In this document: positions 1 to 34,854 of the stretch, one piece after another
Layout of the letters: each line of letters begins with the position of its first letter
Numbering within the stretch: the first letter of the stretch is position 1
Origin: Clostridia bacterium
GTDB lineage: Bacteria; Bacillota; Clostridia; RUG12999
Assembly: GCA_022801925.1 (NCBI GenBank)
Contig: JAAWTG010000030.1
Location: forward strand, 1 to 34,854
DNA length: 34,854 nucleotides
Direction of reading: 5' to 3'
Translations under genes and position numbers: made by a program
The notes under the pieces: generated by a model
Seen by the model: only the letters and a program-made list of their open reading frames with translations
What the model was told of the DNA's origin: nothing
Database searches by the model: none

Positions 1-1
1 A

Positions 2-118
2 AGGCAAGGAAAAGGTTCCTTTGCATACTGGGCGTATGGAAAGCGGTTCTTTGACGCCGCATTTACGAAAAATTTTCCCTGCATGGCGTATAAGATTCGG
101 CGCTCTTATGCCAAGTAG
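2..118 (+). CDS. 3' end of an unidentified protein (partial)
   Basis: An open frame enters from the left edge and ends at TAG 116-118 after 38 visible codons. The visible C-terminus is basic and aromatic (it contains YGKRFFDAAFTKNFP and ends IRRSYAK), which is compatible with the tail of a soluble enzyme, but I do not recognise the family. The next gene starts 57 bp downstream with its own ribosome site, so the two may share a transcript. The reading frame being open is weak evidence by itself; the composition looks coding. Confidence 0.45.
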   Translation, partial: RQGKGSFAYWAYGKRFFDAAFTKNFPCMAYKIRRSYAK

Positions 119-175
119 ATGAGCGGACGGCATCGAATACCGGCAAATATTACATCCGTTACGGAGGGTTTTATC

Positions 176-973
176 ATGAACAAAAACACATATAAGACGG
201 TTACTTTTGCGAAAGGCGAAATGCATGTATACGATTTTGGCAATATGAAGCTGCACGCTTACAAAACAAATGATTTGATTAACGACGAAGTTTTCATCGT
301 CCAAAAAGACGGTCAAGCGGTTGTCATTGAATCGCCTTGCTTCTTTGACAACAACAAAGAGCTGGAAGCCTATCTTGACAGCTTGCAGGTCAAAACAGCA
401 GGTATGCTGATTGCCTATCACGGCGCAGGCGCAAGCTGCTGTAAAAATGTTCCGAAATATGCAACGCAAAATGCGAAAGACTATTCCGAGAGCGGCGGCG
501 GCAAAGCCCTGATTGACAATTTCACGGCGGCGTTCGGCGATGCGTTTGATAACGGAATCCATACCATCACCAACATCATCGGCGCGGGCATAAATGTCAT
601 TGGCGGCATTGAATTTATCATCACGCCGACTGCCGACGCGTTTGACATTGCCATTCCCGAACTCAACGCCGTCTATACGCACATGCTCGGTCACGACTGC
701 CATTCCATTGTTGCCGGCGCAGGTCATGCGGACGCAATGATTGCACAGTTAAAAGACTATATCGCAATAGGGTATGATTTGATTTTAACGTCCCACTATA
801 CGCCTGAGGATTTAAAAGATGCAGAAACGAAAATCGCTTATCTGGAAAATCTGAAAGAAATTGCGGCGGCGTGCAGCGGCGCAGACGAATTCAAGGAACA
901 AGTGAACCAGCGCTATGGTAACTATTCCGGCGGGAATTATCTGGACATGACAGCAGGATTTTTCTTCGCTTAA
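176..973 (+). CDS. Metallo-beta-lactamase-fold-like protein with aberrant metal motif
   Basis: 265 residues from ATG 176, chosen because GGAGGG at 163-168 lies 7 bp upstream; an in-frame ATG at 119 has no ribosome site and would add an unlikely basic leader. The N-terminal half has the strand pattern of the MBL fold (EVFIVQKDGQAVVIESP, then LQVKTAGMLIAYH), and GHDCH plus DLILTSHYTPED near residues 185-230 resemble later MBL motifs. Where active hydrolases carry HxHxDH, this protein has HGAGASCC, so two ligands are missing and two cysteines are adjacent. No signal peptide or membrane segment is visible, so it is probably cytoplasmic. The fold assignment is inference; function is unknown. It is followed directly by a strong terminator shared with ypeB. 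Confidence 0.6.
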   Translation: MNKNTYKTVTFAKGEMHVYDFGNMKLHAYKTNDLINDEVFIVQKDGQAVVIESPCFFDNNKELEAYLDSLQVKTAGMLIAYHGAGASCCKNVPKYATQNAKDYSESGGGKALIDNFTAAFGDAFDNGIHTITNIIGAGINVIGGIEFIITPTADAFDIAIPELNAVYTHMLGHDCHSIVAGAGHADAMIAQLKDYIAIGYDLILTSHYTPEDLKDAETKIAYLENLKEIAAACSGADEFKEQVNQRYGNYSGGNYLDMTAGFFFA

Positions 974-990
974 ATCGCTTCCTGCCTATA

Positions 991-1028
991 AAAAAAGTGA
1001 GAACGGACATGTCTGTTCTCACTTTTTT
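991..1028. terminator. Bidirectional rho-independent terminator
   Basis: AAAAAAGTGAGAAC pairs with GTTCTCACTTTTTT around a short centre. A-tracts and T-tracts on both sides let it stop the convergent MBL-like gene and ypeB. Confidence 0.9.
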
Positions 1029-1035
1029 TATTTAT

Positions 1036-2397
1036 CTACATACTCAATACGCCGGATTCACTTTCCAGCAGCAGCAGGATTTTTTCTTCTAATCCTGTCT
1101 GCGTGTTGATATAAACCAAGAAATTGCGTTCATCTGCTTTACCACGTATTTCATAACATTCGATTTCACTGCCGCCCTCTGTCGGAATCACCGCTAGCGA
1201 CACCGATTCCACCTGCAGCGCAGGACTCACCTTGCTGCGGGCTTCTTCTTCTGAAATTTTTACCTCCTGCACAGTACGCGATTTATGGTTCATAATATAT
1301 CCGGTGGTCTCCACGCCCAGCACCTCGCCGGTATCCATCGCCACTTTCACCTTAATCAAATCCGGATAAACGATATAGCCGTTTTGTTCCGTGGCATAGT
1401 TGATGGTTGCAACATTGTCCAGTACTTCATAATAACTGTCTTTTAAATTATGATATCCTTTCACGCTCAAGAACGCGCGCCCCATCTGTTTTGCTTCCTG
1501 CATGGAAAGCTTTTGCTCCGTCACCGGACGGTTATCCAACATCCAAGCCACATATCCGCCCGCTTTTGTCACATCAATATTGATAGCGCGTCCACGGTCT
1601 GTCGGGTCGGGATAGGCAACAAAGGAATAGGTTGGCATGTTGCCCGCCTTTTCAGAAGAAATTTCCACCACACCGGCGCGGTCGCCTAAAAATTCTTTCA
1701 CGCGCGCTTTCGCATCTTCCACCGAAAGTTCCGGCTGGTTCTGCGTCATAACCGGCATTCTGCTCTGCACATGTGACGAAAATGGACCGTCATAAACCAG
1801 CGCGGGATAGTCCACAAACTCTTTTTCCATTTCTCCCATTGCAGCGGGCATATCGCTGTCTCCGGCGCTTACCATATTATTCAGACGCGAAAGCGTCATT
1901 GTTCCTTGATATAATTTGTCCTGCATACTGCCCAAACTGCTGACAAGTTCCTGACTATAGTTTTTCAGCTGCCGCAGCACCTGATATTCTTCATTTGTCA
2001 CAGGCTGGTCGCTGAACGCTTTCAGTGACAGCGTATAGGTATAGTCTCCCACCTGGCTTAAAAACCGGCTGGTATTTTCCAGTTGTACGTCTGACAGCGG
2101 CAGTTGCCCCAGACATGCTTTGGCAGATTCGGCTTTGGCATTGATTTCATTCGCCAGCGTCACCGCCTGCCGCGGATTTGTCACCAGCATTCCTTTTTCT
2201 AGCGCAATTTCAATGTCGCGCACATCGTCGTTAATTTGGTGAAATGCGCGCGCATATTGGCTTTCCACTGCCATTTGATATTTTCTCGATTCCAATGTCT
2301 TATACACCGCGCCGGCGACCGCCAGCACTGCTATGACCGACAGTGTCACAATCCATACGGTTATTTTATCAATGGTGTGTCTTCTTACATGTTCCAT
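1036..2397 (-). CDS. ypeB: Germination protein YpeB
   Basis: 453 residues. YpeB is a spore inner-membrane protein needed for stable assembly of the cortex-lytic enzyme SleB; the two protect each other until germination. Residues about 10-32 form the single N-terminal membrane anchor after a short basic start. Next comes a long helical region (about 40-190, many acidic and Gln residues) and then a conserved segment (YPALVYDGPFSSHV). The C-terminal half consists of PepSY-type repeats (for example TYSFVAYPDPTDRGRAINID and the VGVETTGYIMNH-like segment before the end). Length matches the family (about 450). It lies 23 bp downstream of the sleB-like gene, the usual sleB-ypeB arrangement. Expression in the forespore is expected from the family. 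Identification is confident. Confidence 0.9.
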   Translation of the reverse strand: MEHVRRHTIDKITVWIVTLSVIAVLAVAGAVYKTLESRKYQMAVESQYARAFHQINDDVRDIEIALEKGMLVTNPRQAVTLANEINAKAESAKACLGQLPLSDVQLENTSRFLSQVGDYTYTLSLKAFSDQPVTNEEYQVLRQLKNYSQELVSSLGSMQDKLYQGTMTLSRLNNMVSAGDSDMPAAMGEMEKEFVDYPALVYDGPFSSHVQSRMPVMTQNQPELSVEDAKARVKEFLGDRAGVVEISSEKAGNMPTYSFVAYPDPTDRGRAINIDVTKAGGYVAWMLDNRPVTEQKLSMQEAKQMGRAFLSVKGYHNLKDSYYEVLDNVATINYATEQNGYIVYPDLIKVKVAMDTGEVLGVETTGYIMNHKSRTVQEVKISEEEARSKVSPALQVESVSLAVIPTEGGSEIECYEIRGKADERNFLVYINTQTGLEEKILLLLESESGVLSM

Positions 2398-2420
2398 CCT
2401 GTTTTCCCCTTTCGACTATT

Positions 2421-2900
2421 TTATTGCGCAAATACGTGTTTCCCGATTCGGCATATCACTTCTCTGGAATATATCCACTTGTTTGTCGTTTTTTCCGGAT
2501 TATAGTAATAAATCGCACCGCCCGATGGGTCCCAGCCGTTCATAGCGTCCTCACACGCTTGGTAAACAGTCGAATCTGTTGAAATCGGCACGTTTATTTG
2601 TCCGTCCGATACAGCGGTAAATGCGCCCGGTTGATAGATAACGCCCGCCAGCGTGTTGGGGAAAGACGGATGTTTCACACGGTTTAAAATAACCGCCGCT
2701 ACTGCAACCTGTCCCACATAACTTTCGCCGCGCGCTTCCCCATTGACACATCGCGCCAACAATTGAATGTCGCCGCTGCGCGCACTGCCCTGCGCCGCCG
2801 CTGTCATGACCGGAACGTCCTGTTTTTGTAGTATAAGCAGTGCGCTGCCGCCCACTGCAATGATACCTGCTAATGCAATGATGAAAAGTCTTTTTTTCAT
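2421..2900 (-). CDS. sleB: SleB-like spore cortex-lytic enzyme (short form)
   Basis: 159 residues from the ATG at 2900, preceded by AGGAGG (2910-2915). Residues about 4-24 form a signal peptide or membrane anchor. The rest is a Hydrolase_2 domain, the lytic transglycosylase catalytic domain of SleB/CwlJ that cuts spore cortex peptidoglycan during germination. NGEARGE supplies the expected catalytic glutamate (E55), followed by VAAVILNRVKHPSFP and YYYNPEKTTNKW typical of the family. Bacillus SleB is about 300 residues with an N-terminal peptidoglycan-binding domain; that domain is absent here, as in several clostridial versions. The gene sits between spoIIR (13 bp upstream) and ypeB (23 bp downstream). 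Partnership with YpeB supports the SleB rather than CwlJ assignment. Confidence 0.85.
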   Translation of the reverse strand: MKKRLFIIALAGIIAVGGSALLILQKQDVPVMTAAAQGSARSGDIQLLARCVNGEARGESYVGQVAVAAVILNRVKHPSFPNTLAGVIYQPGAFTAVSDGQINVPISTDSTVYQACEDAMNGWDPSGGAIYYYNPEKTTNKWIYSREVICRIGKHVFAQ

Positions 2901-2913
2901 TCCCTCATTCCTC

Positions 2914-3639
2914 CTAATGTTTTTTTCCCTCTGCCCGCAGCCAGTCCAGCAGTTTAAAACGGATTTCAAATTTCGGCTGTCCATCTTCTGTCACGACTGC
3001 GCCGTCTTCTTCGTCTTCCGCTGCCACATTGGTGATTGCCATTCTGGTATTAGCAGAAATTTTATTCAGAGATTCCTCCGGCATTCCGGCAGTACTCTCT
3101 TCCACAAAGCATAGCGGCGGGAACATCACGCACCACCAGTTATGCCCTGCACCTTCGCCAATCAAAACGCGCAGCGCAGGATATCGTCCGGCAGGCAGCG
3201 TAACGTTGCCATACCGGCGCAAGGGAAAATCAAAAACGCCAAGCTGTACGCTGACCGGATAATCATATCCCTGTTTTTGAATTTCGTCCAGCGCCACAGC
3301 GCGGATATCCGCCATGTGACTGCGAATTTGCTGTTCCGCTTCCGCCGTATTTTGCGCTTCCTCCAGCGGCAAACAAGTCTCCGCCAGAATGCGGTCGCGC
3401 ACCTTCATTTTTAATGCCTGATCCGCTTCACTGTCGCTGTTTGCCAATACGTGAAACCGAATCAGTTCCCCGTCATACATAACGTCCTTCCCGTTACTGC
3501 TTCCTGTGACAACCGCTGCTGAAACTATCAAACTCAGCATGACGGCTGCCGCTGCCGACATACAGGCAAGCCGCACTGCTGCGGTCGCTAAAAATTTTTG
3601 TTTCCATTCACCCCAGATACATTGTAATTTTTCTTTCAT
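2914..3639 (-). CDS. spoIIR: Stage II sporulation protein R
   Basis: 241 residues. SpoIIR is the secreted forespore signal that triggers SpoIIGA to process pro-sigma-E in the mother cell. It has an N-terminal hydrophobic segment (about residues 22-46) after a basic stretch, then the conserved SpoIIR core: IRFHVLANSDSEADQALKMKVRD, a helical section, and HNWWCVMFPPLCF, the family hallmark. ATG 3639 follows AGGGTG. It heads an operon with the sleB-like and ypeB genes, 13 bp before the first. A candidate sigma-F promoter is at 3711-3739. In Bacillus spoIIR is monocistronic; linkage to germination genes here is notable. Identification is confident. Confidence 0.92.
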   Translation of the reverse strand: MKEKLQCIWGEWKQKFLATAAVRLACMSAAAAVMLSLIVSAAVVTGSSNGKDVMYDGELIRFHVLANSDSEADQALKMKVRDRILAETCLPLEEAQNTAEAEQQIRSHMADIRAVALDEIQKQGYDYPVSVQLGVFDFPLRRYGNVTLPAGRYPALRVLIGEGAGHNWWCVMFPPLCFVEESTAGMPEESLNKISANTRMAITNVAAEDEEDGAVVTEDGQPKFEIRFKLLDWLRAEGKKH

Positions 3640-3710
3640 CTTATTTCACCCTACTTTTCTTCATACGCAAATCAAATTTTTCATTCAGTGGTAATTTTCG
3701 TTGTAATAAC

Positions 3711-3739
3711 ATTGTTTACCTATCTTTTTGATTTTATAC
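3711..3739 (-). promoter_or_regulatory. Candidate sigma-F-type promoter of spoIIR operon
   Basis: Read on the minus strand: GTATA (3735-3739), 14-bp spacer, GGTAAACAAT (3711-3720). This resembles the forespore sigma-F/G consensus (GYATA, about 15 bp, GGnnAnAnT). The start would be about 65 nt before spoIIR, which is sigma-F dependent in Bacillus. No good sigma-A promoter competes here. Match by eye only. Confidence 0.5.
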
Positions 3740-3780
3740 CAGCGTACAAAAAAATTTCATTATAAAAAAACACCGGACTT

Positions 3781-3804
3781 TGAACCGTCCCCAAAAGGTT
3801 AGAC
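3781..3804 (+). repeat. Left terminal inverted repeat of IS element
   Basis: TGAACCGTCCCCAAAAGG then TTAGAC. It matches the reverse complement of 4387-4410 in its CCCCAAAA and TTAGAC core. Confidence 0.8.
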
Positions 3805-3835
3805 CAAAATCTACGATTGGGAGGTCGGTTTTTTC

Positions 3836-4346
3836 ATGGCAACATATATGTATTGGCAAAAGCGATTTGACAGAGAAAACCCTAATAAAGAACTTGAAGA
3901 TAAGATCATTGAAATTCGTAAAGAACACAAGGATTTCGGCTATCGCAGAGTTTGTGGTGAATTGAGAAATCAGGATATACGAGCTAATAAGAAACGAGTT
4001 CAAAAAATAATGCAAAAGCTGAATCTTCAAGTGACTTCATTTACTCGCAAAAGCCGTAAATATAGTTCATATAAAGGTAATGTAGGAAAAATTGCACCTA
4101 ATAGGATTAACAGACGTTTTAACACAAGTATCCCACATCAAAAGATAACTACGGATACGACCGAATTTAAGTATTATGCGATAAACAATAAAGCAAGAAA
4201 TGTATTACGGAATTACATATTACAGCTTTGATGAGCTTAAAGAAACTATTGAAAGATATATAAAATATTACAATGAGAAAAGAATTAAAGAGAGACTTGG
4301 GTGGATGAGTCCGGTACAATATCGTCTCAACGCTTTGGCTGCATAA
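3836..4346 (+). pseudogene. IS3-family OrfB transposase, internal out-of-frame deletion
   Basis: The first frame (from ATG 3836) has the normal OrfB N-terminus: MYWQKRFDRENP, then HKDFGYRRVCGELR, and IPHQKITTDTTEFKYYA, the start of the rve core with its first Asp. Near 4190 the sequence jumps. From 4191 in a +1-shifted frame it reads KQEMYYGITYYSFDELKE, then NEKRIKERLGWMSPVQYRL and TAA 344-346 of that block (4344-4346), the normal OrfB C-terminus. About 110 codons with the second Asp and the Glu of the DDE triad are therefore deleted, and the frame is broken. The first frame alone ends at 4231 after a short nonsense tail. It cannot make active transposase. Confidence 0.88.
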
Positions 4347-4348
4347 AA

Positions 4349-4381
4349 ATAGCGTAGCAGTCATTAAAACTACTACGCTAT
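4349..4381 (+). terminator. Hairpin at the 3' end of the IS
   Basis: TAGCGTAG (4350-4357) pairs with CTACGCTA (4373-4380) directly after the transposase stop, with a T-rich run shortly downstream. It is probably the element's own terminator. Confidence 0.6.
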
Positions 4382-4386
4382 AAAAA

Positions 4387-4410
4387 GTCTAATTTTTTGG
4401 GGGCACATCA
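4387..4410 (+). repeat. Right terminal inverted repeat of IS element
   Basis: GTCTAATTTTTTGGGGGC then ACATCA, the inverted partner of 3781-3804. Confidence 0.8.
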
Positions 4411-4443
4411 TTTATCAAAAGTCCGGCGTGGTTTTCGTTTCTT

Positions 4444-5001
4444 CTATTTTTTCTTTTCCTCATCGCTGCCATCTAAAATCTGCGACAAACATTGATAAAA
4501 CCCTGCATAAAGTTCATTGCGTTTCTCCTTCAACTTGTGTTTGGTTTCAAGCGCTTCCTCTCTGCCCGACACCCGAAACGCAATTTCAAGCTGTGGCAGA
4601 CGGCTTTCGCGATAGGTACATTTCACCAAATAGGAAATATCATCCAGCGGCACATAGTCCACCTGAAATTCCTCACTGCGTTTTTCTTCTTTCAATTGTT
4701 CCTGCACGAGTTTTGTCAGCTCTTCGCGGCGTGGCAGCGGCAGCTTTTTCACAAAAATTTCAATCGCTTCCTCGCCCTCTTTTGTCAGCATGTGATATTG
4801 TTCTGCTTTGTAGTTATAGGAATGGACAAATTCCGACTGGTTCAGTTCATACAGCGCTTGCTTGAGATCAAAATAATTGACTGCATAGGCTTCTACCAAA
4901 ATGTGAATCATGGCATCCTCCGGCACAGCGTTGTTATATTTATGAATGATATATAAAATTGCAATTTTAAGCGTTGACGGTCGTTTAATGACAGGTTCCA
5001 C
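4444..5001 (-). CDS. DUF4364 family protein (predicted winged-helix)
   Basis: 185 residues from GTG 5001, with GGATGTG about 9 nt upstream. The N-terminal 70 residues (KRPSTLKIAILYIIHKYNN, then the LKQALYELNQSEFVHSY segment and YHMLTKEGEEAI) have the helix pattern of a small winged-helix DNA-binding domain of the kind found in DUF4364, a family widespread in Clostridia with no assigned role. The rest is a mixed alpha/beta region (about 115-160) and a charged tail ending DEEKKK. No signal peptide or membrane segment is visible. Its terminator has been split by the IS just downstream, so read-through toward spoIIR may be altered. Family call by recollection of the pattern; function unknown. Confidence 0.7.
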   Translation of the reverse strand: MEPVIKRPSTLKIAILYIIHKYNNAVPEDAMIHILVEAYAVNYFDLKQALYELNQSEFVHSYNYKAEQYHMLTKEGEEAIEIFVKKLPLPRREELTKLVQEQLKEEKRSEEFQVDYVPLDDISYLVKCTYRESRLPQLEIAFRVSGREEALETKHKLKEKRNELYAGFYQCLSQILDGSDEEKKK

Positions 5002-5027
5002 ACTATCACATCCTTTATCTTTATATC

Positions 5028-5366
5028 AAATTGCAAAACAATTTTATCCTTACGCACGAGGACAGTTCTGAGTCGTCTCCCAACGCGGAACCTCCTATAT
5101 CGTTTGCGCAGCGCCGGTTTCGAGCGAAGCGAAGAAACGATTCGGCGGTGCTTTCTCATTCATGCAATCTTCGGACACGTGCCGAAGATTGCATACCCTA
5201 CAGCGTTCGGAGTGCCGCATCACGCGGCGCGACGCGCGAGCAAAGAACGCTGCTTAGGGGGATTCCGACAAGGGGGACGGCATGACGGCGAATAAAAATG
5301 AGCCGGAAGAAGTCCCCCTTTCGAAAGCACTTTGCGTATATTATACCATAATTGCAAAGCAATTTC
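5028..5366. repeat. Hairpin-rich intergenic repeat element A
   Basis: This gene-free stretch between divergent genes holds consecutive inverted repeats: ATCGTTT 5099-5105 with 5135-5141; ATGCAATCTTCGG 5162-5174 with 5182-5194 (13 perfect pairs); CAGCGTTC 5201-5208 with 5245-5252; AAGGGGGAC 5270-5278 with 5312-5320. Both borders carry AATTGCAAA-type palindromes (about 5029-5045 and 5350-5366). The last hairpin shares AGGGGGAC..GAAGTCCCC and a following TTCG with the element at 29971-30012. I see no credible gene in it. Confidence 0.6.
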
Positions 5367-5369
5367 AAC

Positions 5370-5398
5370 TTGACGCGGCAGATAATTTCCACTATAAT
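5370..5398 (+). promoter_or_regulatory. Sigma-A promoter of the small membrane protein gene
   Basis: TTGACG (5370-5375), 17 bp, TATAAT (5393-5398). Start near 5405, leader about 58 nt. Confidence 0.8.
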
Positions 5399-5462
5399 AT
5401 TGTATAGTATCTTTCGGCAGAATTTTCCGTTAAAGAAGGACAATAAAAATGAGGTGACACGT

Positions 5463-5891
5463 TTGAAACGAAGAATTGGACTGATTCTTGCATTTGTAAT
5501 AGTTATTGGACTCATCGCACTAACCACGCTGCGTTTGCCTGTTCCGGCGGACAAGCTGGCGTTAATCAGTGCAGAAGGAGAGGGTTCTCGTATTGTGGTC
5601 AAAGGACAAATCACAGCGCCGCTGCGGTTTGTCTCCGGTATTGAATATGAAAACACAGCAGAAGGCAGAACAAAAATCCGCGTACTCTCCACTTTCCGAC
5701 TCAAAGGACAAAAAGAGTTTACGGTAAACGTAAACAACAGTGAAGGAGCCGTGAAAGAAATTGTGTTCTATGATAAATCCGGCGGGGAAAAGAGCGTTTG
5801 GGAAGGCAAAATCTTGCCGCAGCAAACGCCTGCGGCTACGCCGATTCCGGACGCCGCGCTGTCTGCTGCGCCGACACCCTCTTCCGAATAA
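5463..5891 (+). CDS. Small membrane-anchored extracytoplasmic protein, unknown function
   Basis: 142 residues from TTG 5463, chosen because GAGGTG (5451-5456) lies just upstream and the promoter at 5370-5398 rules out earlier starts. After a basic KRRIG start, residues about 5-22 form a hydrophobic anchor. The outside part (about 30-115) is predicted mostly beta (RIVVKGQITAPLRF, then TKIRVLSTFRLKGQKEFTVNV), like a small beta-sandwich. The tail is rich in Ala, Pro and Thr (QQTPAATPIPDAALSAAPTP), a flexible linker or glycosylation-prone end. No family recognised. A terminator follows at 5967. A two-codon ATGAGGTGA overlaps the ribosome site, probably by chance. Confidence 0.65.
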   Translation: MKRRIGLILAFVIVIGLIALTTLRLPVPADKLALISAEGEGSRIVVKGQITAPLRFVSGIEYENTAEGRTKIRVLSTFRLKGQKEFTVNVNNSEGAVKEIVFYDKSGGEKSVWEGKILPQQTPAATPIPDAALSAAPTPSSE

Positions 5892-5966
5892 GCAAAAAAT
5901 TTTCTCCCGCATGGCACAGGAGATTTGATTTTTGTTTGCTTCATACAAAAATGGATAGAAAAACAT

Positions 5967-6016
5967 AAAAAACTCTTGCATTATGCTTTTTCAGCCAAAA
6001 CACAAGAGTTTTTTTT
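5967..6016. terminator. Bidirectional terminator
   Basis: AAAAAACTCTTG (5967-5978) pairs with CAAGAGTTTTTT (6003-6014) around a 24-nt loop. It serves the plus-strand membrane protein gene and the minus-strand lyxose isomerase gene. Confidence 0.85.
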
Positions 6017-6027
6017 CTTTTCTGTCC

Positions 6028-6708
6028 CTATTTCGCCGGCGGATATTCATTGCAAAGCAGGCGGTATGGCGCTTCGTCCTCTTCAATTTTGGGAAAACGT
6101 CCTACGTTTTCATAGAAGCAGTTATCGGTGTTGTCGTCATTACACATGGAAACCTCGCCAATCAGCACATCACCGGTGCCTGGTGCCACGTCAAAATCAT
6201 GATACTGATGCGGCCAAAGTGTGATACTTTCTCCCGGACGAAGTTCCATGCCGGTGCCCGCCGGAACATAATAGCTATGTCCGTCAGCGTTGACCAGCAC
6301 ATCCGTGTCCGCAAGCCCCTTTTGTCCATCATCGTTATACAAATGGATAATCAACGTCCCGCCGCCGCGGTTGATAATATCTTCACTTTTCGTCCAATGA
6401 AAATGCATGGGGGAATGTTGTCCTTCCCGCAGCATCAGCAGTTTTTCCGCATATACTTTTTTGTATTTCGGATTGTTTTGGTTGCCGTTGCGCAGCGTAA
6501 TCAGCGCAAATCCCACTTTTTCAAAATCCCCAAGTCCATAATCCGTGATATCCCAGCCCAGCATGTTATCGCGAATTTCATCGTATTCGTGGTTCTTGGT
6601 GTTCCATTCCTCCGGCGTCAAATGGCAAAACGGCGGTAATGCAAATCCATGTTTTTGTGCCAACTGTTCCATGTCCCGAATGATTTGATTGATTTGCGAA
6701 CGTTTCAT
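6028..6708 (-). CDS. D-lyxose ketol-isomerase
   Basis: 226 residues from ATG 6708 (MKRSQIN), with AGGAAGG upstream. The D-lyxose isomerase family interconverts D-lyxose and D-xylulose and often also acts on D-mannose. It is a cupin: HSPMHFHWTKSEDI gives the two histidines and a glutamate of the metal site, and WPHQYHDFDV the later histidine. LRPGESITLWPHQYH is a family hallmark, as is the N-terminal FALPPFCHLTPEEW. Length fits (about 225). It is cytoplasmic. The neighbours are not pentose genes, so the physiological substrate is open; the glycan genes nearby hint at mannose or lyxose handling. An in-frame upstream ATG at 6750 was rejected for lack of a ribosome site. Confidence 0.85.
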   Translation of the reverse strand: MKRSQINQIIRDMEQLAQKHGFALPPFCHLTPEEWNTKNHEYDEIRDNMLGWDITDYGLGDFEKVGFALITLRNGNQNNPKYKKVYAEKLLMLREGQHSPMHFHWTKSEDIINRGGGTLIIHLYNDDGQKGLADTDVLVNADGHSYYVPAGTGMELRPGESITLWPHQYHDFDVAPGTGDVLIGEVSMCNDDNTDNCFYENVGRFPKIEEDEAPYRLLCNEYPPAK

Positions 6709-6794
6709 TGCATTTTTCCTTCCTCTTCGGACAATATATTTTCTGTTCAAAATTTTTCTACATCAATAATGTATATCGTATTCACAAATATTTT

Positions 6795-7736
6795 TTACCG
6801 CAACAGTCCGCTGTCAAACTCGCCAAATCCACCATAACCGCCATAACCGCCTGATGCACTGCCGATAACGTCTTGGATTTCCATGATCACACCGGTGACG
6901 TACAGCGCAAGCAGCAGTCCGATTGCCGCCAGCGCATAAAACAAACAGTACAGCGTTTTACTGTATCTGATATCAAGCGACTGCGTAAACGCAACATACA
7001 GCAACACCAACGCAATACCATGTACACACAGATAAAAACAAAGACCGAATCCCGGCGCAATCAAAGTGATTAGGAAAGAAATCAGCGTAATTGCCGCCGT
7101 TCCAATACAGGACACGCCGACCGCGCCCATCACGCTTTTAAACGACGCCCTGCTGCGCATTGCTTTTGCAAAGACAAATGTCAAGGCGCTAAGCGCCGCC
7201 GTCCAGATAATGTTTAATAACGTGCTCTGCAGCCATAGTCCCCCGACAGAAAAATCAAACATCTGCATGACGGAAGGTCCCACCAGCTTTTTCAGCAGCA
7301 GCGGCATACCGACTGCCGGCAATAGCCCCGCCAGAACAGCGTTAATGATCCAAAACAAAACGCCCGCCGCCGCATCTTTCTTTTCCGACGCAATGCGCAT
7401 AATCTGCACCGGATTAGCAAAAAAGCGCGTTAAAATCACCCAACATCGTTTCACATAATTTCCAAATGCACCGCTCTCCTTTTGGGGAATCATATAGGAC
7501 TGCGGGCGAATTTGAACTGCCGTTTGCGGCGGCATCTCCGTTTTTTCCGCTTCCTCCGGCAACCGTCCGTCATATGCCTGCTGAATGTTGACTTGAACGG
7601 ATTCCTCCTGCGACTGCGCTGCCTCGTCGGGCTGCACGGTCTCCGGCATTGCTTCTTCCGGTTCTATTTTCATTTGACAATCACACGTTTTTCCTTCTTC
7701 AAGCGGTTTCCCACAAAACACACAAAATTTATCCAT
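6795..7736 (-). CDS. Zinc-ribbon polytopic membrane protein, unknown function
   Basis: 313 residues from ATG 7736 (MDKFCVFCGKPL); GGGAG lies upstream. Residues 4-20 hold CVFCGKPLEEGKTCDC, a four-cysteine zinc ribbon. An acidic, Gln/Pro-rich linker of about 70 residues follows. About six hydrophobic segments from residue 120 on (GVLFWIINAVLAGLLPAVG; a Yip1-like arrangement) form the membrane part. The C-terminus is GGYGGYGGFGEFDSG, a flexible glycine-tyrosine tail. Similar zinc-ribbon plus Yip1/DUF-type proteins occur in Firmicutes, with no defined role. Its promoter (7839-7867) is divergent from that of the stalk-domain gene. An ATG 12 codons upstream is possible but less well placed. Confidence 0.65.
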   Translation of the reverse strand: MDKFCVFCGKPLEEGKTCDCQMKIEPEEAMPETVQPDEAAQSQEESVQVNIQQAYDGRLPEEAEKTEMPPQTAVQIRPQSYMIPQKESGAFGNYVKRCWVILTRFFANPVQIMRIASEKKDAAAGVLFWIINAVLAGLLPAVGMPLLLKKLVGPSVMQMFDFSVGGLWLQSTLLNIIWTAALSALTFVFAKAMRSRASFKSVMGAVGVSCIGTAAITLISFLITLIAPGFGLCFYLCVHGIALVLLYVAFTQSLDIRYSKTLYCLFYALAAIGLLLALYVTGVIMEIQDVIGSASGGYGGYGGFGEFDSGLLR

Positions 7737-7838
7737 TTCTTCTCCCATCCTTTCCACCGCGCAGCAAACCACCAGTTCGCCGCTTTTCTATTTCTTTTGT
7801 CTTTTTACCCGAATCGTTTCCTGCTTTTTCTATTTCAA

Positions 7839-7867
7839 ATTATATCGGATTTTACGCCATATGTCAA
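7839..7867 (-). promoter_or_regulatory. Sigma-A promoter of the zinc-ribbon membrane gene
   Basis: Minus strand TTGACA (7862-7867), 17 bp, TATAAT (7839-7844): a consensus match. Confidence 0.85.
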
Positions 7868-7884
7868 CCACCGGCTTTTGCAGA

Positions 7885-7913
7885 TTGACTTTTCTCACCC
7901 CTCGTGTTACAAT
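7885..7913 (+). promoter_or_regulatory. Sigma-A promoter of the stalk-domain gene
   Basis: TTGACT (7885-7890), 17 bp, TACAAT (7908-7913). It lies 17 bp from the divergent promoter's -35. Confidence 0.8.
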
Positions 7914-7978
7914 ATCTTATAGAAACTATCGATTCCCTTGAGGGAGAATATTTACAACAGATGAGGGAGGGTCCTACT

Positions 7979-9082
7979 ATGTATCACAAAAAACTACCGG
8001 CAATTCTCTGCGCCGCCGCGCTGTTTGTCAGTCCAATACCGGCGTTAGCGCAGGACATTCAAGTGCTTCTGGACGGCAACCCCATTGTCTTTGACGTTGC
8101 GCCCGCAACTGTGAACGACCGTACTTTTGTGCCGCTGCGCGCGATTGGCGAAGCGCTGGGCGCTGTCGTTGACTGGAGCGAAGAAGAACAAAAAGTGACC
8201 ATGACGCGGGAGGGCGTTACAAATGAACTGGTGATTGGTTCGCTGACGGCACGCCGCACAGATACGGACGGTACGAAAGAAATCACGCTGGACGCCGCGC
8301 CGTTTACCGCGAACGACCGCACGTTGGTACCCGTCCGCTATATTGCGGAAAGCTTTGATATGAAAGTGACCTGGACGGAGGAAACGCAAACCGTCTCCAT
8401 CACACTACCCGCGGCGGAACAAACGCCTGCAGCAGTTCCTTCCGGAAAAAAAGCAATTGATTTTTCAGGCGATATAGATGACGCACGTAAAGTTCTGCAC
8501 CACGAAATCCGTTATGCCTTTGAGCAGAGTTCTCTTCCGCAGACATTACTGGGCGATTCGGATACGGTGATTGATTTGCTGGAAAACAATCCTGAACAAC
8601 TCAAGCAAGGTATCAAAAATGTATGGGTCGATACCGTGGACTTTTATCTGCTCCAACTAATAGAGAACGCAGAAGAAGAATATGTCATTAACAGCAACGA
8701 AGATCTGATTCATCTTTTGGATAAATTCAGCAGTGATCTCACGCTTGGGGCAGATGATGTTTTCACCGTCAGCATAGAAACGCTTTCTGACGGTACGCCG
8801 GTCGTTTTGCTGGACTTGGCAGACATTGGGACAGATTCTCTGGATATTTCCTGTTCCTATCTCGCACTTACCTACCAAAAAGACAAAGGGCTGCGCTATT
8901 TTACGTTGGAAACCGACCCGCTTGTCTCAACATTGGCTGTTTGCGAAGTGACAACGGATTCCCACAAGCTGTATTCCTATATCAACAACAGCAAAGACCT
9001 GTTTTTAAAAACTGTGGAAACCATTTTGACGCAGGAACTCGCGCCGAGTGCAGCGATAAATTTTCCTGAATCTGCTGAATAA
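7979..9082 (+). CDS. Secreted protein with copper-amine-oxidase N-terminal (stalk) domain
   Basis: 367 residues from ATG 7979; GGGAGGG at 7965-7971 sets the start. Residues 1-24 are a signal peptide (cleavage likely after ALA). Residues about 27-150 contain two copies of the CuAO_N/stalk motif: NDRTFVPLRAIGEALGAVVDW and NDRTLVPVRYIAESFDMKVTW, both followed by a TV(S/T)I strand. In Clostridia this domain is a surface or wall module and does not imply amine oxidase activity; no oxidase domain is present. The C-terminal 210 residues are not recognised: acidic, helical then beta. It lies between a good promoter and a strong terminator, so it is a single-gene unit. Two further stalk proteins occur at 30080-33296. 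Confidence 0.8.
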   Translation: MYHKKLPAILCAAALFVSPIPALAQDIQVLLDGNPIVFDVAPATVNDRTFVPLRAIGEALGAVVDWSEEEQKVTMTREGVTNELVIGSLTARRTDTDGTKEITLDAAPFTANDRTLVPVRYIAESFDMKVTWTEETQTVSITLPAAEQTPAAVPSGKKAIDFSGDIDDARKVLHHEIRYAFEQSSLPQTLLGDSDTVIDLLENNPEQLKQGIKNVWVDTVDFYLLQLIENAEEEYVINSNEDLIHLLDKFSSDLTLGADDVFTVSIETLSDGTPVVLLDLADIGTDSLDISCSYLALTYQKDKGLRYFTLETDPLVSTLAVCEVTTDSHKLYSYINNSKDLFLKTVETILTQELAPSAAINFPESAE

Positions 9083-9130
9083 AACCGTTTCTTGAAAGCA
9101 AACAAATCCGTTTTTAACATCAGTTTATAG

Positions 9131-9160
9131 AAAAAGGGAGAGCGCTACGCTCTCCCTTTT
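9131..9160. terminator. Bidirectional terminator
   Basis: AAAAAGGGAGAGCG and CGCTCTCCCTTTT form a tight stem with a 2-4 nt loop between convergent genes. Confidence 0.9.
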
Positions 9161-9180
9161 CAATTGCATTCTTACTGTTT

Positions 9181-10920
9181 TTAAGACAGTGCAATCACTC
9201 TGGCACTGTGCGGCGGCAGTTCCTCCTGCACCATCTCGCTTTTGCCAAGCGGTTCTTCCGTCCAGAAATCGTGCAGGTGAAACGGTTTTTCAAGCTGCAC
9301 CCGAACCGTTTGCGGCGCATCTTCCGCATTGAACAGAAACAAAAGGCGGTCGCCCGTCCGCGCATAGGTAAAGGTTTCATCACCAAATGCCGCAGCCTCC
9401 CCTGTATGCTGCACCAGTTTTTTCAACCGTTTTTTCGTTTCCTCCCGCAGTTCTGTCACATCATCACCTGACAAAATCATGCCGCCGCTGGCAAGCAAAA
9501 CCGCTGCATGAAACGAAAATTCCTCCGGCGACAATATTGTGCTTCCCTGACGGTTTATTTTTCCGTCCGGCCCCACGACCTGAATGTCCATGTTTTCCAG
9601 CACAGCGCAGTCAGGGTCGCTCACCCACAGTCTGCCATGCTGCCAATTGCGATAGAATTGCTGCTTGGCAAGCGAACGCACTCTATCCCAGCTTCGTTTG
9701 ATGTCGTCTGTGACACGCATACCATCTACCGTACCAATGGAAGGCCACATCGGCGCATTGCAGCCCAGCAAAAATCCGTCCTCGCCAGCGCCCTCCCGTA
9801 TGGCTTGCATACCCATTCGATATGCCTCCACGCTCGTTTTGGAGGAATCAAACCGCCGTCCAAACGGAAATGCGCCCCAAGTATTGGCGTCCAGCTTAAA
9901 ATAGCTACATCCCCACTCCTGCCGTATGGTGCGGAACACCTTCGTTAAATAGTCCCGCGCGCCCGGATGCGTTCCGTCCAGCATATACCAAGGGCCATGT
10001 CGCCACCCGCCGAACGTCACTTCATCGCTTCGCAACGGGCCGCTGCCGTCCTCCCGCTGCACAAACCATTCCGGATGCTCCCGCAGCAATCTGGAATCTT
10101 GCTCCGCAATGAACGGCGCCACCCAAATCGCCGGCTGTCCGCCTTTTTCCCGAATCATTTGGCATAAGGTCTGCACATTCGGTTTGAACTGTTCGTTTAC
10201 CTCCAGCCAGTCCCCCATAAATGCTTGATAACCGTCGTCAATTTGAATATAGGATAGCTCCGGCAATTCCCGCTGCACCGCTTCTGTATTCTCCAAAATA
10301 TTGTCTTTCGTCACCTTCGGTCCAAAACAATACCATGAGCACCATCCTGTTGGCTGCTCCGGCGGCATTTTTACACCATGGTTGTGCGCCAACCGCTCTG
10401 CCAACTGTTCCAACAGCGCATTTTTGTCTTTGCCTTGCAGCATCATAAATTCTTCCAGCAACCAAGATTCTCCCGGCGCCATGGTAAGATTCTCACAATT
10501 CAATACTGCTTTCACCTGTTTTGCATTCAGCCGAAACTCGCCGCTGAACCTGTGGCAGGAGGAAAACGCAAGAAGCAAATACCGCTTGCCATCATGCAGC
10601 AGCAGCAAATTATAGACTGTGAACAAACCTTGTTCCTGTGGCAAACGGTAGTGCACTGCATCAGAATAGCTAATCGCCTGTGGTGTGTCCGGCGTCCCTT
10701 CATATTGCGACAACATGGTATACCCTTCACCATAAAAGTGTAACCGTTGTGCGTCCTGCCAATCCCCACCGCAATATACCACTTCCTTGACGGTAACGTC
10801 CTTTCCCGAACGGTTGTGCAGCCGCAATCGGTAAAAATCTCCATCTCTTTCTATCTCTATCTGAACATCTCCGTCCGCTGTTACAGACGGCTGCATGTGA
10901 TTACATAGCCATGGTTCCAT
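9181..10920 (-). CDS. GH36-type alpha-galactosidase
   Basis: 579 residues; ATG 10920 follows GAGAGGA. It hydrolyses terminal alpha-linked galactose (some GH36 members take alpha-N-acetylgalactosamine). Residues about 1-185 form the N-terminal beta-domain. The (beta/alpha)8 barrel starts at PTGWCSWYCFG (190-200), and SYIQIDDGYQ (223-232) follows. FKLDAN carries the likely nucleophile D344, and RVTDDI the likely acid/base D405 or D406. A small beta domain closes the protein. No signal peptide is visible, so it acts in the cytoplasm on imported oligosaccharides. It lies 24 bp downstream of the GH29 fucosidase, in the same operon. That pairing would suit fucosylated alpha-galactosides such as blood-group-B-type glycans, but raffinose-type sugars are equally possible. 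Confidence 0.85.
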   Translation of the reverse strand: MEPWLCNHMQPSVTADGDVQIEIERDGDFYRLRLHNRSGKDVTVKEVVYCGGDWQDAQRLHFYGEGYTMLSQYEGTPDTPQAISYSDAVHYRLPQEQGLFTVYNLLLLHDGKRYLLLAFSSCHRFSGEFRLNAKQVKAVLNCENLTMAPGESWLLEEFMMLQGKDKNALLEQLAERLAHNHGVKMPPEQPTGWCSWYCFGPKVTKDNILENTEAVQRELPELSYIQIDDGYQAFMGDWLEVNEQFKPNVQTLCQMIREKGGQPAIWVAPFIAEQDSRLLREHPEWFVQREDGSGPLRSDEVTFGGWRHGPWYMLDGTHPGARDYLTKVFRTIRQEWGCSYFKLDANTWGAFPFGRRFDSSKTSVEAYRMGMQAIREGAGEDGFLLGCNAPMWPSIGTVDGMRVTDDIKRSWDRVRSLAKQQFYRNWQHGRLWVSDPDCAVLENMDIQVVGPDGKINRQGSTILSPEEFSFHAAVLLASGGMILSGDDVTELREETKKRLKKLVQHTGEAAAFGDETFTYARTGDRLLFLFNAEDAPQTVRVQLEKPFHLHDFWTEEPLGKSEMVQEELPPHSARVIALS

Positions 10921-10944
10921 TTTGTTTTTTCCTCTCCCACTTAC

Positions 10945-12285
10945 TTAGTTTTCTCCAACAGAATTTTCCTGTCCGTCTAATTCCACCAAATCAATCGGCC
11001 CTTCCAGCTCCACTTTCAACACCGTGCATACATCATCTAAATCGTCTTCCTGCGTTTCAATCCAAATGCAGCCTGGCATATTCACCCAACTCGCGCCGCC
11101 CGTGACGCTCCAGGACAGTTCCCGCCCGTTTTTTAAGGCGGTGACGCGGCGGATATTGTTGCGGATACCGTTCATCATGACCTGACGGTGCGGCTTGTCA
11201 TAAACAAACAAATACAACGTCTGTTTGTCCGCCGACAGCGTTGTTCCGCCCGCAAAATACTCTGTTCCAATTCCTTTTTCAGGTTCATAAATCGCTTCTT
11301 CATATTGGTGTGTCCAGCGTCCCAGCGCTTTCATCTGCGCTTCCACCTCCGGCGGAATGGTGCCCTCCGGATCCGGCCCGACAGAAATCAACATATTACC
11401 GCCTTTGGAAATACACTCTACAAACATTCGCACAATCTGGCGGATATCTTTGAAATGATGGTCGTTTGGCTGATATCCCCAAGAATCGTTAAAGGTAGTA
11501 CACAATTCCCACGGCTCCTCCGGTGCGCGCAAGGGAATATATAACTCCGGTGTGAAATAGTCGCCCGCTCCCACCAGCCGTCCGTTGATGACTGTTTGCG
11601 GACTGATGGAATAAATCATTTCCCGCACCTGCTGCACTTCCCATGAATAGCCTTCCCGCGCGAGCATGACGTCGAACCACAGCAAATCCACACCGCCATA
11701 GTTCTCCAGCAGTTCTTTGATTTCACCGCGATACCGTTCCATGAACCGCTGCCACGCCGCTGTTTTTTCCGGCGTCACCACCGGATTTTTTTTGGAAGCA
11801 GCAATAACTTCCTGCCATCTCGCGCCGAAATCTGTTTTTTCTTTGCGCATTTCTATAATCTCGTCCGTGCTTTTGTCCAAAATGACCTGCATGTTATCCA
11901 AATCAGCCCAGTCGGTATTGGTAAAATAAATCCCTGTTTTGATTCCTTGTTCTTTCAGCGCCTTGCAATAAGGTGCAATCAAGTCCCGCCCCGCCGGTGT
12001 TTTTTTCACCGTGTTGAGGTCTGTATATTTCGTGTCAAACAGCGCCACACCGTCATGATGTTTGCTTGTCAAAACCGCATAACGCGCACCTGCTTCTCGA
12101 AACAGTGCCGCCCATTTCTGTGGGTCAAATTTGCTTGCTGTGAAGCCCTCCAACTGTTTCATATAGTCCTCATAAGAAATATCGCCCCGCCCAAACGACC
12201 AGGATTCTGCAATGCCGTTTACTGCATAAATGCCCCAATGAATAAATATTCCCAGTTTTGCTTTTCCGAACCAATCTTGTATCAT
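10945..12285 (-). CDS. GH29 alpha-L-fucosidase
   Basis: 446 residues from ATG 12285, fixed by AAGGAGGT at 12292-12299. GH29 retaining fucosidases release L-fucose from alpha-1,2/3/4 or alpha-1,6 linkages. LGIFIHWGIYAVNGIAESW (11-29) is the conserved barrel entry. AVLTSKHHDGVALFDTK (70-86) holds the substrate-binding His pair. VDLLWFDVM carries the expected nucleophile D205. A C-terminal beta domain follows from about 330. There is no signal peptide, so it is intracellular. First gene of an operon with the alpha-galactosidase and divergent from an AraC regulator, which probably controls it. The acid/base residue cannot be placed from sequence alone in this family, and linkage preference is unknown. 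Confidence 0.9.
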   Translation of the reverse strand: MIQDWFGKAKLGIFIHWGIYAVNGIAESWSFGRGDISYEDYMKQLEGFTASKFDPQKWAALFREAGARYAVLTSKHHDGVALFDTKYTDLNTVKKTPAGRDLIAPYCKALKEQGIKTGIYFTNTDWADLDNMQVILDKSTDEIIEMRKEKTDFGARWQEVIAASKKNPVVTPEKTAAWQRFMERYRGEIKELLENYGGVDLLWFDVMLAREGYSWEVQQVREMIYSISPQTVINGRLVGAGDYFTPELYIPLRAPEEPWELCTTFNDSWGYQPNDHHFKDIRQIVRMFVECISKGGNMLISVGPDPEGTIPPEVEAQMKALGRWTHQYEEAIYEPEKGIGTEYFAGGTTLSADKQTLYLFVYDKPHRQVMMNGIRNNIRRVTALKNGRELSWSVTGGASWVNMPGCIWIETQEDDLDDVCTVLKVELEGPIDLVELDGQENSVGEN

Positions 12286-12313
12286 AGCAGATACCTCCTT
12301 TTCCGTTTCTTCC

Positions 12314-12342
12314 ATTATAACAATTTTCTACATAAAAAAAAG
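12314..12342 (-). promoter_or_regulatory. Candidate promoter of the fucosidase-galactosidase operon
   Basis: Minus strand TATAAT at 12314-12319, but the position 17 bp upstream reads CTTTTT, a poor -35. A good -10 with a weak -35 suits an activator-dependent promoter, consistent with the adjacent AraC regulator. Confidence 0.4.
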
Positions 12343-12357
12343 GGACGGTTTTGCTTA

Positions 12358-12373
12358 AAAATCGTATGATTTT
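12358..12373. promoter_or_regulatory. Palindromic candidate operator
   Basis: AAAATC-GTAT-GATTTT, a perfect 16-bp inverted repeat between the two divergent promoters. It could be a regulator site; AraC proteins usually bind direct repeats, so this is tentative. Confidence 0.3.
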
Positions 12374-12385
12374 GTCCTGTTTATC

Positions 12386-12414
12386 TTGCATTTATGCTCG
12401 AAATTCACTATAAT
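12386..12414 (+). promoter_or_regulatory. Sigma-A promoter of the araC-type gene
   Basis: TTGCAT (12386-12391), 17 bp, TATAAT (12409-12414). The leader to ATG 12471 is about 50 nt. Confidence 0.75.
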
Positions 12415-12470
12415 AAAAAAAGAGCTTTTCTGCGCCGGTTTCAGCCATTGCAGGACAGGAGGGATTTATT

Positions 12471-13262
12471 ATGTCAGAAGCTTGGGACGGCAACATATTT
12501 TTCATTCTGGGCTGCTGCGGCAGTGTTCAGACGCGTCCTGATTTTAATGTCCAGCGGGGAGGACAGTATCCCTACTGTCTGATTCATTATGTCCATTCCG
12601 GAACCATGTATATTGACTACAAAGGAGAACTCTACAGCGTTCATGCCGGCGAAAGTTTTTTACTCCCTGCCTATAGCACGCACCGATATTATACCCGTCA
12701 TCCGGCGCATGTGACTTGGGCGGAATTCTACGGCGTCAACAGTCAAAATGTTTTTGAAAATGCAATTGCGCAAAACGGTCCTGTCATAAATTCGCAAGCC
12801 AGCACACCTTTGCTGCAAGATTTGGAAGCTTTGTTGCAGGTGAATAAAGACCCTTACCGCACCTCTCTCACGCTCTTTCGGCTTTTAATGAATCTCATGG
12901 AAACCATCCAGCTTCGCCCTGCCACAAAAACCGCTCTGCAAGACGCCATTCAATATATTCAGACGCATTTGACAGAAAAATTGGATACAGAAACCTTGGC
13001 GGGGTTATGCGGCTATTCCAACTCCTATTTTTCCCGTCTGTTCCACCGCACTTATGGCATGACTGTCTCTCAATATATCTTGCAGCAACGACTAGAATGT
13101 GCAAAACGTTTGCTGGAACAACCGGAACAAAGTATTGCACAAATCGCTGAAGCAGCCGGATTCAGCGACAGCAGTCATTTTATCAAACTGTTCCGTAAAA
13201 CCTATGGTGAAACGCCAAATGTTTTCCGCCGCCATCTTTCCATGTATTTGGGACAGTCTTGA
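12471..13262 (+). CDS. AraC-family transcriptional regulator (cupin sensor)
   Basis: 263 residues; AGGAGGG at 12457-12463 sets ATG 12471. The N-terminal half is an AraC-type cupin (HYVHSGTMYIDYKGELYSVHAGESFLLPAYSTHRYY), which normally binds a sugar effector. The C-terminal 100 residues carry two helix-turn-helix motifs: LDTETLAGLCGYSNSYFSRLFHRTYG and QSIAQIAEAAGFSDSSHFIKLFRKTYG, the classic AraC/XylS signature with P-x-x-FRR after it. It is divergent from the GH29/GH36 operon with 185 bp between starts, so it is the likely local activator responding to a released sugar; which sugar is unknown. A terminator follows at 13301. Confidence 0.92.
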   Translation: MSEAWDGNIFFILGCCGSVQTRPDFNVQRGGQYPYCLIHYVHSGTMYIDYKGELYSVHAGESFLLPAYSTHRYYTRHPAHVTWAEFYGVNSQNVFENAIAQNGPVINSQASTPLLQDLEALLQVNKDPYRTSLTLFRLLMNLMETIQLRPATKTALQDAIQYIQTHLTEKLDTETLAGLCGYSNSYFSRLFHRTYGMTVSQYILQQRLECAKRLLEQPEQSIAQIAEAAGFSDSSHFIKLFRKTYGETPNVFRRHLSMYLGQS

Positions 13263-13300
13263 TAGAATCAAAAATACGAACAATATTTCTGCAGAATCAC

Positions 13301-13335
13301 AAAGGTGGCTGTTCAAATTTCTCAGCCGCCTTTTT
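13301..13335 (+). terminator. Rho-independent terminator after araC-type gene
   Basis: AAAGGTGGCTG and CAGCCGCCTTTTT form an 8-pair stem (one G-U) followed by T5. Confidence 0.8.
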
Positions 13336-13362
13336 ATATAAAACTCATTTCATTTGTGCGCA

Positions 13363-13746
13363 CTAAGATGAACTCTTATTTAACTGTATTGGACTGATAG
13401 ATTTATTTTTTTCTAGCCCGCAAGACTTAACATAAGCCTTAATAAATTCCGAAGCATATTGATACTGTTCATATGTCATTTGTTTTAAGTATTTATGTAA
13501 CTGCGTTTCTTCATTACCTGTTCTTATACCAAATAATAAATAATCTGCCTCAATCTCAAGTACCTTGCACACATCTATTAATTTAGAAATCGACAAACCG
13601 CTAATACCACGTTCAATATTGCTTACCTGTTGTCCGCTGCAAATCTCAGCTTTTTCCGCAAAAATCTCTTGTGTCATATTCTTTTTTAATCGCAATTCTT
13701 TTATCCTTGCCCCAATTGCAATATTGGTATCATCTATCCTTTTCAT
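13363..13746 (-). CDS. XRE-family HTH transcriptional regulator
   Basis: 127 residues from ATG 13746, with GAGGGG upstream. Residues about 8-65 are a Cro/C1-type helix-turn-helix: IGARIKELRLKKNMTQEIFAEKAEI, then QQVSNIERGISGLSISKLIDVCKVLEIEADYLLFG. The remaining 60 residues (helical, LHKYLKQMTYEQYQYASEFIKAYV) probably dimerise. It is AT-richer than its neighbours. It is divergent from the TM2 gene with 184 bp between; an inverted repeat at 13888-13904 may be its operator. There are no phage genes near, so it need not be of phage origin. Target genes unknown. Confidence 0.88.
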   Translation of the reverse strand: MKRIDDTNIAIGARIKELRLKKNMTQEIFAEKAEICSGQQVSNIERGISGLSISKLIDVCKVLEIEADYLLFGIRTGNEETQLHKYLKQMTYEQYQYASEFIKAYVKSCGLEKNKSISPIQLNKSSS

Positions 13747-13887
13747 GCTTTCCCCTCTTTCCATCTCTCTGATTCATTCTAAAGCCAACACGCTTCTTCA
13801 TTGTAATCAAGTATAAATGTCACCTATAGAAGTTCTACATTATGTCTTCCTTCTACACATTATTATATCAGGATATCATTCAAATAG

Positions 13888-13904
13888 GACATTTACTAGA
13901 TGTC
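13888..13904. promoter_or_regulatory. Inverted repeat in the XRE/TM2 divergent region
   Basis: GACAT-N7-ATGTC, 27 bp before the TM2 start. Further ATGTC copies lie near 13818 and 13843. Candidate operator for the XRE regulator; not tested. Confidence 0.35.
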
Positions 13905-13930
13905 AAACATGTTTTGAGGTGGTAAAAAAA

Positions 13931-14278
13931 ATGGAGCAACAACTGGTAGATCAATATATCATGACACATCGAACCTATTTCCCGACTGAAAAAGTAACAT
14001 ATTTAAAAGATAAATTAATCGCTGCCGATGAACAAAAATTTTCGTCTGTTCTTGCCGCGAAACTGAAAAATCCGATTAAACTACTGCTCGTTTCTCTTTT
14101 TCTGGGGACATTTGGCGTTGACCGATTTATGATTGGAGATACCAAAATGGGCATACTCAAGCTTTCCACTGCCGGCGTCTGCGGCACCTTGACAATTATA
14201 GACTGGTTTTCCATTTTCCATAAAACGAAAAATATAAATTTTAACCATATTATGTCGCTTCTCTGTACGAAAGTATGA
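13931..14278 (+). CDS. TM2-domain membrane protein
   Basis: 115 residues from ATG 13931, with GAGGTGG 8 nt upstream. A soluble helical N-terminus (EQQLVDQYIMTHRTYFPTEKVTYLKDKL) is followed from about residue 50 by a TM2 domain: KNPIKLLLVSLFLGTFGVDRFMIGDTKMGILKL, with the conserved D-R-F motif between two membrane segments, then TIIDWFSIFHKTKNINF. TM2 proteins are small inner-membrane proteins of unclear role in bacteria. A start 38 codons upstream was rejected: it lacks a ribosome site and reads through the likely promoter. It stands alone, facing away from the XRE regulator. Confidence 0.8.
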   Translation: MEQQLVDQYIMTHRTYFPTEKVTYLKDKLIAADEQKFSSVLAAKLKNPIKLLLVSLFLGTFGVDRFMIGDTKMGILKLSTAGVCGTLTIIDWFSIFHKTKNINFNHIMSLLCTKV

Positions 14279-14614
14279 GCAAAGGCGTTCCTTCTATTTT
14301 CTTTCTTCTGCTGAAAATTGCCGTCTGCGCTATCAGGACAATTTTTAGGTTGTATTATCCTCATTCGCCCTGCCACCTGATACGAATACAACCTAGAAAA
14401 ACTGTTTGGGCGACAGCTCTATTTCACCATTCCTTTTTTTGGTATATAACATTTCCCCAAAAGCTGTTTGTCCCCAAAAATGACTGTACGGAAACAAATC
14501 AAACGCGGAACCATTCTATGAATGGATACACTTTTGCATAGCATAATATTGTGATTCATAGTCATGAACCTCCGATAGAACGGTATTTTTTCATGCTGAA
14601 AGCGCCAACAAAAA
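14279..14614. other. Gene-free interval
   Basis: About 340 bp between the TM2 gene and the SLH terminator. Short open frames on both strands lack ribosome sites and family features. It holds one strong inverted repeat (14346-14395) and a weaker one (CTATGAAT..ATTCATAG, about 14515-14565). Confidence 0.6.
14346..14395. repeat. Long inverted repeat, 11-bp arms
   Basis: TAGGTTGTATT (14346-14356) and AATACAACCTA (14385-14395), perfect arms with a 28-nt centre, flanked by TTTT and GAAAA that extend the match. It may be a terminator of the TM2 transcript, a small structured RNA, or a scar of a small element. Confidence 0.6.
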
Positions 14615-14641
14615 ACGGACTTGTGCAAAATACAAGTCCGT
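14615..14641. terminator. Terminator of the SLH gene
   Basis: ACGGACTTGT and ACAAGTCCGT, 10 perfect pairs, loop 7 nt; on the minus strand it is followed by T6. Confidence 0.88.
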
Positions 14642-14663
14642 CTTTTCGTATGAAATTCTTTTC

Positions 14664-16496
14664 TTATTGTTCGGCTGCTTTCATAGCACGCTGCAACACA
14701 GCAAACGCCTCTGCTCTGGTGATAGTAGCGCCGCCGCGGAAGGTATTATCTTCCTTGTAACCATTGATAATCTGCATACTAACTGCTTTGGCAACATATC
14801 CGCGCGACCAACTCAAAGAATCTTCGTCCGCAAAGGAAATCGGTTCTTCCGATTCTCCAAATTGGAATCCGCGCATGATAATTGCAACCAGTTCTTCTCT
14901 GGTGACATTACCTGCCGGTCCAAAGGAACCGTCTTCATATCCTTTCACCAAACCGTTTTCCATTGCCGCCGCAACAAACGGTTTTGCCCAATCGTCTACA
15001 TTTGCCGCATCTGTGCAGTTTGGAACCGCGGTTTCGTCCACGGTAATTCCCACTGCCGCAACAGCAATTTTTGCCGCTTCCTGACGCGTGATGGGATCAT
15101 CGGGACGGATTTGAATTTTTCCGTCTGACGCTTCGCCGGAAACCACCTGTTTTTCAACCAACTCCGCGACCGCCACATATGCCCAATGATTTTCCTGCAA
15201 ATCCGTGAACATGCCGGATTCCGTTCCATTCGGTGTTGGAGTAGGCGTCGGCGTTGGTGTCGGCGTAGCTGCGGACGCATCCACTTTTTTCACCGATACC
15301 TGATATTTTTTCGTCTTTCCGTCGGAACCTTTGACGGTATATTCCACAATTTTTGTGAAATCCTGTGCTTCACCTGATTTCGGTGTTACACTTGTTCCTT
15401 TTATTTCAATCGTCGGTACCAATGCTGTAATATCCGTGCTTTCCGGCACTTCAACAATAATGGTTCCTTCTGTGTTGTCAATTTTGCCGACTGCGGCAGG
15501 CTGTAAGCTGTCAAAGGAGAATTTGGTAATTTCGCCGGACGCTTTGGTAGTGGCTGCAGCGCCGCCGCCACCGCCACCTCCTCCGCCACCACCGCCGCTC
15601 GGCGGTTTGGTGCCGGTACCGTCGGAAGTAACATTAAAAGTTGCGAACGTGCCAACTTCAGCACGTAAGATAGATTTATCCCCTTCGGGGCGTGTGAGTG
15701 CAATAATGCCGTCTGTGTTCACCTTTGCTTTAAACGTCGCACCTGTTTTCGCGGCACTTGCTTTCACAGGAATTTTCAGCAAATCGCAGGGCGCGCTGCT
15801 CACGCCGTCCTTGCCCATTGTAAATACCACTTTTAGATTGCTGCCCGTTACGCTCGACGAAGTAATCGCCGCGCCCGACGCGATAGCTGTGATATCATTC
15901 TTCGTCACAGACAGACCGCTGCTCAGTTCAAAATCAATCGTTCCGCCCATGAACCCTTTTTTTGCTACATCATATCCGCTTACGGATACCACAATATATC
16001 CGGTTTCCGATGTTTTAAAACCGGTAATCGCGCTGCCTGCACTATTGGTCAGACGCGTATTTACCTTAACCGTCTCATTTTCACCGTTGACATAGTCTCC
16101 GCTGGGCACTGGCGGCTGGGCGCTACCGATAGTAAACACTTCACTCTGTCCGCGTTCCATGCCTTCTCCGCCTGCATAGGCTATGTACTGTCCGGATGGT
16201 TCATCTTTCACATCAAACGTATAGGTATAGCCGCCGGAAGAATTGGTTTCCTCCTGTCCGACATACCAAGGTGTTGCATCACCTGACGCCACTTGTTCCG
16301 GCGTCTTATCTTTCTGCAAAATCATCAGTGTGGTCTGCTTGCCCGCACTCATTCCCGAAACAGTTACTGTCAGCGTGTTCCCGCTGACCTCTGCCTGTAC
16401 CTGTACTTTGCCGGCAGCCAGCACACCAATACCCGCTGTGCAGACCATTGCCGCCACCATCAGCAAAAGCGCTGTTTTGCGCAACAATTGCTTCAT
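14664..16496 (-). CDS. S-layer-homology (SLH) surface protein with cohesin-like region
   Basis: 610 residues. Signal peptide 1-28 (ALLLMVAAMVCTAGIGVLAA). Residues about 30-130 are a beta domain (NTLTVTVSGMSAGKQTTLMIL). About 140-290 resembles a cohesin or similar binding beta-sandwich (GFMGGTIDFELSSGLSV, then NLKVVFTMG). A linker with 12 consecutive Gly follows. Next is a DUF5018-like beta domain (IKGTSVTPKSGEAQDFTKIVEYTV). A (Thr-Pro)6 linker leads to three SLH repeats (about 430-610: FTDLQENHWAYVAVAELVEK, ITRQEAAKIAV, NVTREELVAIIMRG, ITRAEAFAVLQRA) that bind pyruvylated wall polymer. It is an exported, wall-attached protein, maybe a scaffold or sugar binder. It has its own promoter, a very long leader, and a terminator; single-gene unit. 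Confidence 0.85.
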   Translation of the reverse strand: MKQLLRKTALLLMVAAMVCTAGIGVLAAGKVQVQAEVSGNTLTVTVSGMSAGKQTTLMILQKDKTPEQVASGDATPWYVGQEETNSSGGYTYTFDVKDEPSGQYIAYAGGEGMERGQSEVFTIGSAQPPVPSGDYVNGENETVKVNTRLTNSAGSAITGFKTSETGYIVVSVSGYDVAKKGFMGGTIDFELSSGLSVTKNDITAIASGAAITSSSVTGSNLKVVFTMGKDGVSSAPCDLLKIPVKASAAKTGATFKAKVNTDGIIALTRPEGDKSILRAEVGTFATFNVTSDGTGTKPPSGGGGGGGGGGGGAAATTKASGEITKFSFDSLQPAAVGKIDNTEGTIIVEVPESTDITALVPTIEIKGTSVTPKSGEAQDFTKIVEYTVKGSDGKTKKYQVSVKKVDASAATPTPTPTPTPTPNGTESGMFTDLQENHWAYVAVAELVEKQVVSGEASDGKIQIRPDDPITRQEAAKIAVAAVGITVDETAVPNCTDAANVDDWAKPFVAAAMENGLVKGYEDGSFGPAGNVTREELVAIIMRGFQFGESEEPISFADEDSLSWSRGYVAKAVSMQIINGYKEDNTFRGGATITRAEAFAVLQRAMKAAEQ

Positions 16497-16907
16497 GTTC
16501 TTCCCTTCTTTCCATTTTTCTCAGATTCGTCCGGCAAACATATCCTCTCCCCCCAAAGGCACACACGGTTTTTCAGACACATATCCTGAAATTGACGCCC
16601 GCTCCTCGTTCGCGGGCACGAGCCCTGCTCTCTTGTCTTCCTAGTCACTTCCAAAATTCGTGTCTGAAAAACTCCGCAGGACCTTTCCAAAAAGAAAAAT
16701 TAGGACTGGCAAGACCGAGGACGAAGGCTTGCTTTCCTTGGGGTCAAGGACGAGAACGCTGCTAGCCCTAATTTTTCTCTTGTGAAAGGCGTATGTGCTC
16801 TTGGGTGGAAAGGGTATATGCATTCCATAAAAGCTGCTCTGCCTGTTTTCCTCTTGCTGACTATGGATACATATAGATTGCAATCCGGAGAACTGTTTTA
16901 TATCTCT
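16497..16907 (-). other. Long structured 5' leader of the SLH gene
   Basis: About 410 nt separate the inferred transcription start (about 16907) from the SLH start codon, with no credible gene. It contains large stems: GTTTTTCAGACAC 16568-16580 with 16660-16672 (13 perfect pairs) enclosing GCCCGC 597-602/GCGGGC 612-617 of that block; GAAAAATTAGG 16694-16704 with 16767-16777; and CCTTTCC 16682-16688 with 16807-16813 enclosing the previous stem. It may be a regulatory RNA leader or inserted repeats. I could not match it to a known riboswitch class. Confidence 0.6.
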
Positions 16908-16913
16908 GGTTCT

Positions 16914-16942
16914 ATCATACCACGATTTTCCGCCGTTGTCAA
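16914..16942 (-). promoter_or_regulatory. Sigma-A promoter of the SLH gene
   Basis: Minus strand TTGACA (16937-16942), 17 bp, TATGAT (16914-16919): near consensus. It places transcription start around 16907, 410 nt before the gene. Confidence 0.8.
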
Positions 16943-16978
16943 TCTTCATTGCTAATGCAATTTAAAATCTATAGTGCA

Positions 16979-17971
16979 TTATCCGCCGCATTCCGATAAA
17001 AACGGATAGGTTATTGCACATTGCCGTCTTATTTCATCCAGCAATTCCATAACACGGACGCTCTCCTCCAGCGGCAGCAGTGCACTCTGCCATTGTTTCG
17101 CCCGCAGGTTATGCACCACCTCTTCAATTTCATATTCAAATCCATTTTTGTCAAATGGTAGTTCTATGGTCTCGGTTGTTCCATTATTATACATTATCTC
17201 CATATGCTCCGCCGCATAAAACTGTGGGATTTGTATTTTGCCTTTGGTGCCCTCTATCACTGCCATAGCAGGAAACTGCATGGAAATTCCACACGATAAA
17301 TGTGCTGTAGCTTGTCCGTAATCCAGCCGTACTATAGTTGTCTCATCCACACCGGTTTCGCATTTCAAACAGGCTGCCTGAATGCGGTTAGGTTTGCTGC
17401 CAAGCACCATTGCGGCAAGCGTCAACGGATAAACGCCCACATCCAGCAGCGCACCGCCTGCCAACTCCGGCGCCCACAAACGGCTTGCCGGATCAAACTC
17501 TCCAGCAAAACAATATTGCGCCGCCACCCGCTGCACCTCTCCAATTTTGCCCTGTCCTATCAGTTCCTGCAGCTTAGACATAACAGGCAAAAACCGCGTC
17601 CACATCGCTTCCATACAAAACACTTTCCGCTGCTGCGCAATTTGCAAAAGTTCCTTTGCCTGCACCGCACAAACTGTAAATGGCTTTTCGCACAATACCG
17701 GTACATCTGCCAGCAATGCCTGACGCGCCAGTTCAAAATGCGTGTTGTGCGGCGTTGCAATATATACCGCATCCACCTTGCCGCTATACAAAAGTTCGTC
17801 ATAGCTGCCAAACGCCAGTGGAATGTCCCACTTTTGGGCAAATTTCTGCGCTTTTTCTATACTGCGGGACGCAGCTGCTGTGACGGTGGCTTGTTCCACC
17901 GTATCCACTGCCTGTACAAACTTCCTTGCAATGTTACCGCACCCAAGAATCCCCCATCTCACCTGCTGCAT
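16979..17971 (-). CDS. Gfo/Idh/MocA-family NAD(P)-dependent oxidoreductase
   Basis: 330 residues from ATG 17971 (MQQVRWG). GGAGAGG then sits about 10 nt away; an ATG three codons earlier would touch the ribosome site. The N-terminal Rossmann domain has VRWGILGCGNIARKFV (glycine motif G-x-G-x-x-A) and VDAVYIATPHNTHFELA, then VLCEKPFTV, the EKP motif of this family with the lysine used in catalysis or cofactor contact. The C-terminal alpha/beta domain includes GGALLDVGVYPLTLA. Members oxidise or reduce sugars, inositols or aldehydes. The gene overlaps the end of the GH95 fucosidase by 38 bp, so translation is probably coupled and the substrate is likely a glycan-derived sugar. The exact substrate is not readable. 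Confidence 0.88.
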   Translation of the reverse strand: MQQVRWGILGCGNIARKFVQAVDTVEQATVTAAASRSIEKAQKFAQKWDIPLAFGSYDELLYSGKVDAVYIATPHNTHFELARQALLADVPVLCEKPFTVCAVQAKELLQIAQQRKVFCMEAMWTRFLPVMSKLQELIGQGKIGEVQRVAAQYCFAGEFDPASRLWAPELAGGALLDVGVYPLTLAAMVLGSKPNRIQAACLKCETGVDETTIVRLDYGQATAHLSCGISMQFPAMAVIEGTKGKIQIPQFYAAEHMEIMYNNGTTETIELPFDKNGFEYEIEEVVHNLRAKQWQSALLPLEESVRVMELLDEIRRQCAITYPFLSECGG

Positions 17972-20186
17972 ATTTTCCATCCCTCTCCAAAACTTTTCCC
18001 TTATATTTCAAGGTCATTGGCTCTTTCGACCACACGGTATATCCTTTTAATTCTCCGCTTTCCCACACAAGTTCTATCTCCGCACCGCCGCGGACACGAA
18101 CGCCGCGTAAATATCCGTTTTGCCATGCGGGCGGCAGCGCCGGCAACAATTCTATCACGCCGTCTCTGCTCTGCACCAGCAGTTCCAAAATTCCTGCTGC
18201 CGCGCCAAAATTGCCGTCAATCTGAAAGATTTCCGGCGGATGGCTGTCCAGCAAGCTGTCAAACGTGGACTGTTTCATCATTTGACGGAAAATTTCATGC
18301 GCTTTTCCGCCTTGGCGCAGCCGCGCATACAAACAAATTGCCCACGCCGCACTCCAACCGGTATATCCACTTCCGTTCGCCATTCTATACTCCAGCGATT
18401 TCGCCGCCGCTCTGTATAACTCCGGCGTGTCCTCGTGAATCAACTGACCCGGATACAAACCATAGAGATGGGAAAAATGACGGTGTTCCGGCTGTGTTTC
18501 TTCAAACGGCTCATTCCATTCCAGCAGTCTGCCGTCCTCCCCTATTTTCAGCTCTGGCAACCGCTGCAAGACTTCCGCCGCACGTTCCGCCAACGCTTCC
18601 TTCACTTGCAGCACCGCGCAGCATTTCAGATAATGCTGCAGCAACTCCCGCGAAATGGTGATGTCCATGGCGCTGTCACGCGCTACTGCCAGCAGCATTC
18701 CCTCCCAGATATATTCATTTTCCGGCGACGTAGACGGCGCAAACATAAGCCCTCCTTCGCCGTCCTCCACCAGATAATCCAATAAAAATTCCACCGCGCT
18801 ACGCATCAACGGATACGCCGTTTTTTCTAAAAATTCTTTCTCTTTCCCAAACAGATAGTGTTCCCACAAATGCCGGCAAAGCCATGCGCCGCCGCTGACC
18901 CAACAACTATGGCGCAACTTGCCCGCAACTGGCGTGGTACTGCCCCAAATATCACTGTTATGCGCCAGTACGGTTCCGCCGCACCCAAATTGCCGCCGCG
19001 CACAGGCTTCTCCGGTTTCCTGCAACCCTTTCATAAATGAAAACAGCGGTTCGTGGCAGTCCGCCAAATTACCTTGTTCCGCCAGCCAATAATTCATTGG
19101 TAAATTGATATTCACCGTATAGTCACAACTCCATGCGGGAAACAAATCTTTGTTCCAAATACCTTGCAAATTCAACGGCATTCCCTGCGAAGAACCCGAA
19201 AGCATTAAATATCTGCCATATTGAAAATACAGCGCTGCAAACGCAGGGTCGTCCGCTCCCTGCGCATACGCGTGAAGCCTTTCTCCCGTCGGCAGTGTGG
19301 AAACTTCCCGCTGGTCTAAATTCAATTCCTGCCGCCGCATGGGCTGGGCAAACGACGTCTTATGTTCCGCCTTCCAAAGAATATAGTCCTGCGCTGCCGC
19401 ATGTTCCGCTGCCTGCCATGCCAGCGCATCGATATTCCGGTCAGGCATGCTGCGCATACCGCAGAAACTGGTCACAATGCTGACATAAAACACGGTTTTG
19501 CACGCGCCTGTGACAGCAATTTTATTTTGCGCTGCCGCCACGCTGCCATCGCTGCTTGCCAGCACCGCTGTATCGCACCACATGCCGCGTGTTCCCTGCA
19601 CCATTTCCCGCGTCAATCCGTCCAGTTTTTCCGGCGCTTGCTGTCGGCATACGAACCCACTGTGCCGGACTTCACAGTTTTTTTCAAAATGGCAGTCAAA
19701 CGTAAGCGCGATGTTTTGCGCGCTTTCACTTTTCACTTCCACCGCCAGCACAGGTTCATTCTTATGAACAAACGCCGCCGTTTGCACCTGCACACCCGAA
19801 AGCGTAAACTGTGCTGTATGCACGCCTGTTTCAATATCCAACTGCCGGTTTTCATAGTGCAGCTCGCCCGTTTCAAAAGCAATTTTCAGCGTTCCGACTG
19901 GCAAATAGGCATCTACATTTTCGCCCTGCACCTTGCCGTCCACCGCCGCCTGCGCCGCGCTGTAGTCCCGCCGGCGCAGCAGTTCCCGTGCCTGTTCCAG
20001 ATACGCGCTGCCGTTTCCATTGTCTTTGTCTTTCGGATATCCTGCCCAAAACGTATCTTCATTGAGCGTAATCATTTCCGTATCCCCACGGCCATATACC
20101 ATTGCGCCGATTTTACCGTTGCCAATCGGAAGCGCTTCCGTCCATTCCCTTGCCGGATGCCGATACCATAATTTATGTTCAACCAT
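17934..20186 (-). CDS. GH95 alpha-L-fucosidase (likely alpha-1,2)
   Basis: 750 residues; GAGGTG lies 7 nt before ATG 20186. GH95 enzymes are inverting and mostly remove terminal alpha-1,2-linked fucose (H-antigen, 2'-fucosyllactose); a few act on alpha-L-galactosides. Opening WYRHPAREWTEALPIGNGKIGAMVYG and ITLNEDTFWAGYP are family signatures of the N-terminal beta domain. The (alpha/alpha)6 barrel includes LNLQGIWNKDLFPAWSCDYTVNINLPMNYW with the Asn/Asp network used in catalysis, LAHNSDIWG, and SHPPEIFQIDGNFGAAAGILELL near the end. No signal peptide is present: cytoplasmic. It is first in an operon with the Gfo/Idh/MocA gene. It complements the GH29 enzyme, suggesting use of fucosylated host glycans or plant xyloglucan fragments. 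Confidence 0.9.
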   Translation of the reverse strand: MVEHKLWYRHPAREWTEALPIGNGKIGAMVYGRGDTEMITLNEDTFWAGYPKDKDNGNGSAYLEQARELLRRRDYSAAQAAVDGKVQGENVDAYLPVGTLKIAFETGELHYENRQLDIETGVHTAQFTLSGVQVQTAAFVHKNEPVLAVEVKSESAQNIALTFDCHFEKNCEVRHSGFVCRQQAPEKLDGLTREMVQGTRGMWCDTAVLASSDGSVAAAQNKIAVTGACKTVFYVSIVTSFCGMRSMPDRNIDALAWQAAEHAAAQDYILWKAEHKTSFAQPMRRQELNLDQREVSTLPTGERLHAYAQGADDPAFAALYFQYGRYLMLSGSSQGMPLNLQGIWNKDLFPAWSCDYTVNINLPMNYWLAEQGNLADCHEPLFSFMKGLQETGEACARRQFGCGGTVLAHNSDIWGSTTPVAGKLRHSCWVSGGAWLCRHLWEHYLFGKEKEFLEKTAYPLMRSAVEFLLDYLVEDGEGGLMFAPSTSPENEYIWEGMLLAVARDSAMDITISRELLQHYLKCCAVLQVKEALAERAAEVLQRLPELKIGEDGRLLEWNEPFEETQPEHRHFSHLYGLYPGQLIHEDTPELYRAAAKSLEYRMANGSGYTGWSAAWAICLYARLRQGGKAHEIFRQMMKQSTFDSLLDSHPPEIFQIDGNFGAAAGILELLVQSRDGVIELLPALPPAWQNGYLRGVRVRGGAEIELVWESGELKGYTVWSKEPMTLKYKGKVLERDGKYAAGEMGDSWVR

Positions 20187-20235
20187 TCTCTTTCACCTCG
20201 ATTTCCCACGTTTTCCTGCGTGTTACTGTGGTCTC

Positions 20236-20264
20236 ATTCTACCACGCTTCCGTGCAATTTGCAA
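20236..20264 (-). promoter_or_regulatory. Promoter of the GH95-oxidoreductase operon
   Basis: Minus strand TTGCAA (20259-20264), 17 bp, TAGAAT (20236-20241). Leader about 45 nt. Confidence 0.65.
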
Positions 20265-20333
20265 CCACTCTGCGCACATTTACCCCTCTAAAATTACGGT
20301 CACTTTTTTGTGCAATTTTTCTTCCCATCAAAA

Positions 20334-20364
20334 AATCCCTGCCACTTTTTTTGTGACAGGGATT
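20334..20364 (-). terminator. Terminator of pfkA
   Basis: AATCCCTG (20334-20341) with CAGGGATT (20357-20364), plus CAC/GTG inside; on the minus strand T6 follows. Confidence 0.8.
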
Positions 20365-20373
20365 CATTTGTAT

Positions 20374-21567
20374 TTAGTCGCCAAAGCAAATGCCAAGCGT
20401 TTTTGCCAGTTCTACCAGTTCGCCGTTCACGTCCACAGGACGGAAATTGCTCTTCATCTGATTGCTGGGAATCACGTCCTCCAGCGGAACGGTTGTCAGT
20501 TTACCTTCATGCAGCGCAACCATATGCGCATATTTCTGCTGGTCCATCAGTGCTTTCACCGCATAGGAACCATAGCGGGAACAAAGCACGCGGTCAAACG
20601 CGCTGGGGCTGCCGCCGCGGGACATATGCCCGATTGCTACGGCGCGCGCTTCCACATCCATAATGGTTTCGCTAATCGCATAACCGTCGTCGTCACGCGT
20701 ATGGTTCAAAATATGTTCAATCGCCTTTGCCACTTGGTCGCCCACGCCGCCGTATTTTTGTCCGTCCGGCGCAAAATTGGTCTGGATATTAACGGCTTTA
20801 TTGCCGTCCGGCGTTGCCGCGCCTTCCGCAACCACCACCAGACAATATTGTTTGGGCGAAAGCAGACAACTGCGGACTTTTTGCGTCACCCGTTCAATGT
20901 CATATTTAATTTCCGGAATCAGGACAACGTCGCTGCCGGCTGCAATACCGGTTTGCAGCGCAATATGTCCTGCGTCGCGTCCCATAACCTCCATGACCAT
21001 GACACGGTGGTGGGACTGTCCCGTTGTTTTTAAATATTCAATCCCTTCCACGCAGCGCCCAACCGCAGTATCAAAACCGAAGGTAGTCTCCGTTGCGTTG
21101 AGGTCGTTATCAATCGTCTTGGGAACGCCAATCACACGCACGCCCATACGGCTGTAGTCACGACCTGAGGTTAGCGTACCATCGCCGCCAATAATCATCA
21201 GCGCATCAATTCCGTTGGCTTTCAGATTTTCGACTGCAACCCCAGAAACATCATCATATACAATTTTCCCATGTTCATCATGTACCAATCCATTGCGGTC
21301 ACGGCGCGGATAACGGAACAAATTATCTTTGTTGGAGTTATATAAAATCGTGCCGCCTTCTCCAATAATGCTGTCTACCGTATCAGGCGTTAAAGGAATC
21401 ATCTGGTCGCCGCCCAGAAATAGTCCGCGGTACCCGTTTTTAATACCGACAACCTCCAGCCCATATTGATAAACTGCTGTGTTCACCGCCGCACGAATCA
21501 CCGCATTGAGTCCCGGACAGTCGCCGCCGCCTGTCATAATGCCTATTTTCTTGATTTCTCGTTCCAT
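20374..21567 (-). CDS. pfkA: 6-phosphofructokinase
   Basis: 397 residues; AGGAGGG precedes ATG 21567. It phosphorylates fructose 6-phosphate to the 1,6-bisphosphate in glycolysis. GIMTGGGDCPGLNAVIR is the nucleotide loop; IIGGDGTLTSG and GVPKTIDNDLNATETTFGFDTA are the active-site motifs, with the catalytic Asp in TIDND. At the two diagnostic positions it has Gly (G130, GGDG) and Lys (K150, PKTIDND). ATP enzymes of the E. coli type have Gly/Gly and pyrophosphate enzymes Asp/Lys, so this is the mixed type, known from some actinobacterial ATP-PFKs. ATP use is more likely, but pyrophosphate is not excluded. It is longer than E. coli PfkA (320) because of an insertion around 85-110 and a C-terminal extension. 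Single-gene unit. Confidence 0.92.
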   Translation of the reverse strand: MEREIKKIGIMTGGGDCPGLNAVIRAAVNTAVYQYGLEVVGIKNGYRGLFLGGDQMIPLTPDTVDSIIGEGGTILYNSNKDNLFRYPRRDRNGLVHDEHGKIVYDDVSGVAVENLKANGIDALMIIGGDGTLTSGRDYSRMGVRVIGVPKTIDNDLNATETTFGFDTAVGRCVEGIEYLKTTGQSHHRVMVMEVMGRDAGHIALQTGIAAGSDVVLIPEIKYDIERVTQKVRSCLLSPKQYCLVVVAEGAATPDGNKAVNIQTNFAPDGQKYGGVGDQVAKAIEHILNHTRDDDGYAISETIMDVEARAVAIGHMSRGGSPSAFDRVLCSRYGSYAVKALMDQQKYAHMVALHEGKLTTVPLEDVIPSNQMKSNFRPVDVNGELVELAKTLGICFGD

Positions 21568-21711
21568 ATACGCGCCCTCCTAAAAAATGTCTTTGGTACT
21601 ACCATCTCTCAATTTTACTTTTTTATACATGCAATGTCTAGGCAAACAAAAGTCGATTCTCTTATGCCTATATCACACAAGGGAGTCTGTTATATTTATC
21701 ACAATGTACTC

Positions 21712-21740
21712 ATTGTATCATACTCCACGATTGAATGCAA
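21712..21740 (-). promoter_or_regulatory. Sigma-A promoter of pfkA
   Basis: Minus strand TTGCAT (21735-21740), 17 bp, TACAAT (21712-21717). The leader is about 140 nt and has no clear regulatory structure. Confidence 0.7.
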
Positions 21741-21792
21741 GTATTTTTTTGCGACAGAATACCGTACCGCATAATCATTTGACAAATTTTTC

Positions 21793-21821
21793 TTGATTTT
21801 TTAGAGTTGTTCCTTTATAAT
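21793..21821 (+). promoter_or_regulatory. Promoter of the BNR_4-type gene
   Basis: TTGATT (21793-21798), 17 bp, TATAAT (21816-21821), about 20 bp before ATG 21844, so the leader is very short. Confidence 0.6.
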
Positions 21822-21843
21822 TAGATGAAAAGGAGGGGAGGAT

Positions 21844-23124
21844 ATGATTAACGAACCTGTGGCATATGACAAAGCGCCAAAGGAAATTCATATCAATTCC
21901 AATTTTAGGAAAGTAGCGCAAAATGCGTCCTATGGCTGCCGCCGCACCAAAAGCGCCGGATATTATGACGAAACGGCAGACAAAACATTTTATTGCTGGA
22001 ACGGCGAAGGCATGGACGTTTGGGTCGGAGAGTTTGACCATAAAACAGGGCAGTTCGGCGAAAACCATCTGGTTGTCGTCAATAACATGAAAACAACGTG
22101 GGACTACCATAACTATCCTGTCATGGTACAAGCGCCGGACGGCAGCCCGCTGATTTTTTATTGCCGTCACGGAAAAGAAATGTATCAGTTGACAGGTAAA
22201 CCGCATTCTGTTTCTGACGGATTTGAACTCAAAACCATCAGCACGGATTTGACTTGCTATCCTTACGCCGTTATCGCCCAAGAGGACATTTATGTGTTTT
22301 ATTCCCGCAATGACGATTTGTCTCACCCTTATCGGTCACTAAAATATATGAAATCCGGCGACAGCGGAAAAACATGGGAACCTGCTGTCACCGTAGTGGA
22401 CACACAAAAAGCAGACCCGCAATGTTTTGACGAAGTCTATATGTGTGACGCCTGCTATTTGGAAAACAGCGGAACCTATCCGGACCGCATTCAATTCACT
22501 TGGTCTATGTGGGGCGGCCCGAACGGTCATGCCAAACAGGGTCAGGGCGCATACATTGCCTATTTGTCTTTGGAAGACCTGAAGGTTTATTCCCCCGCCG
22601 GAAAATGCATGACAGAATTACTCTGCTATCATGACATGGTAGAACATTGCCAGGTATCTCTGGTACCGGCAACGGCGGACGTCCGCCATAGTGTACAGCT
22701 CGTGGCGTCAAGCGCTCTGCCGGAAACAGGCGCACCCATTGCACTCGTTGGCGGCTATGACGAAACAGGGGCGGCACAAATCACGTGCTACAGTTTTAAC
22801 GGCGTTTCATGGGACGTCACCTTGGTGGAAGATGGCGTTTCGTCGCTGCATGATTTCATATGCGACAGCGTATCACAAGACCTTTCTATCGCCTATTTTG
22901 TCGGTTCTTACGCGGTAACGCGCCGCTATGACGGCGGAAAATGGACTGTGGACGCCATGGCAGAAATCCCATTTGAAGAAAAAACAGACGCTGTAACCTA
23001 TCTCAATTTCATACAAGGGCACGGAAAAGGCGTTATCGGTTTTCTTGCCACTGTGGAACTGGCGCAGCGCAACACCAACTACGAAGGCATTTGGCCTGTA
23101 TACCTCTGGATTCAGGAGCCATAA
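21844..23124 (+). CDS. BNR_4-type beta-propeller protein, possible polysaccharide lyase or glycosidase
   Basis: 426 residues; AGGAGGGG sits 7-8 nt before ATG 21844. The repeat pattern suggests a seven-bladed beta-propeller: MDVWVGEFDHKTGQFGENHLVV, YMKSGDSGKTWEPAVTVV (an Asp-box, SxDxGxTW), YIAYLSLEDLKVY, YDGGKWTVDAM. WDYHNYPVMVQAPDGSPLIFYCRHG matches the D-x-HN-x-P and later His pattern of the BNR_4 group, which includes ulvan lyases (PL24/25) and GH145-type rhamnosidases, where these histidines line the active site. No signal peptide: cytoplasmic, like the fucosidases. The ZIP gene follows after 41 bp. Assignment to fold is fairly firm; catalytic activity and substrate are inference, and sialidase-like Asp-boxes alone do not show sialidase activity. 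Confidence 0.65.
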   Translation: MINEPVAYDKAPKEIHINSNFRKVAQNASYGCRRTKSAGYYDETADKTFYCWNGEGMDVWVGEFDHKTGQFGENHLVVVNNMKTTWDYHNYPVMVQAPDGSPLIFYCRHGKEMYQLTGKPHSVSDGFELKTISTDLTCYPYAVIAQEDIYVFYSRNDDLSHPYRSLKYMKSGDSGKTWEPAVTVVDTQKADPQCFDEVYMCDACYLENSGTYPDRIQFTWSMWGGPNGHAKQGQGAYIAYLSLEDLKVYSPAGKCMTELLCYHDMVEHCQVSLVPATADVRHSVQLVASSALPETGAPIALVGGYDETGAAQITCYSFNGVSWDVTLVEDGVSSLHDFICDSVSQDLSIAYFVGSYAVTRRYDGGKWTVDAMAEIPFEEKTDAVTYLNFIQGHGKGVIGFLATVELAQRNTNYEGIWPVYLWIQEP

Positions 23125-23165
23125 TATAAAATAGCGGAGTTTGATTCTGAAAACGAGGTGATACT

Positions 23166-23963
23166 ATGCAGGAAATCAATCCGGTGTTTGCCGCATTCAT
23201 CGGCACTGGTTTCACATTTTTACTCACATCGCTCGGTGCAGCAATGGTATTTTTCTTTCGCGGCGAAATCAGCAAATCTATGCAGCGCATCTTTTTAGGA
23301 TTTGCAGCGGGCGTCATGATTGCAGCTTCGGTGTGGTCACTGATTATTCCGGCAATTGACATGGCGGTGGAACAGGGAAAACGAGGCTGGCCGCAGGCAG
23401 CGGGCGGATTTTTGCTCGGCGCAATTTTTTTGCTGCTCGTAGACCGTCTACTGCCGCATTTACATCCGGGCGCAAAAGAACCAGAAGGTATGCATAGTCA
23501 TTTGAAACGAACGACAATGCTGGTGTTTGCCGTCACGCTGCACAACATTCCGGAAGGGTTAGCCGTTGGACTGGCATTCGGACTGGCGGCAAATGGCGGC
23601 GCGTCAGGTACCATGACCGCAGCAATCGCACTTGCGCTGGGCATTGGATTGCAGAATTTTCCCGAAGGGGCGGCAATTTCACTCCCATTGCGTCAAGAGG
23701 GGCTGTCACGTTCAAAATCCTTTGTCTATGGCGCGCTTTCGGGCGTTGTAGAACCACTCGCAGGACTGATCGGCGTATTGCTGGCAGGGTCTATCGGTTC
23801 GCTTATGCCGTGGATGCTGGCATTTGCCGCCGGTGCAATGATTTACGTTGTGGTGGAAGAACTGATTCCGGAAGCAAATTTGGGAGAACATTCCCATTCC
23901 GGTACAGCGGGAGTCATCATTGGATTCGTCCTGATGATGATTTTGGACGTTGCCTTGGGATAA
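23166..23963 (+). CDS. ZIP-family divalent metal transporter
   Basis: 265 residues; GAGGTG precedes ATG 23166. ZIP proteins import zinc, iron or manganese. About eight membrane segments are visible. VTLHNIPEGLAVGLAFG and GIGLQNFPEGAAISLPL are the HNxPEG and QNxPEG metal-site motifs of transmembrane helices 4 and 5 in the ZupT/GufA subfamily. A short loop, LPHLHPGAKEPEGMHSHL, supplies the usual His-rich variable region. EHSHSG precedes the last helix. It lies 41 bp after the BNR_4-type gene on the same strand and may be co-transcribed; the functional link is unclear. A strong terminator follows. Confidence 0.9.
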   Translation: MQEINPVFAAFIGTGFTFLLTSLGAAMVFFFRGEISKSMQRIFLGFAAGVMIAASVWSLIIPAIDMAVEQGKRGWPQAAGGFLLGAIFLLLVDRLLPHLHPGAKEPEGMHSHLKRTTMLVFAVTLHNIPEGLAVGLAFGLAANGGASGTMTAAIALALGIGLQNFPEGAAISLPLRQEGLSRSKSFVYGALSGVVEPLAGLIGVLLAGSIGSLMPWMLAFAAGAMIYVVVEELIPEANLGEHSHSGTAGVIIGFVLMMILDVALG

Positions 23964-23980
23964 AAATCAGTCATTTCATA

Positions 23981-24021
23981 AAAGATAAGACCACCGGTAC
24001 TGACGGTGGTCTTATCTTTTT
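23981..24021. terminator. Bidirectional terminator
   Basis: AAAGATAAGACCACC and GGTGGTCTTATCTTTTT, 15 pairs, loop 9 nt, between the convergent ZIP and uracil permease genes. Confidence 0.93.
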
Positions 24022-24029
24022 CTATTTTA

Positions 24030-25304
24030 TCATACCTCTTGGGGTAATATTTGATTCATTATCACGCCGACCACTGTTGCTACAAACAGTCCCGACAGTT
24101 TCAAATTCTGTGCGATTGCGAGGTTTCCCGCACCAAACAGGTCAAAAATCCATTTTACCGATGCATCTCCCAATCCCAGTCCAATTACCAGCACCAGCGC
24201 TACTATCAACAGATTTCGGCTATGGGAGAAGTCTAATTTTGCATCGCACAAACTGCGCAATCCCACACTGGCAATCATACCAAACAATACCATGCTCACG
24301 CCACCCATAACAGCTACCGGAATCGTTTGCAATATTGCGCCAAATTTCGCAAAAATGCCCAACAAAATGGCATAACATGCTGTGATACGCAGCAGACGCG
24401 GGTCATACATTTTCGTGACTGCCAGCACACCGGTGTTTTCTCCATATGTTGTGTTGGGTGGTCCACCAATCAACCCTGAAACAGCCGTTGCAATCCCGTC
24501 CCCCAACAAGGTTCTATGTAACCCCGGGTCTTTGTAGAAATCTTTTCCGACCACTGCGCCGTTGGTGGTAATGTCCCCGATATGCTCCATAAACGTTACC
24601 AGCGCAATAGGTGCAAGCATTGTAATTGCCGTCAAATCAAATTTTGGCAGTGAGAAAGATGACGGACTGATAATCCATCCCGCTTCAGAAATCGCTTTAA
24701 AATCAATAAATTTGCCGCCTTCCGCCAAATTCCAAAGCGCCGTTAGTCCTGTTATATCCAGTAGCAATGCAATCAAATATCCTGATGCTAACCCAATCAA
24801 AATGGGTACCAGCTTGAAAAAGCCTTTGCTAAAACACATCACGCAGATAATCACTACCAGCACCAATATCGCAAGCGGCCAGCAAGTGGAGGCGTTTGCA
24901 ATCGCAGACGGACTCAGGTTCAGCCCAATCACAATGATAACCGGCGCTGTTACCACAGGCGGAAACAGCTTTTTGATACGGTCTGTTCCAACGAAATAAA
25001 TAATCACGGAAAACAGTATGTAAACCAAACCTGCCGCAATTACACCACCCTGCACAATTGGAATATTCTGCACGTTGTTATCCATCAACGCCATAATGCC
25101 GCCAATAAATGCAAAACTAGACCCCAGAAAAACCGGAACTTTGCCGCCCGTAATCAAATGGAATACCAATGTTCCGAGTCCTGCTGCCAATAGTGCAATA
25201 GACGGATTCAATCCGGTCAGTGTCGGTACCAGAACTGTTGCACCAAACATTGCAAACAGATGCTGGAATCCCAGCACAAAGTGTTTTGCCGTTAAATCTT
25301 TCAT
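24030..25304 (-). CDS. uraA: Uracil permease (NCS2 family)
   Basis: 424 residues from ATG 25304 (MKDLTAKHF). It is a proton-driven uracil importer of the NCS2/UraA type, with about 14 membrane segments. HFVLGFQHLFAMFGATVLVPTLTGLNPS is the family N-terminus, FLGSSFAFIGG the first half-helix, and TFMEHIGDITTNGAVVGKDF holds the substrate Glu. GGPPNTTYGENTGVLAVTK is the NCS2 signature with the second Glu. It lies about 105 bp after the LUD gene and may be the last gene of the ylxM-trmD operon. I see no pyrimidine attenuator in the short gap. Xanthine permeases are the alternative, but the motifs fit uracil better. Confidence 0.88.
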   Translation of the reverse strand: MKDLTAKHFVLGFQHLFAMFGATVLVPTLTGLNPSIALLAAGLGTLVFHLITGGKVPVFLGSSFAFIGGIMALMDNNVQNIPIVQGGVIAAGLVYILFSVIIYFVGTDRIKKLFPPVVTAPVIIVIGLNLSPSAIANASTCWPLAILVLVVIICVMCFSKGFFKLVPILIGLASGYLIALLLDITGLTALWNLAEGGKFIDFKAISEAGWIISPSSFSLPKFDLTAITMLAPIALVTFMEHIGDITTNGAVVGKDFYKDPGLHRTLLGDGIATAVSGLIGGPPNTTYGENTGVLAVTKMYDPRLLRITACYAILLGIFAKFGAILQTIPVAVMGGVSMVLFGMIASVGLRSLCDAKLDFSHSRNLLIVALVLVIGLGLGDASVKWIFDLFGAGNLAIAQNLKLSGLFVATVVGVIMNQILPQEV

Positions 25305-25409
25305 CTTGCCCGCTCCCCTCATTTTTCTTATGTATTTACATCTGCGCTACCTACGCATCCTATTCTCAAAACCCTGCCGGTATTTGTTTCCCACAGACCA
25401 AATTCTTTT

Positions 25410-26048
25410 TTAATAGCCCACTTCGTCGCCCACCATAATCACGTTGATACGGCCTTCAAATTTAACGCCCGTCGTGACAACGCCAATGGCATTACACATC
25501 CGCGCCGGAATTTCGCAGTTGGTGCAAACGCCTGTTTCCGCGCACGGCGTTTGATGACCGACACGTTTGCAGTTCAGCGGCGCAATCTTTTTCGCCCGCG
25601 CAATCCCTTCTTCCAAATTTTCCACAATCTTGTTCGCACCCATGATAATCACGACTTTTTTCGGCCCGAAAATCATACTTGCCGCGCGGTTGCCCGTGCA
25701 GTCCAAACAAACAATTTCCCCATTTTTTGTCACCGCGTTGGCGCTGGACACAAACACATCTGCCAAAAGACCCTGCCGATAAACTTCTACGGTTGAAGGC
25801 CAATCCGGCTGTTTATACCGTTCAAAAAAGCTGTAGTTACCGTTGCGGAAGGTTTCCACCAAATCCATTTCTTCCAGCGTCACACTGCCGCCAACCGATA
25901 CGCTGCTGCCCTCCGGCACCAAATCCAGCACCATTTTGCGCGCTTCCTCCACATTATCCGCATACTGCGCGGAATAGGAGTGCGCTTTCAAAATTTCCAC
26001 CATTTCTTTTGCGGCACATTCCGCCGCCCATTTTTGCACCTTATCCAT
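25410..26048 (-). CDS. LUD-domain protein (LutC/DUF162-like)
   Basis: 212 residues from ATG 26048, with GAGGAGGT upstream; the start overlaps the trmD stop by 8 bp. The LUD fold is shared with LutB/LutC lactate-utilisation proteins, but many stand-alone members have no known function. Visible features: VPEGSSVSVGGSVTLEEM (the conserved substrate-loop type motif), DVFVSSANAVTKNGEIVCLDCTGNR, and KKVVIIMGANKIVENLEEGIARAKKIAPLNCKR. A C-terminal CAETGVCTNCEIPARMCN holds four cysteines that could bind metal or an iron-sulphur cluster. No lutA/lutB genes are nearby, so lactate use is not supported. Probable cytoplasmic, translation coupled to trmD. Confidence 0.82.
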   Translation of the reverse strand: MDKVQKWAAECAAKEMVEILKAHSYSAQYADNVEEARKMVLDLVPEGSSVSVGGSVTLEEMDLVETFRNGNYSFFERYKQPDWPSTVEVYRQGLLADVFVSSANAVTKNGEIVCLDCTGNRAASMIFGPKKVVIIMGANKIVENLEEGIARAKKIAPLNCKRVGHQTPCAETGVCTNCEIPARMCNAIGVVTTGVKFEGRINVIMVGDEVGY

Positions 26049-26796
26049 CCAAAAAACCTCCTCTATTTCTTTTTTTTCCTTTATATAAAGCAAGATATGC
26101 TTTGTCTGCTTCCTCTAAATCCGCGCGCCGGAGCATGTCTGGACGCTTTTTCCATGTACGGTAGAGCGACTGTTTCCGCTGCCATTTTTGAATGTTGGCA
26201 TGATGTCCGCTGAGCAAAATCTCCGGTACCGCCTTTCCGTGAAATTCCGGCGGTCTGGTATACTGCGGATATTCCAGCAGTCCGTTATAATGCGAATCGT
26301 TGCTGTAGGCGTCGCTGTTTGGCAAAACGCCGTCCACCATTCGCGCCACACAGTCAATCAACGCCATTGCAGGAATCTCTCCGCCCGTGAGCACATAGTC
26401 CCCAATGGACACTTCCAAATCCACCACTTCTTCGATAGCGCGTTCGTCCACGCCTTCATAGTGTCCGCACAGCAAAATCAACTGGTCATAGGTCGCGAGT
26501 TCTTTTGCAAGCTGCTGCGACAGCACTTTCCCCTGCGGCGACAGATAGACCGTCAAAGAGCGTCCCTGTTTGGGAATGCTCTCGTGGGCGCTGACAATAG
26601 GCTGCGGCGCCATCACCAGCCCCGTCCCGCCGCCATAGGCATAGTCGTCCACTTTTTTATGTTTATTCTGCGCATAGTCCCGAATATTCGTATAAGAAAA
26701 TTCTAAAATCCCTTTTTCAGCAGCGCGCCCCAGAATGCTTTCCTCCAGCGCAGCGCGCATCATGTCGGGAAACAGCGTCAACACGTCAAACCGCAT
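26041..26796 (-). CDS. trmD: tRNA (guanine37-N1)-methyltransferase
   Basis: 251 residues; GGTGG precedes ATG 26796. TrmD methylates G37 next to the anticodon to prevent frameshifting, using S-adenosylmethionine in a trefoil-knot SPOUT fold. MRFDVLTLFPDM at the start, DDYAYGGGTGLVMAP, LLCGHYEGVDERAIE and SIGDYVLTGGEIPAMALID are the knot and cofactor motifs. The C-terminal helical domain has HYNGLLEYPQYTRPPEF. Length is normal. It follows rimM by 10 bp, the standard arrangement. In most Firmicutes rplS comes next; here it is a LUD-domain gene. Confidence 0.95.
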   Translation of the reverse strand: MRFDVLTLFPDMMRAALEESILGRAAEKGILEFSYTNIRDYAQNKHKKVDDYAYGGGTGLVMAPQPIVSAHESIPKQGRSLTVYLSPQGKVLSQQLAKELATYDQLILLCGHYEGVDERAIEEVVDLEVSIGDYVLTGGEIPAMALIDCVARMVDGVLPNSDAYSNDSHYNGLLEYPQYTRPPEFHGKAVPEILLSGHHANIQKWQRKQSLYRTWKKRPDMLRRADLEEADKAYLALYKGKKRNRGGFLDG

Positions 26797-26806
26797 TTTG
26801 TACCAC

Positions 26807-27319
26807 CTATTTATCTTCCGGAACTGTCGTCATGCCGTTAATCAGCCGCACGCGCATTTCCTTTTTTTCCACATTCACATCTCTGACAAATTCCCCCACT
26901 GCCGGAATCAGCGTTTCTGCGCCGTCCTCCCGCAGCACGCGGTACACGTCCCGCGCGCCGGTGGGCCAAACTTCTTTCAGTTCTCCCACAGGTTTTCCAT
27001 CTTCGTCAAACACCGCCATACCGATTAAATCGCGGATATAATAAACGCCTTCTTCCGTCGGCGGAAACTGGTCTTCCGGCAGTGTGACAACCGCGCCAAC
27101 CATTTTTTGCGCGTCCTCCACGCATTCCACGCCGTCCAGCAACAGTCCCACACAATTTTTAATGGGAACAGCGCGTTTGATTTTGAAGGGTTTCCCTTCG
27201 CACCAAACCTGCTCCGCGCCTTCAAACACAGCCAAGTCGCTGTCCTGCGGCAACACTTTCACTTCGCCGCGCAAACCGCGTACATTTACAATTTTACCGA
27301 TAATCACCTGCTGCGCCAT
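26807..27319 (-). CDS. rimM: 16S rRNA processing protein RimM
   Basis: 170 residues; GGAGGGG precedes ATG 27319. RimM helps mature the 30S subunit head and binds S19. The N-terminal beta-barrel begins IIGKIVNVRGLRGEVKVLP, the family signature; VEDAQKMVGAVVTLPEDQFPP links to the C-terminal PRC-like barrel with YYIRDLIGMAVFDEDG, TGARDVYRV and IPAVGEFVRDVNVEKKEMRV. The gene is 10 bp before trmD. A hairpin at 27369-27395 separates it from khpA and may reduce its expression relative to rpsP. Confidence 0.94.
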   Translation of the reverse strand: MAQQVIIGKIVNVRGLRGEVKVLPQDSDLAVFEGAEQVWCEGKPFKIKRAVPIKNCVGLLLDGVECVEDAQKMVGAVVTLPEDQFPPTEEGVYYIRDLIGMAVFDEDGKPVGELKEVWPTGARDVYRVLREDGAETLIPAVGEFVRDVNVEKKEMRVRLINGMTTVPEDK

Positions 27320-27368
27320 GGAATTCCCCTCCTTTATTCCGACGTTTCGTTTTCTTCATAGAAATAAA

Positions 27369-27395
27369 GGATACTAAACGTACCGCTCAGTATCC
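27369..27395 (-). terminator. Intra-operon hairpin between khpA and rimM
   Basis: On the minus strand GGATACT (27389-27395) pairs with AGTATCC (27369-27375), followed by TTTATTTC. It is probably a partial terminator or processing site that sets expression steps. Confidence 0.55.
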
Positions 27396-27408
27396 CCTTC
27401 CCATGCAA

Positions 27409-27639
27409 TTATTGAATAATTTCCACTACTGCGCGCCGGTTTTCCTTGCTCGCCGCCGCTTTCACGACAGTCCGTATGGATTTGGCAATTCTGCCTTGTT
27501 TTCCAATGACTTTACCCATATCATCTGCATGAACGCGCAATTCTAAAATAATCGATTGTTCTCCGTCTACTTCTGATACTGACACATCCTCCGGATGGTC
27601 AACAAGGGATTTCGCAATAATCTCTAGTAATTCTTTCAT
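27409..27639 (-). CDS. khpA: KH-domain RNA-binding protein KhpA
   Basis: 76 residues; GGAGGG precedes ATG 27639. KhpA (YlqC) is a small RNA-binding protein that pairs with KhpB/Jag and affects cell elongation in Gram-positives. It is a single KH type-II domain: LRVHADDMGKVIGKQGRIAKSIRTVVKAAA, with the GxxG loop GKQG. The N-terminal LLEIIAKSLVDHPEDV is typical. It lies between rpsP and rimM, as in most Firmicutes. Identification is confident. Confidence 0.92.
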   Translation of the reverse strand: MKELLEIIAKSLVDHPEDVSVSEVDGEQSIILELRVHADDMGKVIGKQGRIAKSIRTVVKAAASKENRRAVVEIIQ

Positions 27640-27666
27640 GAATAAAGTCCCTCCAAAACACGTCGT

Positions 27667-27915
27667 TTATTTGTCTAAACAACCGCTTTTTTTCAGCAAA
27701 GCACGAACGGTATCTGTCGGCTGTGCGCCGTTGGACAACCATTTCTGCGCTTTTTCTGCGTCAATTTTAATTTCTCCGGGATCCTTCAGCGGATTGTATG
27801 TTCCGATTTCTTCAATGAAACGTCCGTCACGCGGAGATCTTGCATCAGCGACTACAACTCTGTAAAACGGCGCTTTTTTTGCACCCATTCTACGCAAACG
27901 AATTTTAACTGCCAT
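27667..27915 (-). CDS. rpsP: 30S ribosomal protein S16
   Basis: 82 residues; a perfect AAGGAGGTG precedes ATG 27915. S16 is a core protein of the 30S subunit body. [40 protein letters not shown] is invariant over the family (residues 1-40), then [34 protein letters not shown]. Length is normal. It sits 27 bp upstream of khpA and about 54 bp after ffh, the standard order. Confidence 0.97.
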
Positions 27916-27969
27916 CTGTTTTCACCTCCTTCAAAGGATGATTTCGTCCCGTCAGACATCTGTCTGTTA

Positions 27970-29316
27970 TCAAAGCGGAAAGCGGAAGCCCCGTTTCCCC
28001 TTTTTCTTCATGGATTTCATCATATTTTTATTGTTCATTTGTTTGAACATTTTTTGCATCATTTGAAACTGTTTCAGCAGCGCATTGACATCCTGTACTT
28101 TCATGCCGCTGCCTTTTGCTATCCGCTGTTTGCGGCTGGCATTAATGATACCCGGATTACGCCGTTCCTGCGGCGTCATGGACAAAATAATCGCTTCAAT
28201 GCGATCCAGTTTTCTGTCGTCAATTTCCGCGCCGTCCAGCGCCTGCGCGTTCACGCCCGGCAGCATTCCCACAATTTGGGACAGCGGCCCCATTTTTTTC
28301 ATTTGATGAAGCTGTCCCAAAAACTCTTCAAACGTAAACTGGTTTTTACGCAGTTTTTCTTCCAGTTCCTTTGCCTGTTTTTCATCAAACGCATCTTGTG
28401 CTTTGTCAATCAGCGTCAACACATCGCCCATACCCAAAATCCGTGACGCCATGCGATCCGGATGAAATTCTTCCAAATCTGTCATTTTTTCGCCCATACC
28501 GGCGAATTTAATGGGTTTTCCCGTCACGGCACGAACACTCAGCGCCGCACCGCCTCGCGCGTCCCCATCCAATTTGGTGAGTACCACGCCTGTGATATCC
28601 AGCTGCTCATGAAAGCTTTCCGCCACGTTCACAGCGTCTTGTCCCGTCATGGAATCCAGCACCAGCAAAATCTCGTCCGGCTCCACCATTTCCTTTATGG
28701 AACAAAGTTCGCCCATCAACGCTTCGTCAATGTGCAACCGTCCCGCCGTATCCAAAATCACAATATCATTGCCATGGTCTTTTGCGTGTTTAACTGCTTC
28801 CTGCGCAATTTCTACCGGATTGATTTCTCCCATGGTAAAGACCGGCGTTTCCACCTGTCCGCCCACCACCTGCAACTGTTTGATTGCCGCAGGACGGTAG
28901 ATATCACATGCGACCAGCAGCGGACGTTTGCCCTTTTTCTTCAGGTTCGCCGCCAGTTTTGCGCTCGCCGTTGTTTTTCCTGCTCCCTGCAACCCCACCA
29001 TCATAATCACAGTGGGCGGTTTGGAAGCAATCTTCAATCTTTCGTGCTCGCCGCCCATCAGGGCAACCAATTCTTCGCGCACGATTTTTATAATATGCTG
29101 GGCAGGCGTGAGGCTTTCCAGCACCTCTGCACCGACTGCCCGCTCGGAAACTTTCCCGACAAACTCCTTCACCACTTTAAAATTGACGTCCGCTTCCAGC
29201 AGCGCCAAACGAACCTCCCGCATAGCCGCCTTCACGTCGGCTTCACTTACTTTACCTTTGCCGCGGAGTTTTTTAAATGTGCCTTGGAGTTTTTCCATCA
29301 GATTATCAAATGCCAT
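27970..29316 (-). CDS. ffh: Signal recognition particle protein Ffh (SRP54)
   Basis: 448 residues; GAGGT precedes ATG 29316. Ffh binds signal sequences on ribosomes with SRP RNA and delivers them to FtsY. N domain 1-90. The G domain has the P-loop GLQGAGKTTASAKLA, DTAGRLHID, TKLDGDARGGAALS and GMGEKMTDLEEFHPDRMASRILGMGD. The methionine-rich M domain (about 300-448) includes GMLPGVNA, SMTPQERRNPGIINASRKQRIAKGSG with the RNA-binding helix, and a terminal run of Met-Lys-rich residues. It lies 3 bp after ylxM. The SRP RNA gene and ftsY are not in the window. Confidence 0.97.
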   Translation of the reverse strand: MAFDNLMEKLQGTFKKLRGKGKVSEADVKAAMREVRLALLEADVNFKVVKEFVGKVSERAVGAEVLESLTPAQHIIKIVREELVALMGGEHERLKIASKPPTVIMMVGLQGAGKTTASAKLAANLKKKGKRPLLVACDIYRPAAIKQLQVVGGQVETPVFTMGEINPVEIAQEAVKHAKDHGNDIVILDTAGRLHIDEALMGELCSIKEMVEPDEILLVLDSMTGQDAVNVAESFHEQLDITGVVLTKLDGDARGGAALSVRAVTGKPIKFAGMGEKMTDLEEFHPDRMASRILGMGDVLTLIDKAQDAFDEKQAKELEEKLRKNQFTFEEFLGQLHQMKKMGPLSQIVGMLPGVNAQALDGAEIDDRKLDRIEAIILSMTPQERRNPGIINASRKQRIAKGSGMKVQDVNALLKQFQMMQKMFKQMNNKNMMKSMKKKGKRGFRFPL

Positions 29317-29319
29317 TGT

Positions 29320-29655
29320 CTATACCTCTTCCAACACGTTATCAATTCTTTCTATGATTTCCTGTTTCTCCTGCCCCTCCTGCAAACGCACAACGCTGCT
29401 GCGGAGTTCTTCCAAATCGGCTTTCACCCGCCGGAACCGGCTGCAAAGCCCCAATTTTTCTTCATATTGCAACAGCAATTTTTCACTCTTTTTTTCCGCG
29501 TCATGAACGCCTTGCCGCGTAATGCCCATTGTCTGTGCAATTTCCGCTAGTGAATAGTCCTCGTTATAATACAGTTCCATCACCTGAAACTGCTTGGGCG
29601 TCAGCAATGCGCCATAGAAATCCAACAGGACAGAAAATTCTAAATTCTTTGGCAT
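29320..29655 (-). CDS. ylxM: YlxM family SRP-associated HTH protein
   Basis: 111 residues, UPF0122. YlxM contains a sigma-70 region-4-like helix-turn-helix (LTPKQFQVMELYYNEDYSLAEIAQTMGITRQGVHDAEKKSEK) and is known to modulate SRP GTPase activity in streptococci. The C-terminal half is helical and charged. It overlaps nothing and ends 3 bp before ffh, the conserved pairing. A near-consensus promoter (29698-29726) and a perfect palindrome (29676-29696) lie just upstream. The ribosome site is weak: AGAGGA is 16 nt away and sits before an ATG-GTG-TAG mini-frame. Confidence 0.92.
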   Translation of the reverse strand: MPKNLEFSVLLDFYGALLTPKQFQVMELYYNEDYSLAEIAQTMGITRQGVHDAEKKSEKLLLQYEEKLGLCSRFRRVKADLEELRSSVVRLQEGQEKQEIIERIDNVLEEV

Positions 29656-29675
29656 TTTTTCTACACCATATCCTC

Positions 29676-29696
29676 TGTAAAGTAATCTACTTTACA
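29676..29696. promoter_or_regulatory. Perfect palindrome at the transcription start of ylxM-ffh
   Basis: TGTAAAGTA-ATC-TACTTTACA, 9-bp perfect arms. It covers about +1 of the promoter at 29698-29726, so it could be an operator or a leader hairpin. Confidence 0.65.
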
Positions 29697-29697
29697 C

Positions 29698-29726
29698 ATT
29701 ATACTGCATATTTCACCAAATGTCAA
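29698..29726 (-). promoter_or_regulatory. Sigma-A promoter of the ylxM-ffh-trmD operon
   Basis: Minus strand TTGACA (29721-29726), 17 bp, TATAAT (29698-29703): perfect consensus. Confidence 0.92.
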
Positions 29727-29773
29727 GAAAAAATTTACATGTGACCAATATTTTTTCGGCGCACGCGAAAAGA

Positions 29774-30070
29774 GGCAGTCCGTCTTCAAAACTAGTTGGT
29801 ATTCTCAAACTGGGGTTAGGAAGGGGTTCACCCCTTCCATAAAATATGCGAAAAATCAGGACATACGTCTGATTTTTCGCACCTTACGGGACGGAAAACA
29901 TACATGAAATGCGGGTTTTATGCGAACTCGCGCCCCGAACTAGGGGGGCATCGTGTGCCCGGAGGGTGCGAGGGGGACATGAGACTGCTTTGCAGACTCT
30001 GAAGTCCCCTTCGTGACCGCTTGTTGACATATGTCAATAAGCGGAAAGGCAGTCCGTTTCACGGACTGCC
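29774..30070 (+). repeat. Hairpin-rich element C, candidate structured RNA
   Basis: This gene-free stretch begins with GGCAGTCCGT (29774-29783) and ends with ACGGACTGCC (30061-30070), 10-bp perfect inverted ends. Inside lie: GGAAGGGG/CCCCTTCC 29819-29838; GCGAAAAATCAG 29848-29859 with 29869-29880; alternatives GCCCC/GGGGGC and GGGCA/TGCCC near 29933-29960; GGGGAC 29973-29978 with GTCCCC 30004-30009 enclosing GAG-A-CTGC/GCAG-A-CTC; CCGCTT-TTGACAT|ATGTCAA-AAGCGG 30017-30044. No CDS is credible. It could be a small RNA ending at the 30048 terminator, or a non-autonomous mobile repeat. Confidence 0.6.
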
Positions 30071-30081
30071 TTTTTGTTTTT
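30048..30081 (+). terminator. Plus-strand-oriented rho-independent terminator
   Basis: GGCAGTCCGT (30048-30057), ttc, ACGGACTGCC (30061-30070), then TTTTTGTTTTT. In the other direction only T3 follows, so it is polar toward the plus strand, where no CDS precedes it. It may still weakly stop the minus-strand stalk-protein gene. Confidence 0.85.
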
Positions 30082-32059
30082 AATCTGTGAATTGAAAACT
30101 TTCTACTACTTTATGCAAAATATCCAGATTGTATTCGCTTGCATAAAGGTCTCGGATAACGGCTGTCACGATATAGATTTTGCCGCCATGAACTGTTACA
30201 TACGTTTCATGGTGGAATACACCGTTATCATTGTTTTGCTGCAGCATGGTATACTTCCGGCAAGCCACACCACCGAGTTTGCTGTTAGACATGGACAACT
30301 CTTTGTAACCATTATTCTTTACCATATCTTTTATATATTTATCATAATCACTCGACAACTCACTGAAGCTAACGTTTGCCGCTTGTGTCGAAACGCCGAT
30401 GGAATTTGAGGATTGGTCGCTTGTGCCATAGACTTCAATCGCGCCGAATCCGATTTGTTTCCAGTCGTCCGGCATTTCTGCCGACCATTTTGCATTGCCT
30501 TTTACAGTGCGGTAGGTCACTTCTTCATCCAACAAATCTTCGTCCAAAATTGTTCCGACGGTCTCCTCGTTGATACCCTCCAGCCGCAGAGAAGCAAACA
30601 TTTTTTCAATTTCCGCAAGGGGTAAACTATCCGGTTTCCCTTCATCGTTTGCCATTCCGTAAATAACCCAATACTTATATCCGTCCCGAATCTGGAAAAA
30701 CTGTTTTTCCTTTGTCACGCTATCTGGCTCTTGCGTCTCGTAGGTAAGCGTTTTCCATGTTCCGCTTTGATTGATCACGTCTTCCCCTTGCGTCACCTTC
30801 ATATATTTGGGATTATAGAGTTTTTCGTCATGCGCCCGCATTTGCGCAATCCAGTTATCCACTGTCATACCGCTTTCCGCCGAGGTGACAACAATGTGAA
30901 ACAGTTTGATTGGCTCCGTGCTTTTACCCGCCAGATTGGCAAAACTCATCTCGTTCTCTTTTTCGCTGACGTCATACCAATCGGGGAACACGCCCAAACG
31001 CACGCCATAGTCTTTGTTTTGATATTCCCGCAGACCATCTGTGTCCACATCGGACAAATCCTCCACCGACTCATCCGCAGCATAGTTCATACGGAAGGAA
31101 TCCAAAAGCGCCAGAATTTCCTGTTTCTGCGCATTATATTTTGCCATGTCGTCATTGGCATAGAACAAAATTACCAGCCAATTGTCTTTTACGCCGAGCT
31201 GTACAATTGCAATTCCGCCATCTTCTTTGTAGGTCAAACGGTTCATTTTCACGCCGTCCACCATAACGGTTTGTTTGCTTTGCAAAACGAGGTCTTCAAA
31301 CGAATTGGCAAACCGGTTCGTGCTGGATTCCAGCGTCTCATTTTCCGGCATGGGAAGCAGTTCCACCAAAATGCTTTCCTCTTCCTCGCTGGTCTGGAAA
31401 ACGGTTTCATTACCATTAAAACTTCGGTATTCCAACGCATATTTCTTCGGCATTTTCATAGACCAGCCATAATAGCTGTCGCCCACGTTTTCTTTCGTAG
31501 ATTTTTTCAGAATCATGGCAAAATCTTTCACGCTGTTGTCATTCGCCACTTTTTTCACAACGGTCACCTGTTCCGTTGCGCCGTCATATCCCACGTCTGC
31601 GCCAAAGTTTTCGCTGATAAACCGCAGCGGTACCATGGTCGTGTCGTTTTGCAGAATCGGTGCTTCCAGCAAAACTGCCTGCTGGTCGCCTACCAGACAA
31701 TCTTTTTTCCCAATCCACACCTGAATCACAATATCGGAATAGGTCAGCGTCACGCTTTCGTCCGCTCCGTTCCAGTCCACCTGCGCGCCAAAGGCTTCAC
31801 TAATCACGCGCAGCGGCACCAAGGTGGTTCCATTGATTTCCACCGGTTTTTGCACCGTTACTTGATTGCCGTTAATGGTCAGTACTTCGCTGCCGAGACG
31901 GAAAGAAATGCTGATTTCTTTTTGTTCATTTGCCGCTGTCTCAATTTCTTTCAGCGGGTCTACCTGCTCCGCTGCCAATACGCCGAATGTCAGCGATTGC
32001 AGCAACAATACGAATACGATTCCCAATACGCGCCATGATGTTCTTTTCTGTGTTTTCAA
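30080..32059 (-). CDS. Secreted stalk-domain protein with three repeated C-terminal modules
   Basis: 659 residues from TTG 32059, chosen because AAGGGGAG lies 8 nt upstream and KTQKRTSWRVLGIVFVLLLQ then begins a clean signal peptide (cleavage near VLAA). Residues about 50-175 carry two CuAO_N/stalk motifs: NGTTLVPLRVISEAFGAQVDW and NDTTMVPLRFISENFGADVGY. Three related modules of about 150 residues follow, each opening like YYGWSMKMPKKYALE, YGVRLGVFPDWYDVS and AKWSAEMPDDWKQIG. They resemble PsbP/DUF1795-type domains and share aromatic-Tyr strands and a closing helix (ALLDSFR, KMFASLR, VVESFQF). No catalytic motif is seen, so it is likely a surface binding protein. It lies 118 bp after the HtrA-like gene; co-transcription is likely. 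Confidence 0.75.
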   Translation of the reverse strand: MKTQKRTSWRVLGIVFVLLLQSLTFGVLAAEQVDPLKEIETAANEQKEISISFRLGSEVLTINGNQVTVQKPVEINGTTLVPLRVISEAFGAQVDWNGADESVTLTYSDIVIQVWIGKKDCLVGDQQAVLLEAPILQNDTTMVPLRFISENFGADVGYDGATEQVTVVKKVANDNSVKDFAMILKKSTKENVGDSYYGWSMKMPKKYALEYRSFNGNETVFQTSEEEESILVELLPMPENETLESSTNRFANSFEDLVLQSKQTVMVDGVKMNRLTYKEDGGIAIVQLGVKDNWLVILFYANDDMAKYNAQKQEILALLDSFRMNYAADESVEDLSDVDTDGLREYQNKDYGVRLGVFPDWYDVSEKENEMSFANLAGKSTEPIKLFHIVVTSAESGMTVDNWIAQMRAHDEKLYNPKYMKVTQGEDVINQSGTWKTLTYETQEPDSVTKEKQFFQIRDGYKYWVIYGMANDEGKPDSLPLAEIEKMFASLRLEGINEETVGTILDEDLLDEEVTYRTVKGNAKWSAEMPDDWKQIGFGAIEVYGTSDQSSNSIGVSTQAANVSFSELSSDYDKYIKDMVKNNGYKELSMSNSKLGGVACRKYTMLQQNNDNGVFHHETYVTVHGGKIYIVTAVIRDLYASEYNLDILHKVVESFQFTD

Positions 32060-32177
32060 ATTTGTCACTCCCCTTTTTTGTTGATCGTGATATCTCCCTT
32101 TGTTCTTTATGTAAACGACCGTTTGAAATGCGCTGTGGCTCTGCCCCTTCTTGTCATTCCGGTCATTCGCATCAACT

Positions 32178-33296
32178 TTACTCTCCTGCACCAAATGTCA
32201 GCGTTTTGTCCTGAATCACACCGCTGCGTTTGATTTTAAAGGACGCCGACTGCCCCGGCTGATACCGTTTCGTCACCTCATGGTAGTCCACTTCATTGCT
32301 GAGTTTTGTTCCGTCAATGCTGAGCACTTGGTCTCCCTTCTGCAATCCCTGCTGCTGCGCCGGACTGTTATTGTGGAACCCAACAATCGTCAATCCCTCA
32401 TTGCTGGGCAAATCATATTTGGCAATCCAATTTTCTTCAAATTCCACCCCCAGATTCGGACGAATCACACGTCCGTTGCTGCGGAACTGCTGCAGGACAT
32501 ATTGCAAGGTGTCCGCGCTGATGGAAAATCCCAGTCCTTCAATGCTGGTTCCCACATATTTAATAGTATTCATTCCCACAACTTGTCCCTGCAAATTCAG
32601 CAATGGTCCGCCGCTGTTACCCATGTTGATGGTTGCGTCCGTCTGAATCAGCCGGTAATAGCTGTCCACACTACGGTTCATACCGCTGACAATTCCCACG
32701 GAAGCAGAATTGCGCAGAGAAAACGAAATGGGTGTTCCAATCGCAATCACCGTCGAACCAATTCGCAGTTCTCCCGCTGCCGCAATGTTCGCCGCCCGCA
32801 GTCCGCTTGCGTTAATATGAATCAGCGCAATATCGCTCTTTTCATCTGTTGCCGTTATCGTTGCTTCATAGCCCGTGCCGTCACCGAGCACCACCAAAAT
32901 CTTTTCCATATCTTTGACAACATGGTTATTGGTTAAAATATCTCCGTCCTCTGTGATGATAAAGCCTGTCCCATGTATGATGGCTTCTGCATATTTCGCA
33001 TTTTTATCCTGCCCGATGATACCGACCACATAGTCTTTTGCATGGTCAATCACGGAAATGACCGCATCTTCCTTGCCGAAAGAAACATATGCCGTGTTGG
33101 TATTGCTGTCCCAGGAGACTGCCGCGCCCATGGTTTCCCCAACGCTGCGCAGCGGCACATATACCCTGTCTCCGACCATAACGCCGTCTCCGATTTGCTG
33201 TCCGTTTACCACAACCTTTGTTATATCTTCCGCTAATACCGTGGTAGCATTTAACAATAAACTTGCTGTAACAATTCCTGCTAGTCCTTTTCTCAT
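32178..33296 (-). CDS. HtrA-like serine protease with N-terminal stalk domain and PDZ domain
   Basis: 372 residues from ATG 33296 (GGGGGA 6 nt upstream). Signal peptide 1-22 (ASLLLNATTVLA). Residues 25-75 form half of a CuAO_N/stalk unit (VGDRVYVPLRSVGETMGAAVSW). The S1C trypsin-like domain follows (about 80-275) with triad H125 (TNNHVV), D155 (SDIALI) and S228 (GNSGGPL). A PDZ domain (about 280-370; NNSPAQQQGLQKGDQVLSIDGTKL) regulates substrate binding. HtrA proteases degrade misfolded exported proteins; the usual Gram-positive form has an N-terminal membrane anchor instead of a stalk domain. The promoter at 33408-33436 probably drives it and the stalk gene. Confidence 0.88.
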   Translation of the reverse strand: MRKGLAGIVTASLLLNATTVLAEDITKVVVNGQQIGDGVMVGDRVYVPLRSVGETMGAAVSWDSNTNTAYVSFGKEDAVISVIDHAKDYVVGIIGQDKNAKYAEAIIHGTGFIITEDGDILTNNHVVKDMEKILVVLGDGTGYEATITATDEKSDIALIHINASGLRAANIAAAGELRIGSTVIAIGTPISFSLRNSASVGIVSGMNRSVDSYYRLIQTDATINMGNSGGPLLNLQGQVVGMNTIKYVGTSIEGLGFSISADTLQYVLQQFRSNGRVIRPNLGVEFEENWIAKYDLPSNEGLTIVGFHNNSPAQQQGLQKGDQVLSIDGTKLSNEVDYHEVTKRYQPGQSASFKIKRSGVIQDKTLTFGAGE

Positions 33297-33407
33297 TGTT
33301 TGTCCCCCATTCTGCACAGCTTTTTGCGGATATATTTCTATTTCCACATTTTTCTTTTTGATACGAAAATAACAACTAAAAAGAAATATTTTATCTTCTT
33401 TTAGTAT

Positions 33408-33436
33408 ATTGTAGCACATTTTTCCAGCAACTACAA
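33408..33436 (-). promoter_or_regulatory. Promoter of the HtrA-like gene
   Basis: Minus strand TTGTAG (33431-33436), 17 bp, TACAAT (33408-33413). The leader is about 105 nt. It lies directly after mtaB. Confidence 0.65.
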
Positions 33437-33470
33437 TCATTTTATATGATTTGTTACCAATTTGTTTCTA

Positions 33471-34751
33471 TCATGTAAGCAGTTCCCCGACAAAAACTCC
33501 CTCCTGCATATCGGTAATGCGGACCTGTACAATTTCCCCCTGCAAATTCCTGTCGCTTTTTATCATAACCATCATATCATTTTCTGCGTGTCCTTCAAAA
33601 ATACCCTCTTTCCCTCGTTCTGCCAGCACAGACACCGTTCGTCCGATATATTGCCGGCAAAATTGTTGGTGCAGCGTTTCCGCCACCTGCTGCATTTGTG
33701 CCGCACGCTGTTTCTTCACCGTCTCCGGCACCTGTTCCGGCATATCTGCCGCCCGCGTCCCCTGACGTCTGGAATAGGGAAACACATGCATTCTTGCAAA
33801 GCCAATCTCCTTTGCAAACTGCATACTCTGCTGAAATTCTTCTTCCGTTTCCCCTGGAAATCCCACCATTAAATCCGTTGTGACCGCCGCCCCCGGAAAG
33901 GCTTCTCGTAGTGCCTGTACCGCACTGCGGTATTCCTGCGCCGTATATCGCCGGTTCATCCTGCGTAGCGTTGCATCACATCCGCTTTGCAGAGAAATAT
34001 GAAACTGCGGACAAAGTTTCGGCAAATTGGATGCACCCTGCGCAATTTTCAGCATCATATGATTCAATTCCAATGACCCGAGCCGTATTCGTTTTATTCC
34101 TGTTACATGGTGCAGCGCTTCCAAAACGTCAAACAAGTCATGTGGTTTACCATCCAATCCATAGCTGGTCAGATGGATTCCGGTCAGCACAATTTCCTGA
34201 TAGCCATGCGCCGCCAACACTTCTGCTTCCTTGCAAATTTCCGCTAAATCACGGCTGCGGACAGGACCGCGCGCATACGGAATGATACAATAGCTGCAAA
34301 AATTGTTGCATCCTTCTTCAATTTTCATAAACGCTCGCGTTTTACCTGTCATTTGCGTGATTTGCATTTCATCATAGGTCTTGTGCTGCAAAATTTCTTC
34401 CACAAACCTCGCGCTGCCGTCTTCCACCAGCCGCACAATATCTGCTTTCCCTGTGTTGCCAATCACCTGGTCCACGCCCTCCAGCGCCGCGGCTTGCTCC
34501 GGGCTGACTTGGGCAAAACAACCTGTTACAACAATGTGGGCGGCGGGCGATGTACGGCGCGCTTTGCCAATCGCCTGTTTGGATTTGCGGTCCGCTACTG
34601 CCGTTACAGTGCAGGTGTTGACAACGTAGACATCCGCCGAAGCAGAAAATGGTACAATGTCATATCCTGCAGCACGGAATTGCTCCTCCATTGCCTCCGT
34701 TTCATATTGATTCACTTTACATCCGAGTGTATAAAAAGCGACTGTTTTCAT
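33471..34751 (-). CDS. mtaB: tRNA t6A37 methylthiotransferase MtaB
   Basis: 426 residues from ATG 34751 (MKTVAFYTLGC), with GGAG upstream. MtaB converts t6A37 to ms2t6A in tRNAs reading ANN codons, using radical SAM chemistry. The N-terminal MTTase domain has the three cluster cysteines in TLGCKVNQYE, VVNTCTVTA and VVTGCFAQ. The radical-SAM CxxxCxxC is in EEGCNNFCSYCIIPYARG. ISLQSGCD and TTDLMVGFPGET are conserved barrel motifs. The TRAM domain closes the protein (ENDMMVMIKSD..). An in-frame GTG at 34817 would add 22 residues unlike the family. Upstream neighbours are cut by the window edge. Confidence 0.95.
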   Translation of the reverse strand: MKTVAFYTLGCKVNQYETEAMEEQFRAAGYDIVPFSASADVYVVNTCTVTAVADRKSKQAIGKARRTSPAAHIVVTGCFAQVSPEQAAALEGVDQVIGNTGKADIVRLVEDGSARFVEEILQHKTYDEMQITQMTGKTRAFMKIEEGCNNFCSYCIIPYARGPVRSRDLAEICKEAEVLAAHGYQEIVLTGIHLTSYGLDGKPHDLFDVLEALHHVTGIKRIRLGSLELNHMMLKIAQGASNLPKLCPQFHISLQSGCDATLRRMNRRYTAQEYRSAVQALREAFPGAAVTTDLMVGFPGETEEEFQQSMQFAKEIGFARMHVFPYSRRQGTRAADMPEQVPETVKKQRAAQMQQVAETLHQQFCRQYIGRTVSVLAERGKEGIFEGHAENDMMVMIKSDRNLQGEIVQVRITDMQEGVFVGELLT

Positions 34752-34854
34752 TTCTTCTTTCTCCAATCCCTTCCTTTTTTGCCATGATACAGAAATGGTG
34801 CGCAACGCTTCATACACAGATGCAGCAGCATTACTGCAAAAGGTATACCTTTTG
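34752..34854 (-). other. Window-edge sequence upstream of mtaB
   Basis: The last 103 bp have no identified gene. One minus-strand frame runs in from the edge and ends in an ATGA overlap with the mtaB start (it contains the basic segment HGKKGRDWRKKK). Another ends at 34831. Either could be the tail of an upstream operon gene; the sequence is too short to decide. Confidence 0.3.

Follow-up and report, generated by a model that had tools for sequence, protein, structure and literature searches.

The window analysed here, 34,854 nt of a Clostridia genome, contains a DUF4364 gene whose intrinsic terminator is split by an insertion sequence (IS). Read along the minus strand, the order is DUF4364, one hairpin arm, eight loop bases, a 630-bp element, the second hairpin arm, a T7 tract and spoIIR (Table 1). 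The host arms are 11 bp long, including one G.U pair. The element abuts the 3′ arm exactly (3780), and eight loop nucleotides (4418-4411) are left beside the 5′ arm. We infer a 3-bp target duplication whose two copies read CTT and TTT, the latter being CTT with one change. Taking out the element with one copy of this duplication restores the DUF4364 hairpin; the joined flanks (element removed) fold at −19 kcal/mol (z −6.4).

Table 1. Features at the split DUF4364 terminator (positions within the window)
Feature	Position	Strand	Basis
DUF4364 gene with split terminator	4444..5001	-	Pfam PF14277, E 7e-30
Host terminator 5′ arm, ACGCCGGACTT on minus strand	4419..4429	-	Sequence; intact in empty site L040
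Leftover loop bases (8 nt)	4411..4418	-	Sequence; compared with L040
Presumed second copy of 3-bp target duplication, TTT for CTT	4411-4413	-	Compared with L040
IS3-family (IS150-type) deletion derivative, 630 bp, ends TGAACCGTCCCC / GGGGGCACATCA	3781..4410	+	Ends agree with other copies
Left end with inward-facing hairpin then T tract, weak in window copy	3781..3832	+	−15.7 and −13.9 kcal/mol; z −1.1
OrfB transposase N-terminal remnant (HTH_21)	3836..4231	+	PF13276, E 2.9e-14; NF033516
OrfB C-terminal remnant, other frame	4200..4346	+	Compared with G032 and G132 copies
IS-borne terminator facing inward from right end of element	4349..4381	-	Fold −20.2 kcal/mol, z −5.5
Host terminator 3′ arm, AAGTCCGGTGT on minus strand	3770..3780	-	Sequence
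Host terminator T7 tract	3764..3770	-	Sequence
spoIIR, next downstream gene	2914..3639	-	PF09551, E 9e-50

Among nine genomes of the family searched (its own included), an empty DUF4364 site was found in one congener, G002 (CATIYX010000326.1, isolate iMGMC-479), where DUF4364 is 98% identical. The site (L040), which comes directly after DUF4364 and ahead of spoIIR, reads ACGCCGGACTT-TTTGAT-AAGTCCGGCGT-TGTTTTA: a single intact hairpin with a 6-nt loop and then a T-rich stretch, folding at −25.8 kcal/mol (z −8.3). An IS-free homologue was the check that the initial annotation had proposed for its claim that an IS3-type element sits in the loop of this terminator; the arms are adjacent in G002, and the insertion is borne out. 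Its further claim that the arms flank the element exactly holds at the abutting arm but not at the other, where the eight loop bases intervene; because these bases remain, the loop was interrupted, not replaced by 630 bp as had been supposed.

The element has lost OrfA and most of the catalytic core, and we therefore do not expect this copy to move itself. What remains matches PF13276 (HTH_21) and NF033516, placing it with IS3-family transposases, and its OrfB is 72% identical to that of G132 over the retained part; the intact G132 copy carries HTH_28/HTH_Tnp_1 and rve, with OrfA and OrfB as separate ORFs, and the full-length G132 type measures 1,539 bp. The TG...CA ends and 3-4 bp duplications of the IS3 family are present, with a few members ending in TA and one mismatch in the window duplication. 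A second internally deleted copy of the same kind (L005, G032:C1:1112412-1115981), 1,246 bp long, has an OrfB without the middle of the catalytic core and sits in a terminator with the duplication AGA. The window copy was too short to enter our OrfB tree of 49 rows, in which the window-like elements form one group (100/100). These, the more distant IS150-type group and E. coli IS150 share one branch (97/98), with IS3 and IS2 outside on long branches; control group C1 joins E. coli IS3 (99/96), and the exact places of IS2, C2, C3 and C4 are unsure because their branches are very long.

To gather further copies, we searched the element DNA in 60 relatives (matches in 10) and an OrfB query in 393 genomes of the class (33 at E 1e-25) and 398 genomes of the phylum (10 at E 1e-60), and fetched the copies with their flanks. 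Terminal repeats and duplications served to place the ends, by hand for L115, L117, L104 and the window copy. Of 64 loci, 8 yielded no ends and 13 more were dropped because they lay at contig ends, duplicated another copy or had uncertain ends, so that 43 distinct copies were kept; half-flank copies of G055 were excluded from the counts. Three copies in G132 (L085, L086 and L087, C1 1918240-1935466) have identical flanks at a spacing of 7,313 bp; they belong to a repeated 7.3-kb unit and were counted once.

The left and right flanks of the same copy pair at a mean of −18.6 kcal/mol, against −8.9 for mismatched flanks, part of whose pairing stems from A/T tracts common to flanks (n=43); none of 2,000 permutations reached the observed mean. 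Pairing went beyond the 5% level of the mismatched control for 29 of the 43 copies and beyond the 1% level for 17, and about a third of the 43 (for example L074, L076, L077, L079, L104 and L117) showed no convincing split hairpin. What the insertion sites have in common is structure and not sequence: the arms differ from site to site (L082, for example, reads AAAAAGAAGTACCCCCGGT[IS]GGTTTGTGGCCGGGGGTACTTCTTTTT), and the duplicated triplets are highly varied (CCA, GAA, TAA, AAG, GTT, GGT, ATT, ACT, CGT and more).

Uninterrupted counterparts were seen for four further insertions, three in G132 (L080, L082 and L088) and the purB site, empty in G002, that is described below. We looked for the joined flanks of the three G132 copies in 11 genomes from the genus, one of them G132 itself; some match turned up in 8, and uninterrupted sites were present in G219, G185, G394 and G325. 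All seven empty sites that we aligned are intact terminator hairpins; at L088 the hairpin bases near the junction are almost identical in the alignment.

We also noticed palindromic mini-elements of about 54 bp, at L010 (~1503-1556, G034), L011 (~1497-1550) and L019 (~1501-1553, G015), which are built solely from the IS left end and bounded at both sides by IS-like termini; the one at L010 is placed between terminator arms AAAAGGAG and CTCCTTTTTT. These are possibly tiny non-autonomous relatives.

For comparison with other elements in the same hosts, the whole IS3 family was searched in 14 genomes and 60 regions were fetched. Regions without a partner copy were left unused, except L179, and L178, L184-L186, L204, L208 and L209 were kept out of the groups for uncertain ends. 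Among window-like copies, 20 of 32 have a perfect stem of at least 7 bp close to the insertion, as do 16 of 28 copies of the more distant IS150-type group; for the other IS3-family groups the counts are 0/7, 0/9, 0/3 and 1/4 (23 control copies from three genomes, with ends uncertain in the last group). All groups, controls included, were defined when the flanks were already known to us. A T or A tract accompanies the arms in 16 of 19 window-like and all 16 distant copies, which argues that most targets are terminators and not arbitrary palindromes. The target duplication is 3 bp in 27/32 window-like and 24/28 distant copies. Within genome G132 alone, split hairpins flank 7 of 8 window-like copies and none of 16 copies from two other IS3-family groups (Fisher 2.3e-5); the host being the same for all copies, this points to a property of the transposase rather than to survival alone. 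That terminator loops might be a targeting preference of this IS group had been a guess; this contrast and the flank pairs stronger than 95% of mismatched ones now give it substance. One of the uncounted regions, L186 (G201:C1:1018100-1020900), holds a third IS type of G201 that seemingly splits a terminator too (AAAACCTCGC ... GCGAGGTTTTT).

The ends of these elements carry terminators of their own. We scanned IS ends reading inward and scored a hairpin plus T tract against 15 shuffles. In all 14 window-like representatives, both ends beat 15/15 shuffles; the distant group gave 7/9 on the left and 9/9 on the right, and four control elements gave none on the left and one, marginal, on the right. 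The right-end hairpins vary in sequence among elements, with the fold preserved. At the left end, the terminal repeat forms part of the hairpin, whose second arm likely carries the OrfA ribosome-binding site directly before the start codon, so that this hairpin may also silence transcripts arriving from outside.

The right-end terminator of the window copy (4381-4349, minus strand, which is the strand of DUF4364) has a 14-bp stem and a T tail; some 40 nt separate it from the first host arm, which precedes it. Because this strong terminator faces inward, DUF4364 transcription is predicted to stop in the right end of the element. The initial annotation had offered two outcomes, delayed termination by refolding of the distant arms or read-through that could reach spoIIR. 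In an equilibrium fold of the full length the arms can pair (mean probability 0.95), but they are ~650 nt apart, with the second beyond the IS-borne terminator, which would come first. Read-through into spoIIR was likewise set aside as unlikely, given a predicted terminator on the DUF4364 strand.

Remnants elsewhere show what such an end may leave behind. In G000 (C56) and its congener G001 (C93), part of this IS right end survives after purB, at the place where G002 has an ordinary terminator, ACCGGAGAGGATATCTCCGGT, followed by C and T7 (the empty site, by blastn). The first host arm is present in G000 and G001, and the IS hairpin with its T5 is the sole terminator-like structure seen there; a second host arm after purB was not seen in either genome. 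Downstream of an HTH gene, at L003 1501-1553 (G000:C42) and L018 1501-1555 (G001:C41), there is little beyond the IS right-end hairpin and T tract; this locus had no counterpart found in G002. Judged from their sequences, both remnant loci are consistent with genes that now use IS-derived terminators.

Our explanation, to which we give a probability of roughly 0.8 as a whole, is that the window element is a decayed, non-autonomous IS150-group (IS3 family) copy, that it entered the loop of the intrinsic DUF4364 terminator and duplicated 3 bp there, that its lineage prefers terminator hairpins, and that the terminators in its ends replace the one it splits. The anatomy and the terminator preference have good support. 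As to mechanism, the most likely one is that the transposase recognises the hairpin and that termination is restored. The transposase would probably recognise the hairpin or palindrome as a DNA structure, inserting at or near the loop, as the lack of any common sequence among the duplicated bases suggests. With inward intrinsic terminators at both ends, transcription from the host gene would meet a new terminator within ~100 nt in either orientation, and the split terminator would thereby be replaced. Insertion would then be nearly neutral, and the same terminators would shield the transposase genes from outside transcription.

A possible objection is that these elements insert anywhere and that copies persist only where they fell in harmless terminators. 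Most insertions in genes do not survive, and terminators are safe places, but in G132 the copies of two other IS3-family groups lie outside hairpins (0/16 versus 7/8), and the insertions lie at or near the hairpin centre, not anywhere between genes; we consider survivorship of this kind quite unlikely to account for the pattern. Recognition of a sequence rather than a structure, through some short motif common in terminators, could draw on the A and T tracts that terminators share and on the E. coli IS150 copies, which lie in one similar sequence context beside hok genes. The wide variation of the duplicated triplets and the different arms at each site make a motif an improbable guide, if a less implausible thought than survivorship.

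That the arms are part of the IS, or arose after insertion, has in its favour that the IS ends themselves contain hairpins. The initial annotation had named the flanks of other copies as a check on this, and those flanks differ from copy to copy, which makes the arms the host's; the same arms moreover form intact terminators in empty sites. We rejected this idea as having next to no chance of being right.

We return to structure recognition and terminator replacement for a broader proposal: that an entire branch within the IS150 group lives by terminator exchange, seeking and splitting intrinsic terminator hairpins and supplying a new one from either end, and that after decay the IS-end terminator can stay as the gene's own. 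We hold this to be about an even bet. If true, transposition would be a route by which bacterial genes change terminators. The findings as a whole link the landing site of an IS to the effect of its ends on transcription, matters usually treated apart, as one testable, low-cost transposition strategy. Across Clostridia and other Bacillota, terminator loops become sites where landings can be predicted; the family is suited to studying how a DDE transposase reads hairpins, and there are concrete cases of a host gene apparently using an IS-derived terminator.

Insertion sequences that seek hairpins are already known (IS1397 into REP units, the unrelated IS1272 into terminators), and group IIC introns also favour terminators. 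IS1397 and ISKpn1 belong to the IS150 group. The available text on these IS3-family elements (PMC1525189) describes specific insertion into palindromic REP units, credits the specificity to the transposases, and mentions no built-in end terminators, which the element here has. They target a single repeated family, the REP units of enterobacteria, whereas the targets here are intrinsic terminators of many sequences, with arms that differ among sites and do not form a single repeated palindrome family. For IS1272 and TnSha1 (IS1182 family), the insertion sites described are hairpins, many of which are terminators, and there is little dependence on primary sequence (PMC4923244). IS1272 has a transposase of another family, though, and its insertion is described as blunt, deleting part of the stem with no target duplication; the elements here make a 3-bp duplication and keep both arms. 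IS1447, an IS3-family element frequent in Clostridia with 3-4 bp duplications, is described in the portion available as having 5′-TA ends and lying outside the major subgroups, with no terminator preference reported (PMC6211511). We rejected a relationship to IS1447 on account of its TA ends and of our TA-ended control group C2, which behaves differently in showing no terminator preference. Our literature search, in which subscription journals were thinly covered and sources were available in part, found no description of terminator insertion by IS150-type elements, nor of the combination of terminator targeting with duplication and replacement terminators at both ends across the IS150 lineage.

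E. coli IS150 itself falls on the same OrfB branch. We examined 16 copies, on chromosome and plasmids (L222 2134-3576 and L239-L253): the MG1655 copy and 15 chosen by us from 40 entries spread over the 3,429 records that matched. For 14 of them an annotated hok or mok gene is no more than 600 bp away, and 7 of the 14 are at hokA. The arms flanking IS150 at hok genes presumably resemble the Sok terminator. These arms are short, the flank pairing is weak (−6.8 to −18.4 kcal/mol), and the insertions seem to share one repeated type of locus as target, in which E. coli IS150 differs from the elements described here. We treat its position beside hok/mok as a lead; in a laboratory evolution study, new IS150 insertions are reported at hok/sok and ldr loci (PMC5419217).

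Follow-up and report, generated by a model that had tools for sequence, protein, structure and literature searches.

The hairpin array between ylxM and a large minus-strand gene in the window (the whole stretch of 34,854 nucleotides that was analysed) is best explained as an insertion. We consider it about 85% probable that the array is a non-autonomous mobile element with IS1182-type ends that duplicated part of the terminator it entered. The sequence that had been taken for the competing arm of a switch-like RNA is a by-product of this insertion, not a switch. Moreover, the interior of the element has a conserved fold on the plus strand, which adds a new, structured form to the IS1182-type non-autonomous elements.

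The array interrupts the terminator of a minus-strand gene

The gap between genes spans positions 29655–30080, with ylxM (minus strand, upstream of ffh) on one side and a large minus-strand gene (30080–32194) on the other. The original prediction pointed out that the terminator arm GGCAGTCCGT occurs at both 29774–29783 and 30048–30057, and that the 3′ arm ACGGACTGCC at 30061–30070, followed by TTTTTGTTTTT, can pair with either copy. Both observations are correct and, with the preceding A included, the arm is an exact 11-bp direct repeat, AGGCAGTCCGT (29773–29783 and 30047–30057 on the plus strand). It is also true that the terminator has no matching gene on the plus strand, but it is that of the minus-strand gene at 30080–32194. 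Its palindrome (30047–30071, minus strand) was the insertion target, and the arm at 30047–30057 is the second copy of the duplication.

The site without the element is found in the sister genome G001, where the same gene pair flanks one unbroken terminator, AAAAAGGCAGTCCGTTTCACGGACTGCCTTTTTCG, and both the element and the upstream repeat copy are missing. In the alignment, the window is longer than G001 at this site by 275 bp, which is approximately the 263-bp element (29784–30046, plus strand) plus the 11-bp duplicated arm. Because G001 has a single terminator and no element, the two copies of the arm represent a target-site duplication. The apparently orphan plus-strand terminator is thus a two-way terminator that serves the minus-strand gene; the insertion displaced the T-tract of that gene. 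The T-run on the plus strand is the A-tract upstream of the hairpin of the minus-strand gene, read backwards. We also observed that the terminator loop (window 30057–30061) is inverted relative to L042 and L043, reading TTC in one and GAA in the other in the same direction; either palindrome repair or the insertion itself could be the cause.

Orthologous empty sites with one hairpin each were also found for three other copies (L003, L004 and L012), making four such loci with the window. The left and right flanks of the same copy share 11–31 bp in 12 of 20 copies, compared with 6 of 380 cross-pairs, and at least two of these six (those sharing 20 bp) are orthologous sites. Where they are visible at other copies (12–31 bp), the flanking repeats are target-derived and comprise part or all of a terminator-like hairpin. 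Examples are the duplications at L004 (15 bp), L012 (16 bp), L007 and L040 (both 20 bp), L036 (29 bp; orthologous to L007 and L040) and L075 (31 bp, TATAGTGGGAGGTAGCGAATACCTCCCATTT). Copies in another genus are flanked by duplications of 23, 20 and 18 bp, and two copies in a second bacterial family, f51, by hairpin duplications of 17 and 19 bp (L150 and L163). No duplication was detectable at L002, L003, L005, L008 and L038 among the 20 copies. The variable lengths suggested retrotransposition, an idea that we rejected: the variation mostly reflects duplication of the whole hairpin followed by partial loss, as in the comparison of L036 with its two orthologues.

The ends of several copies match those of IS1182-family insertion sequences

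The sequence CAGACTGTAGACAAAA is present exactly at the ends of L003, L004 and the contig end C94, and it is also the end of L137 and L134. Two copies start with CAGACTGTAGACAAAACT adjoining the target hairpin. L137, a complete insertion sequence found by scanning viral contigs for CAGACTGTAGACAAAA, has the hairpin AAGCATCCTTCGGGATGCTT followed by the end, a transposase gene, an inverted copy of the end and a repeat of the 20-bp hairpin. The transposase belongs to the IS1182 family (NCBIfam NF033551, 485 bits; Pfam DUF772 and DDE_Tnp_1_6). The same layout is seen in the plasmid-borne IS1182 elements L145 and L147, with hairpin duplications of 30 and 24 bp, respectively. L147 ends in CAGACYGCTGACAAACCC, and CAGACCGCTGACAAACC, with which copies in genus g3 begin on the left, equals its end. 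One of these two plasmid-borne elements, from Rhizobium, has the ends CAGACTGCTGACAAACCCC and CAGACCGCTGACAAACCCG, which match this g3 sequence. Copies in f51 have the ends GACTACTGACAAACCC next to hairpins. L137, L145 and L147 share with several copies of our element the ends CAGACTG(TA/CT)GACAAA, insertion into terminator palindromes and duplication of the whole hairpin. The window element differs from them in being only 263 bp long, in lacking a transposase and in having an unrelated interior made of hairpins. Phage contigs L124, L127, L128 and L142 contain a hairpin, CAGACTGTAGACAAAA and a second hairpin with no second end nearby. They appear to be IS1182 remnants, and L127 seems to retain a decayed start of the transposase.

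Members of the IS1182 family are known to behave in a similar way. IS1272 enters terminator hairpins, and both IS1272 and TnSha1 of staphylococci target terminator stem–loops whatever their sequence and in both orientations (PMC4923244, PMC5678879). However, they are reported to delete or replace the stem–loop without duplication (PMC4923244, PMC5678879), whereas here the hairpin or its arm is duplicated; this counts against our assignment. Across the IS1182 family, duplications span 2–60 bp (PMC7335449). IS1182-related MITEs have been described in Methanosarcina acetivorans (160–169 bp; PMC3852290); they are likewise short and non-autonomous, but belong to another domain of life, and the passage describing them reports no conserved covarying interior. 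BOX/RUP/SPRITE and ERIC are also small intergenic repeats whose transcripts are predicted to form stable hairpins, but the review's description sets them apart by their ends, target and fold (PMC10969869). The IS1202 family, one subgroup of which makes duplications longer than 15 bp (PMC10132070), was considered as a source of the long duplications and dropped, as the ends match IS1182.

Several other points speak against the IS1182 assignment, which is based on the ends and the target. The window copy has no clear left end: it is trimmed to CTTCAAAACTAG and lacks the CAGACTGTAGA of other copies, and its diverged right end retains only TTGACATATG. The right end includes a self-complementary palindrome, CCGCTTGTTGACATATGTCAATAAGCGG (30017–30044, plus strand), of which GTGACATATGTCAC is also found in the right ends of L012 and L071. 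As described above, some copies have no detectable duplication, and the lengths vary. Finally, searches of nine genomes of the bacterial family, the window genome among them, yielded no IS1182 transposase (no DUF772 match in G000–G002 and no tblastn match in any of the nine), although these are drafts that break at repeats and lose repeated insertion sequences. The missing transposase may be explained by draft assembly, by loss or by mobilisation from elsewhere. Elsewhere in the window, at 3836–4231, a short plus-strand ORF seems, as judged by eye, to be the remnant of an IS3-type transposase, a portion of which it resembles (HKDFGYRRVCGELRNQDIRANKKRVQKIMQKLNL).

Distribution of the element and its relatives

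With a covariance model, eight resolved copies of the window element's family (family A) were identified in the window genome, the window copy itself matching at 29812–30015 with 182.9 bits. In a sequence search, the copies elsewhere in this draft genome are 73–86% identical over a common part corresponding to 29787–30029 or less, and additional copies lie at broken contig ends (C51/C28 and C94). Two further genomes of the same genus carry copies, while sequence searches detected none in 57 other genomes. The covariance model reached further: it picked up family B, a divergent set of copies within this genus, as well as copies in another genus and, with up to 73 bits, in five genomes of f51. 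The named relatives are uncultured Clostridia. No copies were found in phages, plasmids or viral contigs. A match in one Nocardia contig from the genome collection looks like chance, and the other matches there are from the same genus. The set of copies differs between close relatives. Most family A copies lie behind a gene that runs in their own direction, whereas copies in genus g3 do not.

Family B (L104–L118; for example, L109:193–387 on the minus strand and L112:206–400 on the plus strand), a relative of the window element with very strong covariation, occurs in multiple copies, and no IS1182-type ends were detected in it. Several of its copies are located directly 3′ of genes for helix-turn-helix (XRE-like) proteins ending in ..DELLGR(N). 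Just downstream of one copy, L118:432–586 has a sub-threshold match to the T-box leader (51 bits, cut-off 93). Composite intergenic repeats (GGGGGCAAAGAGCGGAGGATATTT.., GGAGGACATTTTTCACGAGG..), in which the genus is rich, adjoin family B copies (L021, L023:1600–1960 and L030:1600–1823). In addition, a 25–29 nt motif, GGACATACCCTCTGGGGCACGCGTG(YGCC), occurs at the tips of hairpins with completely different stems (L013:626–654, L016, L019 and L022–L035); the tips of other copies lack it.

The interior has a conserved plus-strand fold

The hairpin array is not due to chance, and its reading as a compact plus-strand fold is supported. The plus strand folds with −152.4 kcal/mol (z −11.3, none of 100 shuffles as good), and the minus strand more weakly, with −127.2 kcal/mol (z −8.8). 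At minimum energy, the downstream copy of the arm is the one that pairs in the terminator hairpin. Of the plus-strand features, hairpin H2 (29819–29838, GGAAGGGG/CCCCTTCC), helix 1 of alignment A2, has 96.9% of cells paired and no two-sided changes. Hairpin H3 (29848–29880, GCGAAAAATCAG/CTGATTTTTCGC), helix 2, has two-sided changes at 5 pairs, and in some copies an 18-nt insertion in its loop. The region 29887–29937 forms a branched stem, H4 (29887–29892/29932–29937), around hairpin H5 (29895–29905/29909–29919); these are helices 4 and 5, the latter with two-sided changes at 7 pairs. Hairpin H7 and its inner stem H8 (CGAGGGGGAC ... GTCCCCTTCG; 29967–30015) correspond to helices 7 and 8, with 100% and 94.6% of cells paired. 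Two stems near 29933–29960 had been proposed to be mutually exclusive; covariation backs the long-range stem H4, while the local alternative involves invariant bases.

Compensatory changes are abundant in the homologues, so the fold withstands the refuting case named in the original prediction, stems that vary without compensation. In the family A alignment (12 copies, 67 predicted pairs), paired cells make up 97.6% and two-sided changes occur at 19 pairs, compared with 6.6 in shuffles and 2–4 in controls with slid partners. Independent alignments revealed two-sided changes at 27 of 49 pairs for family B and at 30 of 49 for f51. In genus g3 the count is 1 of 64, its seven copies being too alike to add much. 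The order of hairpins and the long-range stem H4 are kept across the two bacterial families. Moreover, G·U variants occur at 36 pairs and A·C variants at 7 (alignments A2, A3 and A4; p = 9e-6, a guide only, as the copies are related), counting only pairs whose commonest type is Watson–Crick. Since an A·C on one strand is a G·U on the other and G·U is commoner, it is on the plus strand that pairing has been maintained. Neither the window nor the elements had a match above the cut-off in Rfam with curated or permissive thresholds; TD-2 scored 30 bits against a cut-off of 48.7.

The window copy and L075 have the most mispaired cells among ten independent family A copies, although part of the L075 count is due to an alignment shift. 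Because the window copy is also antisense to both neighbours, it is probably not a working RNA.

Weighing the alternatives

The original prediction saw the layout of a switch-like RNA, akin to an attenuator, whose upstream copy of the arm would vie with the downstream one for the 3′ arm. Both arms can indeed pair with 30061–30070 and the fold is very stable, yet the empty site contradicts this reading: the upstream arm was absent before the insertion, and at other visible insertions its place is taken by different, target-derived sequence. In addition, the terminator serves a minus-strand gene, and the minimum-energy fold keeps it intact. A simple consensus scan found no promoter-like site on the plus strand before the array; both flanking genes are on the minus strand, and a similar scan found a perfect minus-strand promoter for ylxM (TTGACA-17-TATAAT, 29726–29698). 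We regard a switch as very improbable. A mover of another kind with a preference for hairpins or terminators, be it a REP-type tyrosine transposase, IS200/IS605 or a group IIC intron, would fit palindrome-rich intergenic repeats sited at terminators. It is scarcely more probable, because the ends of several copies match IS1182 elements exactly and whole-hairpin duplications of 20–31 bp are not known for any of these systems.

The conserved fold raises different questions. The paired changes might have arisen from template-switch repair of imperfect palindromes rather than from selection for a folded RNA. The stems are all close to perfect palindromes, and the terminator loop of the window, inverted relative to the sister genome, is a change that such repair can make. 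However, repair has no strand preference, which is at odds with the excess of G·U over A·C, nor does it account readily for the long-range stem H4 and the hairpin order kept across families. We therefore think this explanation unlikely. A stronger contender sees in the interior primarily a functional noncoding RNA, comprising family A and the related family B, which was spread on IS1182 ends with mobility being secondary. The covariation of family B in the apparent absence of IS1182-type ends, the location of several of its copies just 3′ of helix-turn-helix protein genes and the plus-strand bias all favour it. On the other hand, copies in both bacterial families (f1 and f51) have IS1182-type ends and hairpin duplications, and copies differ between close relatives. 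We see this as a minority possibility, at about one chance in four. A further variant, in which the covarying RNA takes part in mobility itself, for example, by recruiting the transposase or guiding it to terminators, seems to us improbable; if true, these would be RNA-assisted IS1182-type elements, and family B would be a related RNA acting without ends.

A proposed model for the mobile element and its putative RNA

According to the preferred reading, a mobile element with IS1182-type ends, an IS1182-family transposase acting in trans would insert the elements into terminator palindromes. Insertion duplicates part or all of the palindrome, as judged from the flanking repeats, and the insertion itself is seen at the four loci with empty sites. 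In the window, insertion took place in the terminator of the gene at 30080–32194 on the minus strand and one arm of 11 bp was duplicated; the left end of the element was presumably trimmed afterwards. The interior would most likely be read as RNA when the transcript of an upstream gene runs through the terminator, and the folded RNA might make an insertion at the 3′ end harmless or protect the 3′ end of the transcript. Such a role is a tentative proposal, to which we give a fairly low probability. The window copy lies antisense to both of its neighbours, and it probably does not give rise to such an RNA.

The locus illustrates that an insertion targeting a terminator can mimic an attenuator, since the duplicated arm passes for part of a switch as long as the empty site has not been seen. 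It also documents duplications of whole terminators for the IS1182 family, whose best-studied member is reported to make none. Finally, it brings to light a putative family of structured RNAs that covary strongly, have no match in Rfam and travel with short mobile elements in two or more families within a single bacterial class. How such RNAs might serve a transposable element thereby becomes a directly testable question.
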